Of a stretch of DNA of 64,000 bases, positions 1-64,000 are shown one piece after another. Below the pieces are notes generated by a model. The model searched no databases. It had not been told where the DNA came from and saw only the letters and a list, made by a program, of their open reading frames with translations. Numbering within the stretch: the first letter of the stretch is position 1; every line of letters begins with the position of its first letter. The stretch spans positions 874,864-938,863 of the forward strand of contig NZ_CP019333.1 of the NCBI RefSeq assembly GCF_002163875.1, in the 5' to 3' direction. Position numbers and translations under genes: made by a program. Source of the stretch: Gilvibacter sp. SZ-19. GTDB lineage: Bacteria > Bacteroidota > Bacteroidia > Flavobacteriales > Flavobacteriaceae.

Positions 1-1
1 T

Positions 2-316
2 CGATTTGCGCAACGGATGAACGCCCAAATGCATTTACTCTTTGTCAATACGGTAAGCGATTTCAAAACCTCGGACGAGGCCTTGAGCATGATGCGCAAT
101 TTTATTAAGGGTATGGGACTGGAAGATTACACCCTTAATATTTACAACGATCATTCTGTAGAAAAGGGCATCTTGAATTTTGCCAAAGAAAAGAATGCGC
201 AATTGGTAGGTATGTCTACCCACGGACGCAAAGGTTTATCTCATTTCTTCAATGGCAGTATTAGCGAAGATCTGGTCAACCATGCCCAGCGCCCTGTTAT
301 TACTTTTAAAATATAA
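2..316 (+). CDS. Universal stress protein, C-terminal part (5' end outside window)
   Basis: The reading frame is open from the first bases of the window, so this is the tail of a longer gene; the first ATG at 17 is probably internal. The last ~60 residues carry the UspA-type C-terminal signature, VGMSTHGRKGLSHFFNGS followed by a strand ending in RPVITF, which in the family forms the nucleotide-binding glycine loop (G-x2-G-x9-G-S/T type) and final beta strand. UspA-type proteins are cytoplasmic nucleotide-binding stress proteins; the ligand here cannot be told. A hairpin terminator follows the stop codon directly. Family call is firm, the specific role is not known. Confidence 0.85.
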   Translation, partial: RFAQRMNAQMHLLFVNTVSDFKTSDEALSMMRNFIKGMGLEDYTLNIYNDHSVEKGILNFAKEKNAQLVGMSTHGRKGLSHFFNGSISEDLVNHAQRPVITFKI

Positions 317-348
317 AAAAAGACGGCCCTCACGAACCGTCTTTTTTC
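315..348 (+). terminator. Rho-independent terminator after the Usp gene
   Basis: AGACGG (321-326) pairs with CCGTCT (337-342), flanked by an A-run upstream and a T-run downstream. It can act in both directions and so also serves the converging 73-residue ORF on the minus strand. Confidence 0.8.
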
Positions 349-372
349 CAAAGTGTCTAAATCACAGTAAGT

Positions 373-594
373 TTAAACTGTAGGTACGTGATATAAACGT
401 TTCTCGATTTTTCTCTTTTTCACGGTGATGGTCTTCATGAGATCCATGATAGTCGCATCTTTATTTTGTTTGTAGATTTCGTTTAGTCCTAGAACCAAGG
501 CCTTTGCTTCGCGAGAAGCTTTAACCCGATCACTAGTAGACATATGACTCATCTTTCTGCTGAGAAATTCTTGGGCTTTATCAAATAGGCTCAT
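373..594 (-). CDS. Small conserved-looking hypothetical protein (73 aa)
   Basis: I do not recognise this protein. It is 73 residues, rich in Lys, Arg, Met and Ser, with no signal peptide or membrane segment, and is predicted mostly helical (for example the stretch DRVKASREAKALVLGLNEIY). The strongly basic end (KKRKIEKRL) could contact nucleic acid, but that is inference. It lies downstream of the minus-strand MscS gene with a 134-bp AT-rich gap, so it is probably transcribed separately. Its coding status rests on good codon use, a start with AT-rich upstream region and the absence of a competing gene. Confidence 0.6.
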   Translation of the reverse strand: MSLFDKAQEFLSRKMSHMSTSDRVKASREAKALVLGLNEIYKQNKDATIMDLMKTITVKKRKIEKRLYHVPTV

Positions 595-728
595 AGCTGT
601 TAAATTTTAATAGGATAAAGCTAATGTTTGTTAGTCTTGAATACTAGAATTTTAGCTTTTGTTTAACTATTTAAATCAAAAACTGAACATAATTAAAATT
701 TATATCAACTATTTGCCGGGCTTATACC

Positions 729-1265
729 TTATTCTATCAAGGCGTCATCTGCCTGATCTTCAGTGACTTCTGCCACGTGTTTTGGCAGTAATTCGATACC
801 CTTTTGCAGCACCAAAGTGTTGGGCAAGGTTAAGTATTCTCCAGTGTCTGTGGTCATGTATAGATAAAATCCGGTAATATCGGTCACCACACCTGTCCAA
901 TTGTAGTCTTTATCGATCACTTTTATGCGATCTCCTATTCGAACAGGATGATTAAAAAAGAGGATTACACTTGCCGTCAGATTAGAAAGAATAGACCATT
1001 GCGCAAAAAAACCAACTCCTAGTACAGCCAAGATAGAACTTATGAATACAGTGAAGTCTTCCAATTGCACACCCCAAACCACAGCTAGGAATACCGCTGC
1101 TAAACTGTATACCAATATATAATGTAGATTTAGGACCACCTTTCTCCGGTTGCCATCGAGGCTCTTCATTACAGAGAATCGACGCAAGAAATGTCTCCCT
1201 AGAAAAACAGCTATAAATAAGAGTGCCAATACGATAGCTGTCCAAATGAGTTTGTGTGTCAACAT
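729..1265 (-). CDS. Short MscS-family mechanosensitive channel
   Basis: Three hydrophobic helices (about residues 8-25, 47-66 and 74-95) are followed by the MscS beta-domain signature ILFFNHPVRIGDRIKVID and the segment GVVTDITGFYLYMTTDTGEYLTLPN. This is the pore-lining helix plus middle beta domain of the small-conductance mechanosensitive channel family, an inner-membrane tension-gated channel that protects against osmotic downshock. At 178 residues it is well below the ~280 residues of E. coli MscS and ends just after the beta domain with an acidic tail, lacking the C-terminal alpha/beta cage. Such short forms occur in Bacteroidota, so I read it as an intact short variant, not a truncation. 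Confidence 0.85.
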   Translation of the reverse strand: MLTHKLIWTAIVLALLFIAVFLGRHFLRRFSVMKSLDGNRRKVVLNLHYILVYSLAAVFLAVVWGVQLEDFTVFISSILAVLGVGFFAQWSILSNLTASVILFFNHPVRIGDRIKVIDKDYNWTGVVTDITGFYLYMTTDTGEYLTLPNTLVLQKGIELLPKHVAEVTEDQADDALIE

Positions 1266-1401
1266 GAGGTTGATTTTAGCGCTTAAAATTACTACATAGG
1301 AAGATCAAAAAAGAAAATATTTTTAATAATTCTATTTAATATATTCATTTTCAGCGTTTTAAATGAAATTAAATTTTTCTAATTTTTTTTAAAAAATGTT
1401 T

Positions 1402-1428
1402 TTTGGATTCAATTTTTGATTTTATTTG
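1402..1428 (+). promoter_or_regulatory. Candidate promoter for the polyamine cluster
   Basis: TTTATTTG at 1421-1428 matches seven of eight positions of the Bacteroidota -7 element TAnnTTTG, with a TTTG at 1402-1405 as a possible -33 element at slightly short spacing. Transcription would start near 1435, giving an untranslated leader of about 250 nt before the arginine decarboxylase ATG at 1688. Confidence 0.5.
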
Positions 1429-1471
1429 TACCCAGATTTCGTGATCATAGCGAGATCATTAGTCAAACATC

Positions 1472-1636
1472 ATGAACCGTGTTTTCGAACTCGGGCTTTT
1501 GAAAATTAGGAAGTCAAATTCAAAAGCCGCTTTACGGATAAAGCAACGAGTTTTAGGGCTAACTTCCGTTGAACCGATTTTCCAACCGCAACGTATTCCT
1601 GTTGCGGCATTCAGTCTTTATTACATACGTGTGTGA
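1472..1636 (+). other. Possible 54-codon ORF inside the leader
   Basis: An ATG at 1472 opens a frame of 54 codons ending at TGA 1634-1636; the product would begin MNRVFELGLLKIRKSN and be basic. It has no clear ribosome-binding site and no recognisable family. It spans exactly the nucleotides that form the junction, so it is either an accidental ORF in a structured RNA (more likely) or a leader peptide whose translation would compete with the fold. Confidence 0.25.
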
Positions 1637-1670
1637 GTGCATTATAAACCCCGCTGTTTATAATTATTAA
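1481..1670 (+). ncRNA. Structured 5' leader (three-way junction with pseudoknot) of the arginine decarboxylase cluster
   Basis: The gap 1266-1687 has no convincing gene but folds well by eye. P1 pairs 1487-1493 with 1547-1553 (six Watson-Crick pairs plus G-T). P2 follows immediately: 1494-1503 with 1519-1528, ten perfect pairs, 15-nt loop. P3 follows immediately: 1529-1534 with 1539-1544, six perfect pairs closing a CGGA tetraloop. Two As (1545-1546) return to P1. GGAAGT in the P2 loop (1509-1514) is perfectly complementary to ACTTCC just 3' of P1 (1562-1567), giving a pseudoknot. Downstream, CCGCAAC/GTTGCGG (1586-1592/1601-1607) and an AT-rich nine-pair hairpin (1641-1649/1656-1664) stand 24 nt before the start codon. 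I do not recognise it as a named riboswitch class. It is a candidate cis-regulatory RNA, unproven. Confidence 0.6.
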
Positions 1671-1687
1671 TTGCATTTAACATCACG

Positions 1688-3139
1688 ATGAAAACCAAGT
1701 ACTTCGATCTAATCGATCAAACCTATGTATTCCCTCAAAAGGAATTTCAACTAAAAAATAACCAGCTTCAATTTCACGGAATTGACCTAATGAAGCTTAT
1801 CGCAGAGCACGGTGCACCACTAAAGTTCACCTACCTGCCCAAGATATCAGAGAACATCAATCTGGCTAAGGATTGGTTTGCCCAGGCATTTGAGAAACAC
1901 AACTACCCAGGCAAATACCACTACTGTTATTGCACCAAGAGCTCGCACTTTAAGCATGTGTTGGACGAGGCGCTAAAGAACGATATTCACATAGAGACCT
2001 CATCGGCCTTTGATATGGACATAGTGAACCATTTGAAAGCCAGCGGTAAAATACACAACGACACCTTTGTACTGTCTAACGGATTTAAACGCGACCGTTA
2101 CATTCAGAACATCGCAGACCTCATTAATAGCGGACACCAAAACTGTATCCCTATTATAGACAATTACGAAGAGATCAACTTGCTGAGTCAGGCCATCGAT
2201 ACCAATTATAAAATTGGCATTCGAATCGCTTCAGAAGAGGAGCCTAAGTTCGAGTTCTACACTTCTCGTCTTGGGATCGGATACAAGAACATTGTGCCAT
2301 TTTACGAGCAGACCATAAAGAACGACCCTAAGGTGGAGCTTAAAATGCTACACTTTTTTATCAATACAGGAATTCGCGATACCGCATACTATTGGAACGA
2401 ACTTCTAAAATGTCTTAAGGTATATATCGCCCTGAAGAAAGTTTGCCCAAGTTTGGACAGCTTGAACATAGGCGGCGGATTCCCGATCAAGAACTCATTG
2501 GCATTTGAGTACGATTACGCCTATATGATAGACGAGATCGTAAATCAGATAAAGACTGCCTGCGACGAAGCCGGAGTTGCTGTTCCAAACATCTTTACCG
2601 AGTTTGGCAGTTTTACCGTTGGCGAAAGCGGAGGCGCTATTTACGAGGTGCTGTATCAAAAGCAGCAGAACGACCGCGAAAAATGGAACATGATCAACTC
2701 CTCGTTCATCACCACACTTCCAGACACATGGGCCATCAATAAACGGTTCATTATGATGGCCGTAAACCGCTGGAACGACAGTTATGAGCGTGTACTTCTG
2801 GGAGGACTCACTTGTGACAGCGACGACTACTACAACTCAGAGCAGCACCTCAATGCCATTTATTTACCCAAGTTCAGCAAGACCAAACCGCTCTATATCG
2901 GATTTTTCAATACCGGCGCCTATCAAGAGACCATTGGTGGTTACGGCGGATTGCAGCACTGCTTGATTCCGCAGCCAAAACATTTATTGATACAACGCGA
3001 CGAAAACCAAGAATTGCAGGTAAGCGTTTTTGCAGAACAACAAAAATCAGAAGACTTTTTAAAGATTTTGGGATACCAAAACTCCGCAGCGGAAAAGCAG
3101 AACGCTACAGAAACTACTTGGGCCCAACTTTATTCTTAA
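1688..3139 (+). CDS. speA: Arginine decarboxylase, PLP fold type III (short SpeA-like form)
   Basis: Decarboxylates arginine to agmatine, the entry step to putrescine in this cluster. Seen in the sequence: the PLP-lysine segment YCYCTKSSHF near residue 80, the glycine loop LNIGGGFPIKNS near residue 260 that would hold the PLP phosphate, EFGSFTVGESGG near residue 305, and the CDSDDYY motif near residue 378 typical of the alanine-racemase-fold decarboxylases. It has 483 residues against roughly 630-660 for enterobacterial SpeA, matching the shorter Bacteroidota form. Agmatinase follows at once (6-bp gap to its ATG), which supports arginine over other substrates. Diaminopimelate decarboxylase is less likely because of length and context. 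Regulation is probably through the long structured leader. Confidence 0.88.
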   Translation: MKTKYFDLIDQTYVFPQKEFQLKNNQLQFHGIDLMKLIAEHGAPLKFTYLPKISENINLAKDWFAQAFEKHNYPGKYHYCYCTKSSHFKHVLDEALKNDIHIETSSAFDMDIVNHLKASGKIHNDTFVLSNGFKRDRYIQNIADLINSGHQNCIPIIDNYEEINLLSQAIDTNYKIGIRIASEEEPKFEFYTSRLGIGYKNIVPFYEQTIKNDPKVELKMLHFFINTGIRDTAYYWNELLKCLKVYIALKKVCPSLDSLNIGGGFPIKNSLAFEYDYAYMIDEIVNQIKTACDEAGVAVPNIFTEFGSFTVGESGGAIYEVLYQKQQNDREKWNMINSSFITTLPDTWAINKRFIMMAVNRWNDSYERVLLGGLTCDSDDYYNSEQHLNAIYLPKFSKTKPLYIGFFNTGAYQETIGGYGGLQHCLIPQPKHLLIQRDENQELQVSVFAEQQKSEDFLKILGYQNSAAEKQNATETTWAQLYS

Positions 3140-3144
3140 TAACA

Positions 3145-4086
3145 ATGAAAACCAAAACAACCTTTGCCGGAATCCCGGCAGAATTCGCCGGATACGATTC
3201 GGCCAGTGTAGTACTATTGCCAGTTCCTTATGACGGAACCAGCAGTTGGATCAAAGGAGCAGATAAAGGGCCACAAGCCTTTTTACACGCTGCCGAGAAC
3301 ATGGAACTTTACGATATCGAGACCGATACGGAAGTCTATCGCCAAGGGATCTTCTTAAACGAACCTCTTGACGGTTTTGAGCGCCCAGAAGATATGGTGC
3401 AACAGGTGTACAACGCCACCAAAAAGCACTTGCACAAACGCAAGTTTATTACCCTTATGGGTGGCGAACACAGCATTTCTATTGGTGCTATGCGCGCTTG
3501 TAATGAAATGTTCGAAGACCTAACCGTATTGCAATTGGACGCCCATGCGGATCTGCGCGCTGTTTACGAAGGCAGCCCTTACAATCACGCTTGCGCCATG
3601 CACGAGATAAACCAAACTGCCAATTTGGTACAGGTTGGAATCCGCAGTATGGATATTTCTGAAAAAGCAGAGATGAACGAAGACAATGTATTCTTTGCTC
3701 ATGACATGGCTAACAATGACGATTGGATGGAAGAGGTAATGGCCTGTATGACAGACAATGTCTATATCACCGTGGACTTGGACGCTTTAGATCCTTCTAT
3801 TATGCCAGCGACAGGTACTCCTGAGCCTGGTGGACTATTCTGGTACGAGACTTTGGAATTCTTACAGAAGGTATTTAGAGATAAGAACGTAGTTGGCTTT
3901 GACTTGGTGGAGCTGTGTCCTATGCCAGGGCAACAAGCTTCTGAATTCCTCGCAGCAAAGCTGTACTACAAAATGTTGAGCTATAAGTATGCCGACAGTC
4001 CTGCAGACGATCAGGAAGAAGGTGGCTACTACAAAGAAGAAAAGAATCTACAAAACGCATTTGACGATGACTACGATGAGTACTAA
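3145..4086 (+). CDS. speB: Agmatinase (ureohydrolase family)
   Basis: Hydrolyses agmatine to putrescine and urea using a binuclear manganese centre. All metal-ligand motifs are intact: GGEHSIS near residue 115, DAHADLR near 140, and TVDLDALDPSIMP near 215. At 313 residues it has normal family length. I chose ATG 3145, just past the stop of the decarboxylase, over an in-frame TTG at 3118, because homologues start close to KTTFAGIPAEFAGYDSA. The C-terminal ~20 residues are very acidic (DDDYDEY). The end overlaps the next gene by 11 bp, indicating translational coupling. Pairing with arginine decarboxylase favours agmatinase over arginase or formiminoglutamase. Confidence 0.9.
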   Translation: MKTKTTFAGIPAEFAGYDSASVVLLPVPYDGTSSWIKGADKGPQAFLHAAENMELYDIETDTEVYRQGIFLNEPLDGFERPEDMVQQVYNATKKHLHKRKFITLMGGEHSISIGAMRACNEMFEDLTVLQLDAHADLRAVYEGSPYNHACAMHEINQTANLVQVGIRSMDISEKAEMNEDNVFFAHDMANNDDWMEEVMACMTDNVYITVDLDALDPSIMPATGTPEPGGLFWYETLEFLQKVFRDKNVVGFDLVELCPMPGQQASEFLAAKLYYKMLSYKYADSPADDQEEGGYYKEEKNLQNAFDDDYDEY

Positions 4087-5050
4087 GGGTTCTATCAGAA
4101 ACTTTATAGAAGATCATTTCTTGCACTTCAATGCTGCGGCCCTGGTAGATGCTGCCAAGGCATACGAGCAGCAGTTGGAAGATGGTCACAAGATGTTGGT
4201 ATCCTTAGCGGGAGCTATGAGTACTGCGGAGCTGGGCAAAAGCTTGGCTCCGATGATCCGCGCGAATAAGATCCACTTCATTTCTTGTACTGGGGCCAAC
4301 CTAGAGGAAGACGTGATGAATCTTGTAGCCCACAGCCACTACAAGCGCGTTCCGAATTATCGCGATCTTACTCCGGAGCAAGAATGGGAATTGTTAGAGC
4401 GTGGACTGAACCGCGTTACCGATACCTGTATTCCGGAAGAAGAAGCCTTTAGACGTATTCAAAAACACATCTTTGAACTATGGAAACAGGCAGAAGACAA
4501 TGGAGAGCGTTTGTTCCCGCATGAGTTCCTCTACCGCCTATTACTTTCTGGAGTGATGGAACAATACTACGAGATAGATCCTGAGAATTCATGGATGCTA
4601 GCTGCAGCCAAAGCCAATTTGCCTATGGTAGTTCCGGGTTGGGAAGATTCTACTTTAGGAAACATCTTTGCCAGTTACGTAATGAAAGGAGAGCTCAAGG
4701 CGTCGACCATGAAGTCTGGGATCGAATACATGACCTTCTTAGCCGATTGGTATACCCAGCAAGGTGAAAAAGGAGTGGGATTCTTCCAGATTGGTGGAGG
4801 TATTGCTGGCGATTTTCCGATCTGTGTGGTACCTATGCTTTATCAGGATATGGAGCGCACCGACACCCCATTTTGGAGCTATTTCTGCCAGATCAGTGAT
4901 TCCACGACCAGCTACGGATCTTATTCTGGAGCTGTTCCCAACGAAAAGATCACTTGGGGAAAACTGGGCATAGACACGCCAAAATTCATCATTGAAAGCG
5001 ATGCTACTATAGTGGCACCCTTAGTATTTGCTTACCTATTAAATCAGTAA
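4076..5050 (+). CDS. Deoxyhypusine-synthase-like enzyme, probably a bacterial polyamine synthase
   Basis: Belongs to the deoxyhypusine synthase (DHS) family: NAD-binding segments SCTGANLEEDVMN, VVPGWEDSTLGNIF and FFQIGGGIAGDFP, and a C-terminal TWGKL whose Lys296 aligns with the catalytic lysine of human DHS (the W-G-K of eukaryotic enzymes). Bacteria lack the eIF5A substrate, so the true product is not deoxyhypusine; from knowledge of this family and position after agmatinase, transfer of an aminobutyl group from one putrescine to another to give homospermidine, or a related reaction, is the best inference. Start: ATG 4076 gives MSTKGSIRNF; an ATG at 4067 is also in frame. Cytoplasmic, 324 residues, overlaps agmatinase by 11 bp. 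Confidence 0.85.
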   Translation: MSTKGSIRNFIEDHFLHFNAAALVDAAKAYEQQLEDGHKMLVSLAGAMSTAELGKSLAPMIRANKIHFISCTGANLEEDVMNLVAHSHYKRVPNYRDLTPEQEWELLERGLNRVTDTCIPEEEAFRRIQKHIFELWKQAEDNGERLFPHEFLYRLLLSGVMEQYYEIDPENSWMLAAAKANLPMVVPGWEDSTLGNIFASYVMKGELKASTMKSGIEYMTFLADWYTQQGEKGVGFFQIGGGIAGDFPICVVPMLYQDMERTDTPFWSYFCQISDSTTSYGSYSGAVPNEKITWGKLGIDTPKFIIESDATIVAPLVFAYLLNQ

Positions 5051-5052
5051 TC

Positions 5053-5379
5053 ATGAATACCAACTCAGTACAAAGGATTATAGTCGATTACCAAAAAATG
5101 AAGCCAGAGGTGATGCAGCAATTGCTTGAGCAATACCCAGACGGCTACGACACCGACCAGCTTATTCAATTCAAGAATGCACAAGGTCTTTGGGTGTATT
5201 GTTTAGAGGTGAAGACCCCAGAGACTGTTTACTTGGTAAAAGTGAGCAGAAAATTAGACGAAGCTATAGACAGAGCGCTCGCAGAAGATGACGAGGACGA
5301 AGACTACAGCTATCAGAGTGACGACATAGAGGATAGCGCAGACTATTCGGATTATAGCGATGACTTTGAATACGCATAA
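5053..5379 (+). CDS. Small protein with very acidic C-terminus (108 aa)
   Basis: I do not recognise the family. The first ~75 residues look like a compact folded domain (QRIIVDYQKMKPEVMQQLLEQ, then strands around LWVYCLEVKTPETVYLVKVS). The last 30 residues are almost entirely Asp, Glu, Ser and Tyr (DEDEDYSYQSDD and similar), a disordered acidic tail that could bind a cationic ligand or protein; in a polyamine gene cluster that is a tempting but unproven idea. It begins 2 bp after the DHS-like stop codon and overlaps the next gene by 20 bp, so it is firmly inside the operon. Confidence 0.75.
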   Translation: MNTNSVQRIIVDYQKMKPEVMQQLLEQYPDGYDTDQLIQFKNAQGLWVYCLEVKTPETVYLVKVSRKLDEAIDRALAEDDEDEDYSYQSDDIEDSADYSDYSDDFEYA

Positions 5380-6187
5380 TACTGTGGCAGCAAAGGCCGT
5401 GATTGAAAAACATACGGCCTTTGCCTGCCATATGGCATTGGGATTTCATTTAAAGGAGATCCAACAGAAATGGGCCGATAAGGTATTGCACAGCGATGCC
5501 GACGGCCTAATGCTAGGCTTCGACGAGGGCTTTGCAGCGGTTTTCCGTTATGGCGTAGTGGTGCATTGGAATTTGAATTCAAGGCGCCGTGAAGTTTTGG
5601 AAGCCTATTTAAAGTCTAACAGTAAAGGACTCATGCCTGCTAAAGAGTGGCGCAAAGATCAGTTGCTATTAAGCCTGAACGACAAGAAGACTTTAGTGAA
5701 CCACGAGCAGGTTTGCCTAGACAGTAAAAATCCGGAGACCATTCATTTGGTATTGCTACACTTGGCACAATCTGTGGCTATGGATAGTTTTTCCTTTTGG
5801 TGTGAAAAACTGTTGGAAGACACCCGTATGCACACCACTGAATTGGAGCTGAAAGGTAAATTGAGTCTAAAAGGAACCCCGCTTAAAAAATACATTGGCA
5901 AGGTACTCAACCTCAAAAACAAGGTAGCGGAGAACTTGTATATCATCGATGCTCCGGATCTGGTCTGGGACGATATGGCCTTGGAAGAACTGCACAAAAA
6001 ATTGGTGCTGAAATTCGACCTTAAAGACCGCTACCGAAGCATACAGGAACAACTCAATATTGTAAAAGAGAATTTAGATCTCTTTAAGGAACTGAGCTTT
6101 CACAAAGAGAGTAGTATCCTCGAATGGATCATCATCATCTTGATCGCTGTCGAGATTGTAGACCTCTTTATTCTAAAAATATTCTAA
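5360..6187 (+). CDS. RMD1/YagE family protein (DUF155) with C-terminal membrane anchor
   Basis: The 275-residue protein has the arrangement of the RMD1/YagE (DUF155) family: an N-terminal alpha/beta region with FAAVFRYGVVVHWN near residue 57, a helical middle with LLEDTRMHTTELELKGK and VLNLKNKVAENLYIIDAPDLVWDD near 150-210, and a C-terminal hydrophobic helix ESSILEWIIIILIAVEIVDLF that would anchor it in the inner membrane. The family includes yeast Rmd1/Rmd8 and mitochondrial relatives; no biochemical activity is established to my knowledge. The start at 5360 lies inside the preceding gene, suggesting coupling. Link to polyamines is contextual only. Confidence 0.75.
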   Translation: MTLNTHNTVAAKAVIEKHTAFACHMALGFHLKEIQQKWADKVLHSDADGLMLGFDEGFAAVFRYGVVVHWNLNSRRREVLEAYLKSNSKGLMPAKEWRKDQLLLSLNDKKTLVNHEQVCLDSKNPETIHLVLLHLAQSVAMDSFSFWCEKLLEDTRMHTTELELKGKLSLKGTPLKKYIGKVLNLKNKVAENLYIIDAPDLVWDDMALEELHKKLVLKFDLKDRYRSIQEQLNIVKENLDLFKELSFHKESSILEWIIIILIAVEIVDLFILKIF

Positions 6188-6203
6188 TCCCTATTAGCAA
6201 CCC

Positions 6204-7619
6204 ATGATTTCAACTGTTGCACCGGGGACTTTTGAGCCGGAAAACCACTGGTATGAAAAGTCTCTAAATGCTACCATTCACCCAATGGTAAGCTATTTTC
6301 TTAACCTAAATCCGAAGCAGATCGTAAAACGGTATTGCCATTTAAACCCTACCGTAAAGCCAGAGGAGCTGTTGGAGTTCTTACATTACAAGCCTAAATA
6401 CTATCACTTGTCCGGTGCAGACCTCTTACACGTTACCACGGCGACTGGAAAAAGACAAATGGTGGTCATTGAGAACAACTCTTGCCCCTCCGGTCAGAAA
6501 TCCATGCCACTACTTGACGAGTTTAACGAACAAGGCGGCTACAGCAAGTTCGTAGAGGCGACTATTAAGCCTTTGCTAAAAAAGAAAAAGACCGAGACCT
6601 TGGCGGTGATCTACGACAAGAACCCCATGGAGGCCTCTGGCTATGCCCATGCTCTTGCCGATATGCTGAAGCAAGAAGTTTATCTGGTTCCCTTTTACAA
6701 CAAACAGGCCAACGACCATATTGACACCAGCGGAGATTATGTAAAGATCAAAGTAGATGGCCAATGGAAAACGGTACAGCTGGTGTTTCGCTATTTGACC
6801 CAAAAACCTTGGAACAGACTGCCTATTCACAGTAAAACTGTAATTGTGAACCCAACCATTGTTTGCTTGGCAGGAGGTCGAAACAAAATGATCGCTTCTA
6901 AGGCCTACTCCTTTTTTAATGCTGAATTGGCAGAGAAGAATCTAAAGATCCTTACCCCGCATACTATTTGGGATGTGAATAAGAATGAGATCCCGATCTG
7001 GGTGGCAAACTTTGGTGGAAAGGCAGTAGTGAAGAATCCGTATAGCAACGCTGGTCAGGGCGTATATACCATAGTCAATGAAAAAGAGCTGGAAGATTTT
7101 ATGGCCTTGGAATTTGACTACGATAAATTCATAGTTCAAAGTCTTGTGGGCAACTACAACTGGAGTTCGACCACCGCAGAAGGTATGTTCTACCATGTGG
7201 GCACCATGCCGAACGCCAAAGGAGAATCTTATGTGCTGGATTTTCGCGTGATGATACATGCCACTCCAGAAGGTTATAGACCCCTCTCTATTTACTCCAG
7301 ACGTGCTAAAGCACCGCTAAAAGACAGTTTGACCGACGGAAAATCTTCTTGGGATATTTTGGGAACCAATCTCTCCATTTTAAACGAAGACGGATCTTGG
7401 GGCTCTGACACCAAGAGGCTGCTGCTTATGGAACGCAAAGTATTCAACAATTTGGGGATAGGGCTAGACGACCTGATCGAAGGTTATATTCAAACTGTAT
7501 TGACCTCTATCGCTATAGATAAAATGGCGATCCAACTCATCAGCAGCAAAGGAACGCTGAAAAGAAAACTCTTTAAATCACTCAACGACGATCCGGCGTT
7601 GATCAAAGAAATTATCTAG
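6204..7619 (+). CDS. ATP-grasp-like ligase of unknown substrate
   Basis: A 471-residue protein with ATP-grasp features in its C-terminal half: FGGKAVVKNPYSNAGQGVY near residue 270, resembling the nucleotide-binding strand and glycine-rich loop, then YDKFIVQSLVG, and YVLDFRVMIHATPEG with SIYSRRAKAPL near 345-370, resembling the metal-binding core. ATP-grasp enzymes activate a carboxylate as acyl phosphate and join it to an amine or thiol. The N-terminal ~200 residues are not recognisable to me beyond VVIENNSCPSGQKSMPLLDE. The stop codon abuts the ATG of an AstE/AspA-type deacylase, and polyamine genes lie upstream, so an amide of a polyamine or amino acid is a plausible product. Substrate unknown; the fold call is moderately sure. 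Confidence 0.65.
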   Translation: MISTVAPGTFEPENHWYEKSLNATIHPMVSYFLNLNPKQIVKRYCHLNPTVKPEELLEFLHYKPKYYHLSGADLLHVTTATGKRQMVVIENNSCPSGQKSMPLLDEFNEQGGYSKFVEATIKPLLKKKKTETLAVIYDKNPMEASGYAHALADMLKQEVYLVPFYNKQANDHIDTSGDYVKIKVDGQWKTVQLVFRYLTQKPWNRLPIHSKTVIVNPTIVCLAGGRNKMIASKAYSFFNAELAEKNLKILTPHTIWDVNKNEIPIWVANFGGKAVVKNPYSNAGQGVYTIVNEKELEDFMALEFDYDKFIVQSLVGNYNWSSTTAEGMFYHVGTMPNAKGESYVLDFRVMIHATPEGYRPLSIYSRRAKAPLKDSLTDGKSSWDILGTNLSILNEDGSWGSDTKRLLLMERKVFNNLGIGLDDLIEGYIQTVLTSIAIDKMAIQLISSKGTLKRKLFKSLNDDPALIKEII

Positions 7620-8585
7620 ATGAACACTTTTTACAACATTCCGGTTATAAAACAACTCGACCTAGAAAGTTTTGAAGCCAATAGCCTGAGTTATCGCTGG
7701 CTGCAAATCGTGTCTAACGGAATAGGCCAACCCATATTCATTCCCGTAATGATCGCCAAAGGAAAAGAAGAGGGGCCAACCCTTGGACTAACGGCGGTTG
7801 TTCACGGTAACGAGCTCAATGGAATGTCGGTTATTCAGAAGGTTTTTGCCGAGCTAGACTTGGATAAACTATCTGGGACTTTAGTTGGGGTTCCTGTTAT
7901 GAACATACCTTCGATACTGCTCAACGAGCGCCGTTTTCTGGACGGTGCAGATCTAAACCGTATCATGCCCGGAAAGAAAGACGGGAACCGTTCTCAAGTT
8001 TATGCCCACCGGATAGTAAATCGGATCGTAAAGCATTTCGATTATATGCTAGATCTGCACACGGCGAGCTTTGGGCGCATCAACTCCTTTTATGTTCGGG
8101 CCGACCTCTCTTCTAAGATTGCATATCAGTTGGCTTGTATACAGAATCCGCAGATCATTCTCAATGCACCGCCCAAAGATGGAACCCTTCGTGGCGCTGC
8201 CGCAGACTACGGTATAGATGCCATAACGGTAGAGGTTGGCGACCCAGATCGATTTCAAAAAGGCATGATCCGTTCCGGACTTTCTGGGGTGTTCAACACC
8301 ATGGCCTATTTGGGAATGTACGAAACCAAAATTGAGCAAGAAGAGGAGAAGCCGATCATCTGTAAACGATCTTATTGGATCTACTGTGATAAAGGAGGTA
8401 TTGTGCAGGTGCATACCAAGCTGACCCAAAAACTCAAAAAAGGCGATCACATTGCTACCGTGCGCAATGTTTTTGGCGAAGTGGTCAAAGAATATTACGC
8501 CCCAGAAAAAGGTGTGGTCATAGGTCAAAGTGTGAATCCAGTAGGACAGACCGGGAGTCGTCTGATCCATTTAGGCATTGTATAG
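7620..8585 (+). CDS. Succinylglutamate desuccinylase / aspartoacylase family zinc hydrolase
   Basis: Zinc carboxypeptidase-fold (M14 clan) deacylase: zinc ligands in VHGNELNGMSV (His and Glu, residues ~60-64) and DLHTASFGR (His near 142), a catalytic Glu in ITVEVGDPDRF near 203, and a C-terminal beta domain (residues ~250-320) as in AstE/AspA proteins. These enzymes remove acyl groups from amino acids or related amines. At 321 residues it is normal length. It starts on the base after the TAG of the ATP-grasp gene, so the two are co-translated. The two may form and cleave the same amide bond. A strong terminator follows, ending the cluster. Confidence 0.82.
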   Translation: MNTFYNIPVIKQLDLESFEANSLSYRWLQIVSNGIGQPIFIPVMIAKGKEEGPTLGLTAVVHGNELNGMSVIQKVFAELDLDKLSGTLVGVPVMNIPSILLNERRFLDGADLNRIMPGKKDGNRSQVYAHRIVNRIVKHFDYMLDLHTASFGRINSFYVRADLSSKIAYQLACIQNPQIILNAPPKDGTLRGAAADYGIDAITVEVGDPDRFQKGMIRSGLSGVFNTMAYLGMYETKIEQEEEKPIICKRSYWIYCDKGGIVQVHTKLTQKLKKGDHIATVRNVFGEVVKEYYAPEKGVVIGQSVNPVGQTGSRLIHLGIV

Positions 8586-8614
8586 GGCTGTTAGGAGATC
8601 GAATTGACCGGTAG

Positions 8615-8656
8615 AAACGCTCAGATTCAAAAAAGTTGAATTTTGAGCGTTTTTTC
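8615..8656 (+). terminator. Terminator closing the polyamine cluster
   Basis: AAACGCTCA (8615-8623) pairs with TGAGCGTTT (8644-8652), with an inner ATTCAA/TTGAAT stem, followed by a T-run. Confidence 0.88.
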
Positions 8657-8733
8657 GTTAAAAACAACCCAAAATTGGCCATTTTCTTGCTTTTTTGATC
8701 GATTTTTTTATGTTTTTATTAAAATCCGATTGA

Positions 8734-9600
8734 ATGAGACAACTCAAAATTACCAAGCAAGTCACCTTAAGAGACTCCAAAGCAGTAACCGCCTATTTGA
8801 ATGAAGTAAGTAAGATCCCTTTGATCACAGCAGAAGAAGAAGTCGAGTTGGCACACCGCATTAAAGCAGGAGACCAACAAGCACTCGATAAGCTGGTAAG
8901 ATCTAATTTGCGCTTTGTAGTATCTGTTGCAAAACAGTACCAAGGACAAGGAATGAATCTCTCGGACCTGATCAACGAAGGAAACCTCGGCCTTGTTAAG
9001 GCCGCCAAGCGCTTTGACGAAACTCGTGGGTTCAAATTCATTTCATACGCAGTTTGGTGGATCAGACAATCTATTATCAGTGCCATTTCCAACCAAGGTC
9101 GAATGATCCGATTGCCATCGAACAAGATCGGGGCTCTAAAAAAGATCTATCGGGCATATTCTCACCTTGAGCAAGCTCATGAACGTCCGCCAACAGCGCA
9201 AGAAATTGCCAATGAGATAGACATGAATGTTGCCGATGTTAAACTCAGCATGAAAAATTCAGGGCGACACCTCTCTATGGACGCTCCAATAAAAGATGGC
9301 GAGACCACAGATCGCTATGCACTTACTAAATCTAAAGACACTTTAAAACCAGACGAGTCATTAATGCAAGAAGCTTTGCAGACCGACTTAGAGATGGTCT
9401 TAGACGAATTACCCGGGCGCCAGAGCGACATCCTTAAAATGTATTTCGGAATCGGTAATAACCGCGCCACAAGCATGGGTGAGATCGGTGAGATCTTTGG
9501 AATTACTCGCGAGCGTGTGAGACAAATAAAGGATCGAGCTATCCGCAATTTGCGTCGCAAACCAAGCACAAAAGCAGTTTTACAAAGCTATCTCGGTTAA
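8734..9600 (+). CDS. rpoD: Primary RNA polymerase sigma factor (RpoD/SigA family)
   Basis: Region 1.2 (SKAVTAYLNEVSKIPLIT), region 2 with the core-binding and -10 recognition stretch RFVVSVAKQYQ...GLVKAAKRFDET and YAVWWIRQSI, region 3 (IRLPSNKIG to SMDAPI) and region 4 with the helix-turn-helix ITRERVRQIKDRAIRNLR are all present. At 288 residues it lacks region 1.1 and the non-conserved insert, as expected for Bacteroidota housekeeping sigma factors, which recognise TTTG/TAnnTTTG promoters. Those motifs are seen repeatedly in this window, so this gene and the promoter calls support each other. Confidence 0.95.
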   Translation: MRQLKITKQVTLRDSKAVTAYLNEVSKIPLITAEEEVELAHRIKAGDQQALDKLVRSNLRFVVSVAKQYQGQGMNLSDLINEGNLGLVKAAKRFDETRGFKFISYAVWWIRQSIISAISNQGRMIRLPSNKIGALKKIYRAYSHLEQAHERPPTAQEIANEIDMNVADVKLSMKNSGRHLSMDAPIKDGETTDRYALTKSKDTLKPDESLMQEALQTDLEMVLDELPGRQSDILKMYFGIGNNRATSMGEIGEIFGITRERVRQIKDRAIRNLRRKPSTKAVLQSYLG

Positions 9601-9645
9601 AAACTGAGCGAAAACAAAATTCATATATAAATTCAAAAACAACGC

Positions 9646-9798
9646 ATGATTAAAGAAAACAATGCAACCCCCCTATCCGATGTCAAATCCATTAAAGGCG
9701 CACAAGCAACTGGGCAAGGAGCTCGTGTAGGTCGAAGAAGACCCGCCAAACCTATAGTCAAAACCTTGACCAGGCTTACCAAGTCTGCTATGATTTGA
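9646..9798 (+). CDS. Short basic ORF, 50 aa, downstream of rpoD
   Basis: A 50-codon ORF starts 45 bp after rpoD and ends 22 bp before a clear terminator. The product starts MIKENNATPLSDVKSIK and has a very basic second half (RVGRRRPAKPIVK), like small nucleic-acid-binding or ribosome-associated proteins, but I recognise no family. It explains the otherwise empty stretch between rpoD and the terminator. No strong ribosome-binding site is visible, which is normal in this phylum. Confidence 0.5.
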   Translation: MIKENNATPLSDVKSIKGAQATGQGARVGRRRPAKPIVKTLTRLTKSAMI

Positions 9799-9820
9799 TC
9801 ATCCGCAGAAATTATAAGAA

Positions 9821-9848
9821 AACCCGGCTAATCAAAGCCGGGTTTTTG
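9821..9848 (+). terminator. Terminator of the rpoD transcript
   Basis: AACCCGGCT (9821-9829) and AGCCGGGTT (9836-9844) form nine perfect pairs followed by a T-run. Confidence 0.9.
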
Positions 9849-9917
9849 TTTTGAAGACAGTCTGTAAATTTTAACTATTTTTATTTAGATTTATTTTAAA
9901 TAACGAATTTTGTGGCT

Positions 9918-9925
9918 TACTTTTG
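9918..9925 (+). promoter_or_regulatory. Candidate -7 promoter element
   Basis: TACTTTTG matches TAnnTTTG about 50 bp before the ATG at 9978; no clear -33 element is seen. Confidence 0.4.
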
Positions 9926-9977
9926 TATCGCATTAGAAGCGCAAAAATAGTCTTGCGCTAAAATAAATTTACTGCTT

Positions 9978-10331
9978 ATGTGTCACGCTGTTCAGGTCCT
10001 ATCAAAGAATGTACATGGCGAATTAGCCTACTGTGAAAACTGCAAGAAATTCCAGCTTAGCTTTAACAACCTGTACCTAGAATTTACCGATGAGGAGCTT
10101 TTGAACTTTGACACCTATTTGACCAATATAGATGTAGATTATTGGGATTGTAAATTCGCCAAAAGTGCCAAAAAGAGGGTCATTCCTATCTACACCATGC
10201 AAAAGAACCTTTCCTTGGTCTTTACCAAACAAGAGTTTGATGCTTTGCAAGAACTAGTGCGCTTAAACAAAAAAGAACCGCAAGCTTCACTTACGGTTCT
10301 GGATATAGATTATACGCTTTTACTAAACTAA
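9978..10331 (+). CDS. Conserved hypothetical protein with N-terminal CxxC (117 aa)
   Basis: A cytoplasmic 117-residue protein starting MCHAVQVLSKNVHGELAYCENCKKFQLSFNN. The CENC pair with Cys2 and a nearby His could bind zinc. It resembles a small Bacteroidota-only family of unknown function (possibly DUF6686), but I hold that name loosely. Its 3' end overlaps the convergent cysteine-rich gene by 4 bp. No function can be given. Confidence 0.72.
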   Translation: MCHAVQVLSKNVHGELAYCENCKKFQLSFNNLYLEFTDEELLNFDTYLTNIDVDYWDCKFAKSAKKRVIPIYTMQKNLSLVFTKQEFDALQELVRLNKKEPQASLTVLDIDYTLLLN

Positions 10332-10576
10332 GCGGTCACGTGTTCTGGTGCCCAAGAAGAGCACAATACGCCTGATTTCGCTTGAGCTGGATGCGCACAG
10401 CTAGAATTACCAAACTTGGCACAGGTGTCGCAACCTGCGTCCTTACTCAAGGAGGCTTTGATCTCAAAACGCTCGCAAGTATAATTCTGTCTTACCTGTA
10501 CGCCGTGTACTTTACAATTGTCATTCAGCACCAAATTAGCGCAATTGATACAACTGTTTCCTAAGGATATAGCCAT
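10328..10576 (-). CDS. Cysteine-rich small protein with two Cys4 modules (82 aa)
   Basis: Eight cysteines are arranged as two similar modules: CINC-x8-C-x12-C and CDTC-x6-C-x11-C, an internal duplication consistent with two structural zinc sites or a metal carrier. There is no signal peptide, so it is probably cytoplasmic. Family and partner are unknown to me. It converges on the preceding gene with a 4-bp overlap of the stop codons. Confidence 0.7.
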   Translation of the reverse strand: MAISLGNSCINCANLVLNDNCKVHGVQVRQNYTCERFEIKASLSKDAGCDTCAKFGNSSCAHPAQAKSGVLCSSWAPEHVTA

Positions 10577-10675
10577 CTTTTTTCAGTGTTGATTCACTCA
10601 AATTTACGACTCACCAATCTTAGATTGAATTTAAATAGCTGATTTACTGTTATTTGTGTTTAGACTGATTTAAAA

Positions 10676-12925
10676 TTAGCCCAATATCCTTTCAGAATTA
10701 CCAAAGAACGGTTGATTGTAAAAACGCTCTCCCGTTGCCTTGTAAAGAGCATTGGCCAAAGCTCCAAAGACCGGTGGAAACGGAGGTTCACCCAAACCGG
10801 TAGGATCAATATCGTTATCCACAAAGTGTACCTCAATTTCTTTAGGTGCTTCCTTGTGCCGGATCATCCTATAGGTATTGAAATTGGAATGATCTGGCTT
10901 ACCCTCTGTAAAGGTCATTTGGCCAAACATGGCATTACCAATACCGTCAATAATGGCGCCTTCGGCCATATTTTTAGCCGCATCAGGGTTCACCACTATA
11001 CCGCAATCTACCGCACATACAACGCCATCTACCACAGGCTTCCCTCCTTCCATACTTACATCTAAAATATGTGCAGCGTAGCTGTTGTGACAGAAATAAG
11101 CAGATACACCTCGGCTACCCTGAGCATTGCCCTGCCAATTGGCTTTGTCTCGTACCAATTCTAAGACTCCTGCCAAACGCTGCGGATCGTAATCGTTATT
11201 TTCTCCCACGGGATTTGTCTTAGCACGTGCCAAGAGTTCCAGTCTAAAATCTATAGGGTCTTTGCCAGCCATTTCTGCCACCTCATCTAAAAATGCCTGT
11301 TCAACTCCCGCCATAAAGTTAGAACGCGGAGCTCTAAAGGCTCCAATGGTTATGTTAGAGTTGATCTCCCACTGCTCTGCCAGATAGTTCGGCACAGCTC
11401 CGGCAGGAAAACGGTCTGCAAATAGCGGCGTTTCTGGTACTCCTCCAGCTTTTACGTGAAAAGCTATGAGTTCGTTATTATCGTTTAATGCTGCTCTGTA
11501 AGTGGCCTGATAACTCGGTCTGTATATACCGTTGGTCATGTCGTCTTCTCGGGTGTATACCAATTTAATAGGTAGGCCGACTGCTTTAGAGATGAGTGCA
11601 GCCTCTACCGCATAGTGCCCATAGGCTCTCCGGCCAAATCCGCCACCCATACGCGTAAGTTCAATGTTGACCTCATCAACAGAAACTCCCAAGCGCGAGG
11701 CCACAGTAGCTTCTGTGAGTTCAGGGGCCTGAACCGGCCCAGCTAACTTGATCTGCTCCGCAGTAACATGAGCAAAGAAATTCATGGGTTCCATACAATT
11801 ATGAGCCAAGAACGGACAGGTATAGGTACGCTCCAAGGTCTTAGTTGCCGCTTTAAAGACGGCCTGAAAATCTCCATCTTGACGAACCACGCTTGCTTTT
11901 TTGGCAGCCACCTCACTCATTTTAGCATAGTGCTGCTGCGTGCTCTCCAGTCCTGAAGGCACATTTACTGTGACCTCTGTTCCGAAACGATCCATAGGAT
12001 ATTGATGATCACTTATCGGCTCCCAACTAACATCTAGCTGTTTCTTGGCATTCATTACCTGCCAGGTGGTTTCTCCTACCACGGCCACCACTTGCGGGAA
12101 CGCATTGGTATCGAAAAAGCCGCGTTTAAATCCTTCTGGAAAGGTCTCAATAGCCACCGCATCAATGATACCGGGTAAACTTTTAACCGAAGCTGCATCA
12201 AAAGATTTTAGCTTCATTCCAAAGGCCGGTGGATGCACCAACATAGCAACTTTTACACCCTCGTATTGATAGTCTAAACCAAAAAGAGGTTTACCAGTAA
12301 TGATCTTTTGCGTTTCTACATCACGTCTTGATGTACCAATGATCTTAAAGTCTTTAATGTCTTTAAGAGCCACTTCCTCCGGAACCTCTAAGGTTGCTGC
12401 TAGGGCTACCAATTCTCCGTAGCTCGCTTGTTGACTAGAGCCTTGGTGAATGACCATTCCATCGGCAGTTGTAAGCTCTGCTTGAGAAACATTCCACTTT
12501 TGAGCTGCAGCAGCCAAAAGCATATGTCTTGCCGTGGCTCCAGCCATGCGAAGTCCTTGCCAACGCCGGCGAATACCCTGGCTTCCTCCAGTAAATTGAC
12601 GCCCGAAAATTTCTTTGTTGTAATTTGCTTGTTCTACAATAACATCTTCCCAATTAACGTCGAGCTCATCGGCCACGATCATAGGCATAGCCGTTATGAC
12701 CCCTTGACCAAACTCAGGGTTAGGCGCCATGATAGTCACTATTCCATTATCGCCAATCTTTAAATAGGCATTCATCTCGAACCACTCTTTGGGCATCTCT
12801 ATAGCCGCCATGGTCTCTGCTTGTTCAGGTTTACAAGCGTTGAGAATACTAAAACCTAAAACCAATCCGCCTCCGGCCAATCCGGTCTTCTTAATAAAGG
12901 CTCTTCTGTCTATTGTTGTTTTCAT
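10676..12925 (-). CDS. Molybdopterin-binding subunit of an isoquinoline 1-oxidoreductase-like / xanthine dehydrogenase family enzyme
   Basis: Large catalytic subunit (749 aa) of a molybdenum hydroxylase. The N-terminus DRRAFIKKTGLAGGGLVLGF is a twin-arginine export signal, followed by LNAC, so the protein may be periplasmic and lipid-anchored. Moco-binding signatures include RMGGGFGRRAYGHYAVE near residue 430 and, near the C-terminus, GLGEPPFPPVFGALANA with the glutamate expected to be catalytic in the family. IorB-type enzymes hydroxylate N-heterocycles or oxidise aldehydes; the substrate here is unknown. The gene lies 18 bp downstream of the 2Fe-2S subunit gene, and an AraC regulator precedes both, forming one operon. 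An electron-transfer partner beyond the 2Fe-2S subunit is not in the window. Confidence 0.88.
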   Translation of the reverse strand: MKTTIDRRAFIKKTGLAGGGLVLGFSILNACKPEQAETMAAIEMPKEWFEMNAYLKIGDNGIVTIMAPNPEFGQGVITAMPMIVADELDVNWEDVIVEQANYNKEIFGRQFTGGSQGIRRRWQGLRMAGATARHMLLAAAAQKWNVSQAELTTADGMVIHQGSSQQASYGELVALAATLEVPEEVALKDIKDFKIIGTSRRDVETQKIITGKPLFGLDYQYEGVKVAMLVHPPAFGMKLKSFDAASVKSLPGIIDAVAIETFPEGFKRGFFDTNAFPQVVAVVGETTWQVMNAKKQLDVSWEPISDHQYPMDRFGTEVTVNVPSGLESTQQHYAKMSEVAAKKASVVRQDGDFQAVFKAATKTLERTYTCPFLAHNCMEPMNFFAHVTAEQIKLAGPVQAPELTEATVASRLGVSVDEVNIELTRMGGGFGRRAYGHYAVEAALISKAVGLPIKLVYTREDDMTNGIYRPSYQATYRAALNDNNELIAFHVKAGGVPETPLFADRFPAGAVPNYLAEQWEINSNITIGAFRAPRSNFMAGVEQAFLDEVAEMAGKDPIDFRLELLARAKTNPVGENNDYDPQRLAGVLELVRDKANWQGNAQGSRGVSAYFCHNSYAAHILDVSMEGGKPVVDGVVCAVDCGIVVNPDAAKNMAEGAIIDGIGNAMFGQMTFTEGKPDHSNFNTYRMIRHKEAPKEIEVHFVDNDIDPTGLGEPPFPPVFGALANALYKATGERFYNQPFFGNSERILG

Positions 12926-12943
12926 GATCTTTCGGTTAAAGTA

Positions 12944-13399
12944 TTAACTATTGGCAGCCAACTTAATAGCCTTTTTTATTCTTAGATAGGTACCGCAACG
13001 ACAAATATTACCATTCATAGCCGCATCGATCTCGGAATCTGTTGGCTTCGGATTCTCTTTAAGTAAGGCTGCAGCTGTCATGAGCTGTCCTGCCTGACAG
13101 TATCCGCATTGTGGGACGTCTAACTCCATCCATGCCTGCTGCAGTTTGTGATCGCCATTTTCCGAAAGGCCTTCTATGGTGGTAATGTTCTTACCTTCTA
13201 GCGCCGACACAGGCATGACACAAGCTCGAGTAGCTTGTCCGTCAATATGAACGGTACAGGCTCCACATTGCGCTACTCCGCAACCGTATTTGGTACCAAG
13301 CAATTGCAAATGATCTCTTAAAACCCATAAGAGCGGAGTGTTGGGATCCACTTCGACATTTTTAGCCTGTCCATTGATCTTTAAACTTATAGTTGCCAT
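12944..13399 (-). CDS. (2Fe-2S)-binding subunit of the molybdenum hydroxylase
   Basis: A 151-residue IorA-type electron-transfer subunit carrying two 2Fe-2S clusters. The plant-ferredoxin-type cluster is seen as [17 protein letters not shown] with a fourth Cys in ATRACVMPV; the second, helical cluster as [10 protein letters not shown] and [11 protein letters not shown]. Length and motifs are fully normal. It has no export signal and would travel to the periplasm with the Tat-signal-bearing large subunit. It starts 6 bp after the AraC gene ends. Confidence 0.93.
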
Positions 13400-13405
13400 T
13401 GGTCA

Positions 13406-14317
13406 CTAATTTAAATTTCTGAATTCGTTGGGAGACATCCCTGTTTTGTTTTTAAACAGGCGACTAAAGTGCTGCGGATATTTGAATCCGAGCTCATAGG
13501 CCACCTCACTGATACTCTTAGACTGGTCAAAAACCTTCTGTTTGGCCACATCGATGAGTTTATCCTGTATGTAATTCTGAGCAGAAACGCCAGTCTCTTT
13601 CTTGACCAGATCGCCAAAGTAATTGGGCGACAAACACAAGGCTTCTGCAAAATAAGTCACTGAAGGTATTCCATTTTGCACGGTGTTCTCATTGGTAAAA
13701 TACTGTTGTAACAACTGATCAAAGCGCTCTAAGGTAGTATTGTTGACCACATCGCGTGTTAAAAATTGCCGGTCGTAAAATCTCAGACAATAATCGAGCA
13801 GTAACTCCAAATTCGATGTAATAAGTCTCTTACTGTGCTTATCTAAGTTTTGTTCTAGCTCAAATTGAATCTTTTCTAACAAACTCAAGACAATGCGTCG
13901 TTCTTTGGCAGATAGATGCAAGGCCTCATTCACTGCATAAGAGAAATAAGAATAATTTTGGATCTTCTGCCCTAAAGCTGTCCCGAGTAATAGATCTGGG
14001 TGAAACAGCAGTGCATAGCCTTTGGGCTTGTAGTTCTGATCTTTTGTAAAACCTACAGATTGACCAGGCCCAATAAAGACCATGGTGCCTTCGTCATAGT
14101 CATACTCTTTACCTCCGTATTTGAGTTTACACGATTTATGATCCTTTAAGAAAATGGCATAGCAGCCAAATTGGAATCCGTCGTAATTAAAAGTTGCATT
14201 AGGATCAGGCTTAAAATGTTCAAAATCCAAGATCCCGATCAATGGATGCAGAAGCTCGTAATTGCGCAAACCGAAATAATCAGATACCGTATTTACAGGA
14301 TAATAATTCATACTCAA
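13406..14317 (-). CDS. AraC-family transcriptional regulator
   Basis: A 303-residue protein with a cupin-like N-terminal half (DEGTMVFIGPGQSVGF near residue 75) and a C-terminal double helix-turn-helix ending SISEVAYELGFKYPQHFSRLFKNKTG with MSPNEFR, the AraC signature. It is the first gene of the AraC - 2Fe-2S - Moco subunit operon, so it probably controls the molybdenum hydroxylase in response to a small aromatic or aldehyde ligand; that is inference from position. A divergent DUF5916 gene starts 145 bp away, so it may also regulate that. Confidence 0.9.
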   Translation of the reverse strand: MSMNYYPVNTVSDYFGLRNYELLHPLIGILDFEHFKPDPNATFNYDGFQFGCYAIFLKDHKSCKLKYGGKEYDYDEGTMVFIGPGQSVGFTKDQNYKPKGYALLFHPDLLLGTALGQKIQNYSYFSYAVNEALHLSAKERRIVLSLLEKIQFELEQNLDKHSKRLITSNLELLLDYCLRFYDRQFLTRDVVNNTTLERFDQLLQQYFTNENTVQNGIPSVTYFAEALCLSPNYFGDLVKKETGVSAQNYIQDKLIDVAKQKVFDQSKSISEVAYELGFKYPQHFSRLFKNKTGMSPNEFRNLN

Positions 14318-14436
14318 ATTTCTATACCCTTAAAGATAAGCCATTCTCGAATAGATAAAGCACGAACCACAACCAGATGAGTAATAATGGTAGGTGAATC
14401 CGTGAAATCGGTAAATTGCTTGCGGCAGTAAGCCTT

Positions 14437-14444
14437 TATCTTTG
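14437..14444 (+). promoter_or_regulatory. -7 element of promoter for the DUF5916 gene
   Basis: TATCTTTG matches TAnnTTTG, with TTG at 14416-14418 spaced 18 bp upstream. Start of the gene at 14463 implies a very short leader. Confidence 0.6.
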
Positions 14445-14462
14445 ATAAAAATCTAATTAAGG

Positions 14463-16664
14463 ATGCATAAATTACCATTGCGATTAGTCTTTGTGCTAAT
14501 GTTTTTATCTGTATCGACTGTGCTCACGGCTCAAAACTCCTACAAGAACATTACTGCAAAGTATGTTGAGCAAGATATAGTCCTAGATGGCAAGCTGGAC
14601 GAAGCCGTTTGGCAAGAGGCAGAAACAGGGCAAGACTTTGTGCAGTTCTTCCCTACCGACTCCTTAGCCGCTAATTACGGCACTAGCTTTAAGGTCATCT
14701 ACACCGACACCCACCTATACATTGGGGTGCGCGCCGAAACAGAGAATGGCAATACAGTAGTAAGCTCCTTGAGACGTGATTTTAGAGGAACAACCAACGA
14801 CAATATCTCGGTACTCTTTGACACATTTAACGACGCTACGACTGCCTTTTTCTTCGGAGTTACACCTTATGGCGTTCGCAGAGAAGGCCTGACCACAGAA
14901 GGAGGAACAGCCTTTAATGCAACCTGGGATATTAAATGGAAGGCAGAAGCCCAGCGCTTTGACGATCATTACACCGTAGAAATGGCCATTCCGTTTACCT
15001 CTTTGAAGTTTATAGAAGGAGCCACCTCTTGGCGCTTTCGCTGTTACCGCTGGAATATTCAAAGCAACGAACAGACCACTTGGATACAGGTTCCACAAAA
15101 TCAATCGCTGGCTAGTTTGGCCTATATGGGAACCCTGAACTTCGAAAAGCCATTGGGGCGCTCTAGAACTCCTTTTGCTTTGATCCCCTATATCAATGCA
15201 CTCGCCAACAAAGACTATGCAACCAATGAGGCCGACCAGCAATTCAAAGTGGGAGGTGATGCTAAAATTGCCGTGAGCGATGCCATGAATTTGGACCTTA
15301 CTGTCAATCCTGACTTCTCAAATGTAGAAGTAGACGACATATTCACCAACCTGACGCGTTTTGAGATACAACTACCAGAAAGGCGACAATTCTTTATAGA
15401 CAATAACGACCTTTTTGCCAACTACGGAAGCAGTAGAGACAACATTCCTTTCTTCTCGCGAAGAATTGGTTTGGCCCGAGATACTGTTGGCAATCTCATA
15501 GAGAATCGGATAATCGGCGGGGCGCGATTGAGCGGAAAGCTCGATCCGACTTGGCGTTTGGGCTTTTTAAATTTACAGACTGCAGAAGATACTCAAAACG
15601 AGATCTCTTCCTTTAACAATATGATGCTGGCTTTCCAGAAAAAAGTCTTTTCCAGATCTAACTTAGGCTTCTTTTGGGTAAACAAGCAAACCTTTGCAGA
15701 AGACGAGTTCCTTGACCCTAACGATCGCTATAATCGCGTAATCGGGATAGACTATGACTTGGCCTCTCCAGACAATGTGTGGCGTGGAAATTTCTTTGTC
15801 CATAAGTCATTTCAACCCGGAGACAGTGGTGGCAATTTTGCCGCCCAGTCCATTTTATTCTACGACGCAAGAGATTGGCGTTTTGTGGCCGATTTTGTCT
15901 ATGTGGATGAAGAGTACCGCGCAGACCTTGGGTTTGTTCCGCGGAAGGATATTTTCAAGACCGGTCAATCTGCCACCCGCAGATGGTATCCAAAAGAGAG
16001 CGCCTTAAGCAATCACGAAGCAGGCTTGTTAGTGGTTAATTTTTGGCGTCCCAATTTAGATTTTAAACATACCGATCACTTTTACCGTTTGTTTTGGAAC
16101 GGTGCCTTTACCAATCAGTCTAATTTAGAAGTACAACTGCAGCAGAACTTTATTTTTCTAACTGCGGATTTTGACCCGACTCGAACAGAGGGCGCTACTC
16201 CTCTACCGGGCAACCAGGACTATTATTTTACGCAAGCCACCGTCAACTATACCTCTAACCCATCTAAGTTGTTCACTTATGGCGTGAACACGTCTGTGGG
16301 AGAATTCTTTAACGGAGAGCAATATTCCGTAGGTGGACAGATTGGGTATCGATTTCAACCTTGGGCCAATATGACCTTGGGTGTGAACTACGACGGCATT
16401 CGCTTGCCAGATCCCTATGCCAATGCTGATTTTTGGTTGGTCACGGCTAGAACAGAAGTAACTTTTTCTAAATCCATATTCTGGAATACTACCATTCAGT
16501 ACAGTAACCAGAGAGACAATTTTGGAATCAACTCCAGACTGCAGTGGCGATTTGCCCCACTTTCAGATCTGTTCCTGGTTTACAATGACAATTATTTTAC
16601 CGAAGAATTCGCACCTCGTTTTAGATCGATCAACTTAAAGCTTACCTATTGGCTGAATATTTAG
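14463..16664 (+). CDS. DUF5916 / CBM9-like domain outer-membrane protein
   Basis: Signal peptide (RLVFVLMFLSVSTVLTAQN), then a carbohydrate-binding family 9-like beta-sandwich (about residues 30-200; DIVLDGKLDEAVWQEAE, YIGVRAETENG) followed by a ~480-residue DUF5916 region rich in alternating aromatic and polar residues that should form a beta barrel; it ends in LKLTYWLNI with the aromatic character usual for outer-membrane proteins. Contains the family stretch LDLTVNPDFSNVEVD and LPERRQFFIDN. Such proteins sit in the outer membrane of Bacteroidota; function is not established. A paralogue occurs at 40085-42742. A cupin gene follows 30 bp on. Confidence 0.85.
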   Translation: MHKLPLRLVFVLMFLSVSTVLTAQNSYKNITAKYVEQDIVLDGKLDEAVWQEAETGQDFVQFFPTDSLAANYGTSFKVIYTDTHLYIGVRAETENGNTVVSSLRRDFRGTTNDNISVLFDTFNDATTAFFFGVTPYGVRREGLTTEGGTAFNATWDIKWKAEAQRFDDHYTVEMAIPFTSLKFIEGATSWRFRCYRWNIQSNEQTTWIQVPQNQSLASLAYMGTLNFEKPLGRSRTPFALIPYINALANKDYATNEADQQFKVGGDAKIAVSDAMNLDLTVNPDFSNVEVDDIFTNLTRFEIQLPERRQFFIDNNDLFANYGSSRDNIPFFSRRIGLARDTVGNLIENRIIGGARLSGKLDPTWRLGFLNLQTAEDTQNEISSFNNMMLAFQKKVFSRSNLGFFWVNKQTFAEDEFLDPNDRYNRVIGIDYDLASPDNVWRGNFFVHKSFQPGDSGGNFAAQSILFYDARDWRFVADFVYVDEEYRADLGFVPRKDIFKTGQSATRRWYPKESALSNHEAGLLVVNFWRPNLDFKHTDHFYRLFWNGAFTNQSNLEVQLQQNFIFLTADFDPTRTEGATPLPGNQDYYFTQATVNYTSNPSKLFTYGVNTSVGEFFNGEQYSVGGQIGYRFQPWANMTLGVNYDGIRLPDPYANADFWLVTARTEVTFSKSIFWNTTIQYSNQRDNFGINSRLQWRFAPLSDLFLVYNDNYFTEEFAPRFRSINLKLTYWLNI

Positions 16665-16694
16665 ATTAACTCATATATATAAAATCCGAAGCAA

Positions 16695-17168
16695 ATGAAA
16701 AGCGTAATCACCTTACTACTCCTAATAACAGCAACTTTATCATTCTCTCAAGAGCAGTCGTACAAGATTTCTTCCTATCAAGAAGAAGGCACCAAAGCAC
16801 CCAACACCCATTATTTAGGCGAAGCCTGGTTAAACCGATTGGTTTCTGCGGATGGTGACCTCAACTACAACATCACCAAAGCCACTTTTAAAGCAAATTC
16901 AACTTTGGATTGGCACAAACACAGCTCCCCGCAAGTACTGATCTATGTAGATGGTGCTGGCTACTATCAGGAAAGAGGCAAAGAACCAATAATTCTCAAG
17001 GCTGGTGATGTAATTGTCTGTGAAAAGGACACCGAACACTGGCATTCTTCTACCAAAACCACGGATGTAACGTATTTAGCCCTTTACGGAGGAGATCAAC
17101 CCACCGAGTGGATCGAAGTGCTATCACAAGAATACTATGATAGTGTGGCTGAAAAGCTTGACGATTGA
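16695..17168 (+). CDS. Secreted cupin-domain protein
   Basis: Signal peptide (MKSVITLLLLITATLSFS) followed by a small double-stranded beta-helix domain. The cupin motifs are seen as TLDWHKHSSPQVLIYVDGAG and GDVIVCEKDTEHWHSS, supplying histidines for a metal. It resembles the exported cupins of Bacteroidota often linked to quinone or aldehyde detoxification, but no substrate can be named. It lies 30 bp after the DUF5916 gene and may share its transcript. Confidence 0.85.
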   Translation: MKSVITLLLLITATLSFSQEQSYKISSYQEEGTKAPNTHYLGEAWLNRLVSADGDLNYNITKATFKANSTLDWHKHSSPQVLIYVDGAGYYQERGKEPIILKAGDVIVCEKDTEHWHSSTKTTDVTYLALYGGDQPTEWIEVLSQEYYDSVAEKLDD

Positions 17169-17208
17169 TCTAAGATCGCTAAGCCGTACCATATCTAATC
17201 CCAAAAAC

Positions 17209-17240
17209 AAAAAACCCGAGCGTTCGCTCGGGTTTTTTAA
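17209..17240. terminator. Terminator hairpin, unit 1
   Basis: AACCCGAGCG and CGCTCGGGTT type arms around TT, with A-run and T-run on either side, so it works on both strands. It closes the cupin transcript and, on the minus strand, echo unit 1. Confidence 0.85.
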
Positions 17241-17345
17241 GTTGGCCCACATAGGCGCTGGAGCGTTAGGAATTTGTCCAGTGGACAAATTTAGCGACAG
17301 GCGGGCGTTGAGGGGCGGGCCGTTCGAGCCCTATTACCGAAAATG
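17241..17345 (-). repeat. tRNA-Gln 3'-end echo, unit 1
   Basis: On the minus strand the segment ends in GTGGGCCAAC, the acceptor-stem end of the neighbouring tRNA-Gln, just before a terminator hairpin. Upstream of that the tRNA body is replaced by a GC-rich sequence with an inverted repeat centred on 17281: ten-base arms around one G, containing GTCCA/TGGAC. A tRNA T-arm-like GTTCGAGCCCTA lies at 17322-17333. Confidence 0.65.
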
Positions 17346-17379
17346 AAAAAAGCCTTCAAGTCAAAACTTGAAGGCTTTC
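17346..17379 (-). terminator. Terminator hairpin, unit 2
   Basis: AAAGCCTTCAAG (17349-17360) pairs with CTTGAAGGCTTT (17367-17378); the T-run is on the minus-strand 3' side. Confidence 0.8.
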
Positions 17380-17384
17380 GTAAT

Positions 17385-17488
17385 ATGTTGGCCCACTAGG
17401 GGACCGAGCGTTTATAAAATGTCCAGTGGACATTTTTAGCGAAGGGGCCAGCCGGCGGGAGGGCGTGAGAGCCTTAGATATAAAAACA
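17385..17488 (-). repeat. tRNA-Gln 3'-end echo, unit 2
   Basis: Second unit with CCTAGTGGGCCAAC (minus strand) at its 3' end next to a terminator. The internal palindrome at 17417-17437 keeps the GTCCA/TGGAC core of unit 1, but the outer arm bases differ on both sides in a compensating way, so the pairing is preserved. Confidence 0.65.
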
Positions 17489-17518
17489 AAAAACCCGAGC
17501 ATTCGCTCGGGTTTTTTA
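17489..17518. terminator. Terminator of tRNA-Gln
   Basis: AACCCGAGC and GCTCGGGTT arms around ATTC... with T-runs on both strands; nearly identical to the unit 1 hairpin. Confidence 0.85.
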
Positions 17519-17520
17519 AG

Positions 17521-17593
17521 TTGGCCCACTAGGGCTCGAACCTAGACTCTTCTGAACCAAAATCAGACGTGTTGCCAGTTACACCATGGGCCA
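17521..17593 (-). tRNA. tRNA-Gln (anticodon TTG)
   Basis: On the minus strand TGGCCCA (1-7) pairs with TGGGCCA at the 3' end, discriminator A. The D arm (GGTGTAACTGGC), the anticodon loop with TTG, and the T arm GGTTCGAGCCCTAG are all canonical. 73 nt, no encoded CCA. Confidence 0.95.
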
Positions 17594-17758
17594 ATTCCAT
17601 AATGAGTGCGCAAATTTAAGACAAGTTTTTTCTTCTACAAACAAAAACTGGAAAATTTACCCTCTTAAAGATACGCTAAAGTTCGTGTAAACGTTAGGGT
17701 AAGTGCCGGCAAGAGTATAAATATTATTACCTTCGCTGGGAGTTAAAAACATTGGTTT

Positions 17759-20700
17759 ATGCAAGAGGCAGCTTTTAAAAAATGGAATCTATTGTTGGGC
17801 TGGGGCGTTTTTGCCATTTCGCTTATCGTTTACATCTTGACCTTAGAACCCACTGCCAGTTTCTGGGATGCCGGAGAATACATTACCACGGCCTCTAACT
17901 TAGAGATAGGTCACCCGCCAGGGGCACCATTGTATCAAATGCTGGGCGCCTTCTTTTCTTGGTTCGCCATGGACCCTGCAAACATTGCATATACCATTAA
18001 CCTCATGTCTGCCTTTGCCAGTGCCTTTACAATTGGCTTTATGTTCTGGTCGCTGACCATGTTATTAGAGAACGTAATAGGCAAAGAAAAGCTTAAGGAA
18101 AATGCAACAGCGATCGCTGTTTTAGGAAGCGCTGCCGTAGGTTCGCTAGCATTTGCCTTTACCGATAGCTTTTGGTTCAATGCTGTTGAGGCAGAAGTAT
18201 ACGCCATGGCCAATATGATCTTGGCGGTATTATTTTACTGCGGATTGCGATGGGAGCGCGAAATGAATAAACCTGGAGGAGACCGTTGGGTTATCTTGAT
18301 CTCTCTTATAGTCGGGCTTTCGTTTGGGGTACACTTTATGGGACTATTGACCATACCGGCAATCGGATTCCTGTACTACTTTAAAAACACTAAGAAGGTC
18401 ACTGTTAAGAATTTTGTCATAGCCAATGTGGTGGTGGTAGCAATTCTGTTGTTCATATTTAAGTTGCTCTTACCATTGAGCATGAAACTCTTTAGTGGTT
18501 TTGAGATCTTCTTTGTGAATCAGATTGGGTTGCCATTCAATTCAGGAACCATTATTGCTGCTCTGCTCTACATTGGAATCTTTTATTACGCACTTAAATA
18601 CACTCGTAGAAAAGGATACGCCAAACTCAACACTTTGGCACTTTGTGTGCTCTTTATTTTTGTCGGATTCTCTAGTTGGCTTATGCTACCTGTTCGCGCC
18701 AATGCCGGGACGGTTATCAACGAGAACAACCCGAACAACGCTCGCGAATTATTGGCCTATTACAACCGTGAACAGTATCCGGAGACGCATTTGTTCTACG
18801 GACCGCAATTCTCTGAAGACTATGTGGGCTTAGACCCTGTCACTCCTTATGTAGACGATAAGCCAAAATACGAGAAGAACGAGGAACTAGGCCGCTATGA
18901 GATTGTAAACAACTACAAACTCGCAAAACAGAACACAGACGATCGTCAGAAAGCGATCTTTCCGCGCATGTGGAGTATAGAGCACAGTGCTAATTACTTG
19001 GCCTATACAGACGGATTGGATTTCAGTATCAAAAGAGAATACCTCAGCGAAGAGGTCATTAGACAAGAAGTGGCCAAGTTTAAAGAGGCCTATAGTTTAG
19101 GCTATGTTGATGCAGAAGGTTATCACAGATTCTTAAAGGAATTTGCCGCAGTACTCGACATAGAAAAACCGAGCTTTTGGGACAATATTCAATTCATGTT
19201 CTCTTACCAGTTTGGTTATATGTACGGCCGTTATTTCATGTGGAATTTTGCTGGCCGCCAAGACGATATTCAAGGCCAAGGAACCGTTTTACACGGCAAT
19301 TGGATCAGCGGAATAAAGTTCATCGACGAGATGCGCTTAGGCCCTCAAGACAATCTACCCAGTGATGCCTTGAACAACAAAGGCAGAAACACCTATTTCT
19401 TCCTGCCGTTATTACTCGGCTTGCTTGGCGTCTTCTTTATAGCCAGTAAGAATCCTAAATACTTCTGGGTGCTCTTAGTGTTCTTCCTCTTTACCGGAAT
19501 CGCTCTAAAAATATATTTGAACGAAAGGCCATTTGAACCGCGCGAGCGTGACTACGCTCTGGTAGGATCTTTCTATATGTTTGCCATGTGGATAGGCTTT
19601 GGAGTTTATGCCCTCTTTGACCTGATTAAAGAATACAGCACTCCTAAAGTAGTTGCTCCATTGGTTGTAGTTATTGGAATGCTGGCTGCTCCTGCCCTAT
19701 TGATCTCCCAAAACTGGGACGATCACGATCGTTCTAACCGCTATACAGCCAACTCCATGGCCAAGATGTATTTGGACTCCTGCGATGAGAATTCCATTTT
19801 ATTTACCATCGGCGACAACGACACCTTCGCCCTATGGTACGCACAAGGTATAGAAGGATATAGGCAAGACATTAGAACAGTCAACACCAGCCTTTTCCAG
19901 ACAGATTGGTATATAGACGATATGAAAAAGGCCGCTTACAGCAGTGCGCCTATCCCTTCTCAAATGACACACGCGCAGTACCGCACGGGTACCCGCGATT
20001 TTGTATTCGCTCAGGAGGTTACCCAAGAACCGGTAAACATCAAGGAGTGGTTAAATTGGATAGTATCTGACGACCCGCGAACCATGATCACCTTGCCAGA
20101 TAACAATCAAAAAATTAGCACTTTCCCTTCTAAGACCGTGCGTATTCCGGTAAACAAAGAAAACGTGCTGAAGTACGGCATTGTGGACCCTAAGGATGCG
20201 GATCTGATTGTGCCTTATATCGACATCAAACTCAATGGAGATGTCCTTTATAAGAATCGATTATTGATGCTCGACATCATTGCTAATAACGATTGGGAAC
20301 GTCCTATTTACTTTACTGGTGGTAGCTTCGGAGACGATGATTACCTCTGGATGAAAGATTATCTTCAACTCGACGGAGTGACCTACAAGCTCGTACCTAT
20401 AAAAACTCCACGCGATCCGGATAATCCATACGAAATGGGCCGTATCGATACCGATAAGATGTACGACATTGTTACTAATTGGGATTGGGGTAATAGTGGT
20501 AGTGAAGACATTTATCACGATCCGGAAACACGTAGAAACGCCCTGACCTATCGCTCAAACTTATCGCGATTGGCAGACAGTTTAATCGTAGAAGGCAAGA
20601 ACGACAAAGCCAAGACCATTTTAGACCTGGCCATGGAGAAAATGCCAGTTGAAAAATTTGGGTTCTACACCATGCTAGATCCTTACATTCGTGCTTATTA

Positions 20701-21067
20701 CGCCATTGGAGAAAACGAAAAGGCGCGAGAGATCTTCAAGGAGGTGGCTCAGAAATACCAAGAAAAACTGATCTTCTTTGACCAATTCAGTCCTAGAGAG
20801 CAAGACCGCTTGGTTTCTGACATACTCACCGATGTTGAGCGTTATAGATCTTTGGTTTACCAGCTTAATGTACCCGGAGAGGATGACGAATTCATAGAAC
20901 AAGAATTCGCCACATTTAACTCCTATCTGGAAATGTTCAAAGCTCTTTATATCAGGCAAGGTCTGTTTGACGAAGATACAGATGATCTGGACCTTTATGA
21001 AGACGATGACCCGCTACTCATACCAGCAGACACCTCTGCCCTAGACAGCGCTGCCGAAAGCCAGTAA
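17759..21067 (+). CDS. DUF2723 (TMEM260-like) membrane protein, putative GT-C glycosyltransferase
   Basis: An 1102-residue inner-membrane protein. Several hydrophobic helices fill residues ~10-330 and ~560-680; the first extracytoplasmic loop carries ASFWDAGEYITTASNLEIG and HPPGAPLYQML, the DUF2723 hallmark, whose acidic D-x-G-E resembles the catalytic loop of lipid-phosphate-sugar-dependent GT-C enzymes such as protein O-mannosyltransferases. The C-terminal ~400 residues are soluble, helical and repeat-like (TPR-type), ending in an acidic tail. Family members are placed among glycosyltransferases (GT117) and may act in protein O-glycosylation, which is common in this phylum; acceptor and donor are not known here. 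The next gene starts 4 bp later, so the two are coupled. Confidence 0.88.
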   Translation: MQEAAFKKWNLLLGWGVFAISLIVYILTLEPTASFWDAGEYITTASNLEIGHPPGAPLYQMLGAFFSWFAMDPANIAYTINLMSAFASAFTIGFMFWSLTMLLENVIGKEKLKENATAIAVLGSAAVGSLAFAFTDSFWFNAVEAEVYAMANMILAVLFYCGLRWEREMNKPGGDRWVILISLIVGLSFGVHFMGLLTIPAIGFLYYFKNTKKVTVKNFVIANVVVVAILLFIFKLLLPLSMKLFSGFEIFFVNQIGLPFNSGTIIAALLYIGIFYYALKYTRRKGYAKLNTLALCVLFIFVGFSSWLMLPVRANAGTVINENNPNNARELLAYYNREQYPETHLFYGPQFSEDYVGLDPVTPYVDDKPKYEKNEELGRYEIVNNYKLAKQNTDDRQKAIFPRMWSIEHSANYLAYTDGLDFSIKREYLSEEVIRQEVAKFKEAYSLGYVDAEGYHRFLKEFAAVLDIEKPSFWDNIQFMFSYQFGYMYGRYFMWNFAGRQDDIQGQGTVLHGNWISGIKFIDEMRLGPQDNLPSDALNNKGRNTYFFLPLLLGLLGVFFIASKNPKYFWVLLVFFLFTGIALKIYLNERPFEPRERDYALVGSFYMFAMWIGFGVYALFDLIKEYSTPKVVAPLVVVIGMLAAPALLISQNWDDHDRSNRYTANSMAKMYLDSCDENSILFTIGDNDTFALWYAQGIEGYRQDIRTVNTSLFQTDWYIDDMKKAAYSSAPIPSQMTHAQYRTGTRDFVFAQEVTQEPVNIKEWLNWIVSDDPRTMITLPDNNQKISTFPSKTVRIPVNKENVLKYGIVDPKDADLIVPYIDIKLNGDVLYKNRLLMLDIIANNDWERPIYFTGGSFGDDDYLWMKDYLQLDGVTYKLVPIKTPRDPDNPYEMGRIDTDKMYDIVTNWDWGNSGSEDIYHDPETRRNALTYRSNLSRLADSLIVEGKNDKAKTILDLAMEKMPVEKFGFYTMLDPYIRAYYAIGENEKAREIFKEVAQKYQEKLIFFDQFSPREQDRLVSDILTDVERYRSLVYQLNVPGEDDEFIEQEFATFNSYLEMFKALYIRQGLFDEDTDDLDLYEDDDPLLIPADTSALDSAAESQ

Positions 21068-21071
21068 ATTG

Positions 21072-21710
21072 ATGAAATATGCTGTAAAAATGCCTAAAGT
21101 GCTTCAAGCGGTTTACCCGAAGCGCCTCTGGAGTATCAATACAGCAGATAAGGTTTTATACCTCACTTTTGACGATGGCCCCATCCCGGAAGTGACGCCA
21201 TGGGTCATGGACACCTTAGCGAACTTTAATGCAAAGGCCACCTTTTTCTGTATAGGCGACAATGTGCGTAAACATCCTGACATCTTTGAGCAATTGATAG
21301 CTAGGGGTCACCGCGTGTCGAATCATACCATGCATCATGTCAAAGGCTGGAAAACACCTTTGGTAGCTTACTTAAGAGAAGTAGACAGTTGCCAAAACCT
21401 TATGGAATTGGAGGCGGGACAAGAAATTCATAAACTATTCAGACCTCCTTATGGGCAATTGCGTTCCAAACAGGCCAAAGCTTTACAGAAAAAAGGCTTT
21501 CAGGTTGTTATGTGGGATGTGCTCTCTGCGGATTTTGATACAGCATTGACCCCGGAAGCCTGTACTAAACATGTGATCGATAACGCCCAAGCAGGAAGTA
21601 TCGTGGTATTTCACGACAGCAAAAAAGCTTGGCCAAGACTCAAACTAGCCTTACCCGAAGTACTCAAGTATTTTAGTGAAAAGGGATTTGCGTTTAAATG
21701 TATTCCTTAA
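21072..21710 (+). CDS. Polysaccharide deacetylase (NodB-type)
   Basis: A carbohydrate esterase family 4 enzyme removing acetyl groups from N-acetylated sugars in polysaccharide or peptidoglycan. Catalytic motifs are intact: LTFDDGP (metal and catalytic Asp), RVSNHTMHH (metal histidines), FRPPYGQLRS, VMWDVLSADFD and VVFHDS. 212 residues is a normal single-domain length; no signal peptide is evident. I use ATG 21072 (MKYAVKMPKV). Immediately downstream of the DUF2723 gene, it may act on the same glycan. Its last 17 bp overlap the convergent thioredoxin-fold gene. Confidence 0.9.
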   Translation: MKYAVKMPKVLQAVYPKRLWSINTADKVLYLTFDDGPIPEVTPWVMDTLANFNAKATFFCIGDNVRKHPDIFEQLIARGHRVSNHTMHHVKGWKTPLVAYLREVDSCQNLMELEAGQEIHKLFRPPYGQLRSKQAKALQKKGFQVVMWDVLSADFDTALTPEACTKHVIDNAQAGSIVVFHDSKKAWPRLKLALPEVLKYFSEKGFAFKCIP

Positions 21711-21990
21711 CCAGGCCGATCAAGGTATTTGCGTCTTGCTCGCCGCTCTGACGCCATTTCATTTCCCCGTTCTTATAGATCATCAAGGTTGGAAGGCCTT
21801 TAACGCGTAAGGCATCGGCCAACTCTTTGTTCTTGTCCACATCGATCTTAATCACTCTGGCCTTGTCACCCAAAGCAGCAGCTACATCACGCAAAACGGG
21901 ATGCATAGCCGTTGAAGGCTCGTTCCATTCGGTATAAAAATCGAGGAGTACAGGAATGTCGGCTTCTATTAATTCTCCAAATTTTGACAT
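21694..21990 (-). CDS. Thioredoxin-fold protein lacking the CxxC active site
   Basis: 98 residues with the full thioredoxin fold: PVLLDFYTEWNEPSTAMHPVL, ARVIKIDVDKNKELADALRV, the cis-proline segment KGLPTLMIYKNGE, and GLVKEYI at the end. Where thioredoxin has WCGPC, this protein has WNEPSTAM, so no redox cysteines are left; there is no cysteine in the protein at all. It cannot be a dithiol oxidoreductase and more likely acts as a binding or chaperone module. Convergent 17-bp overlap with the deacetylase gene. Confidence 0.88.
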   Translation of the reverse strand: MSKFGELIEADIPVLLDFYTEWNEPSTAMHPVLRDVAAALGDKARVIKIDVDKNKELADALRVKGLPTLMIYKNGEMKWRQSGEQDANTLIGLVKEYI

Positions 21991-22045
21991 ATGATTCCCG
22001 TATGAGATTGGTGATCAGTAATACAAATATAGTGTTTTGAGGCGA

Positions 22046-23281
22046 TTATACGGTTTTAGGCCCTTTTTTCAGTGTGATCACAGACACTTCTGGCCAGATT
22101 CCAACACGTCCGGGATACCCGATAAATCCGAATCCTCTATTGACATTGATGTATTGCCCCGCCTGCTCGTAGATTCCAGCCCATTCATCATAACGCCACT
22201 TTACCGGACTCCAACGCACCAGTCCAGGGATCTCTATCCCAAACTGCATACCATGGGTATGTCCACTTAAGGTCAAGTGAAAATGATCTTGGTGAGGTAT
22301 CACCTCTGCCCTCCAGTGCGACGGGTCATGACTCATCAATATTTTAAAATCGCCCGGAGCAACTCCTTCGCAGGCGCGTTTTAGGTCTCCTGCTTTTTTA
22401 AAGCCGCCTTTCCCCCAATTCTCAACGCCAATAAGTGCAAGGCGTTGCCCGTCACGCTCAATAAAACGGTTCTCGTTGAGTAAGAGGTCCCAACCCATTT
22501 CTCGTTGAATATTCTTGAGATCTTCTAAGTTCTGCCTTTTGTCTTCGGCATTGGTCCAGTTGAAATAGTCTCCGTAATCGTGGTTTCCTAAGACCGAGTA
22601 GACGCCATCCTTTGCTTTTAAGGTAGCAAAAACCGATTTCCACGGTAGCATTTCTGTAGCAAGATCATTAACTAGATCGCCCGTGAACAGAATAACATCA
22701 CTCTGTTGCTCATTAACCAGATCTACCGCGTATTTAACCTTCTCCGCATTGCTAAAACTCCCAGAGTGCACATCGCTGATCTGCGTAATGGTATAGCCAT
22801 CAAAAGCATCTGGCAGGTCTTCAAAGGTCATTTCATACTTTAAGACCTGATAATTGTAACGTCCTTTGAACATTCCGTACAACAAAGCTCCAAATGGAAT
22901 GGCCGCAGCACCTAAGGCCAGTGTACTTATGAACTTGCGTCGTGAAGGCATATAAAAACTCCCTTCATGACTGCCGAACTTGGAGTATAAACCTACCGCT
23001 ATCCGCACCAGATCTTCTCCTAACAACACTATGACAAGTACAAAGAGTTTAGGCACAAATACGGCAATAAAGGTCCCGAAGCTGTACATACGCAATGGAG
23101 TCATCACCCGATTGCCAGACATGGCCGAGATCTGATAGACGAACAAGCCCAAAACTACAAGCGACACAGCGAAATAAGCTATGTGCACCCAACGGTTGCC
23201 GGTTACTGTTTTAATGGCCTGAAAAGTGTATACGTCGACAGCCAAATAAATGGCAATGAAGATGATCCATCCTATATTCAT
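22046..23281 (-). CDS. Membrane-anchored metallophosphoesterase (calcineurin-like)
   Basis: Four hydrophobic helices in the first ~110 residues, an RRKFISTLALGAAAIPFG segment with Tat-like character near residue 113, then a calcineurin-type phosphoesterase domain: QISDVHSGSF, LFTGDLVND, LGNHDYGD, MSHDPSHW and SGHTHGMQFG, giving all the metal ligands of the two-metal site. Members of this YkuE-like group hydrolyse phosphodiesters or pyrophosphates outside the cytoplasmic membrane, sometimes lipid A precursors or UDP-sugars; the substrate is unknown here. 411 residues, monocistronic. Confidence 0.88.
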   Translation of the reverse strand: MNIGWIIFIAIYLAVDVYTFQAIKTVTGNRWVHIAYFAVSLVVLGLFVYQISAMSGNRVMTPLRMYSFGTFIAVFVPKLFVLVIVLLGEDLVRIAVGLYSKFGSHEGSFYMPSRRKFISTLALGAAAIPFGALLYGMFKGRYNYQVLKYEMTFEDLPDAFDGYTITQISDVHSGSFSNAEKVKYAVDLVNEQQSDVILFTGDLVNDLATEMLPWKSVFATLKAKDGVYSVLGNHDYGDYFNWTNAEDKRQNLEDLKNIQREMGWDLLLNENRFIERDGQRLALIGVENWGKGGFKKAGDLKRACEGVAPGDFKILMSHDPSHWRAEVIPHQDHFHLTLSGHTHGMQFGIEIPGLVRWSPVKWRYDEWAGIYEQAGQYINVNRGFGFIGYPGRVGIWPEVSVITLKKGPKTV

Positions 23282-23370
23282 AAAAACAAAGATACTGGCT
23301 TTCAGGACGCTTGTTAAAAGGCTTCACTTTTTTTTAACGGTTTTCGTAACTTCCCGTTCAAAACAACGCA

Positions 23371-26292
23371 ATGTATCGACTCCTGACAGGCTACCTCCTG
23401 CTCACCTTTCTTATAGGCTGTTCTCCTCAAGGCCCAGCCCCTGCTCAACAAGAAAAAGCCCTTACCTCCTATGTCAATCCGTTTATCGGTACGGGTGGTC
23501 ATGGCCACACTTACCCTGGAGCCACACTACCTTTTGGAATGATCCAGCTCAGCCCAGATACGCGTTTGGACGGTTGGGACGGTTGTAGTGGTTATCACTA
23601 TTCTGACGATTATATCTACGGATTCTCACACACCCACTTAAGCGGAACAGGAGTTAGCGATTACGGAGACTTGCTACTTTCACCGACCAATTCCCTGAAT
23701 TTTAACAATGGAGCTGACGGAAAAGTGGGTTATGGTTCAAAATTCTCCCATGAGAATGAAATTGCAAGCCCGGGATTCTACCAAGTAAAGCTAGACGACA
23801 CCAAAGTTACTGTAAGCTTGACTGTAAGTGAACGCGCCGGAATGCATCAATACGATTTTGAACCTGGTGTGGGGCAGTTCATCATTTTAGATCTGGACCA
23901 CCGCGATAAATTGCTCGATTATAAGATTGAACAACTGTCAGATACCGAATTCAGCGGTTATCGTTTTTCAGAGGCTTGGGCCACAGATCAGCGCTTTTAC
24001 TTCCATCTCAAATTCTCAAAAGCGGTCAAAGAGGTCACCTTTTTACGAGAGGGTACAAAGAAACGTAAGGCAGCCTTTGAGTTTGATAATGAAACACCTG
24101 GCCCCCTACTAGTGTCCGTTGGAATATCTGCGGTTGATGAGGCAGGTGCTAAAGCAAACATGGAGTCTGAACTGGGCGATAAGAGCTTTGACCAACTCAA
24201 AACGGAAGCAGCCGCCAAATGGGAAGCACAATTGCAGAAAATTGTGGTTGAAAGTTCCGAAGAAGAATCGCTTTATAATTTTTACTCGGCCATGTATCAC
24301 AGCATGCTTGCGCCTAATTTGTATCAGGATGTGGATGGTCGCTATCGCGGGATGGATCTCAAAGTGCATCAAACCACAGCTTTCGACTACTACACGGTCT
24401 TCTCTCTTTGGGACACCTACAGAGCCGCACATCCTTTATACACCATCATTGAGCAAGAGCGCACCAACGATTTTGTAAACACTATGCTGGCCAAATACAA
24501 AGAAGGTGGCATTATTCCTATTTGGGACCTCAGCGCCAATTATACCGGCTGTATGATAGGCTATCACGGTATCCCTGTTATAGCGGACGCCTATATGAAA
24601 GGCCTGCGCAATTACGATACTGCCTTGGCACTGGAAGCTATGAAACACAGTGCTACCCGCGATCATTTAGGTTTAGAAGGCTATAAAGAATTTGGTTTTG
24701 TACCCATGGAACTAGAAAGCGAGTCGGTTTCCAAGACATTGGAATACGCCTATGACGACTGGACCATTGCCCAAATGGCTGAGGCCATGGGCGAGCAAGA
24801 AGATTACAAGAATTACATCCGCAGAGCTCAGAATTACAAGAATGTTTATAACCCAGACAGCGGGTTTATGCAAGGTCGCTTTAGAAACCAATGGTTTGCT
24901 CCTTTTGACCCTTATGAGGTCAATTTTAATTATACAGAGGCCAATGCCTGGCAGTACAGTTTGTATGTCCCTCAGGATATTAACGGTTTGATTCAGCTTA
25001 TGGGAGGCCCAGAGGCATTTGAAGTGCATTTGGATGAACTCTTTACGGCCAAAACGGAAACTTCTGGCCGTGATCAGGCAGATATTACAGGACTTATTGG
25101 GCAATATGCACACGGCAACGAACCCTCGCACCACATGGCCTATCTGTACAACTTTGTCGGTAAACCAGAGAAGACGCAACAGTACGTGCAGCAAATTGGT
25201 CGTAATCTTTACACCAATGCGCCAGACGGTATTTCGGGTAATGAAGACTGCGGACAAATGAGCGCTTGGTATATATTTAGTGCGATGGGCTTCTATCCGG
25301 TAACACCGGCGAGCAATCAGTACATCATCGGGACACCGCTACTTGAAAAAGCGACCATAAATCTGGAGAACGGCAAGCAATTCACGGTTATGGCCAACAA
25401 TTTATCCGAAGCCAACTATTACATACAAAGTGCAAGTCTGAACGGAAAACCCTTAGAGAGAAGCTTCTTATATCACAATGAAATTACAGATGGTGGCTGG
25501 CTTGCCTTTGAAATGGGTCCAGATCCGTCCGACTGGGCAAAAGCGGACGAAGCCTTACCAAAATCTGCAATTACCGACGAACTTATTGTGACTCCTCCCT
25601 TTATTGCCTCCGGAGATATTGCCTTTAAAGAGAACACCTTGATAGAATTGGAATCTATCGATGCCGAAGCTACTATCCATTATCGCTTGGACCAAGGGGA
25701 ATTCCAAACCTATGACAACCCATTTACCATTTCAGAGAATGCTGTCTTAGAGACCTACGCCAAGGTTGGAGCAGTGGAAAGCGCTGTGCTGCGAACTGCC
25801 TTTTACAAGGTGGATCCTAACCGTAGTATCCGTTTGGAGTCGCAGTTTGCCAATCAATACAATGCCGGTGGCAACGACGCACTCATAGATGGAATTCGCG
25901 GCAGTGAAGACTTTAGGACCGGGGCTTGGCAAGGCTATCAAGATCAGGATGTGATCGCTATAGTAGATCTGGGTAGCATAAAACCAATAGACAGTATTAA
26001 GGTGAGTTTTTTACAGGACCAACGCAGTTGGATATTCTTACCTACCGAAGTGGAGTGTTATGTATCAACCAATCCGCAGCAATTCTATAAAAACCTTCCC
26101 ACGGTAAGTTTTAATGCAGGACAAAAGGACGAAAACAGTAAGATAGAAACGGCCAGCTTTGACATGAGTGGTTACAGCGCCCGCTACATTAAAATAGTAG
26201 CCAAGAATTTTGGCGATCTGCCCGAGTGGCATTTAGGCGCGCCATACAATGGTAAGGCCTGGATCTTTGTAGATGAAATAGCAATCGAATAA
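23371..26292 (+). CDS. GH92 family alpha-mannosidase lipoprotein
   Basis: Lipoprotein signal (LLLTFLIGCSP, Cys near residue 17) followed by a complete GH92 catalytic region: GGHGHTYPGATLPFGM near residue 42, GFSHTHLSGTG near 88, LWDTYRAAHPLYT near 345, and GNEDCGQMSAWYIFSA near 615, which includes conserved acidic residues of the calcium-dependent inverting mannosidases. The C-terminal ~250 residues form a chitobiase-like and an F5/8-type (discoidin) sugar-binding module. GH92 enzymes trim alpha-1,2/1,3/1,6-mannose from N-glycans. 973 residues. Only 9 bp separate it from a GlcNAc-asparaginase gene, which fits N-glycan degradation. Exposed on the cell surface or in the periplasm. Confidence 0.94.
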   Translation: MYRLLTGYLLLTFLIGCSPQGPAPAQQEKALTSYVNPFIGTGGHGHTYPGATLPFGMIQLSPDTRLDGWDGCSGYHYSDDYIYGFSHTHLSGTGVSDYGDLLLSPTNSLNFNNGADGKVGYGSKFSHENEIASPGFYQVKLDDTKVTVSLTVSERAGMHQYDFEPGVGQFIILDLDHRDKLLDYKIEQLSDTEFSGYRFSEAWATDQRFYFHLKFSKAVKEVTFLREGTKKRKAAFEFDNETPGPLLVSVGISAVDEAGAKANMESELGDKSFDQLKTEAAAKWEAQLQKIVVESSEEESLYNFYSAMYHSMLAPNLYQDVDGRYRGMDLKVHQTTAFDYYTVFSLWDTYRAAHPLYTIIEQERTNDFVNTMLAKYKEGGIIPIWDLSANYTGCMIGYHGIPVIADAYMKGLRNYDTALALEAMKHSATRDHLGLEGYKEFGFVPMELESESVSKTLEYAYDDWTIAQMAEAMGEQEDYKNYIRRAQNYKNVYNPDSGFMQGRFRNQWFAPFDPYEVNFNYTEANAWQYSLYVPQDINGLIQLMGGPEAFEVHLDELFTAKTETSGRDQADITGLIGQYAHGNEPSHHMAYLYNFVGKPEKTQQYVQQIGRNLYTNAPDGISGNEDCGQMSAWYIFSAMGFYPVTPASNQYIIGTPLLEKATINLENGKQFTVMANNLSEANYYIQSASLNGKPLERSFLYHNEITDGGWLAFEMGPDPSDWAKADEALPKSAITDELIVTPPFIASGDIAFKENTLIELESIDAEATIHYRLDQGEFQTYDNPFTISENAVLETYAKVGAVESAVLRTAFYKVDPNRSIRLESQFANQYNAGGNDALIDGIRGSEDFRTGAWQGYQDQDVIAIVDLGSIKPIDSIKVSFLQDQRSWIFLPTEVECYVSTNPQQFYKNLPTVSFNAGQKDENSKIETASFDMSGYSARYIKIVAKNFGDLPEWHLGAPYNGKAWIFVDEIAIE

Positions 26293-26301
26293 ACCCAACC
26301 C

Positions 26302-27291
26302 ATGAAACGCAGAACATTTTTAAAGAATACTTCTCTTGGAAGTTTGGCCCTAGGAATTCCCGCTGCAGCTATGAGCTGCGCAGAGCGCTCAGAAGAAAAC
26401 AAAGTAGCAGATGCAGGACCAGGAGGTCCAGTAGTCTTAGCTACTTGGAACGTAAACAATGCCACTAAGGCAGCTTGGGACAGCCTCGCTGCAGGCAGTT
26501 CTGCGCTCGATGCCGTCGAAGCCGGTTGCAAGATAGAAGAAGCGGACATTAAAAATAGTTCTGTGGGTAAGGGCGGCCTTCCAGATCGGGACGGGAATGT
26601 CACCCTAGATGCTTGTATTATGGATCATACGGGTAACTGTGGATCTGTGGTTTATCTACAAAACATAACCCACGCCATAACGGTAGCACGCTCAGTAATG
26701 GAAGACACTCCCCATGTCATGCTAGCCGGTAAAGGTGCAGAAATGCACGCACTGTCCATAGGCTTGGAAGCAGAAGATCTCCTTACTCCAGAATCTAAGG
26801 CAGCCTGGGAAAAATGGAAAGAGACCTCCCAGTACAAACCCATTATCAACATAGAGAACCACGACACCATAGGGATGTTGGTCATGGACAAGGACGGCAC
26901 TTTGGCAGGAGGTTGTACCACTTCCGGACTGGCATATAAAATGCAAGGTCGTGTAGGTGATAGCCCAATTATAGGTTCCGGTTTATTTGTTGACAATGAA
27001 GTTGGCGCTGCAGTAGCCACAGGCCTTGGGGAAGAGGTAGTGAAAACCGTTGGTAGTTTCCTTATTGTAGAACTGATGCGTCAAGGGAAATCTCCGCAAG
27101 AGGCTTGTGAAGAAGCGATAAGACGCATAGTTGAAAAGCCGGGCAGTAACTACAAGGACTTTCAGGTAGGATACATTGCCATGAACAAAAAAGGAGAGAC
27201 GGGGTATTACGCAATTCACAAGGGATTCTGGGCTACCCAATATCAAGGCGATGAAAACAAAAACTTCGAGTCAGACTTTTACAATAAGTAG
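26302..27291 (+). CDS. N(4)-(beta-N-acetylglucosaminyl)-L-asparaginase (glycosylasparaginase)
   Basis: An N-terminal nucleophile hydrolase that cleaves the GlcNAc-Asn link left after glycoprotein breakdown. The N-terminus MKRRTFLKNTSLGSLALG is a twin-arginine signal ending in AMSC, so it is probably an exported lipoprotein. The autoprocessing site with nucleophile Thr is seen in IENHDTIGMLVMD near residue 190, followed by GGCTTSGLAYKMQGRVGDSPI, with GCTTSG and RVGDSPI as substrate-binding motifs. 329 residues is normal. It follows the GH92 gene by 9 bp, forming a two-gene N-glycan salvage operon. Confidence 0.93.
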   Translation: MKRRTFLKNTSLGSLALGIPAAAMSCAERSEENKVADAGPGGPVVLATWNVNNATKAAWDSLAAGSSALDAVEAGCKIEEADIKNSSVGKGGLPDRDGNVTLDACIMDHTGNCGSVVYLQNITHAITVARSVMEDTPHVMLAGKGAEMHALSIGLEAEDLLTPESKAAWEKWKETSQYKPIINIENHDTIGMLVMDKDGTLAGGCTTSGLAYKMQGRVGDSPIIGSGLFVDNEVGAAVATGLGEEVVKTVGSFLIVELMRQGKSPQEACEEAIRRIVEKPGSNYKDFQVGYIAMNKKGETGYYAIHKGFWATQYQGDENKNFESDFYNK

Positions 27292-27388
27292 GGATAAGCC
27301 TCACAGTATAAGCAACTAAGGCGACCCGAGGCATAAAACCTAAGGACCAAGGGTAAATACCTGTTTTTCAAGAAGAAGTACAAATTTT

Positions 27389-27407
27389 ATTACGGCTAAA
27401 CCGTAAT
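27389..27407. promoter_or_regulatory. Perfect inverted repeat overlapping a promoter
   Basis: ATTACGG and CCGTAAT separated by CTAAA; it lies just upstream of the -7 motif at 27414, in the -33 region, as an operator might. Confidence 0.4.
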
Positions 27408-27413
27408 TATTCC

Positions 27414-27421
27414 TATCTTTG
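27414..27421 (+). promoter_or_regulatory. Candidate -7 promoter element
   Basis: TATCTTTG, an exact TAnnTTTG match, with a start expected near 27428. It could drive the two-component system with a ~190-nt leader or a short RNA ending at the hairpin at 27471. Confidence 0.5.
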
Positions 27422-27470
27422 AGTTACATAAGTAGGTTGATGCCTTCGGGTAATCGATCAAATTTGGGGC

Positions 27471-27510
27471 GAAAAGCTGTCATTTATGGCAGCTTTTCTA
27501 TTTTCTAGCT
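27471..27510 (+). terminator. Terminator-like hairpin in the leader of the two-component system
   Basis: GAAAAGCTGTCA and TGGCAGCTTTTC form twelve pairs (one G-T) around TTTA and are followed by CTATTTT. It lies about 50 nt after a predicted transcription start and 110 bp before the response regulator. The rest of the 27292-27618 gap holds no gene I can support. Confidence 0.6.
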
Positions 27511-27618
27511 GGCGAGGGTCAGAAAAAACGCCATCCTCACTAAAAAAACAGCGGCTCTGACTAAAAATATGACACGAAAAAGATAACTTTCAGTAGCTTA
27601 ACGCCAGTTACATCAGCT

Positions 27619-28308
27619 ATGTCACTTAAAATCCTAATTGTAGAAGACGAACCTTTAATCGCCGTTACCATAGAGACGGCATTAGAGAAACAAGGCTATC
27701 AGGTGATCGGAGATGCAGATAGTTTTGAATCGGCTGTGGAATTATTAGGACAAAAGCAGGCAGACTTGGTGCTATTAGACATTCAACTAGAAGGCGACCA
27801 AGACGGAATAGAACTGGCAAGAGAGCTAGACAAACGCACAATTCCCTATTTGTTTCTCACTTCTCAGACCGATCCAAACACCATAGACCGCATTAAGGAG
27901 GTCCGCCCACTAGGTTTTATTGCCAAACCTTTTACCGAAGCAGGTTTACGCTCTAATATTGAACTGGCCTGGCATAAGTTGAAAACGCAAGTGACGCCTC
28001 CCCCACTTATTATTCGTGTGAATGGTAGAACCCACAAAATCGAAAAATCCGACATTAAATACCTAAAGGCTTACGACAACTACTGCTATTTGGTGACCAA
28101 GGCGCAGACCTATTTGCTGCCGCACACTTTAAAAAAACAAATGCAAGGACTTACAGACGACCGCTTTGTACGTATCCACCGTTCTTATGTGGTGAACATA
28201 GATCAGGTTACAGCAGTAAATAAAGATAGCGTAATGCTTGGCGACGAAGATCTGCCCATGAGCGCCAAGAACAGATCTGAAGTTGAATCCTTGATAAGCG
28301 CCCGATAA
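27619..28308 (+). CDS. LytTR-family response regulator
   Basis: Receiver domain (residues ~1-120) with the acidic pocket ILIVEDEP, phospho-acceptor Asp in LVLLDIQLEGD and the conserved Lys in FIAKPF, followed by a LytTR DNA-binding domain (~130-229) with KIEKSDIKYLKAYDNYCYLVT and DDRFVRIHRSYVVN. Such regulators bind direct-repeat sites and activate transcription once phosphorylated. The stop codon overlaps the kinase start by one base, so the two form a coupled two-component system. The adjacent large surface-protein genes are possible targets, by position only. Confidence 0.93.
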   Translation: MSLKILIVEDEPLIAVTIETALEKQGYQVIGDADSFESAVELLGQKQADLVLLDIQLEGDQDGIELARELDKRTIPYLFLTSQTDPNTIDRIKEVRPLGFIAKPFTEAGLRSNIELAWHKLKTQVTPPPLIIRVNGRTHKIEKSDIKYLKAYDNYCYLVTKAQTYLLPHTLKKQMQGLTDDRFVRIHRSYVVNIDQVTAVNKDSVMLGDEDLPMSAKNRSEVESLISAR

Positions 28309-30218
28309 TGATGAAGCTAACCCCCAACCTTAGAATATTCCTGTTTGGCTTTACAAGCTTTCTATTGACTGTTTCTACTGCGGATGCACAAGCACCGGAT
28401 CCTAATGACCTGGCTCGAAAAATTGACAGTGTGCTTGCTTTGGATGAAGAGCTAGTCCTGCAAGCTGCTTATGATTTGACGCGCTCTTATATTCGCGCCG
28501 AAGACCCGTTAGCGGTTCACCGCATGTTCGATTCCATTACCGATGCACCAGCCATAGAACTGAGCTCCAATTTGAATTTCGCTCCTTTTTATTTGCGTAA
28601 AGGCGACACCAAAAACTCATTGGCTTTGCGAAAGCGAAGCTTGGAATTGGCAGAAATGGTAGAAAATGACCCCAAGATCTTTGACGCCCTTATGTCGCTA
28701 TCTAGTCATTATATCAATGTAGCCAAGGCAGACTCCGCAGCACTTTACACCAACCGAGCAGAAGCCGTATTGGTGAGAAACAAAGACCGTTTTTACGATT
28801 CCTACGAGATGGTTTATCGCATGCGTGCAGATATTGCCCATATTTTGGGGAACTACAAACAGCAAGGCGAATATTTGGAAAAGGCCTGGGAGGTTATTGC
28901 CGATAACCCCAATCATCCCAGACGGGGTTTTTTGTTGTTTCTTATAACGGACTTCTTTCGGCAAACAGATGATTTAGATAAGCTGGCTTATTTCACCGAA
29001 GAACTTTCTGCTTATTACAAAGAGAAGACCATCAATACTCCAGACTTTCACTTGCCAATAGACCAAATACTCTTGGGCGACTATTCTGATAAAGCGGTAG
29101 CCAATCTGGAGCGCATAGTTCGAAAATCTGACAGTCTTAATAATTTCAATGCGTTATCGGTCTGTACCATTGCCTTGTCTAGGGCTTATTTGAAAAACGG
29201 AGAGCCGGAAAAGGCAATTCCCTATTTGAAAAACGCTATTAAGCGACTTAAAGATGCCAATTATCTGTACAGCAATACTGGAGAGCGGCAAATGTTGCGT
29301 GAGATCTATTTGGCCACAGACAATTACAAGGGAGCTTATGAAATTCTGATGGATCAGAAGATCATGGAGGACAGCCTCAGAAACTCGGAAATTCTTAGCA
29401 AAATTGCCGACTACGAGGTCAAATACCAGACGCAACAAAAAGAACTGGAGTTGCAGCAAACAGCGGCCAACAAAAAAATTCTCACTTCCTTGTTGTGGGC
29501 GGGCGGCATTGTCTTGCTCTTGGTCTTGTATTTCTTGTATAAGAACCGACAAAAAAATAAGAAACTCGCCAAGCAGAAACAACTACTTGAAACCACGCTA
29601 GACGAGAAAAATGTACTACTAAAAGAAATACATCATCGGGTAAAGAACAGTTTTCAGATCGTGTCTTCGCTCTTGTATTTGCAGTCGGAAAGCATTGACG
29701 ATAAAGAAGCACAATTGGCCATTAAGGAAGCGCAAAACAGAGTGCGCTCTATGGTTCTCATCCATCAGAAACTCTACAATAAAGATCAGCTGGTTGGTAT
29801 AAATACCAAGGAATACTTTGAAGATCTCACGCGAGATATTTTCGAGTCCCATCAGTTTTCCAATAAGCCCATCCGATATGCAACAGACATAAAACCTATG
29901 GTCCTGGACATTGAGACCATAACTCCTATAGGGCTAATACTCAACGAACTGATCACAAACGTGCTAAAACACGCCTTTCCAGAAGTAGATGATCAGAGTG
30001 AAATGCAGTTGCGTTTCGACAAAAAGGGAGATGCCCTAGTCTTAGAACTTCAAGACAATGGTCAGGGTATGCCAGAAGAAGTTGCAGAGAGCTCCTTTGG
30101 TATTAAACTGATGAAAGCACTTTCCAAAAAACTTAAAGCGGATCTCACTTTCAAACCCGGCCCTAAACAAGGCACTTTAGCGAGCCTGGAGATCACCAAA
30201 TTTAACCTCCTGGGCTAG
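28308..30218 (+). CDS. TPR-containing sensor histidine kinase (HisKA_2 type)
   Basis: Signal peptide, a periplasmic helical TPR-like region (residues ~25-375), one membrane helix (SLLWAGGIVLLLVLYFLY near 400), a coiled segment, then HisKA_2 phospho-acceptor LKEIHHRVKNSFQIVSSLL near 443 and a HATPase domain with LILNELITNVLKHAF (N box), LQDNGQGMPEE (G1) and SFGIKLMKALS. Partner of the LytTR regulator with a one-base overlap. The periplasmic TPRs suggest it senses a protein or peptide, as inference. An ATG three bases on is an alternative start. Confidence 0.92.
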   Translation: MMKLTPNLRIFLFGFTSFLLTVSTADAQAPDPNDLARKIDSVLALDEELVLQAAYDLTRSYIRAEDPLAVHRMFDSITDAPAIELSSNLNFAPFYLRKGDTKNSLALRKRSLELAEMVENDPKIFDALMSLSSHYINVAKADSAALYTNRAEAVLVRNKDRFYDSYEMVYRMRADIAHILGNYKQQGEYLEKAWEVIADNPNHPRRGFLLFLITDFFRQTDDLDKLAYFTEELSAYYKEKTINTPDFHLPIDQILLGDYSDKAVANLERIVRKSDSLNNFNALSVCTIALSRAYLKNGEPEKAIPYLKNAIKRLKDANYLYSNTGERQMLREIYLATDNYKGAYEILMDQKIMEDSLRNSEILSKIADYEVKYQTQQKELELQQTAANKKILTSLLWAGGIVLLLVLYFLYKNRQKNKKLAKQKQLLETTLDEKNVLLKEIHHRVKNSFQIVSSLLYLQSESIDDKEAQLAIKEAQNRVRSMVLIHQKLYNKDQLVGINTKEYFEDLTRDIFESHQFSNKPIRYATDIKPMVLDIETITPIGLILNELITNVLKHAFPEVDDQSEMQLRFDKKGDALVLELQDNGQGMPEEVAESSFGIKLMKALSKKLKADLTFKPGPKQGTLASLEITKFNLLG

Positions 30219-30367
30219 TTCACTAAAAAATTAGCCGCCTTCACTAAAATTTATTGGCTAAGCTATTCAGCTAGATTACTTTAGAGACAACAAAAGGACA
30301 TCCCCACCTTTTTTTGCCCAACCCCTTACCTACATTATGCTGCGGCAGAAACTCAAAACACAACCGC

Positions 30368-33300
30368 ATGAAAAGATTATCACTCCTCCTGATTTTTGGC
30401 CTGATAGGTTTTAATGTCTCTGCTCAAGTTGGAATTAACAATATTTCACCCAATGCCAGTTTGGATATTGCCGCCAGTAATCAAGCCTCCCCGGCCAGCA
30501 ATGACGGTCTATTGATTCCACGCATTGATGCTTTTCCGGCTACAGATCCAACTGCAGCCCAACACGGCATGATGGTTTATTTGACAACTACGGATGCGGG
30601 CAACCCACCCGGATTTTACTTTTGGAATCAGGCAACCACTTCTTGGGATTCTATTACGGGTAACGGTGCGGAGCAGATCAACGAATTGACAGATGGAATT
30701 AGCGATGGCACTTCACTGTTTCTAGGCGCAAACTCTGGCCAAAATGATGATGGAGGCAACTCTAATGTCGGGGTCGGACTCTTTAGCCTTTCTAACAACA
30801 CTTCTGGAGATTCAAATACCGCAGTAGGATCACTCGCCATGATCAATAACACCACAGGTTTTGGCAATACAGCTGTAGGGAGACAGTCACTTCCTTCTAA
30901 CACTACCGGAAACGACAACACCATGATAGGTTTCCAAGCCGGTTTGAGCAACACAACCGGATTTCAAAATACAGCCGTTGGTGCTGCTGCCTTAGACGCA
31001 AACACTACAGGATACGACAATACAGCTATAGGATATAGTGTAATGGGCTCCAACAGCACAGGACGACTTAACACTGCCATCGGCACCAGTGCTTTGCTAA
31101 GCAATTCAGAAGGCTTTGAAAATACGGCTGTAGGTGTTGGAGCTTTGAGAAACAATACCACGGGAGACTACAACATTGCTTTAGGCTCCGGAGCACTGTC
31201 TGGAGCTGTAAGTAGTTCATACAATATTGGAATTGGACGTAATACCATGAGCAACATTTTTTCAAACCCCGCTGCCCAATACAATGTGGCTTTAGGAGAT
31301 GTTGCCTTGAGCAGTCTCACTTCGGGATCTCGAAATATAGCCATCGGAGGGTCTGCACTGACTACTTTAAGCTCGGGTATTGGAAATGTTGGGATCGGTA
31401 TGGAAACTATGACCACTGCAACAACAGCCCAATACAATACTGCTGTGGGTTTCAATGCCGGTCGCAATGTTTTAGATGGAGATTTCAATGTGTTTATGGG
31501 CTACCAAAGTGGAGAAAACAATACTCGCGGAAGTGACAATGTGTTTTTGGGTGCAAACACAGGATTTAACAATACAACAGGCAACAATAACGTCTTTATC
31601 GGTTACAATACTGGCTATTTTGAAACCGGATCTAACAAATTATACATTGACAATTCCAATTCCACCACACCTCTGATCTGGGGAGATTTTAACGTCAACG
31701 TCTTGCGCGTAAACGGAGCATTCCAGGTTGGGAATCCTACGGGTACAGGTTATGAGTTTCCAGCAACTGATGGCGCCCTAGGTGAGGTTTTACGAACAGA
31801 TGGAGCAGGAAATATCAGTTGGGGAAATATAGCAGATGATGCCGATTGGTATCAGGAAGGAACTACATCAGCTCCAAGCAGCTCATCCGACGATATCTTT
31901 ACCGACGGAAATGTAGGAATCGGCACCTCTACGGTGAACTATCCGCTGGATATCGATGCGACCAGCACAAGAACCATCGATCTAGAAAATACGGGTAATG
32001 GTTTTATTTACGGCCTCTATAACAGGATAAACGAGGCGGCACCTAGCGCATCGGTAACTAACACCTACGGAATTTTAAATTCCATAACCAGGACCAATCA
32101 AGGTGCGATCTCGGGAGTGTCTAACTCATTCTCAAATTCTGTTTCGACTGCCTCCTTTGGGTATTTATTTGGCGTGGACAACTCTTTCGGAACCTCAACT
32201 TCTTCTTTAAGCATTGGGTTCTTTAACAGGTTTCAAGGAACCACAACAACCGCCGTTGGAATGCGCAACCTCGTAGCTGGTAGTTTCACTGACTTCTATG
32301 GCGTGCAGAATTACAACCTTACGGGAGGACATAATGGAACCTTCTATGGCCTGTACAATTTTTTTGGGGCTTCTGGTGGAAACGGTACGCGTTATGGCGC
32401 TTTTACAGAGTTCTTTGACACCGGAATTGGCAACAAATATGGCTATTATGTAGATATAGCAGATTCTGCTGGAGGCACTCACTACGGAATTTACAGTTCT
32501 GCATTGAAAAGTGGTAGCTACGCAGGATATTTTCTAGGAGACGTGGCCATAGGCACAACAACAGCCAACAATTATACATTCCCTGCAAGCCGAGGAACAA
32601 ACGGTCAGGTCATGGTAACAGATGCTGCAGGAAATCTGAGCTGGTCCACCTTAAGCGGTCTTGAGAGCACCACGGCCAGCAATGGGATCACAGAAACCGG
32701 CGACGATGTTCGTTTGGGTGGCGCATTGAATCAGAACACTACTATTACCACTGGAATCAACAATCTTATTTTTAACCTAAGTGCAACAGGTTATTTTGAA
32801 GTACAAGATGCCGGCACATCCAAGTTCCGAATTAGCAATACAGGAAATACGCGTTTGGGTGGATCGCTGCAAGTGAATCAGACCAACGTTACCGGGACGC
32901 GCCTTATAGAATTGACCAGTGCAGGCTCCACAGGTTTGATCAACGCCTATGCTGCCGGAATCAATACGGTTCAAATCGCTGGAACAGGCGATAGTTATAT
33001 CAACGGAGGTTCATTTGGCTTAGGCATAACCAACCCTCAAGAACAATTGGACGTGGTAGATAACACCGCTGGATATGTAGGTGACTTTTACAACGAAAGT
33101 ACTGACTCTACCGCCGATGGGATTTCTGTTCGATTAGCCGCTAGTTCGCCCAATGCCTCCGCCTATTATATTGGATTTTTCAGAGGTAGCGGGGCCACGG
33201 TCTCAGGGCGTATTTCTGGCACGGCAGCCGGTACAGGGATTCAGGTGGTAACTTCTTCGGATGCGCGACTTAAAACCAATTTAGAAGAGGTCACTGATGC

Positions 33301-33646
33301 CTTGTCCATGATACAGGAGATCAACCCTAAATGGTATGAATTTAAGACCAATCTTGGCCAAAGAGAATTAGGGTTTATTGCTCAAGAAGTAAAAACAGTA
33401 TTACCGCAAATAGTAACTGGAGAAGAAGACAGCGACCCTAGGGTGGATCCTATGATGGTAGACTACGCTAGGATCACTCCACTACTTACTGCAGGTATTA
33501 AAGAATTGCATGCCAAAGTGAATGCCCTCGAAGCCGAGAACGAAGCCTTAAAGGCCCAATTGGCTGCATTTCGCGCGTTGGAAGCACGCATTAGCGCACT
33601 TGAACAAAGTGGCGACTCCCCCAAGAATGTAGCGGCCAACGAATAA
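30368..33646 (+). CDS. Large surface protein with YadA-like head repeats and S74 chaperone end, copy 1
   Basis: Signal peptide (RLSLLLIFGLIGFNVSA) then the Bacteroidota start VGINNISPNASLDI. Residues ~110-440 contain many ~14-residue repeats of the type NTAVGxxAL-x-NTTG, the left-handed beta-roll pattern of YadA-like trimeric adhesin heads. The middle (440-900) has further beta-rich repeats with GTYGxYNxF-like tyrosines. Near residue 960 the motif SSDARLKTNLEEV starts an S74 intramolecular chaperone domain, which in phage endosialidases trimerises the fibre and is cut off just before the Ser-Asp; a coiled coil (~1040-1080) ends the protein. I infer a trimeric surface fibre. ATG 30368 is chosen for the signal peptide. 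Confidence 0.85.
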   Translation: MKRLSLLLIFGLIGFNVSAQVGINNISPNASLDIAASNQASPASNDGLLIPRIDAFPATDPTAAQHGMMVYLTTTDAGNPPGFYFWNQATTSWDSITGNGAEQINELTDGISDGTSLFLGANSGQNDDGGNSNVGVGLFSLSNNTSGDSNTAVGSLAMINNTTGFGNTAVGRQSLPSNTTGNDNTMIGFQAGLSNTTGFQNTAVGAAALDANTTGYDNTAIGYSVMGSNSTGRLNTAIGTSALLSNSEGFENTAVGVGALRNNTTGDYNIALGSGALSGAVSSSYNIGIGRNTMSNIFSNPAAQYNVALGDVALSSLTSGSRNIAIGGSALTTLSSGIGNVGIGMETMTTATTAQYNTAVGFNAGRNVLDGDFNVFMGYQSGENNTRGSDNVFLGANTGFNNTTGNNNVFIGYNTGYFETGSNKLYIDNSNSTTPLIWGDFNVNVLRVNGAFQVGNPTGTGYEFPATDGALGEVLRTDGAGNISWGNIADDADWYQEGTTSAPSSSSDDIFTDGNVGIGTSTVNYPLDIDATSTRTIDLENTGNGFIYGLYNRINEAAPSASVTNTYGILNSITRTNQGAISGVSNSFSNSVSTASFGYLFGVDNSFGTSTSSLSIGFFNRFQGTTTTAVGMRNLVAGSFTDFYGVQNYNLTGGHNGTFYGLYNFFGASGGNGTRYGAFTEFFDTGIGNKYGYYVDIADSAGGTHYGIYSSALKSGSYAGYFLGDVAIGTTTANNYTFPASRGTNGQVMVTDAAGNLSWSTLSGLESTTASNGITETGDDVRLGGALNQNTTITTGINNLIFNLSATGYFEVQDAGTSKFRISNTGNTRLGGSLQVNQTNVTGTRLIELTSAGSTGLINAYAAGINTVQIAGTGDSYINGGSFGLGITNPQEQLDVVDNTAGYVGDFYNESTDSTADGISVRLAASSPNASAYYIGFFRGSGATVSGRISGTAAGTGIQVVTSSDARLKTNLEEVTDALSMIQEINPKWYEFKTNLGQRELGFIAQEVKTVLPQIVTGEEDSDPRVDPMMVDYARITPLLTAGIKELHAKVNALEAENEALKAQLAAFRALEARISALEQSGDSPKNVAANE

Positions 33647-33686
33647 TAATCGATAGTGCTTCATTGTACTATTGTGTTTTGAGAAG

Positions 33687-33716
33687 AAAAGCCGCCGTGG
33701 GGAGCGGCTTTTTTTA
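33687..33716 (+). terminator. Terminator after surface protein copy 1
   Basis: AAAAGCCGC and GCGGCTTTTTT with loop CGTGGGGA. Confidence 0.9.
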
Positions 33717-33885
33717 CAGGGTTTATCCTGTTTTTTAATACGATCATCGATTTTATTGTTTAACCGTAAGTTGCTTAGTAAGAATACTCGTATTATTGTA
33801 GAACCAACTGTTTCAAGCAGTTGCACCCCCGCAATCATCAGTTCTCCTTACTTCGGTTACGGTAACACAACCTAAAACCAACAGC

Positions 33886-36800
33886 ATGAAGAAGCTCATT
33901 AGTTTGGCATTGCTATGCCTTATAGCGACTGCCGTTCACGCACAAGTAGGAATTAACAACATTGCACCCAACGCTAGTCTCGACATAACGGCTACGGATC
34001 AAACCAATCCGGCAAATACAGATGGAATCTTGATCCCTCGGATCGATCAGTTCCCATCGGTAAATCCTGGCGCAGCCCAAAACGGAATGCTCGTTTATTT
34101 GACCACCACAGTAGGAACCAATCCTCCAGGGTTTTATTATTGGAACAACGGCACTACCTCTTGGGACAGCATTGGTGGCGGAGCAGAACAGATCAATGAA
34201 CTAAGCGATGGGATTTATGACGGAACTTCTGTCTTTCTCGGAAATAGCTCTGGAACTAATGATGACGGGGGTAATTTAAACGCTGCAGTTGGTAGACTCG
34301 CTATGGCCGCCAATACAAGCGGGGTACATAACTCCGCTCTCGGACAACAAGCTCTTACCGCAAATACAACCGGAAACTTTAACACCGCTATTGGATATCA
34401 ATCACTTTTTGCCAATACCGTTGGTAATTCGAATACTGCTGTAGGTCGATTGGCCCTAAGAGCAAATTCCACTGGAGGGAATAATGCCGCTTTTGGAGAG
34501 CAATCCTTATTAAGTAATACTACGGCCAGTTTCAATTCGGCATTTGGATATTACGCCTTACGTGCAAATAGCACTGGGGCTCAAAACGCTGCCTTTGGGT
34601 ATAACTCCTTGGCGCTTAACAGTACAGCTAGTGGCAACTCTGCCTTTGGTGCCTTTGCTTTATATCGCAACACCACGGGTATTTACAACACGGCTGTTGG
34701 AAATAATGCCATGTCTAACACCAACACCGGCTCATACAATACTGCGGTTGGAAATTCCGCTTTAGGAGGAGTTACTTTGACCGGCGATAGAAACACTGCT
34801 ATAGGTTCGGGGAGTATGTCTGGAGTGAGTTCAGCAACAGACAATGTAGCTCTAGGATACAACGCCATGAATGCTAATCAAAGTGGAGTGTATAATATCG
34901 CAATAGGCTCGTCAGCCTTAACCGGCCTAGCTAGAGCTTCGTATAATATTGCAATTGGACGAAACACCTTAGCTACAGTATCTACCTCGACGGCGCCTGT
35001 GTATAATATTGCAGTCGGAGACGGTGCATTAAATAGAATAACATCAGGAAGCTATAACATTGGTGTTGGAAATAACAGCTTAGATGCTGCCACTAGTGGT
35101 AGACAAAATACAGCTACCGGTGCTTTTTCATTGACCTCCTTAACAACAGGAATCAACAACACTGCATACGGTTATGGCAGTGGCTCGTCTTTACTTACTG
35201 GTTCAAGAAACACCTACATTGGCCATAGTGCTGGCCTAAATAGCTCCAATGGTTTAAATAACACTTATATAGGAGCATCTGCCGGACAAAATGCAAATGG
35301 TACGGGCAATGTTTTTATAGGCTATCAGGCCGGGCTCACTGAAACCGGATCTAATAGACTGATTATCGATAACGTAAGCACCACTTCTCCTTTGATCTGG
35401 GGAGATTTCGCAACCAATGACTTTAGAATCAACGGTGGACTACAAGTGGGTAATCCTGGTACAACAGGATATGAATTCCCTGCTTTTGACGGCGCCGCAA
35501 ATCAAGTCTTACAGACCAACGGAACTGGAACGCTCAGCTGGGGAACTGTCTCCGGAGAATGGACAGACGGTGGTGCCTATCTTTATCCTGCAGATGGGAC
35601 TACTGAGAATATTTTAATTGGAACAACTGTGGGAGGAAACTACAAATTAGGGGTGAGCGGAACTCTGAACAGTGTTTCTATTGGTCCTACTGTCAATTCC
35701 GATATCATAGATGTCACTACTGGATTAGATTCTGGAGACGGGCTAGATATCAATATGACAAGTTCTTACAACTTAAGTTCTCGTTCTGCACTAGCTGCAT
35801 TCTTGACCTATGGAAATGTAGGTGCCGATGTGGCCCGTTTTGAAACTGGCAGTGGTAATCTTTATGGTTTACGAACTACCATAGGTAGTGATTTTTCAGG
35901 AACAGAATACGGGGTCTATTCACAAGTGCTGACTTCTAATGGTCATGCCGGTTACTTTTTAGGAGATCTGACGGTAGGAACCACGACAGTAAACACCTAT
36001 ACATTCCCTGCTTTTAGAGGCAGCGCCGGACAAATTATGCAGACCGATGGTGTTGGTAATGTCAGTTGGGTTAGCGGTACTAGCTTAGTTAGCCCAACCA
36101 ACGGATTATCTAACATCAGCTCCTCAATTGGCCTAGGCGGGACCCTGACGCAAACCACAACTTTGAACCACAGTTTTTATGATCTTACACACAACCTTAC
36201 CTCTAGCGGAGATTTTGCAATTACAGGTAGTGGGATACGATTTTTTGAGGCTAACACAAGTAGAGTCATAAATATAGGTGGTAATACTTACTGGCGAAGT
36301 GGGTCAACTACTGGAGGAATTGTTGGCCGCATGTATAATTCAGGCTCGATTGGTGTATTTGATCTTTATAATGGTGGTATTAGAACTCGAATCACCTCTA
36401 GTGGCAGTTCTTATTTCAATGGAGGTAATGTTGGGATAGGAACTTTTGGACCAAATGAAATCTTGGACGTAGAAGGTGTCGATACGACTGGTTTTATTGC
36501 TGAGATAAACAATACAAGCAATACTACAGGAGCAGATGCCTTAGCAATCCGATTAGGAACAAGCCTACCCACTACCGGAAATTTCTATGTTGGATTCTAC
36601 AGCTCCGGGTCAACAATAAGAGGAAGCATTTCAGGCAATAGTGTTGGAGGTGTATCTTTCAATACTACTTCTGACGCTCGTCTTAAAACCAACTTTAAGC
36701 AAGTAGACGGCGCATTGGAAATGATCTCAAGGATAAATCCGCAGTGGTATGAATACAAAAGCAATTTAGGGCAGGTTGAAATGGGCTTTTTAGCGCAACA

Positions 36801-37089
36801 GCTTCAAAAGGTATACCCTAACGCCGTAACTGGCAGTCCAGACAGTGATCCTGAAACGGCGCCAATGATGGTAGACTATGCTAAGATAACTCCACTGCTC
36901 ACAGCTGGAATTCAAGAACTGCAGCAAAAGGTAAATACGCTAGAAGACAATGTCGCAGATCTGGAGGCCGAAAATGCTGCTTTAAAAGCAACAGTTGCCA
37001 AGTACGAAGCTTTGGAAGCACGTATCGCCGCTTTAGAAGGCAACAAATCCGCAGCAACTCAAGATATCGTTGCACAGAACGAGGAGTAA
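33886..37089 (+). CDS. Large surface protein with YadA-like head repeats and S74 chaperone end, copy 2
   Basis: Paralogue of the preceding gene: same signal peptide type (KKLISLALLCLIATAVHAQ), same VGINNIAPNASLDI start, a longer run of NTAVG/NSAFGxxAL repeats (residues ~130-470), ETGSNRLIIDN, and SDARLKTNFKQVDGALEMI near residue 927 starting the S74 domain, then a coiled coil (ELQQKVNTLEDNVADLEAEN). 1067 residues. The ends are well conserved between copies while the central parts differ, as expected for adhesins that diversify their exposed region. No T9SS-type C-terminal sorting domain is seen. Confidence 0.85.
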   Translation: MKKLISLALLCLIATAVHAQVGINNIAPNASLDITATDQTNPANTDGILIPRIDQFPSVNPGAAQNGMLVYLTTTVGTNPPGFYYWNNGTTSWDSIGGGAEQINELSDGIYDGTSVFLGNSSGTNDDGGNLNAAVGRLAMAANTSGVHNSALGQQALTANTTGNFNTAIGYQSLFANTVGNSNTAVGRLALRANSTGGNNAAFGEQSLLSNTTASFNSAFGYYALRANSTGAQNAAFGYNSLALNSTASGNSAFGAFALYRNTTGIYNTAVGNNAMSNTNTGSYNTAVGNSALGGVTLTGDRNTAIGSGSMSGVSSATDNVALGYNAMNANQSGVYNIAIGSSALTGLARASYNIAIGRNTLATVSTSTAPVYNIAVGDGALNRITSGSYNIGVGNNSLDAATSGRQNTATGAFSLTSLTTGINNTAYGYGSGSSLLTGSRNTYIGHSAGLNSSNGLNNTYIGASAGQNANGTGNVFIGYQAGLTETGSNRLIIDNVSTTSPLIWGDFATNDFRINGGLQVGNPGTTGYEFPAFDGAANQVLQTNGTGTLSWGTVSGEWTDGGAYLYPADGTTENILIGTTVGGNYKLGVSGTLNSVSIGPTVNSDIIDVTTGLDSGDGLDINMTSSYNLSSRSALAAFLTYGNVGADVARFETGSGNLYGLRTTIGSDFSGTEYGVYSQVLTSNGHAGYFLGDLTVGTTTVNTYTFPAFRGSAGQIMQTDGVGNVSWVSGTSLVSPTNGLSNISSSIGLGGTLTQTTTLNHSFYDLTHNLTSSGDFAITGSGIRFFEANTSRVINIGGNTYWRSGSTTGGIVGRMYNSGSIGVFDLYNGGIRTRITSSGSSYFNGGNVGIGTFGPNEILDVEGVDTTGFIAEINNTSNTTGADALAIRLGTSLPTTGNFYVGFYSSGSTIRGSISGNSVGGVSFNTTSDARLKTNFKQVDGALEMISRINPQWYEYKSNLGQVEMGFLAQQLQKVYPNAVTGSPDSDPETAPMMVDYAKITPLLTAGIQELQQKVNTLEDNVADLEAENAALKATVAKYEALEARIAALEGNKSAATQDIVAQNEE

Positions 37090-37121
37090 TCTCACCATTC
37101 GACTCCTCGGTCATCGCAATG

Positions 37122-37153
37122 AAAAGCCGCTCAGTCTTGAGCGGCTTTTTTTA
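37122..37153 (+). terminator. Terminator after surface protein copy 2
   Basis: AAAAGCCGCTCA and TGAGCGGCTTTTTTT arms; the same GCCGC core as the terminator of copy 1, consistent with gene duplication including the 3' end. Confidence 0.9.
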
Positions 37154-37249
37154 TTGATCGCAGTTTTAAAACTAGTAGAATCGTTCATAACTTTTAAAAG
37201 GACTCCGCCGCTGTTTTTGTACCTTTAAACGCAACAACGAACCACAATT

Positions 37250-40081
37250 ATGTCCGATTCCAAAAGACTGTTTTTAGTCGACGCTTACGCCCTGATCTTT
37301 AGGGGATATTACGCTTTTATCAAAAATCCAAGAGTGAATTCCAAAGGCGAGAACACCTCTGCCATTATGGGTTTTATGAATTCCCTCTTAGACGTAATTA
37401 AACGCGAGCGCCCGGATCATTTGGCGGTTTGTTTTGACAAAGGAGGTAGCGATGTCCGTAACGAGATGTTCTCTGACTACAAAGCCAATCGCGATGAAAC
37501 TCCGGAACCCATTCTTTTTGCTGTACCCTACATTTACCGCATTTTGGAGGCTATGCATATTCCGATCATGGTCAAAGAAGGCTATGAGGCCGATGACGTG
37601 ATCGGGACACTAGCCAAAAAGGCCGAAAAAGAAGGCTATCAGACCTTTATGGTTACTCCAGACAAGGATTTTGCGCAATTAGTAAGCGATAATATATTTA
37701 TGTATCGTCCGGTTTTTGGAGGCGGATATGAGACTTGGGGCGTCGAAGAGGTGAAGGCCAAATTTGAGGTCGATGATCCGTTGCAGGTCATTGATTATTT
37801 GGGAATGATGGGAGATAGCGCAGACAATATTCCGGGCTTACCGGGAGTTGGTGACAAGACTGCCAAGAAATTCATCAAGGAGTTTGGTTCTATGGAAGGT
37901 CTTTTGGCCAATACCGATCAGCTTAAAGGCAAAATGAAAGAGAAGGTCGAGGGTGCAAAAGAACTCGGTCTTATGTCTAAAGAATTGGCTAAAATCCTAT
38001 TGGATGTCCCCGTAGAATTCGATGCGGAGGATTTTGAGCTTTCAGAACCCGATATAGAGGCGGTAAAAGCCATTTTTGAAGAATTGGAATTCAGACGTCT
38101 GATAGACAACTTTTTAAAGACCTTTAACCAAGAAGCTGCCGCAACCAATACCGCAGAAACACCAAAAGCAGCTGCACCAAAAACAAATAAAACAGCTGGT
38201 GCTGGGCAATTCTCCTTATTTGATGCCCAAGGTGATGCCCCCGAGACAGCAACTTCAAGCTCTAGCAGACAGACTGCCGCGGTGGCCGATCATTTTTACC
38301 AAAGCGTAGACACCGAATTAGGTATCAAATTATTGATCGACAAACTACTCAAACAAAGCAGTGTTTGTTTTGATACCGAGACCACAGGCTTGGACTCGTT
38401 AGTGGCCGAACTGGTCGGAATTGCCTTTTCTTGGGAAGTAGGAAAAGGCTACTATGTACCCTTCCCTGCCGACCAAGCCGAATGCCAAGTGCTCTTGGAG
38501 CAATTCCGTCCCTTCTTTGAATCCGAAGCCATAGAAAAGGTCGGGCAAAACTTAAAGTACGATATCAAGGTACTGGCTAAATACAACATGCCCGTAAAAG
38601 GACCACTTTTTGACACCATGTTGGCACATTACCTGATCAATCCGGACATGCGCCACAATATGGACGTACTGGCTGAAACCTATCTGAACTATACGCCCAT
38701 TAAGATCGAGGAGCTCATTGGCAAAAAAGGAAAGAACCAGCGCTCTATGCGCGATGTTCCGCTGGACAAGCAAACCCAGTACGCCGTAGAAGATGCTGAC
38801 ATTACCTTACAGCTCAAGCAACATTTTGCACAAGAGCTGCAAGAGGCCAATACTCAGAAATTATTTGAAGAGATAGAAATTCCGCTTTTGCGGGTATTGG
38901 CTGCCATGGAGCTTGAAGGAATCAACCTCAACAAAGATTTCTTGGGAGAGCTCTCCGGAGCCTTAGATACGGATATCAAGAAATTAGAGGCCGATATTTA
39001 CGAGGCGGCTGGAGAGGAGTTCAACATTGCCTCACCACGTCAGTTGGGAGACATCTTATTCGGAAAGTTGCAATTGGTGGACAAGCCTAAAAAGACCAAG
39101 ACTGGCCAGTACTCTACTGCAGAAGATGTACTCTCTTATTTGGCAAAGGACCATAAGATCATCCGCGATGTTTTAAGCTACCGCGGACTCAGCAAACTCA
39201 AAAGTACTTATGTAGATGCGCTACCGCTGCAGGTCTCTGAGGTGAGCGGGCGCGTGCATACGGATTATATGCAAACAGTCGCGGCCACAGGCAGACTGAG
39301 TAGCAATAATCCGAACCTGCAGAACATTCCTATTCGCACCGAACGCGGGCGCGAGGTTAGAAAAGCCTTTGTGCCTCGAGATGAAGAGCATGTGCTACTC
39401 GCAGCAGATTACTCGCAAATTGAGTTACGCATTATTGCTGCTTTGAGCGAAGAGGACAATATGATCGATGCCTTTAACAAAGGCGAAGACATTCACACCT
39501 CGACTGCGGCCAAAGTATTCGGGGTGGACCCTAGCGAGGTGACGCGAGAACAACGCTCCAATGCCAAAACGGTGAACTTTGGGATCATTTATGGCGTATC
39601 TGCCTTTGGTCTGAGTAACCAAACCGACCTGAATAGAACGGAAGCTAAAGAACTCATAGAAACTTATTACAAGACCTACCCAAAGCTTCGTGACTATATG
39701 GGAGCACAGGTAGATTTTGCTAGAGACAATGGCTATGTGCAAACGGTTTTAGGGCGGCGTCGTTATTTAAAGGATATCAACAGTCGCAATGCCGTGGTTC
39801 GTGGTGCTGCGGAGCGCAACGCAGTGAACGCACCTATTCAAGGTAGTGCTGCAGACATCATTAAGATCGCTATGATCGAGATCTACAAAGAACTTGAAGC
39901 TGGAGATTACCGCACTAAAATGCTCTTGCAAGTTCACGATGAATTGGTATTCGATGTCTACAAGCCAGAGCTGGAGCAGGTCAGCGCAATGATCCGTTCA
40001 AAAATGGAGTCTGCCTATAAACTAGCTGTACCGTTGGTAGTGGATATGGGTCTCGGCCAAAACTGGCTCGAAGCCCACTAA
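37250..40081 (+). CDS. polA: DNA polymerase I
   Basis: A 943-residue three-domain enzyme for gap filling and primer removal. 5'-3' exonuclease domain (residues ~1-300; LFLVDAYALIFRGYYA, EADDVIGTLA, GDSADNIPGLPGVG), 3'-5' proofreading domain (~350-540) with intact FDTETTGLDS, and polymerase domain with LLAADYSQIELRIIAAL, RSNAKTVNFGIIYG and LQVHDELVFDV. A low-complexity Ala/Thr-rich linker joins the first two domains. Length and active sites are normal. Convergent with the following gene, 3 bp apart. Confidence 0.97.
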   Translation: MSDSKRLFLVDAYALIFRGYYAFIKNPRVNSKGENTSAIMGFMNSLLDVIKRERPDHLAVCFDKGGSDVRNEMFSDYKANRDETPEPILFAVPYIYRILEAMHIPIMVKEGYEADDVIGTLAKKAEKEGYQTFMVTPDKDFAQLVSDNIFMYRPVFGGGYETWGVEEVKAKFEVDDPLQVIDYLGMMGDSADNIPGLPGVGDKTAKKFIKEFGSMEGLLANTDQLKGKMKEKVEGAKELGLMSKELAKILLDVPVEFDAEDFELSEPDIEAVKAIFEELEFRRLIDNFLKTFNQEAAATNTAETPKAAAPKTNKTAGAGQFSLFDAQGDAPETATSSSSRQTAAVADHFYQSVDTELGIKLLIDKLLKQSSVCFDTETTGLDSLVAELVGIAFSWEVGKGYYVPFPADQAECQVLLEQFRPFFESEAIEKVGQNLKYDIKVLAKYNMPVKGPLFDTMLAHYLINPDMRHNMDVLAETYLNYTPIKIEELIGKKGKNQRSMRDVPLDKQTQYAVEDADITLQLKQHFAQELQEANTQKLFEEIEIPLLRVLAAMELEGINLNKDFLGELSGALDTDIKKLEADIYEAAGEEFNIASPRQLGDILFGKLQLVDKPKKTKTGQYSTAEDVLSYLAKDHKIIRDVLSYRGLSKLKSTYVDALPLQVSEVSGRVHTDYMQTVAATGRLSSNNPNLQNIPIRTERGREVRKAFVPRDEEHVLLAADYSQIELRIIAALSEEDNMIDAFNKGEDIHTSTAAKVFGVDPSEVTREQRSNAKTVNFGIIYGVSAFGLSNQTDLNRTEAKELIETYYKTYPKLRDYMGAQVDFARDNGYVQTVLGRRRYLKDINSRNAVVRGAAERNAVNAPIQGSAADIIKIAMIEIYKELEAGDYRTKMLLQVHDELVFDVYKPELEQVSAMIRSKMESAYKLAVPLVVDMGLGQNWLEAH

Positions 40082-40084
40082 TTT

Positions 40085-42742
40085 TTAAAGTACAAAGCGA
40101 TAGGTTGCCTTGATCAAGAAGGTATTCTGCGGACGTTGCTGCAAGAGTTGATTGTCAATGATGGTATTGAAATCGTTGCTAGGATCACCCAACCCAGTGA
40201 TGCCTTGCGACCAGACCAAAAAGATCTCAGAGCCGGGAATATACTCCCAACGCAACACCAAATTCGATCTGAACTGTACAAAAGCAAAGTCTGGATTCCC
40301 GAAAGCGTAATCGGTGTTTCCGTCGCGGTCCTCATCTACTGAATAAAGTCCATCTGCAAAAGAGATCTGATTGTCGTCGTACCAAGTAACGCGTTCGTTG
40401 AGATCTACTGCAGTGGCGTCATTCACATAATTGAAATTGGTAAAACTCGCCTTGAAAATAAAAGGTTGTCCGTAATACTGTATCGTTAAGTTTGGATTGA
40501 TGTTATAATTGACACGCAAAGTAGTACTGAGTGATTCGTTATCGATCTCTCCTAAGATATACCTCGGCGTTTGCCCAAATAGTGTTTCTGACACGTATTG
40601 GGTCTTATTGGGATTCTTCTCGTATTCTACATCCAAAGAAGCACTTAAGGAATTTATTGGCTGATACCGCAGTCTCAACACATAGCGTCTGAACTGGAAG
40701 TTGTTCTGATTCGCATCCGAATGTACATAACCAAGCGTACCGCTGAGGCGCTTGCGCTGATCGGTCCCAGAGAAAAGAAAGAAGAAATTCTCCTGACTGA
40801 ATCGCCAACGCGGCCCACCGCGCAAGAAGGTATTGGTAAAGATCCGCGGTTTATGTGCTCCTCCTACCTCTGTCCACCAGTTGTTCTTCCAATTGATAAA
40901 ACCGTTCACCTCGTATTGAATGCGGTTGTAATTGCCTTCAAAATCATAAGACGTAAACTGATTGAAACCTAGATTGGCCTGTCTGAACCAGGATGTTGGC
41001 TTGTTCCAGAACCTGCGCACATTGGCATATTGACGTATGTCATCTGCCTGGCGCAAAAACCCAATATCGTTAAGTTCCAACTCTGGAGAACGCCAGTTAC
41101 CTCCAAAATTATAGCGCCAGTCACCGCTTTGTCTTCCGATCTCAAAGCGACCCGAAGTTCCCGTTAAACTCGTGCGATTAGGATCAACCTCCACATGATC
41201 TGCATCCACCCTTTGGAACAGGTGAGTCAAAGAGGTCTGTGTGCGGGCAATTGCTTCTGCGCTTCCTCGAACAGAGCTGAGGACGGTGCTACCTTCTACA
41301 TAATATTTTCTGTCCTTCCAATTGTGTTTAAAATCGATCCCTCCGGAATAGGCGTGAGAATGCAGGAAATTCAGTCGGTCTTCCATATTTCTGTGCGTGG
41401 CGGTAAAGATTCCTCCTATATAAGAATTCCGATCATTGAAGTCTTTTTGAACACGACTCACAAAATAGTTGGTCAGAGGCTCAACCACCTCTTCTCTTGC
41501 CTCTCCCAGCTCTTCTATACTGGCCAATACATCTTGGTCGTCGCTGAGCTGAATGTCTGCCACCGCTTTGGCAGTTACACTTTCTAAAACCCCCACAGCC
41601 CAACCGTCTTTGGTCTTTCCACTGAATTTAGCCGCCCCGAGTATGGTCGAGTTGATCGGGACATCTGCAAATTCCCCACGAGCTCCACTAGCCGTAGTGA
41701 ATCCCTGCGGACTTCGTCCAATTCTACGCGAAAAGAATACGTTGTCGGCGCCTCCTCCCAAACGGAAATCAAAAACATTCTTGTTCTCAACAAAGAAAGG
41801 ACGACGCTCTTGAAAAAAGATCTCAAAACCGTCTAAGGCAATGGCACCAGGATCTGCATCAACTTGACCAAAGTCCGGGTTAATGGTTAGATCTAAAGTA
41901 AGATCATTGGTGATCCCTATCTTGGAATCCAAACCGCCGGTGAACTTAGTGTCTTCTCCCGTGCGGAACGGGTTACCCTGTTGCGGTTCGTAAGTATCTA
42001 ATTGCGCCAAGGTATACGGCTGGATCTCCAATTGTTTTTGTGGCTGCAGCCCGATAAGCCCTCGTAATTCGCCAAACTCACTTACCCATCCTGGCGGATT
42101 TGCCGGTAAAGGCTGCCACAAGGAACGCTCTTCATTATTAAAGTAACGCCGGGTTGATTGCAAACCCCAAACTTGTTCGTAGTCATTTCCAAAACGCAAT
42201 TGACTCAGCGGAATTCTAATCTCTGCTGTCCAACCTTCGTCGTCTACATTGACATCGGTATACCAGATCGGGTTCCAACTGTCGTCAAAATTGCCGTTCT
42301 CAGAAATGAACTCATCGCCCTTAACGCCGCTGGCTGAGATCGTAAAACTAAAACCTGTCCTGTCGTCTCCGAAGCTGTCTAAATTGATCTCTACCCAATC
42401 CCCCGGGAAATCATCACGACGCCCCATACGACGCTCAATGGTCGATGGATCTTCTTGATAACACCTAAAGGCCACATATAAATTCTTCTGATCGTATACG
42501 ATCTTCATTTTGGTCTGTTCGCTCGGAGGGGTACCTACATCGGGCTGAAACTCTACGTAATCTGTGGTCCATTCAACCAAATCCCAAGCCGCATCGTCTA
42601 TAAGACCGTCTATCTTAGGTGGAGTTGTGTCGCCTATGGAAGTAGTGGTATAGGAGCGTTTAGCGTAAATAGAATCTTGCGCAAAAAGCGCACTTGTGGA
42701 CACAAAAAATAGTGCCGCGGTTAGTGAAAGGGTACGCAACAT
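40085..42742 (-). CDS. DUF5916 / CBM9-like domain outer-membrane protein, second paralogue
   Basis: Signal peptide (SLTAALFFVSTSALFA), a CBM9-like beta-sandwich (residues ~35-230; PPKIDGLIDDAAWDL, LYVAFRCYQED), then the DUF5916 barrel-like region with LDLTINPDFGQVDADPG and FFQERRPFFVENK, ending LIKATYRFVL with a C-terminal aromatic-rich strand. At 885 residues it is longer than the paralogue at 14463-16664. Outer-membrane location is inferred; function is not established. Monocistronic. Confidence 0.86.
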   Translation of the reverse strand: MLRTLSLTAALFFVSTSALFAQDSIYAKRSYTTTSIGDTTPPKIDGLIDDAAWDLVEWTTDYVEFQPDVGTPPSEQTKMKIVYDQKNLYVAFRCYQEDPSTIERRMGRRDDFPGDWVEINLDSFGDDRTGFSFTISASGVKGDEFISENGNFDDSWNPIWYTDVNVDDEGWTAEIRIPLSQLRFGNDYEQVWGLQSTRRYFNNEERSLWQPLPANPPGWVSEFGELRGLIGLQPQKQLEIQPYTLAQLDTYEPQQGNPFRTGEDTKFTGGLDSKIGITNDLTLDLTINPDFGQVDADPGAIALDGFEIFFQERRPFFVENKNVFDFRLGGGADNVFFSRRIGRSPQGFTTASGARGEFADVPINSTILGAAKFSGKTKDGWAVGVLESVTAKAVADIQLSDDQDVLASIEELGEAREEVVEPLTNYFVSRVQKDFNDRNSYIGGIFTATHRNMEDRLNFLHSHAYSGGIDFKHNWKDRKYYVEGSTVLSSVRGSAEAIARTQTSLTHLFQRVDADHVEVDPNRTSLTGTSGRFEIGRQSGDWRYNFGGNWRSPELELNDIGFLRQADDIRQYANVRRFWNKPTSWFRQANLGFNQFTSYDFEGNYNRIQYEVNGFINWKNNWWTEVGGAHKPRIFTNTFLRGGPRWRFSQENFFFLFSGTDQRKRLSGTLGYVHSDANQNNFQFRRYVLRLRYQPINSLSASLDVEYEKNPNKTQYVSETLFGQTPRYILGEIDNESLSTTLRVNYNINPNLTIQYYGQPFIFKASFTNFNYVNDATAVDLNERVTWYDDNQISFADGLYSVDEDRDGNTDYAFGNPDFAFVQFRSNLVLRWEYIPGSEIFLVWSQGITGLGDPSNDFNTIIDNQLLQQRPQNTFLIKATYRFVL

Positions 42743-42888
42743 TGTCAGTTAGTTTGACTAAAGGACACCGATTGTTTCGGAACGTGACAGTTTTTAAGAT
42801 TATTTTAATAGAAGTTTAACACCGAACCGTCCTTGTAGAGGCCTCTGCATTTTAAGTCTTCACCGCTTGTTATTCAAATAAATAATAG

Positions 42889-42896
42889 TACATTTG
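42889..42896 (+). promoter_or_regulatory. -7 promoter element for rplM-rpsI
   Basis: TACATTTG is an exact TAnnTTTG match 51 bp before the rplM start. Confidence 0.65.
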
Positions 42897-42946
42897 CACC
42901 CCGATTTTGTCCAAATAAGGAATGTTTAATACAAAAAATTAAAAGG

Positions 42947-43399
42947 GTGGATACATTAAGTTATAAAACAGCATCTGCTAACAAAAACACTGTAAACAAA
43001 GAGTGGTTGCACGTTGATGCTGAAGGACAGACGTTAGGTCGTTTGGCTTCTGAAGTTGCAAAATTGCTACGAGGAAAGCACAAGCCTAGCTACACCCCTC
43101 ACGTGGATTGTGGTGACAACGTGATCATCACCAATGCCGAAAAGGTAGTACTTACTGGAAACAAATGGGCCGATAAAACGTATATCCGTCATACGGGTTA
43201 TCCAGGTGGACAGCGTTCACTTACTGCTCAAGAGTTGAAAGAAAAGAATCCTGCAGGTGTTGTTGAGAAAGCTGTAAAAGGCATGCTCCCAAAAAACAAA
43301 CTAGGTGCTGAATTGTTCAGAAACCTTAAAGTTTACGCCGGAGCAGAACACGGACAGGAAGCACAAAAACCAAAAACAATTAATCTTAACGAAAAGTAA
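42947..43399 (+). CDS. rplM: Large ribosomal subunit protein uL13
   Basis: 150 residues with typical uL13 features: [35 protein letters not shown] (split across residues ~20-55), [12 protein letters not shown], and the C-terminal [10 protein letters not shown] followed by LKVYAG. The start is GTG at 42947, preceded closely by AAAAGG; MDTLSYKT is the usual N-terminus in this phylum. Its stop codon overlaps the start of rpsI, the conserved rplM-rpsI pair. Confidence 0.97.
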
Positions 43400-43785
43400 T
43401 GGAAGTTATTCACAAGATTGGTAGAAGAAAGACTGCCGTTGCTCGCGTTTATGTTTCAGAAGGAAAAGGAAACATCACTGTAAACAAGCGTTCATTGAAT
43501 GAATACTTTACTACAGACGCACTACGTTACAAAGTGAACCAACCGTTCATGTTGACTGACAACGAAGGAAACTACGATGTTAACGTTAACGTATACGGAG
43601 GTGGAATCACCGGACAAGCAGAAGCTGTTCGTTTGGCGATCTCAAGAGCTTTGTGCGAAGTAAACGAGGAGTACCGTGCAAACCTTAAACCAGAAGGCTT
43701 GTTGACTAGAGATCCAAGAATGGTAGAGCGCAAGAAATTCGGACAGAAGAAAGCGCGTAAGAAATTCCAGTTCTCTAAACGTTAA
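43399..43785 (+). CDS. rpsI: Small ribosomal subunit protein uS9
   Basis: 128 residues; begins with [20 protein letters not shown] and ends with the basic tail [17 protein letters not shown] that reaches the ribosomal P site. [19 protein letters not shown] is the conserved middle. Overlaps the rplM stop codon by one base. Confidence 0.97.
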
Positions 43786-43791
43786 TTGGCC

Positions 43792-43934
43792 GCACTTGCC
43801 TCAAGCGGCAAGTGCCAACCGTTCATTTATTATTGAAAAGCTGTTATTTCTGCCTTTAGGTAGAAAGTTAGTTTAGCATCTAAACCACCCCATAGGGTGC
43901 GTTGCTATCTAGACAGAACGTAAACTAAAACAAA
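43792..43934 (+). promoter_or_regulatory. Structured leader of rpsB-tsf
   Basis: Four consecutive hairpins are visible between rpsI and rpsB: GCACTTGCC/GGCAAGTGC (43792-43815), TTTCTGCC/GGTAGAAA (43847-43866, one G-T), GTTTAG/CTAAAC (43871-43885) and CACCC/GGGTG (43886-43899). None is followed by a T-run, so they do not look like a terminator. The last two abut directly. A ribosomal-protein-binding autoregulatory leader is a reasonable inference. Confidence 0.45.
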
Positions 43935-44693
43935 ATGGCAAAGAAAATCGAAGTAAAAGAATTACTCGACGCCGGGGTGCACTTTGGGCACCTCACTCGT
44001 AAATGGAATCCAAACATGGCTCCTTATATCTATATGGAGCGCAACGGAATCCACATCATCAACCTGTACAAGACTGCTGCTAAAATTGAAGAAGCTAACG
44101 AGGCGCTTAAAAAGATCGCCGCTAGCGGACGCAAGATCCTTTTTGTTGCTACTAAGAAGCAAGCAAAAGACATCGTTGCAGACAAAGCAAGCAAAGCAAA
44201 CATGCCGTACATCACCGAGCGTTGGCCTGGTGGAATGTTGACCAACTTTGTAACCATCCGTAAGGCGGTTAAGAAAATGTCAGCTATCGATCGCATGAAG
44301 CAAGACGGTACTTTCGACTCTCTTTCTAAGAAGGAGAAATTGCAAGTAGACCGATTGCGTGCTAAGTTGGAAAAGAACTTAGGTTCTATCTCTGACATGA
44401 GCCGTTTGCCAGGTGCTTTGTTCATCGTGGACACGACTCGTGAGCACATTGCAGTTAAAGAGGCACAAAAATTGAACATTCCGATCTTCGCTATGGTAGA
44501 TACCAACAGCGACCCTCGCGAAGTTGATTATGTGATTCCATCTAACGACGATGCTTCTAAGAGTATTGACAAGATCGTTTCTCAGGTTTCTGATGCGATC
44601 ATCGAAGGTTTGGAAGAGCGTAAAGCCTCTAAAGAAGGAGAAGCTAAAGCAGCTCCAAAAGCAGCTAAAGCTGCCAAAAAAGAAGAAGAATAA
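43935..44693 (+). CDS. rpsB: Small ribosomal subunit protein uS2
   Basis: 252 residues with the uS2 signatures LLDAGVHFGHLTRKWNPNM, RNGIHIINLYKT, ERWPGGMLTNF, PGALFIVDT and the second signature region AVKEAQKLNIPIFAMVDTNSDP. A low-complexity Lys/Ala/Glu tail ends the protein. Followed 53 bp later by tsf in the universal rpsB-tsf pair. Confidence 0.97.
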   Translation: MAKKIEVKELLDAGVHFGHLTRKWNPNMAPYIYMERNGIHIINLYKTAAKIEEANEALKKIAASGRKILFVATKKQAKDIVADKASKANMPYITERWPGGMLTNFVTIRKAVKKMSAIDRMKQDGTFDSLSKKEKLQVDRLRAKLEKNLGSISDMSRLPGALFIVDTTREHIAVKEAQKLNIPIFAMVDTNSDPREVDYVIPSNDDASKSIDKIVSQVSDAIIEGLEERKASKEGEAKAAPKAAKAAKKEEE

Positions 44694-44746
44694 ATTTAGT
44701 TTGAGCGGCCAAACCGTTCAAGTTACAACACTTAAAACAGAAAAAA

Positions 44747-45568
44747 ATGGCAAATATCACAGCCGCAGATGTAAACAAATTGCGTAAAGCAACTGGAGCG
44801 GGGATGATGGACTGTAAAAAAGCTTTGGTCGAGGCCGATGGTGACTTCGACAAGGCTATCGAGATCCTTCGTAAGAAAGGTCAAAAAGTTGCTGCAAAGC
44901 GCGCTGACCGTGATTCTAGCGAAGGAGCTGTTATCGCAAAGGTAAACGAAGGTGCTTCTAAAGGAGTTATCGTTTCCCTAAACTGTGAAACTGACTTCGT
45001 TGCTAAGAACGATTCTTTCGTTTCTTTGGCACACGATCTAGCTGAATTGGCACTAGCAAGCAGCTCTAAAGAAGAGTTCTTGGCTGCCGATTTTAACGGG
45101 ATCTCTGTTCAGGATAAACTGACTGAGCAAACTGGTGTTATTGGTGAGAAGATCGAGATCGGTGACTTCCGTGTATTGGAAGCTCCTTTCGTAGGTTCTT
45201 ACATCCACGCCGGAAACAAGATCGCTGTTTTGACTGGACTTTCTGCCGATGTAGACGGTGCTGCAGAAGTAGCAAAAGATGTTGCTATGCAAGCCGCTGC
45301 AATGAATCCAGTTGCATTGAACGAAGAAGGTGTAGACCAAGCGACTATCGAAAAAGAGATCGAGATCGCTAAAGATCAATTGCGTCAAGAAGGAAAGCCA
45401 GAAGAGATGTTAGACAACATCGCTAAAGGAAAACTTAAGCGTTTCTTTAAAGACAACACTTTGGTAAACCAAGCTTTCATTAAAGACAACAAGCAGAGTG
45501 TTTCTCAATACGTTAAAACTATTGGAGACGTGAACGTTGTTGCTTTTGAGCGCGTTGCTCTTGGATAA
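44747..45568 (+). CDS. tsf: Translation elongation factor Ts
   Basis: 273 residues; nucleotide-exchange factor for EF-Tu. Shows the N-terminal UBA-like domain VNKLRKATGAGMMDCKKAL and the core motif NCETDFVAKNDSF that contacts EF-Tu, plus the paired subdomains of the standard bacterial protein. A strong bidirectional terminator follows. Confidence 0.97.
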   Translation: MANITAADVNKLRKATGAGMMDCKKALVEADGDFDKAIEILRKKGQKVAAKRADRDSSEGAVIAKVNEGASKGVIVSLNCETDFVAKNDSFVSLAHDLAELALASSSKEEFLAADFNGISVQDKLTEQTGVIGEKIEIGDFRVLEAPFVGSYIHAGNKIAVLTGLSADVDGAAEVAKDVAMQAAAMNPVALNEEGVDQATIEKEIEIAKDQLRQEGKPEEMLDNIAKGKLKRFFKDNTLVNQAFIKDNKQSVSQYVKTIGDVNVVAFERVALG

Positions 45569-45586
45569 GCATCCAATGATATAAAT

Positions 45587-45620
45587 AAAAAACCCGCTTC
45601 GACTGAAGCGGGTTTTTTTA
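45587..45620. terminator. Bidirectional terminator between tsf and the spondin-domain gene
   Basis: AACCCGCTTC (45591-45600) and GAAGCGGGTT (45605-45614) with A- and T-runs on either side. Confidence 0.9.
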
Positions 45621-45637
45621 TGCTTGTATTTTGACTT

Positions 45638-46342
45638 TTACAAATCAGTGCGTGTAATGGTCAAGGAACCTATTGCCGGTGTTAAACCGCCAGAGGTTCC
45701 AATAGGTGGTGTATTCACTACAGAAATCACACCCTGCGGACTTGTCGGGTTATCTGGAGATGTATAAGTGTCTCCACTATCGGTCCCCGCGTCCAGTACA
45801 GAAAGGGTCAAGGTCTCTTCGCTCACCAAAGCATCACTTGGTAAAACAATAGAGAACCCATCGATACCCGTAAACCAATCCGGACTTGGATTCATAGATA
45901 CCACAAAACTGATTGAGGTCTTTTCTGGATCAACAGTAACATTAACGGATTGCGCTCCTGTTGGTCCTGAGCCAGCTGCAGAAGCTGTCACAAAGAAATC
46001 CACGCTATCTTCCGTTCCCTGACTGCTCAGGTCGGTAATAAGGTCACTGCTGTCTCCAGTCTCTGCGTATGCCTGTAAACCGGCACTGGCTTGCTGACCC
46101 AACCTAAATACATTTTTGCCGGGAGCATGAACTGCTACAACCATTGCAGAAAAACCAGCATTGGCCGGATAATCTGTAGGGAATTGATCTTCAGTCCAAT
46201 TGGGAGTAAAGGTAACCCGATATGTGGCTGTAACCGGATTATCGCCTTGTCCTCCTCCGTCGTCAGTGTTGTTGTTGTCGTCGCTCGAACAGCCTGTCAA
46301 TACTAGGGCTGCCACAAGCGCAAGAGATAGAAACTTTTGCAT
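45638..46342 (-). CDS. Spondin-domain lipoprotein
   Basis: Lipoprotein signal (LALVAALVLTGCSSDD) and an Asp/Asn-rich linker, then a Spondin_N-like beta-sandwich starting ATYRVTFTPNWTEDQFPTDYP with FSAMVVAVHAPGKNVF and, near the end, DAGTDSGDTYTSP. Bacterial members of this family are secreted or surface proteins of unknown role; binding of carbohydrate or calcium is a guess. 234 residues, monocistronic on the minus strand. Confidence 0.82.
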   Translation of the reverse strand: MQKFLSLALVAALVLTGCSSDDNNNTDDGGGQGDNPVTATYRVTFTPNWTEDQFPTDYPANAGFSAMVVAVHAPGKNVFRLGQQASAGLQAYAETGDSSDLITDLSSQGTEDSVDFFVTASAAGSGPTGAQSVNVTVDPEKTSISFVVSMNPSPDWFTGIDGFSIVLPSDALVSEETLTLSVLDAGTDSGDTYTSPDNPTSPQGVISVVNTPPIGTSGGLTPAIGSLTITRTDL

Positions 46343-46426
46343 AATTTATTTTTTCTAAAGATAGTATTTTTTAAATGGAACCTATCACTGGAACGTTGTT
46401 CCCGATAAAAAATTACTTTTTCTGAC

Positions 46427-46434
46427 TATATTTG
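46427..46434 (+). promoter_or_regulatory. -7 promoter element for pyrH
   Basis: TATATTTG, an exact TAnnTTTG match 20 bp before the pyrH ATG, so the leader is nearly absent. Confidence 0.6.
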
Positions 46435-46453
46435 CACAAACCCGCGCTAAGGC

Positions 46454-47161
46454 ATGAAATACAAGAGAATTTTACTGAAATTATCCGGAGAAGCCCTGAT
46501 GGGAAAACGCCAATATGGTATCGATCCGGAGCGTTTGGACGACTACGCCAGAGAGATCAAAAAGATCATAGATCAGGGTGTTCAAGTGGCCATAGTAATT
46601 GGTGGCGGGAACATATTTAGGGGTGTTGCAGGAGCCTCTCGCGGTATGGACCGCGTGCAAGGTGACCATATGGGAATGTTGGCAACTGTTATAAACGGAC
46701 TCGCCCTGCAAAGTGCCCTAGAGGACAACCAGGTTCCGACCCGTTTGCAAAGTGCCATTAAGATCAATGAGGTTGCCGAGCCTTTTATCCGCAGAAAAGC
46801 GATTCGCCATTTAGAAAAAGGACGTGTGGTTATCTTTGGAGGTGGTACAGGAAATCCTTATTTCACTACCGATTCCGCAGCAGTTTTGCGCGCCATAGAG
46901 ATCGGCGCCGATGTGATCCTTAAAGGAACCCGAGTTGATGGAATCTATACTAGCGATCCGGAAAAAGACTCCGATGCGACGAAATTTGACTATATTTCAT
47001 TTGACGACGTTATAAAGAAGGGGCTAAAAGTAATGGACACTACAGCTTTTACCTTAAGTCAGGAAAACGAGCTTCCTATCATTGTCTTTGACATGAATAC
47101 GCAAGGTAACTTGGGGAAAGTAGTCAGCGGAGAGAACATAGGAACCAAGGTTAATATTTAA
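46454..47161 (+). CDS. pyrH: UMP kinase
   Basis: Phosphorylates UMP to UDP. 235 residues of the amino-acid-kinase fold with [54 protein letters not shown] and [13 protein letters not shown], all standard for bacterial PyrH. Followed 47 bp on by frr, the conserved pyrH-frr arrangement. Confidence 0.96.
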
Positions 47162-47208
47162 CGAATTTTTGGCCTGATTTTTGACTTGCCCACTATAAAT
47201 TTGGATTT

Positions 47209-47763
47209 ATGGATGAAGAAATAGACTTTATTATTGATGCGGCCAAAGAAGGCATGCAGAAATCTATCGACCACCTTAAAAAGAAGCTGATCAACATTCG
47301 CGCTGGAAAGGCTTCTCCTTCTATGGTAGGGAGTGTCATGGTTGAGTATTACGGAACTCCGACTCCATTGAGTCAGGTTGCCAATGTGAATACTCCAGAC
47401 GGTATGACCATTTCTATTCAGCCTTGGGAAAAGGCCTTGATCCCAGAAATTGAAAAAGGGATACAAATGGCCAATTTGGGTTTTAATCCAATGAACAATG
47501 GCGAGAGTGTGATCATTAACGTACCACCACTCACAGAAGAGCGCCGTAGAGAACTAGCCAAACAAGCGCGTTCTGAGGCCGAAGAGGCTAAGATCGGTGT
47601 GCGCAACGAACGTAAGTCTGCCAATAATGAGCTTAAAGGACTTGATATCTCCGAAGACCTGAAAAAGAATCTGGAGATCGATATTCAGGAAATGACCGAT
47701 AAGCACATTACTCAGATCGATGCTATTTTGAGCACCAAGGAAAAAGAAATAATGACGGTGTAA
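47209..47763 (+). CDS. frr: Ribosome recycling factor
   Basis: 184 residues; splits post-termination ribosomes together with EF-G. Typical stretches: IRAGKASPSMVGSVMVEYYGTPTPL (residues ~30-55), QPWEKALIPEIEKGI, and PPLTEERRRELAKQARSEAEEAK. The terminator follows the stop codon closely. Confidence 0.96.
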   Translation: MDEEIDFIIDAAKEGMQKSIDHLKKKLINIRAGKASPSMVGSVMVEYYGTPTPLSQVANVNTPDGMTISIQPWEKALIPEIEKGIQMANLGFNPMNNGESVIINVPPLTEERRRELAKQARSEAEEAKIGVRNERKSANNELKGLDISEDLKKNLEIDIQEMTDKHITQIDAILSTKEKEIMTV

Positions 47764-47778
47764 GCCCTCGTCAATTCA

Positions 47779-47802
47779 GGCCCGCAAGGGCCTTTTTTAG
47801 TT
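47779..47802 (+). terminator. Terminator after frr
   Basis: AGGCCC and GGGCCT type arms around GCAA, then a T-run ending 8 bp before the next gene's start. Confidence 0.85.
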
Positions 47803-47808
47803 ACCCTA

Positions 47809-49068
47809 TTGCAAAAGTCTGTTGCGTTTATACTGCTTTTTCTCCTGACCAGCTCTCTGGCCCTAGCGCAGCGTCCTGTTGTGACAACGCAAGACAGTAT
47901 CCCAGAAAAACCGCCTTCGGTATTTAAATCGGGCTTCTACCCTCTCTCCTTCTTCGATTTCGATCTGCGTTATCTGATCAAGTACAACAACTATGAAGGT
48001 ATCCGATTAGGAATGGGTGGAACCACCAACGATCGCCTATTTGAAAGTCTAAAATTCGGAGGTTATTTTGCCCGCGGATTCAAGGATCAGGCGTGGAAGT
48101 ACAGTTTTGGAGGCAGCATTAGACTGGCAAAAGAACCCAAGTCCTGGCTCAGCCTAACCTATATAGACGACATTGCGGAACTGGGTAGTTTCTTTTACTT
48201 GACCGACGCTCGGGTGTACAATGTTTTTGAACCGCGCTTGGTAAATATTTCGCAGTTCTATAAGCACCGAACTTGGACTACAAACTATCAGCAGCAACTC
48301 ACCCCAAAGATCTTAGCCGAGTTCAAACTCTCTCGCAGCAACATCACCCAAATAGAAGACTACCAATTTGAAATTGGCAACGAGATCTTTTCCAATTACG
48401 TCATTGCAGAGGCAACGGCTTCTTTTCGCTTTAGCCCAAAGACGAATTTCTTTCTGAGTGAAGATGGCGAGATCGAGTATTTCGACGGATTTCCAAAGAT
48501 CACCGCTCAAGTTTCCCAAGGTTTGAGGAGTTTTTTCGACGGCGATTTCGAATACATCAAACTCGGTCTTAAACTGGATTATTACATTAAAAGAACTGAC
48601 CTATCAAGCACAAATATACTTTTGGAAGGTAAATTGGGTATAGGTGATATTCCGCTCACGCATCTTTTTCACGCCTTTCCGAACAGCCCCACCAAGGATC
48701 GAATTTTACAACGCTTTTCTGTAGCCGGACGTCAGAGTTTTGAAACCATGTATTTTGGTGAGTTCTTCTCTGACAAGTTGGTTTCCCTGCAGTTGCGGCA
48801 CGCCTTAAGACGTTTTTATTTCTCAGATCGAATAAAACCAGAGCTTGTCTTTATAAGTCGTCACGCTTTGGGTTCACTGGTCCAACGCGAAAGACATCTC
48901 GGTTTGGACTTCAACACCCTAGAGCATGGTTATAATGAACTCGGCATGGAACTCAACAAGATCTTCGCAGGATTTGGACTGAGTTTTGCCTATCGATACG
49001 GTGCCTACCACTTGCCGGAATTTGAAGATAACATTTCCTTTAAGTTCACCTTCTACCTTAGTATTTAA
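47809..49068 (+). CDS. DUF5686-like outer-membrane beta-barrel protein (short form)
   Basis: 419 residues with a signal peptide (SVAFILLFLLTSSLALA) and a barrel-like remainder: NNYEGIRLGMGGTTNDRLFESLKFGGYFARG, and strands ending FKFTFYLSI. This matches the C-terminal half of DUF5686 proteins; the N-terminal carboxypeptidase-regulatory-like domain usual in the family is absent. The only start that keeps the signal peptide is TTG 47809; no ATG or GTG is available. It begins immediately after the frr terminator, so promoter and start signal must lie within that hairpin region or transcription reads through. Confidence 0.7.
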   Translation: MQKSVAFILLFLLTSSLALAQRPVVTTQDSIPEKPPSVFKSGFYPLSFFDFDLRYLIKYNNYEGIRLGMGGTTNDRLFESLKFGGYFARGFKDQAWKYSFGGSIRLAKEPKSWLSLTYIDDIAELGSFFYLTDARVYNVFEPRLVNISQFYKHRTWTTNYQQQLTPKILAEFKLSRSNITQIEDYQFEIGNEIFSNYVIAEATASFRFSPKTNFFLSEDGEIEYFDGFPKITAQVSQGLRSFFDGDFEYIKLGLKLDYYIKRTDLSSTNILLEGKLGIGDIPLTHLFHAFPNSPTKDRILQRFSVAGRQSFETMYFGEFFSDKLVSLQLRHALRRFYFSDRIKPELVFISRHALGSLVQRERHLGLDFNTLEHGYNELGMELNKIFAGFGLSFAYRYGAYHLPEFEDNISFKFTFYLSI

Positions 49069-49135
49069 TTAACCCGACAAAAGCCCTGCTTTGGCCTTTA
49101 ATTTAGTACCTTTGCGCGCATTGTAAATCGTAGCA

Positions 49136-51538
49136 GTGGATAAACTTTTCAGTATCGGATTTTGGAGTGCAGTTGCCCGATTCATTTTGAGGAATCGCCT
49201 CTTAATGTTGGTGGTCATTGCAGGACTTACCGTTTTCTTCGCCCTACAGTGGAAACACATGCGATTTACCTATACCGAGGCCAATCTACTACCAGACAAG
49301 CACGAGGTAAATATAGCCTACAACAGTTTTCTGGAAACCTTTGGAGAAGAGGGGAACCTTATCGTAATAGGTGTTAAAGACACTGCGATCTTTACCCCTG
49401 AGAACTTTTTGGCTTGGGATGCCCTCTCTAAAAAAATAGGGCAATATCCAGAGATCGATCTTACCCTCTCTGTTGGAGATTTACGCGTACTGAACAAAAA
49501 CGACAAAGAGCAACGCTTTGACCTGGAGCCTTTTATTACAGATTCTGTCCCAACAGCAGAACAGTTGGCTTGGTATAAATACAGATTGTTCGAAAAGCTC
49601 CCTTTTTATAAAGGTTTGCTCTACAGCCCTAACAAGCAATCTATTCGAACCGGGATCTATTTAAAGAAAGAACTGGTCAATACCCCGGCCCGAAGAGACT
49701 TTATTATCAAGAATCTTATCCCAGAGATCGAAGCCTTTGAGAATACTTACGGCATAGATGTCTATACCTCGGGGATGCCCTATATCAGAACGCTGAACTC
49801 TCAGAACATCATAGACGAGATCGGCTTGTTCATTGGGGCGGCACTTTTGGTGACTTCGCTGATCTTTTTCTTTTTCTTCAGATCATTTAGAGCCACTTTT
49901 ATCTCTATGATCACTGTGATCATTGGGGTGATGTGGGCCTTTGGAATTCTCGGGCTCTTGCATTACGAAATCACAGTGCTTACAGCACTGATTCCCCCGC
50001 TGATAATCGTTATCGGTATCCCGAATTGTATCTTTCTGATAAATAAATATCAGCAGGAAATAAAATCTCACGGAAACCAAGCCAAGTCCTTGCAACGCGT
50101 TATCACCAAAGTTGGGAACGCCACGTTAATGACCAACGTGACCACAGCCTCTGGATTTGCCACTTTTATACTCACCAAAAGTCAACTGCTCAAGGAATTT
50201 GGTACGGTAGCCTCTATTTGTATCATCGCCATTTTTATACTCTGTTTGTGTATTATTCCGATCGTGTACAGCTATATGGCCATTCCGAAGTACAAGCACC
50301 TAAAACACCTGAACAAACGCTGGATAGGCAGTTTTGTCTCTTGGATGGAAAACATGGTGAAGCATCACCGGGTTGCCATTTACGCGGTTTCGGTGATCTT
50401 ATTGGCGGCGAGTATCATTGGAATTTACAAAATTGAGATATCGGGCAGTATCATAGAAGATATGCCTAAAAGCGCAGCCTTCTTTAAGGACATCCGCTTT
50501 TACGAGAAAGAATACGAGGGCTTGATGCCTTTGGAGATCCTTATCGATACCCAACGCAAGGAAGGGGTAATGAAATTGGCGACCATAAAACGTATGGACA
50601 AGCTCCATACAGTGATCGAAGACATACCGGAATTCTCTAATCCGATCTCTGTGGTGAATTTGGTGAAGTATTCCAAACAGGCGTATTACAATAACAACCC
50701 GGAGTTTTACCAGCTGCCCAATTCGCAAGAACGGACCTTTATACTTTCGTTTGCGAAAAACTCTGCGGATGGCACCGATCTTATGAAGAGCTATGTGGAC
50801 AGTACTGGTCAATACGCTCGTATTACCACTTTTATCAAGGACACGCCTACAGATCGCATGAACGAAATAGAAGACGATCTGTTAGAAGAGATAGAAAAGA
50901 TATTTCCGAAAGAACGCTACAGCGTTACCCTTACCGGAAAGGCCTTAGTGTTTCAAAAAGGAACCAGCTATTTGGTCCGCAACCTGATCATCTCCTTATC
51001 TCTTGCCATTTTGCTAATTGCGATCTTTATGGCTTGGATGTTCAGAAGCGTAAAAATGATCTTGGTGTCTCTACTGCCTAACCTATTGCCCCTATTAGTC
51101 ACCGCGGGCATGATGGGCTTTATTGGGATTCCAATTAAACCTTCCACTATTTTGGTGTTTAGTATTGCCTTTGGTATTTCTGTGGATGATACCATTCACT
51201 TTCTTGCCAAATACAGGCAGGAACTCATCGCCAAGAAATGGAAGATCTCCAAATCGGTCTATGCTGCATTGCGGGAAACTGGGGTGAGTATGTTCTACAC
51301 CTCCATTGTACTGTTCTTTGGATTCTCGGTGTTTATGATCTCGAGTTTTGGAGGTACTGTGGCCTTGGGCGGATTGGTTTCTGCCACCCTGCTCTTTGCC
51401 ATGCTGTCAAACCTAATGCTACTCCCCTCTTTGCTACTTTCTTTGGAACGCAGTATAGCCAACCAAGAAACCATGCGAAAACCATCCTTGAGAATCATCT
51501 TGGATAAAGAAGAAATAGAATCCCTAAAGGATAAGTAA
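49136..51538 (+). CDS. RND/MMPL-family membrane transporter
   Basis: 800 residues with the RND superfamily layout: a first helix, a periplasmic loop (~45-215), five helices (~220-380), another helix near 415, a second periplasmic loop (~440-615) and five more helices to ~770. Duplicate halves each carry a sterol-sensing-like bundle ([37 protein letters not shown] with the conserved Asp pair). Family members export lipids or hydrophobic compounds using the proton gradient; cargo is unknown. Start is GTG 49136. No periplasmic adaptor or outer-membrane channel gene is next to it. Confidence 0.88.
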
Positions 51539-51597
51539 AACGGGGCTTGTCCGTGTCTTTACGAACGGCTATCTTTGCCCCTGTTAAAGCGCAAATT

Positions 51598-53040
51598 ATG
51601 AGCTATAAAGAAGTTTTAGAATTGCTCCAAAGTGAGCCTTCCTTACAAGAAATTACTGTACGCGGTTGGGTGAGATCTTTCCGCTCCAATCGTTTTATTG
51701 CCTTAAACGACGGTTCTACGATCAAGAATTTGCAATGTGTGGTAGACTTTGAGAACTTCGATGAGCAATTGCTTAAACGAATCACAACAGGTGCTGCTAT
51801 TGCTGTGACCGGAAACTTGGTTGCAAGCCAAGGAAGCGGCCAGGCTGTAGAAGTCGCTGTTTCTAAAGTGGAGATCTTAGGCGATGCCGATCCGGAAGAG
51901 GTTAAACTGACTGTACTCTCTCCAAAGCGTCACACCTTAGAAAAACTGCGCGAGCAGGCACACTTACGCGTGCGTACCAACACCTTTGGTGCTGTGATGC
52001 GCTTGCGTTCCAAGCTTGCCTTTGCGGTACATGAATATTTCCAAAAGAACGGATATTTCTATATGCACGCGCCTATCATTACAGGAAGCGATGCAGAAGG
52101 AGCCGGAGAAATGTTCCGCGTAACTACCCTAGATCCTCGAAATCCACCAGTTACCGAAGACGGCGCTGTAGATTATAAAGAAGACTTTTTTGGCAAGGAA
52201 TCTAACCTGACTGTTAGCGGTCAGTTGGAAGCCGAAACCTATGCTATGGGCCTAAGCAAAGTGTATACGTTTGGTCCGACATTTAGAGCAGAGAATTCCA
52301 ATACTTCGCGTCACTTGGCGGAGTTTTGGATGATAGAGCCGGAAGTTGCCTTTTGCGACTTAGATGGCAATATGGACTTGGCCGAAGACTTTATCAAATA
52401 CGTTATCAAGTATGCCGTTGAGCATTGTCAAGACGACTTGGCTTTCTTAGAGGACAGACTCTTAAAAGAAGAAGCTAGCAAACCGGCAGACCAACGCAGT
52501 CCTATGCCGCTTCGCGAAAAATTGGACTTTGTATTGGGCAACCAATTCAAAAGGGTTAGCTACACCGAGGCTATAGATATTCTAAAGAATTCCAAGCCTA
52601 ACAAAAAGAAGAAATTCCAATATCCTATTGAAGATTGGGGTGCAGACCTGCAGTCTGAGCACGAGCGCTATTTGGTAGAGAAGCACTTTAAGTGTCCGGT
52701 GATCTTATTCGATTACCCAGCCAATATCAAAGCGTTCTATATGCGCCTAAACGAAGATGAAAAGACCGTGCGCGCCATGGATGTACTTTTCCCTGGCATT
52801 GGCGAGATAGTTGGTGGATCGCAACGTGAGGAGCGTTACGATGTACTTAAAAAGAAGATCGCAGACCTCGGTATTGACGAAAAAGAACTTTGGTGGTATT
52901 TGGACCTGCGCAAGTTTGGAACTGCAGTACACTCCGGATTTGGCCTTGGTTTTGAACGCCTAGTACAATTCGTGACCGGGATGGGGAACATTAGAGATGT
53001 AATCCCTTATCCTAGAACACCAAAGAATGCCGAATTCTAA
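51598..53040 (+). CDS. asnS: Asparagine-tRNA ligase
   Basis: 480 residues; class II synthetase with an OB-fold anticodon domain ([21 protein letters not shown]) and motif 2 [21 protein letters not shown] and motif 3 [16 protein letters not shown] followed by [12 protein letters not shown]. The presence of AsnRS-type specificity stretches rather than AspRS ones and the C-terminal [10 protein letters not shown] identify it. ATG 51598 is preferred over an upstream in-frame GTG at 51547. Confidence 0.95.
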
Positions 53041-53060
53041 ATAAAATTTCTCAAAGACTT

Positions 53061-53098
53061 AAAAACGATCTTAGCCAGAATTAAGATCGTTTTTTTTA
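53061..53098 (+). terminator. Terminator after asnS
   Basis: AACGATCTTA and TAAGATCGTT arms around a 7-9 nt loop, followed by a run of seven Ts. Confidence 0.9.
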
Positions 53099-53121
53099 AC
53101 TTGTAGGTAGAAGTAGTTTTT

Positions 53122-54576
53122 ATGTTAAAACAACAGCTCAATTTTAAACTCTCTCAAAAGTTGTCTCCGCAGCAGATACAGCTCATGAAGCTTATCCAGC
53201 TGCCAACACAGGCTTTTGAGCAACGCATTGCGCAAGAAATGCAAGAGAATCCCGCGCTAGAAGGTGGTAAAGACCGCAGCGAGGAGCGTGAAGACAATTA
53301 CGAGGGAGAAGAGCAGTACGAGTCCGACGCAGACACCATAGAGACCGACATTAACATAGACGATTATTTGAGCGATGACGAGATACCTTCGTATAAGCTC
53401 TCGGCCAACAATTACAGCAGCGACGATGAGGACAAACAAGTGCCTTATGCATCTGGAACTTCTTTTACACAGTTTTTGATGACGCAGCTCAACACTTTCC
53501 GTTTAGATGAAGAGCAGGCCGAGATAGCCGAATTCTTGGTGGGGAGTGTAGACGAAAGCGGATACATTAGAAGACCCGTAGTCGATATTATGGACGATCT
53601 GGCTTTTACTCAAAACGTCTATACGACAGAAGAAAAGATAGAACAGGTCTTGGAACTTGTACAGCAATTGGATCCGGCTGGAGTGGGCGCACGCAATTTA
53701 CAGGAATGTCTTTTATTACAATTAGAACGCAAGTCTCCCACAGCAGAGGTACAACTCGCCATAGACATCATAGAAGACGCCTTTGAGCTTTTTAGCAAGA
53801 AACACTACAGCAAGCTGCAGCACAAGTTCAATATCACCGAAGATGAACTTCGCGCAGCCATACACGAAATTGAGGGGCTAAACCCTAAGCCCGGTGGTAC
53901 CTATGCTTCCGGCACGCGTATAGTGGAGCACGTGGTCCCAGACTTTACCATTCGTATAGTGGATGGAGAATTAGAGCTCACCTTAAACGGGAGAAACGCT
54001 CCGGAACTACACGTATCCAAGGAATACTCAGACATGCTTAAAGGCTATAAGGCCTCTAAGGAAAAGACCAAGTCGCAAAAGGATGCTGTGCTCTTTATAA
54101 AGCAGAAGTTAGATGCCGCTAAGTGGTTTATTGAGGCCATAAGACAGCGTCAACAGACGCTTTTGGTGACCATGAATGCCATTATGCATTATCAGCACGA
54201 ATACTTCCTAACAGGAGACGAACGCAAGCTGCGTCCGATGATCTTAAAGGATATTGCAGACACCATTGGTATGGATGTCTCTACCGTATCTCGAGTGGCT
54301 AATAGTAAATATGTGGACACCCCATACGGAACCAAATTGATCAAAGAGTTCTTCTCAGAGTCGATGAAGAACGACCAGGGCGAGGATGTCTCAACTCGGG
54401 AGATCAAAAAGATCTTGGAGATCACCATATCCGAAGAGGACAAAAAGAAACCCCTAACAGACGATAAACTGGCTAAGATCCTTAAAGAAAAGGGGTATCC
54501 TATTGCCAGACGCACTGTAGCCAAGTACCGAGAACAATTAGACCTGCCTGTTGCGCGTTTACGCAAAGAGATCTAA
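53122..54576 (+). CDS. rpoN: RNA polymerase sigma-54 factor
   Basis: 484 residues. Region I is Gln/Leu-rich (LNFKLSQKLSPQQIQLMKLIQLP), region II is strongly acidic, the core-binding domain follows (~120-290), then the helix-turn-helix DIADTIGMDVSTVSRVANSKYV and the RpoN box ARRTVAKYREQL near the C-terminus, which reads the -24 promoter element. Transcription by this factor needs an AAA+ activator, none of which is encoded in this window. Stop codon overlaps the next start by one base. Confidence 0.96.
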   Translation: MLKQQLNFKLSQKLSPQQIQLMKLIQLPTQAFEQRIAQEMQENPALEGGKDRSEEREDNYEGEEQYESDADTIETDINIDDYLSDDEIPSYKLSANNYSSDDEDKQVPYASGTSFTQFLMTQLNTFRLDEEQAEIAEFLVGSVDESGYIRRPVVDIMDDLAFTQNVYTTEEKIEQVLELVQQLDPAGVGARNLQECLLLQLERKSPTAEVQLAIDIIEDAFELFSKKHYSKLQHKFNITEDELRAAIHEIEGLNPKPGGTYASGTRIVEHVVPDFTIRIVDGELELTLNGRNAPELHVSKEYSDMLKGYKASKEKTKSQKDAVLFIKQKLDAAKWFIEAIRQRQQTLLVTMNAIMHYQHEYFLTGDERKLRPMILKDIADTIGMDVSTVSRVANSKYVDTPYGTKLIKEFFSESMKNDQGEDVSTREIKKILEITISEEDKKKPLTDDKLAKILKEKGYPIARRTVAKYREQLDLPVARLRKEI

Positions 54577-55181
54577 TGGGAATATTCTTGCGCATAGCGG
54601 CCTATTTGTTTCACCCCTTGCTTATGCCAATGCTTGGGGCTTTTGTTTATTACACTGTAACGCGCCGATTCTTTGAACCGCAGATCATTCAAACCAAGCT
54701 TGTCGCCTTGCTTATAGTCACGGTTTGTATCCCTATAGTGAGTTTTTATTTACTTCGGAATTTGGGTTGGATCTCTTCCATGCAGCTAGAAACCGTGAGA
54801 GAGCGCAAAGCGCCGCTTATGATCCAATGTGTTTTGCTGCTCATGGTGCTCAAGATGGTCTATAACCCTTACGACACTCCAGAGCTGTACTTTTTCTTTG
54901 TAGGTGTGTTGTTCTCAACGCTAGCGGCCTTTGTGTTGACGGTTCTGGAATTCAAAGCCAGCCTACATATGATGGGAGTTTCTGGTGTAACCTTTTTTGT
55001 CTTTGGACTCAGTGTGCATTTTGCTACCAATCTGTTACCGGCTTTAGGTTTGCTATTCTTTGTAAACGGTTGGGTTGCCAGCTCCAGACTGTATACGCGA
55101 TCTCATACGCCTCTAGAATTGGCTGCAGGCGCATTCTTAGGCCTAATGCCCCAGTTGATCCTTTTGGGTTATTGGTTATAA
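54576..55181 (+). CDS. PAP2-like membrane protein
   Basis: 201 residues, six hydrophobic helices. The C-terminal SSRLYTRSHTPLELAAGAFLG resembles the last catalytic motif (SRxxxxxHxxxDxxxG) of type-2 phosphatidic acid phosphatases, though with Glu in place of the usual Asp; the first two PAP2 motifs are only weakly visible (RERKAPLMI). It may be a lipid phosphatase relative in the inner membrane or a degenerate one. Starts within the rpoN stop codon, a coupling often seen in Flavobacteriia. Ends overlap the convergent PorT-like gene by 6 bp. Confidence 0.75.
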   Translation: MGIFLRIAAYLFHPLLMPMLGAFVYYTVTRRFFEPQIIQTKLVALLIVTVCIPIVSFYLLRNLGWISSMQLETVRERKAPLMIQCVLLLMVLKMVYNPYDTPELYFFFVGVLFSTLAAFVLTVLEFKASLHMMGVSGVTFFVFGLSVHFATNLLPALGLLFFVNGWVASSRLYTRSHTPLELAAGAFLGLMPQLILLGYWL

Positions 55182-55892
55182 GAAATAAAAGAGTATCCCG
55201 AGTTTAAGGGGTCTGAAGTTTACGGGTTCTTCTGCTAGTTTGGCTTCGCTATCAAAAAAGGCCGTGAAATTATAAGCAGCGTAAAAATTAATGGTATTGT
55301 ACCCTAGTAGCAAGAAAGCTTCTGCCTGAAACGGATTGAATTGAGCTAAATTGTCAAAAGTAAAGCGCGTGCCGTCTTGCACAAAGGTAGCCCTGTTCCA
55401 ATAGGCATAGCTAAATATTACTCCGGTATGTACTCGATAGAATTTGAACTCAGTGGGAGTGCTGCTTCGCCAGCGCAACTCTAAAGGAACCTCCACATGA
55501 TAGACACTAAACCGATTACTTTCAAAGTTGGTTTCCTCGTCTAAGACCTGTAATACCAACTGATCATTGGCATCCTCAGCAATTGACAAAGTGTTTCCGT
55601 AACGATTAAACCCAAGGCCTGCTCCCAAACCAACGGCTAAGGTTCTCTGGGCATTGATAGGCATGTCTCGCACAAAGCCAAAACGAGCACCTCCTGAGAA
55701 GCCTCTAATCTTAACATTGGCTGGAGTATCGGTAAGCAAATTATAAGTAAGACCAAAGTAGAATTGGTCCTCCCTGTACTTTTCGTCTACAGGCACACTG
55801 TCTTTAACGGCCTCGGTTTGGCCTAGGTCTTGCCCGGAAACTCCGAGAGAGGTCAGCAGCAAGCATCCAATAAAGAGAATTCTAGCGATCAT
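55176..55892 (-). CDS. PorT-like outer-membrane beta-barrel protein
   Basis: Signal peptide (ARILFIGCLLLTSLGVSG) then a barrel-like domain of alternating polar and hydrophobic residues: FYFGLTYNLLTDTPANVKIRGFSGGARFGF, SVYHVEVPLELRWRSSTPTEF and C-terminal KLGILFYFL with terminal aromatic. 238 residues matches the PorT family, of which one member is needed for type IX secretion; this could be that or a generic relative. It lies downstream of the ExbD genes but behind a strong terminator. Confidence 0.75.
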   Translation of the reverse strand: MIARILFIGCLLLTSLGVSGQDLGQTEAVKDSVPVDEKYREDQFYFGLTYNLLTDTPANVKIRGFSGGARFGFVRDMPINAQRTLAVGLGAGLGFNRYGNTLSIAEDANDQLVLQVLDEETNFESNRFSVYHVEVPLELRWRSSTPTEFKFYRVHTGVIFSYAYWNRATFVQDGTRFTFDNLAQFNPFQAEAFLLLGYNTINFYAAYNFTAFFDSEAKLAEEPVNFRPLKLGILFYFL

Positions 55893-55908
55893 CCAATTAA
55901 ATATACCT

Positions 55909-55946
55909 AAAAAAAAACACCTCTACGCATTGCAGAGGTGTTTTAA
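55909..55946 (-). terminator. Terminator between the ExbD operon and the PorT-like gene
   Basis: ACACCTCT and AGAGGTGT arms around ACGCATTGC; on the minus strand it is followed by a run of Ts. Confidence 0.85.
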
Positions 55947-55963
55947 AGATTAACTAAAAACCT

Positions 55964-56458
55964 TTAGTTCATATTCTCGAAAACCTGAGCCTGGTCCACC
56001 GCTTTACGCGTGGTATAGTTGATCTTATAAGCTTCTACTTTACGCAGTTCTTGCTTAATATCACTAACCAGTCCCATATTGGTTTCACTGTCTACCTTGA
56101 GTGCTGTTGTCAAGAAAGGAATCAGTGCCTCGTTTTTCTTAGCACGCTCAGACTCTATATAGAGTTTGATATCCTTTACATCAGCAAACTTGTCTCCCAG
56201 CTGAATGCGCGCCTCTTGTCCAAAAGTGGACTGATAACGCTCACTAGGCTTTCCGGCATAGATATAAATGATACGGTCTTTCTTGTCAAGCTTCTCCAGT
56301 TGGTTTGCCGTTGGCAAATTGTTCTGGATCTTAAGCGTGTTCTGACGCATCACAGTAGCCACCATAAAAAAGAACAGTAGCATAAATACAATATCCGGTA
56401 ACGAGGCCGTTGAAATTGCCGGTAGATCGCCTCCTTTTTTCTTTTTGAATTTACTCAT
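55964..56458 (-). CDS. ExbD/TolR family protein, second copy
   Basis: 164 residues, one N-terminal membrane helix PDIVFMLLFFFMVATVMR with the essential Asp of the proton path near its start, then a periplasmic domain (~45-164). Part of the ExbB-ExbD motor that powers TonB-dependent outer-membrane transport. It follows the other exbD by 27 bp; paired, non-identical ExbD proteins are usual in Flavobacteriia. Confidence 0.92.
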   Translation of the reverse strand: MSKFKKKKGGDLPAISTASLPDIVFMLLFFFMVATVMRQNTLKIQNNLPTANQLEKLDKKDRIIYIYAGKPSERYQSTFGQEARIQLGDKFADVKDIKLYIESERAKKNEALIPFLTTALKVDSETNMGLVSDIKQELRKVEAYKINYTTRKAVDQAQVFENMN

Positions 56459-56485
56459 AGTCTTGTTGAGTTTAGGGTTAAACGT

Positions 56486-57094
56486 CTACTTTTTTGGTTC
56501 GGCTTCGGAAAGTTTTTGTGGAAACAACAACTTTACTTGTTCTATTTGCTCTTTCAGCTTTTCCTTATCACCAGTATAGTTACTTCCGTCTTTAACGTCG
56601 ATCTCCATCTGGATGAAGCTCTTGCCAAAGAGACGTTGGGCCTCACGCTCACGAAGCGCGGTGTACGCGGCTACCAACTCGTTCTGTACTGCGATATAAG
56701 CTTTATAGCTGGTAAAACGGTCATTTTGTAAGGAAATGATCGCCTTATCAGGGTTGTCAGATGATGTTGGATCTTTCTTACCGCGGCAGTAGTTACAGCC
56801 TTCTTCGCCTGTACCACCTCCGTTGTCCAAGAAAGCCATAGCGGCCTCCTTAAGGTCTTTAATATCCATGATCTCATCTTCAACCAGAAGCAAATCGTCT
56901 TTATTAATAAGAACAGTAAAAATGTTCTTTTGCTTAATAATCGGAGGGTCTTCAACGTCCTCAATAGGAGGCAATTTACGACTGATACCGCTATCTACTT
57001 CGATCGTGGTCGTAACCAGGAAGAAGATCAAAAGTAGGAAGGCGATGTCCGCCATAGACCCTGCGTTTACTTCGGGTGCAGATCTTTTTGCCAT
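56486..57094 (-). CDS. ExbD/TolR family protein with CxxC loop, first copy
   Basis: 202 residues; membrane helix SMADIAFLLLIFFLVTTTIE with the conserved Asp, periplasmic domain with an insertion around residues 95-120 that carries GCNYCRGKKDPTSSDN, a CxxC pair absent from the second copy. The pair could form a disulphide or bind metal in the periplasm. Works with the ExbB and second ExbD encoded in the same operon. Confidence 0.92.
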   Translation of the reverse strand: MAKRSAPEVNAGSMADIAFLLLIFFLVTTTIEVDSGISRKLPPIEDVEDPPIIKQKNIFTVLINKDDLLLVEDEIMDIKDLKEAAMAFLDNGGGTGEEGCNYCRGKKDPTSSDNPDKAIISLQNDRFTSYKAYIAVQNELVAAYTALREREAQRLFGKSFIQMEIDVKDGSNYTGDKEKLKEQIEQVKLLFPQKLSEAEPKK

Positions 57095-57103
57095 ACCTTA
57101 TAA

Positions 57104-57544
57104 TTATTTAGCAATTAATTTCTTGATTCCGCTAAAGAGCATTGAACCAATGGCTACAAAGGCCAGAATGTAAAAGGTTCTAAGACCAGCTCCTACCCAA
57201 CGTGAACCGCTAGCAGAAAGCACCTCACCGTCTTTCATTGGAGTCTCAACTCCTTCTGAAATTCCGTAAGAAATGGCTACAACCAAAATGAATGCTCCTA
57301 TTGAAATCAGGGTCTTTTTAATATCCCCTGCAAAGATTCCTTTAACTACGTAGAATAGTACCAACACCAATACAATGGCGAGCACTACATATGCTACGAA
57401 CATGAAAGGATCTACTACGCTGCCTTGTACGCCAGCGTCACTCTTGATAGCCTCGTCTCCTGTGGCAATCACGCGTCCTAATAGAATTAGGCCAACGACT
57501 CCCAGAGCTAAGGCTACGTATTTTAAAATTTTATGTAAACCCAT
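57104..57544 (-). CDS. Unknown inner-membrane protein between exbB and exbD (146 aa)
   Basis: Four hydrophobic helices (residues ~8-25, 46-68, 80-96, 120-142) with short loops; no domain is recognised. It sits 20 bp after the ExbB gene and 9 bp before the first ExbD gene, so it is translated with the motor and may be an accessory subunit of it. This gene order is common in the class from memory, but I know of no function. Confidence 0.8.
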   Translation of the reverse strand: MGLHKILKYVALALGVVGLILLGRVIATGDEAIKSDAGVQGSVVDPFMFVAYVVLAIVLVLVLFYVVKGIFAGDIKKTLISIGAFILVVAISYGISEGVETPMKDGEVLSASGSRWVGAGLRTFYILAFVAIGSMLFSGIKKLIAK

Positions 57545-57564
57545 AATTTAAATTGGTGTGATTA

Positions 57565-58368
57565 TTACTTCTTGTTTTTGTAGTCAACTAACATATCGAT
57601 AAGAGTGATCGATGCATCTTCCATGTTGTTCACGATGCTGTCGATCTTAGCGATGATGTAGTTGTAGAAGATCTGAAGGATAATCGCAACAATAAGACCA
57701 AAAACTGTGGTCAAAAGTGCTACTTTAATACCCCCTGCTACCAATGATGGGTGCATGTCTCCAGCTGCCTCGATCTTATCGAAGGCCTGAATCATACCAA
57801 TTACTGTACCCATGAAACCAAGCATCGGTGCCAGTGCGATAAACAATGAAATCCAGGACACGTTCTTTTCTAGTTGTCCCATTTGAACACCTCCGTAAGC
57901 TACTACAGCTTTCTCTGCAGCGTCAATGCTTTCGTCAGCGCGGTCAAGACCTTGATAGTAGATAGATGCTACAGGTCCTTTTGTGTTACGGCATACTTCT
58001 TTAGCAGCTTCAACACCACCGCTATTTAGCGCATCTTCAACGCTTTCTGCCAACTTCTGAGTGTTGGTAGTAGAAAGGTTAAGGTAAATGATACGCTCAA
58101 TGGCAATAGCCAAACCAAGGATCAAACAAAGAAGTACGATCCCCATAAAACCAGGACCTCCCTCGATGAAACGCTTTTTAAGCTCTTGGTGAAAACCGGC
58201 GCTCTCAGCTTCGTCAGCTGCTCCGGCATCTGCATCTTGAATAATGTTAGATGATACTGAGGTGATTACCTCGTGTACATTGTTGGCATTGTACGAGTTA
58301 GCTTGTGCACTAAAACTACCTACACATACCATGGCGGCAATTGCCAAAATAGAAAATAATTTTTTCAT
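57565..58368 (-). CDS. ExbB/TolQ/MotA-type proton channel protein
   Basis: 267 residues. Unusually for the E. coli proteins but typical for Bacteroidota, the N-terminus is a signal-peptide-like segment (KKLFSILAIAAMVCVGSFSAQA) followed by a periplasmic linker, then helix 1 (GFMGIVLLCLILGLAIAIE), and the two helices lining the proton path (SWISLFIALAPMLGFMGTVIGM and ALLTTVFGLIVAIILQIFYN) with the conserved Thr/Gly-rich pattern. Forms the ExbB pentamer around ExbD. First gene of the four-gene operon; a -7 element lies upstream. Confidence 0.93.
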   Translation of the reverse strand: MKKLFSILAIAAMVCVGSFSAQANSYNANNVHEVITSVSSNIIQDADAGAADEAESAGFHQELKKRFIEGGPGFMGIVLLCLILGLAIAIERIIYLNLSTTNTQKLAESVEDALNSGGVEAAKEVCRNTKGPVASIYYQGLDRADESIDAAEKAVVAYGGVQMGQLEKNVSWISLFIALAPMLGFMGTVIGMIQAFDKIEAAGDMHPSLVAGGIKVALLTTVFGLIVAIILQIFYNYIIAKIDSIVNNMEDASITLIDMLVDYKNKK

Positions 58369-58431
58369 TGCTATCGACTTAAAAGTTTGTTTTTAGTTAA
58401 GGGTTTAAAGATAAAAAAATATTTATTCAAA

Positions 58432-58439
58432 CAAAGATA
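58432..58439 (-). promoter_or_regulatory. -7 promoter element of the ExbB/ExbD operon
   Basis: TATCTTTG on the minus strand, exact TAnnTTTG match, 63 bp before the ATG of the ExbB gene. Confidence 0.6.
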
Positions 58440-58586
58440 AATAACATTGTAAAGCCCCTAAAAACGTGGATTTTTTTCAAAATTAACAGGCTTTTCTTAG
58501 CAGCTTCTCAGTGTAGGGTTCATTTCCCTTGAGAATTGGGAATTTTAGAAGCTTAGACAACCCCTCTAAGTATTAAGGTATTGGAA

Positions 58587-59729
58587 TCAGTTCCAAGGCC
58601 CTCCGTCTTGCGTCACAGCAACAAAACTGGGCTTGCCTTGCTGCTGCGCTTCTCGGTCAAACCTAAAGAGCCCTTTCCAGCCGCCCAACCAAAATCGACC
58701 TTGGCTATCTTCCAAGAAACAGATGATTCCTTGTGAGATCAAGCCGTCCTGCTCATTAAAGAGTTCAAAGGTCTCTCCATCGTAACGATAAACCCCTTGA
58801 TGCTCCGCAGCAAACCACAGATCACCCTGCGAGTCTTCGTAAACTGCAGAGGTCTCTACGCCTGCAACCGCGCCTTCTTTAGTAAAGTGTTTGAACGAAC
58901 CATTGGCATATCGACTAATGCCGCCGTTCATGCTGCTTATCCAAATTCCACCTTGCTTGTCTTGATAAAAGCCCCCGGCCGAATTGTCTTGCAGGCCGTT
59001 CTCTTCCGTAAGGAATCTAAACGCTGAGCCGTCATAAATAGTAATGCCTTGACCGTCAAAGGCAAACCAAAAGTTACCTTCGCGGTCTTGAAAAATATCA
59101 CCAACACCGTCTACAGCCAATGATGGTTTAGGGTTAGCAACTTGAGGTTTCGGAACCTCAAAATTGTGAAATGTTCCGTCCTCTAAATAGACCACTCCTT
59201 TACCCGTCCCGACCCAAAGTCGCTCCTGAGGGTCAATATACAAACCGTAAACCCCGTTGTCTGGCAAGCCGTCTGCCGTGGTGTAATTCTTAAAAGTATT
59301 GTCTTTAAAAAGCGTCAGACCGCCAGAAGTAGCTATCCAAGCATCGCCTGCAGCATCGACTAAGATCTTATTGATCCTGTTATTACCCACACCATCATCC
59401 TCATCAAAATATTGTAACACCGCTCCATCGTGACGCGCCACGCCATAGTGATTGGTGCCCATCCAAACATGGCCTTGCTTATCCACAGCTATCGAACGTA
59501 TCCAATGGGCAATTTGCCCTTCGTAAAAGATCTCGACAAAATCGTCCACAGGCACGCCGTAGGGGCTTTGATTGAAAATATTGGATTGGTAGGCCGCCTG
59601 CTTCACGGGCTTTTGTTGCTGCACCTCAGTCGTCCCAGCATTTGATTCTTGCTGCCCTTTGCAAGACGCGATCGAAACCGAAATAACCAAAACGATATAA
59701 ACGGCAATCTTAAATGTTTTCTTGTCCAC
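58587..59729 (-). CDS. Seven-repeat propeller lipoprotein (two-component-regulator propeller type)
   Basis: Lipoprotein signal (VLVISVSIASCKGQ) and seven repeats of the pattern G-x-W-(I/M/V)-(G/A)-T...GV-x-(R/Y)-(Y/H)-DG, for example GHVWMGTNHYGVARHDG, ERLWVGTGKGVVYLEDG and GRFWLGGWKGLFRFD. Seven blades make one complete beta propeller. In hybrid two-component sensors such propellers form the periplasmic sensor, but here no kinase, helix or membrane segment follows; the protein stands alone at 380 residues, so it is a soluble or anchored binding protein of unknown ligand. Confidence 0.85.
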   Translation of the reverse strand: MDKKTFKIAVYIVLVISVSIASCKGQQESNAGTTEVQQQKPVKQAAYQSNIFNQSPYGVPVDDFVEIFYEGQIAHWIRSIAVDKQGHVWMGTNHYGVARHDGAVLQYFDEDDGVGNNRINKILVDAAGDAWIATSGGLTLFKDNTFKNYTTADGLPDNGVYGLYIDPQERLWVGTGKGVVYLEDGTFHNFEVPKPQVANPKPSLAVDGVGDIFQDREGNFWFAFDGQGITIYDGSAFRFLTEENGLQDNSAGGFYQDKQGGIWISSMNGGISRYANGSFKHFTKEGAVAGVETSAVYEDSQGDLWFAAEHQGVYRYDGETFELFNEQDGLISQGIICFLEDSQGRFWLGGWKGLFRFDREAQQQGKPSFVAVTQDGGPWN

Positions 59730-59759
59730 AGAATTAAAGGTAAGTTTTTCTTGTTGATG

Positions 59760-59855
59760 TTGGGCGCGCCCCTGCCCTTGAGGTCAGGGTCGGGCTTTCG
59801 CTACTCGCTCTGCCTCTTGGCAGGAGCTCACACAGGACGCTCTATCCCTCGCGTG
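59760..59855 (+). repeat. Interspersed Bacteroidota-type repeat element
   Basis: A GC-rich block between the propeller gene and the DUF2971 gene reading GGGCGCGCCCC, a hairpin CCCTG/CAGGG, GTCGGGCTTTCGCTAC, a hairpin CTGCC/GGCAG, and CTATCCCTCGCGT at the end. From memory this GGGCG...TCGGGCTTTCCGCTAC...CTATCCCT(AA)CGC pattern is a scattered noncoding repeat in many Bacteroidota genomes with variable hairpins. Function is unknown to me. Confidence 0.65.
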
Positions 59856-59865
59856 GGGGAGATCA

Positions 59866-60684
59866 TTACATCCAAGTGAATTCGCCATTCTCTGTCATTT
59901 CATGTGTTGAGACAGGTATATTTCTTTTAGCAGCCCAAGTTTTAATTAATTCAGCGGCATCCTTTTCAGTTCTCGGACCAAGGTAAATGCGTTTCATAAT
60001 TAAGCCATGATCAGTACTCCTTTGGTCTTTCGGAGCGTACAAGTATGCACGCCGTTCCTTTTCATGTTGCCAATCATTTAGCTTAGTGAAGATTTGAAGA
60101 TTAACTATTTCTTCTGGGCTTTGGTCAATTGTTATCTCAGGCAACCGATCTACATAATTAATAGGCTTAGTTAGGCCATTATCGTCAGCATACGCTATCA
60201 TCACACCTTTACCATCAGAACTATAATAACCAAACATTGACATATCCAGCTTTTTTTCAGAGAAACATGCAATAAAAACTTTATCACGAATCAGATCGGC
60301 ATTTTTATTCTGAACATCAACCGCAGCCTGAACTCTTTCTGGGTGATTTTTAAAATTCTCAATTAAGTTTGTTTTGGTTTGTTCTAAATAATCTGGAACA
60401 TTTAAAACACACCACGCCCATTGCTCCAGATCTTTACCAGAAACGCGTTCCAAATTCGCAACCTGATCAGACGATCCCAATTTTCCATCAAGAATTTCTT
60501 GAGCTCTTTGTACCGCAGTTTTTGAGAAAATGTCGAAGTACTTTTCTAGATCACCTTCTCTAGTGTATCTGAAAAACCCATCGTAAAAGTCATTCATCTT
60601 TAGGGTAGAACCATAAAAAATTGCACCATTAGCAATTTCATCTTCTAAATATGGTGTGAAAGGCCTGTAGCGGTAAACAATCAT
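59866..60684 (-). CDS. DUF2971 domain protein
   Basis: 272 residues, cytoplasmic, with the DUF2971 pattern: YRYRPFTPYLEDEIANGAIFYG at the start (short hydrophobic strands then SxxxMNDFYDG), VFIACFSEKKLDMSMFGYYSSDGKGVMIAY in the middle (read across residues ~135-165), and DWQHEKERRAYLY with RIYLGPR near the end. The family is widespread, scattered and of unknown activity, and often occurs in mobile or defence-rich patches. By eye the gene is more AT-rich than its neighbours, and it lies between an interspersed repeat and a tandem repeat array, which suggests it was acquired. Confidence 0.85.
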   Translation of the reverse strand: MIVYRYRPFTPYLEDEIANGAIFYGSTLKMNDFYDGFFRYTREGDLEKYFDIFSKTAVQRAQEILDGKLGSSDQVANLERVSGKDLEQWAWCVLNVPDYLEQTKTNLIENFKNHPERVQAAVDVQNKNADLIRDKVFIACFSEKKLDMSMFGYYSSDGKGVMIAYADDNGLTKPINYVDRLPEITIDQSPEEIVNLQIFTKLNDWQHEKERRAYLYAPKDQRSTDHGLIMKRIYLGPRTEKDAAELIKTWAAKRNIPVSTHEMTENGEFTWM

Positions 60685-60750
60685 CGCTGTTCTATTTTAA
60701 AACCTAAAATGCGGGGAGCATTTCAATTTAGGGAAATTGTGGGAAATTGA

Positions 60751-61495
60751 AACTAGGATTAATTTGCTGCGCAATTTTATAAAAGTCAAAACCCAAAATG
60801 CTTGAGTAAGCTTAGACCTTGGATTCATTTGCTGCCGCGGCCTTCCGAAACTTCAGTGAAGGAGGCAGCAAATGATCCCGGAAGGGAAAGCTGTTCATAC
60901 GTAGAAAACAAAAGGACTTAGCAAGCCTCGCTTCGCGAGACAGCTACTACCGCAGCTTGTATGTACTCACTCCAAAAAATGCTCAAGTAAGCTTGGACAT
61001 AGGATTGATTTGCTGCGCAAATCATCCCGGATGGGAGAGCTGTTCATAAGTAGAAAACAAAAGGACTTAGCAAGCCTCGCTTCGCGAGACAGCTGCTACC
61101 GCAGCTTGTATGTACTCACTCCAAAAAATGCTCAAGTAAGCTTGGACAAAGGATTGATTTGCTGCGCAAATCATCCCGGATGGGAGAGCTGTTCATAAGT
61201 AGAAAACAAAAGGACTTAGCAAGCCTCGCTAAACTCCTTCGTCGAGACTTCGGAGTTCGAGGCGCGAGACAGCTGCTACCGCAGCTTGTATGTACTCACT
61301 CCAAAAAATGCTCAAGCAAGCTTGGACATAGGATTGATTTGCTGCGCAAATCATCCCGTAGGGAGAGCTGTTCATAAGTAGAAAACTGACAATACTTGGC
61401 AAGCCTCGCTTCGCGAGACAGCTGCTACCGCAGCTTGTATGTACTAACTCCAAAAAATGCTCAAGCGAGCTTGGACATTTTTTGTCATTCGCACA
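60751..61495. repeat. Hairpin-rich tandem array, four 149-bp-type units plus a partial one
   Basis: Marker GCTCAAGTAAGCTTGGAC or its variants begins at 60800 (diverged), 60981, 61130, 61310 and 61459, giving periods of 181, 149, 180 and 149 bp. Each unit contains three palindromes: GATTTGC/GCAAATC, CTCGC/GCGAG and AGCTGC/GCAGCT (loop TACC). Unit 1 has the first palindrome extended to CATTTGCTGCC/GGCAGCAAATG with an inner hairpin; unit 3 has the second extended by about 31 bp with AACTCC/GGAGTT and CCTCG/CGAGG arms. The last marker ends in AAAAAATG/CATTTTTT, like a terminator. Short ORFs inside run through repeats and look accidental. The rest of the 60685-61566 gap holds nothing else I can support. 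Confidence 0.85.
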
Positions 61496-61566
61496 TACTG
61501 GCCTGCCGTAAAGTGTAAACCCGGACCGATGAGCTTGCTCAAGGATCCGGGTTTTCTACTTTATGG

Positions 61567-61654
61567 CAGAGAGGAAGGGATTCGAACCCTCGATACGCTT
61601 TTGGCGTATACACACTTTCCAGGCGTGCGCCTTCGACCACTCGGCCACCTCTCT
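61567..61654 (-). tRNA. tRNA-Ser (anticodon GGA)
   Basis: Minus-strand AGAGAGG pairs with CCTCTCT; anticodon GGA in CTGGAAAG; a long variable arm TACGCC/GGCGTA-type with TATACGCCAAAAGCGTAT; T arm GGGTTCGAATCCC; discriminator G. 88 nt, typical of class II tRNA-Ser. Adjoins the tandem array. Confidence 0.95.
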
Positions 61655-61764
61655 ATTTTCGTGAAGTGATCTACGATCTACTTCAGGCTTGATGTCGACC
61701 CAAATGCTTTAGATCGGACGGCAAAAATATTAAAATTCTGTGGTTCTACGAATTATTTTAAGGC

Positions 61765-62799
61765 CTAGAATTCGTCCATTTCGCCGCAGATCGGCGTCTC
61801 GAATCTAGATTTGAGTTCTTCTCTTGGCACGCAGGCTCCCAAAAGATACATCAGCTTAGCCAAAGCGGCCTCGGTAGTGATGTCTCCGCCAGAGATCACT
61901 CCTGCATTCCTGAGTCCTACAGAAGTTGCATATTGCCCCATGGCAACACTTCCGCCAGAACATTGCGTCACATTCACCACAGGGATCCCTTGGGCAATTA
62001 ATTGCTTTATGCTATCCAACAGCCAGGGAGCTGTCGGGGCGTTTCCAGCGCCAAAGGTCTCTATAATGACTCCCTTTAGACCAGCAGCAGCCGTCATGGC
62101 CTCGAATACCTCCGCAGTTAAACCCGGAAACAATTTTATCAATGCAATCTGCTGCTCAAGAGCCGTGCAAACTTCTAGTGTTGCGCTACTATCATACGGC
62201 AACAAAGCTGCATCATTGAATTCTAAATGCACTCCACTCTCTACCAGAGACGGATAGTTCAAAGAAGCAAAAGCCTCAAAATGCTCGGCATTGATCTTGG
62301 TAGATCTATTGGCCCGCAATAGCTTATACTCAAAATACAGGCCAACCTCGCATACCCGCGGGCGACCTTCCTTTTGCGCCGAGGCGATCTCTATAGAAGT
62401 GATCAAATTCTCTTTGGCATCTGTTCGCAGATCTCCAACCGGCAATTGCGAGCCGGTGAGTATGATAGGTTTGTTTAGCCCTTGCAACATAAAGCTCAAG
62501 GCAGAACCCGTATAGGCCATAGTATCGCTACCGTGCAAGACAACAAAGCCGTCGTAATTGTCATAATGCCCGGCTATGATCTGCGCCAAGGTCAGCCAAT
62601 GCTCCGGATTCATATTGGAACTGTCTATGGGCTCGCTGGTGCTTACAGTTTCTATTTCACAAGAAAGCAACTGGAGTTCTGGAATGTGATCCAAGAGGGC
62701 GTCAAAATCGAAATTGGACAAGGCGCCAGATTCAAAATCCCGCATCATTCCAATGGTTCCCCCGGTATAGATCAGTAATATTTTTGGTGTTGCGCTCAC
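61765..62799 (-). CDS. ansA: L-asparaginase, type I
   Basis: 344 residues; hydrolyses asparagine to aspartate and ammonia. Catalytic threonines are in ILLIYTGGTIGMM (near residue 15) and HGSDTMAYTGSALSFML (near residue 92), with the conserved Lys segment GDLRTDAKENL near 125. No signal peptide, so the cytoplasmic type I form. It starts 9 bp after the TatD gene and is co-transcribed with it. Confidence 0.92.
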   Translation of the reverse strand: MSATPKILLIYTGGTIGMMRDFESGALSNFDFDALLDHIPELQLLSCEIETVSTSEPIDSSNMNPEHWLTLAQIIAGHYDNYDGFVVLHGSDTMAYTGSALSFMLQGLNKPIILTGSQLPVGDLRTDAKENLITSIEIASAQKEGRPRVCEVGLYFEYKLLRANRSTKINAEHFEAFASLNYPSLVESGVHLEFNDAALLPYDSSATLEVCTALEQQIALIKLFPGLTAEVFEAMTAAAGLKGVIIETFGAGNAPTAPWLLDSIKQLIAQGIPVVNVTQCSGGSVAMGQYATSVGLRNAGVISGGDITTEAALAKLMYLLGACVPREELKSRFETPICGEMDEF

Positions 62800-62808
62800 A
62801 GGATAAAC

Positions 62809-63588
62809 TTACGAATTCTCAAACAGCCTTTTGGCATTGGCCGTGGTTTGCGTTGCGATCTCTTGTTCACTCACCCCATAAATGTCTGCTAACTTTGCAC
62901 TGACCAAACGCAAATAAGAACTCTCATTGCGCTTCCCTCGGTGAGGAACTGGTGCTAAATATGGCGAATCGGTCTCCAATACTAAATGTTCCAAAGGAAT
63001 CTCAGCCAAGAACTTGTCTATCTTGCCATTCTTAAAGGTAGCCACCCCGCCTATTCCAAGCAACATACCAAAACCTATGGCACGATGTGCCTGTTCTAGC
63101 GTCCCTGTAAAACAGTGGAAAATTCCTCGTAAACGGTCGTGCTTCTCTTCTTCTAATACCGCAAAGATCTCATCGAAAGATTCGCGACAATGGATCACAA
63201 TTGGTAGATCCAACTTCTTGGCCAATTGAATTTGAGCTTTAAATGCCTCGATCTGTATGTCTAGCGTTGATTTGTCCCAATAAAGATCTATCCCGATCTC
63301 CCCCACTGCAGCAAAACTTCGCTTTTCAAATTGCTCGTATACATGCTGGAGCTCTTCCTGGTAATTCTCTTTAACCGAGGTGGGATGCAAACCCATCATT
63401 AAGCGGATTTTTCCTGGAAATTCTGCCTCCAATTCGTACATCCGCTGGGTGTAGGTACTGTCTATTGCAGGAATGTAGAATTCCGTGATACCAGCAGCTG
63501 TTGCGCGGGCTACCATAGCTGCACGATCATCGTCAAAATGGGCTACATAGAGGTGGGTATGAGTATCTATAAATTGCATTGGCTGCAA
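62809..63588 (-). CDS. TatD-family metal-dependent hydrolase (DNase)
   Basis: 259 residues with all TatD metal-site motifs: FIDTHTHLY, GEIGIDLYWDKS, IHCRESFDE, FHCFTGTLE and LETDSPYLAP. TatD proteins are magnesium-dependent 3'-5' exonucleases involved in DNA repair or degradation; several paralogues (YcfH, YjjV) exist and exact role cannot be assigned. Heads the TatD-asparaginase operon. Confidence 0.93.
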   Translation of the reverse strand: MQPMQFIDTHTHLYVAHFDDDRAAMVARATAAGITEFYIPAIDSTYTQRMYELEAEFPGKIRLMMGLHPTSVKENYQEELQHVYEQFEKRSFAAVGEIGIDLYWDKSTLDIQIEAFKAQIQLAKKLDLPIVIHCRESFDEIFAVLEEEKHDRLRGIFHCFTGTLEQAHRAIGFGMLLGIGGVATFKNGKIDKFLAEIPLEHLVLETDSPYLAPVPHRGKRNESSYLRLVSAKLADIYGVSEQEIATQTTANAKRLFENS

Positions 63589-63632
63589 AGCTAGTCCTTT
63601 TTATTGAGCTATCTTAGCTCAAAATTTGAGAT

Positions 63633-64000
63633 TTGAGCAGCCTGAGAAGCTTATTGGAAGATGCAGATTTTACCCGCCTCTCTTTAAAGAAAACCCTGAC
63701 TTTACATTACAAAGTACTCGCTAAGATCAACGGATGTACCTGTTGGTTAATAGTAGACACAGGGGCTTCGACCTCTTGTATAAACTTAGACGAAGCCGAG
63801 AATTTAAAGATGCAGTTCTCTGAGAGTGAGATCAAGGCCACAGGTGCCGGGGCCTCAGACCTACAAACACAGATCAGCGAAGGGAACGCGCTTAAACTAG
63901 GAGCTTGGAAACGCACAAATATGTCCTTTATAGTGATGGACCTCTCTCATGTCAATGCCGGATTAGCACAGGCAGGAGAAGATCCGATTATTGGAATTCT
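63633..64000 (+). CDS. Retropepsin-like aspartic protease, 5' part (runs off the window)
   Basis: A frame free of stops from 63633 to the window edge contains IVDTGASTSCINLDEAE, the D-T-G-A-S catalytic motif of retropepsin-like (clan AA) proteases, and later GEDPIIGI, which resembles the GIIG region of the family. Preceding in-frame stop is TGA 63627, so the start is probably TTG 63633 (product SSLRSLLEDADFTRL). There is no signal peptide. About 122 residues are visible; the family in Bacteroidota is ~140-150 residues, so only the end is missing. Confidence 0.85.
   Translation, partial: MSSLRSLLEDADFTRLSLKKTLTLHYKVLAKINGCTCWLIVDTGASTSCINLDEAENLKMQFSESEIKATGAGASDLQTQISEGNALKLGAWKRTNMSFIVMDLSHVNAGLAQAGEDPIIGI

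Follow-up and report, generated by a model that had tools for sequence, protein, structure and literature searches.

Layout of the seven-gene unit

The window, i.e. the whole stretch of 64,000 nucleotides analysed from Gilvibacter sp. SZ-19, contains the tight cluster of seven genes proposed by the initial annotation. All seven ORFs were found on the + strand between 1688 and 8585, and the family calls for all of them were upheld by profile matches and by a structure model of ATPG. The features are as follows.

1688-3139, + strand: ADC, type III PLP arginine decarboxylase-like protein, 483 aa (PF02784; nearest solved chain 3n2o)
3145-4086, + strand: AGM, agmatinase, 313 aa (PF00491, TIGR01230)
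about 4067-5050, + strand: DHS, deoxyhypusine-synthase-like enzyme (PF01916, WGK motif)
5053-5379, + strand: small acidic protein, 108 aa (alignment of 26 sequences; no Pfam match above chance)
5360-6187, + strand: RMD1, DUF155 (RMND1/YagE-type) protein, 275 aa (PF02582)
6204-7619, + strand: ATPG, ATP-grasp ligase of an unnamed family, 471 aa (AlphaFold model, Foldseek, VIA)
7620-8585, + strand: DEAC, AstE/AspA-type zinc deacylase, 321 aa (PF24827)
8616-8657, + strand: terminator-like hairpin with a T-run (fold energy; aligns with DNA of the sister species)

The intergenic distances were, in gene order, 5, -20, 2, -20, 16 and 0 bases, and the unit is presumably co-transcribed. The start of AGM was set by us at the ATG at 3145 (listed ORF from 3118), and that of DHS, which overlaps AGM, lies at 4067 or 4076 (listed ORF from 3989). 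The hairpin 3′ of the last gene folded with -15.2 kcal/mol and its sister-species homologue with -17.6 kcal/mol; a simple terminator scan did not pick up the hairpin of the window.

ADC matched Pfam PF02784 (Orn_Arg_deC_N) with an E value of 1.2e-13, and the solved chains nearest to it were arginine decarboxylases, the closest being the biosynthetic enzyme 3n2o (E 1.5e-22). Against two NCBIfam arginine decarboxylase models it reached 162.6 of 369 and 150.4 of 624.1 bits, i.e. it fell below the SpeA equivalog cut-offs. AGM matched PF00491 (Arginase; E 3.3e-63) and cleared the agmatinase equivalog cut-off of TIGR01230 with 227.1 vs 174.3 bits. DHS matched PF01916 (DS; E 2.6e-40), and its WGK motif aligned with solved DHS chains, the active-site lysine being residue 300 when numbered from base 4064. 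It scored 116.8 of 450 bits, below the cut-off, with the NCBIfam model for homospermidine biosynthesis and is, judged from its sequence, a putative SpeY-type homospermidine synthase. These family matches support the polyamine pathway suggested earlier, in which the three enzymes would convert arginine to agmatine and putrescine, and the latter probably to homospermidine.

A separable ligase and deacylase module

A species of the same genus has kept the first five genes, the terminator and the flanks of the unit, while ATPG and DEAC are absent, and no ATPG match was obtained anywhere in its genome. At this sister locus the homologue of the terminator comes after RMD1, and the flanking DNA aligns just past RMD1. 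The unit is therefore composite, with ATPG and DEAC forming a separable module that follows RMD1 and precedes the terminator of the operon itself. The proposed linkage of the last four genes to the first three thus holds for the acidic protein and RMD1, which stay with the polyamine operon, but not for ATPG and DEAC. Retention of RMD1 (PF02582, E 4.3e-29) in a species without ligase and deacylase also argues against the part assigned to this membrane protein in a conjugate system. The acidic protein gave only a chance-level Pfam match (E 0.17). An alignment of 26 sequences showed a conserved core of about 65 residues and an acidic tail that differs between sequences in both length and final residues; the model of the protein was of intermediate confidence (pLDDT 72.5), and a fold search at an E value of 0.001 found no PDB match.

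The AlphaFold model of ATPG (pLDDT 91.0, pTM 0.93) matched 34 PDB chains in Foldseek at an E value of 0.001 or better, led by 3n6x (E 6.4e-10) and glutathione synthetases, with modest TM scores of 0.39-0.43 in the top rows. The best fold match in VIA was 3k1t, a putative gamma-glutamylcysteine synthetase of Methylobacillus flagellatus (Z 18.0, 331 residues, rmsd 4.1, 12% identity), which was not among the 50 Foldseek matches listed; ArgX/LysX came next in the ranking with a Z score of 14.6. Model and both fold searches confirm that the 471-residue protein is an ATP-grasp enzyme, and the substrate cannot be read from this fold. Invariant in 69 aligned sequences were K277-x-P-x-x-N-A-G-Q-G as well as D346, R348 and N389; by analogy, the K277 motif would provide the ATP-binding lysine and the glycine-rich loop.

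No Pfam family was matched by the ATPG of the window at E values up to 5, and no meaningful match was found among PDB sequences. In the same Pfam search with all 69 members, in which HMMER filters lose most weak matches, GshA (PF08886), under which we take 3k1t to be filed, was not obtained, and the glutathionylspermidine synthase family (GSP_synth) was not among the 17 families matched. A link between ATPG and GshA at the sequence level was rejected on these grounds. Weak matches, below cut-offs, were observed with MptN in 55 members (best E 1.4e-4) and with RimK in 51 (best E 2.3e-4).

The assignment of DEAC to the AstE/AspA-type zinc deacylases was borne out by its match to PF24827 (AstE_AspA_cat; E 7.4e-30) and by H62, E65, H147 and E205, presumably the zinc and catalytic residues as in AspA/AstE, which were invariant in all 32 aligned sequences (picked from 65, the window included). 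N113 was likewise present in 32/32, followed at position 114 by arginine in 14, including the window, and by histidine in 18; the N-R pair of AstE/AspA deacylases is assumed by us to bind the substrate carboxylate. Profile matches included 3cdx, 3na6 and the DoeB structures 6twl and 6twm, and DoeB was also the best NCBIfam match, below its cut-off. Relatives of DEAC occur without ATPG as well. In Saprospiria the module usually includes a third gene, c2, encoding a GshB-like ligase that matches Pfam GSH-S_ATP (E 1.5e-27) and, in profile comparison, E. coli glutathione synthetase 1gsa (E 2.3e-30). It is missing beside ATPG in the window and in four Tenacibaculum loci, and the genome of the window contains only distant relatives (best 29%). 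With starts taken as the first ATG, GTG or TTG, so that overlap may be overstated, spacing of at most 20 bases or overlap was found in 42/51 ATPG-c2, 48/54 c2-DEAC and 13/15 ATPG-DEAC pairs.

Linkage of ATPG to polyamine genes

Of 94 related loci, 26 have polyamine genes no more than 6 kb away from ATPG; this count leaves out two of an initial 28, whose agmatinase-like neighbours are weak paralogues (34-35%). Among the 49 loci with full flanks, 14 showed such genes and 35 had no adjoining polyamine genes. The linked loci fell into 19 strings of gene order and strand (21 before the two weak cases were dropped), some of which differ only at contig ends. On a quick tree the state of linkage changed at least 15 times, nine changes being forced by starred branches, and the linkage is partly inherited. 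As ADC is near-universal in the order (145/148 genomes), its mere co-occurrence with ATPG is uninformative and only linkage counts. The even samples of the class and the order include 40 genomes having both ATPG and ADC; the two genes were no more than 6 kb apart in 10 of them, where 0.12 were expected. The suggested tie between the ATPG/DEAC pair and polyamine genes is thus supported by recurrent linkage.

Fifty-eight ATPG genomes, 17 from the genome search and 41 from 80 scan loci, were tested for the individual enzymes. ADC was present in 53 and DHS in 28; an agmatinase at least 53% identical was counted by us in 23. Since neither DHS nor a close agmatinase is present in 29 of the 58 genomes while 53 keep ADC, agmatine is the best candidate for a shared amine, the near-universality of ADC being noted. 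The absence of a DHS-like gene from 30 genomes weakens the case for the DHS product, homospermidine, as the obligate acceptor that had been envisaged.

ATPG is distributed patchily (2/60 near genomes and 16/395 in the class, the window's own included in both), and a search of plasmid and phage records gave no match. A limited literature search yielded no paper joining ATP-grasp with deoxyhypusine synthase and agmatinase, with succinylglutamate desuccinylase and polyamine, or with homospermidine, and nothing useful on polyamines of Saprospiraceae or Lewinella; GshA and polyamine do not occur in PMC4431377.

Possible function of the ligase/hydrolase pair

That the pair forms and cleaves an amide of agmatine or of compounds derived from it, with a logic like that of glutathionylspermidine, seems to us nearly an even call. 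ATPG would use ATP to activate a carboxylate, perhaps of glutamate or a short gamma-glutamyl peptide, and join it to an amine, for which agmatine or a polyamine derived from agmatine is the likeliest candidate. The amide formed, or a related one, would be hydrolysed by DEAC, so that the conjugate would be both made and broken, and c2 may add a further step in Saprospiria. The hydrolase half of Gss is a cysteine amidase. In E. coli Gss and in hss-gss clusters an ATP-grasp ligase is likewise linked to polyamine genes, and it is paired with an amide hydrolase; E. coli glutathionylspermidine synthetase/amidase unites both activities as its two halves. The folds of Gss and ATPG could be superimposed in VIA (Z 14.1, rmsd 4.2, 275 aligned residues) without a Pfam family match; however, the hydrolase here is an AstE/AspA zinc enzyme, and the polyamine genes are ADC, agmatinase and a DHS-like gene instead of HSS. 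According to PMC9992855, hss clusters with gss, which was interpreted there as a potential for glutathionylhomospermidine.

Two other pairs in the genome of the window also consist of an ATP-grasp gene abutting a hydrolase gene, but with ligases of other families: one is RimK-like and AstE-like, the latter 26% identical to DEAC, and the other GshB-like and N-formylglutamate-amidohydrolase-like. Apart from AstE-like, these names are our own assignments from reading the sequences; no polyamine gene was recognised within the 3.5-3.8 kb read around them.

A doubtful but serious alternative is that the product of the module is a thiol or gamma-glutamyl peptide resembling glutathione, with a GshA-like ATPG, a GshB-like c2 and DEAC trimming or recycling this product; nearness to ADC would then reflect shared arginine/glutamate regulation rather than a polyamine substrate. 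The 3k1t fold match and the matches of c2 to GSH-S_ATP and 1gsa point in this direction, whereas the lack of GshA matches in all 69 members scanned and the absence of c2 beside ATPG in the window and the four Tenacibaculum loci do not, and the repeated linkage to ADC would be left unexplained.

It is unlikely that ATPG modifies proteins or a carrier in the manner of the ligases RimK or LysX/ArgX, with DEAC releasing the product as in the LysW system. LysX/ArgX with LysW combines an ATP-grasp enzyme, a zinc hydrolase and an acidic small protein, as this unit does, and the MptN, RimK and ArgX/LysX similarities fit. LysW-type carriers have a conserved attachment residue at the C-terminus, but none was found among the 26 sequences of the acidic protein; only 19/94 ATPG loci have a member of its family within 6 kb of the ligase gene, and it is kept in operons without ATPG, including that of the same-genus species. 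The carrier role given to it by the initial annotation was abandoned because of the variable tail and this occurrence.

We regard it as quite improbable that the amide serves polyamine or arginine metabolism as an N-acylated intermediate (protected, converted, deprotected) rather than being an end product: the similarity of DEAC to DoeB, which acts in N-acetyl-2,4-diaminobutyrate deacetylation, would suit this, but, c2 aside, the loci do not consistently carry a converting enzyme between ATPG and DEAC. Accidental horizontal transfer into a well-expressed operon would agree with the patchy distribution and is very improbable given the excess of ADC linkage, found on both strands and in many gene orders.

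Under the amide-conjugate reading preferred here, the product may belong to an undescribed class of polyamine conjugates, a possibility we put forward tentatively: a new ATP-grasp family would couple agmatine, putrescine or homospermidine with a short peptide or an acid of the glutamyl type, c2 would lengthen the product in Saprospiria, EamA-type carriers would export it in some lineages, and DEAC would cleave it. From the earlier proposal of an undescribed polyamine or amino-acid conjugate, the tie of the pair to polyamine genes stands, and the roles of the acidic carrier and RMD1 are not supported. To our knowledge, the bacterial polyamine conjugates from ATP-grasp enzymes known so far are glutathionylspermidine and its kin; a second ligase family, unmatched in sequence to these enzymes, would open a new branch of polyamine chemistry. 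The ties of ATPG to polyamine genes, which extend over Flavobacteriaceae and Saprospiria, narrow the candidate enzymes and substrates to a small set. EamA-type carriers were observed immediately 3′ of ATPG at one locus (L080) and of DEAC at another (L155).

Composition of the seven-gene unit and comparison with the sister species

All seven genes of the cluster claimed in the initial annotation were found as closely spaced ORFs, and the gene families claimed for them were borne out:

1688-8585, forward strand: arginine decarboxylase-like gene (ADC), agmatinase (AGM), deoxyhypusine synthase-like gene (DHS), acidic gene, DUF155 gene RMD1, ATP-grasp ligase (ATPG) and zinc deacylase (DEAC)
8616-8657: terminator-like hairpin

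The ADC-like protein scored below the NCBIfam cut-offs for SpeA, and its closest solved structures in a PDB comparison were biosynthetic arginine decarboxylases. In an alignment, the DHS-like protein retained the WGK motif including the active-site lysine. The bacterial DHS-like enzyme SpeY is described as converting putrescine to homospermidine (PMC9992855), and sym-homospermidine is given as the major polyamine of two Flavobacterium type strains, matching the genus description (PMC8570120). The order of the polyamine steps is uncertain, because an agmatine-homocoupling enzyme is described in homospermidine synthesis of Thermus (PMC10981699) and because the DHS-like protein also matched the NCBIfam model for 1,9-bis(guanidino)-5-aza-nonane synthase (E 1.5e-22), below its cut-off.

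In the sister species of the same genus (G001), whose DHS is 91% identical to that of the window, the locus L179 was syntenic with the window on either flank; the upstream genes, ADC, AGM, DHS and RMD1 were followed by the same sigma factor gene that comes after the unit in the window. The acidic gene, missed by automatic gene calling on L179, was recovered between DHS and RMD1 by tblastn on L006, a shorter locus of this genome. ATPG and DEAC were not found at this locus; ATPG had no match anywhere in the G001 genome, and the closest relative of DEAC was only a 28% paralog. The intergenic DNA between RMD1 and the sigma factor gene of G001, including the terminator hairpin, aligned with the window DNA 3′ of DEAC. 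ATPG and DEAC therefore follow the last core gene and precede the operon terminator, which argues for their co-transcription with the core operon. They may have been gained in the lineage of the window or lost in the sister species. Among 60 near genomes, that of the window included, ATPG was present in two and DHS in 31.

The acidic protein and RMD1, previously suggested as parts of a conjugate system, are both kept in the G001 operon, where ATPG and DEAC are absent, and group with the polyamine operon and not with the ATPG/DEAC module. The acidic gene also adjoined DHS in 18 of 28 loci from other genomes that had no ATPG match and extended only about 1.5 kb past DHS. Acidic-family genes were observed directly 5′ of ATPG in L084, L102, L132 and L143, even where DHS was not adjacent. 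A small glyoxalase/VOC-like protein recurred within the polyamine operon of relatives, adjoining RMD1 or 3′ of the acidic gene (L180:6920-7417 and L181:6919-7332, both named by eye, and L098:7440-7853).

Distribution of the module and its linkage to polyamine genes

A scan of the genome collection with a three-sequence ATPG alignment yielded 230 confirmed relatives. The best 80 of these were retained and, going by record title, derived mostly from Saprospiraceae and kin, those nearest to the window being from Tenacibaculum and a Dokdonia MAG. Together with 17 stretches from other genomes they made 97 loci, or 95 after removal of two duplicates; an ATPG ORF was obtained in 94, and in the exception, L172, the gene was found by tblastn. 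Within 6 kb of ATPG in the 94 loci, many of which are shortened by contig ends, we found DEAC in 68, c2, a GshB-like ligase (Pfam GSH-S_ATP), in 60, ADC in 25, AGM in 20 (including two weak paralogs), DHS in 20 and the acidic family in 19. The commonest order was ATPG-c2-DEAC, with genes that mostly abut; the window and four Tenacibaculum loci showed ATPG-DEAC without c2. DEAC relatives of 47-50% identity occurred apart from ATPG in G027 and G035, and at a separate site in G036.

EamA-type carriers lay directly downstream in two loci: a second ATPG copy of G036 (L080:6894-10223) is immediately followed by two, and L155 has a single gene directly 3′ of DEAC. A fusion of GNAT and carbon-nitrogen hydrolase (about 510-540 aa) was repeatedly present close to ATPG, and close to ADC in several of the loci (L090, L094, L097, L105, L116, L123, L138, L140, L145).

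Polyamine genes were located within 6 kb of ATPG in 26 of the 94 loci, two of an original 28 having been dropped because they rested on agmatinase paralogs of 34-35%, and in 14 of the 49 loci with full flanks. The module was in line with the polyamine genes, either downstream or upstream of them, divergent from them or split around them; in L081, ATPG was inserted between AGM and DHS. On a quick ATPG tree, in which 36 of 92 inner branches were weak, the linked state required at least 15 changes, nine of them forced by starred branches, versus a shuffled mean of about 20. Linkage has therefore been gained or lost repeatedly, yet is partly inherited. Class and order samples, used to avoid picking, comprised 42 ATPG genomes, of which two without an ADC match were excluded. 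ATPG and ADC lay no more than 6 kb apart in 10 of the remaining 40, versus 0.12 expected at random, and in 5/29 of the order sample alone, versus 0.08 expected, shared descent being ignored in both cases. A pair of ATP-grasp ligase and zinc hydrolase is recurrently attached to polyamine genes. The earlier interpretation is partly right: a tie of this pair to such genes is supported, the inclusion of the acidic protein and RMD1 in a conjugate system is not supported.

Properties of the two enzymes and their putative substrates

Pfam gave no match to the window ATPG at E up to 5, and each of its ligase or ATP-grasp models was matched by at most 3 of the 69 members; weak NCBIfam matches were to the glutamate ligases MptN (55/69) and RimK (51/69). 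Within the copies of Pfam and NCBIfam that were searched, no model names the family. The AlphaFold model of the window ATPG was confident (pLDDT 91.0, pTM 0.93). The top Foldseek ranks went to a putative glutathionylspermidine synthase and to glutathione synthetases of eukaryotes, with good E-values but TM-scores of only about 0.4. VIA-align, a re-ranking of the Foldseek candidates, clearly placed first 3k1t, a putative gamma-glutamylcysteine synthetase (Z 18.0, rmsd 4.1, 331 aligned), followed by ArgX/LysX (Z 14.6, 14.1) and E. coli Gss (Z 14.1). The ATP-grasp lysine, the glycine-rich loop and Asp/Arg/Asn positions, with roles tentatively assigned by analogy, were invariant in an alignment of 69 sequences selected from the relatives found.

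DEAC was of the AstE/AspA type by Pfam; its best NCBIfam match, below cut-off, was DoeB, structures of which ranked third and fourth in PDB profile matches. The putative zinc and catalytic residues were invariant in all 32 aligned sequences. Directly after N113, 14 of these sequences carry R and 18 carry H, a variation suggesting that DEAC may accept an acyl group other than aspartate or succinate.

The fold, conserved residues, gene order and linkage are observed; as to the reaction and substrates, which we infer, ATPG would activate a carboxylate with ATP and transfer it onto an amine, c2, where encoded, would add a further residue, and DEAC would hydrolyse the amide; the EamA carriers of L080 and L155 may export the product. 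Glutathionylspermidine synthetase/amidase follows the same make-and-break logic, but is built from different parts.

In 58 ATPG genomes tested, many of them MAGs of unstated completeness, ADC was present in 53, DHS in 28 and an agmatinase of at least 53% identity in 23, while 29 had neither of the latter two. ADC was the lone polyamine gene in the module of L133 and L146, whose genomes (G473, G478) gave no match to DHS and an arginase-family match of only 37%. These observations point to agmatine as the simplest shared amine; where the genes permit, putrescine or homospermidine may also serve. ADC is, in any case, near-universal in the order (145/148 genomes).

In three DHS-carrying genomes without a close agmatinase, an arginase-family gene of 32-35% identity, possibly another agmatine hydrolase, adjoins DHS:

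G384:C1:145349-145969
G440:C328:1627-2226
G363:C29:116928-117551

Two other ligase/hydrolase pairs were observed in the genome of the window. Near C1:1.43 Mb (L178), a RimK-like gene (294 aa) overlaps an AstE-like gene (323 aa), the product of which is 26% identical to DEAC. Near C1:2.93 Mb (L177), a GshB-like ATP-grasp gene (342 aa) abuts a hydrolase-like gene, which we take to resemble N-formylglutamate amidohydrolase.
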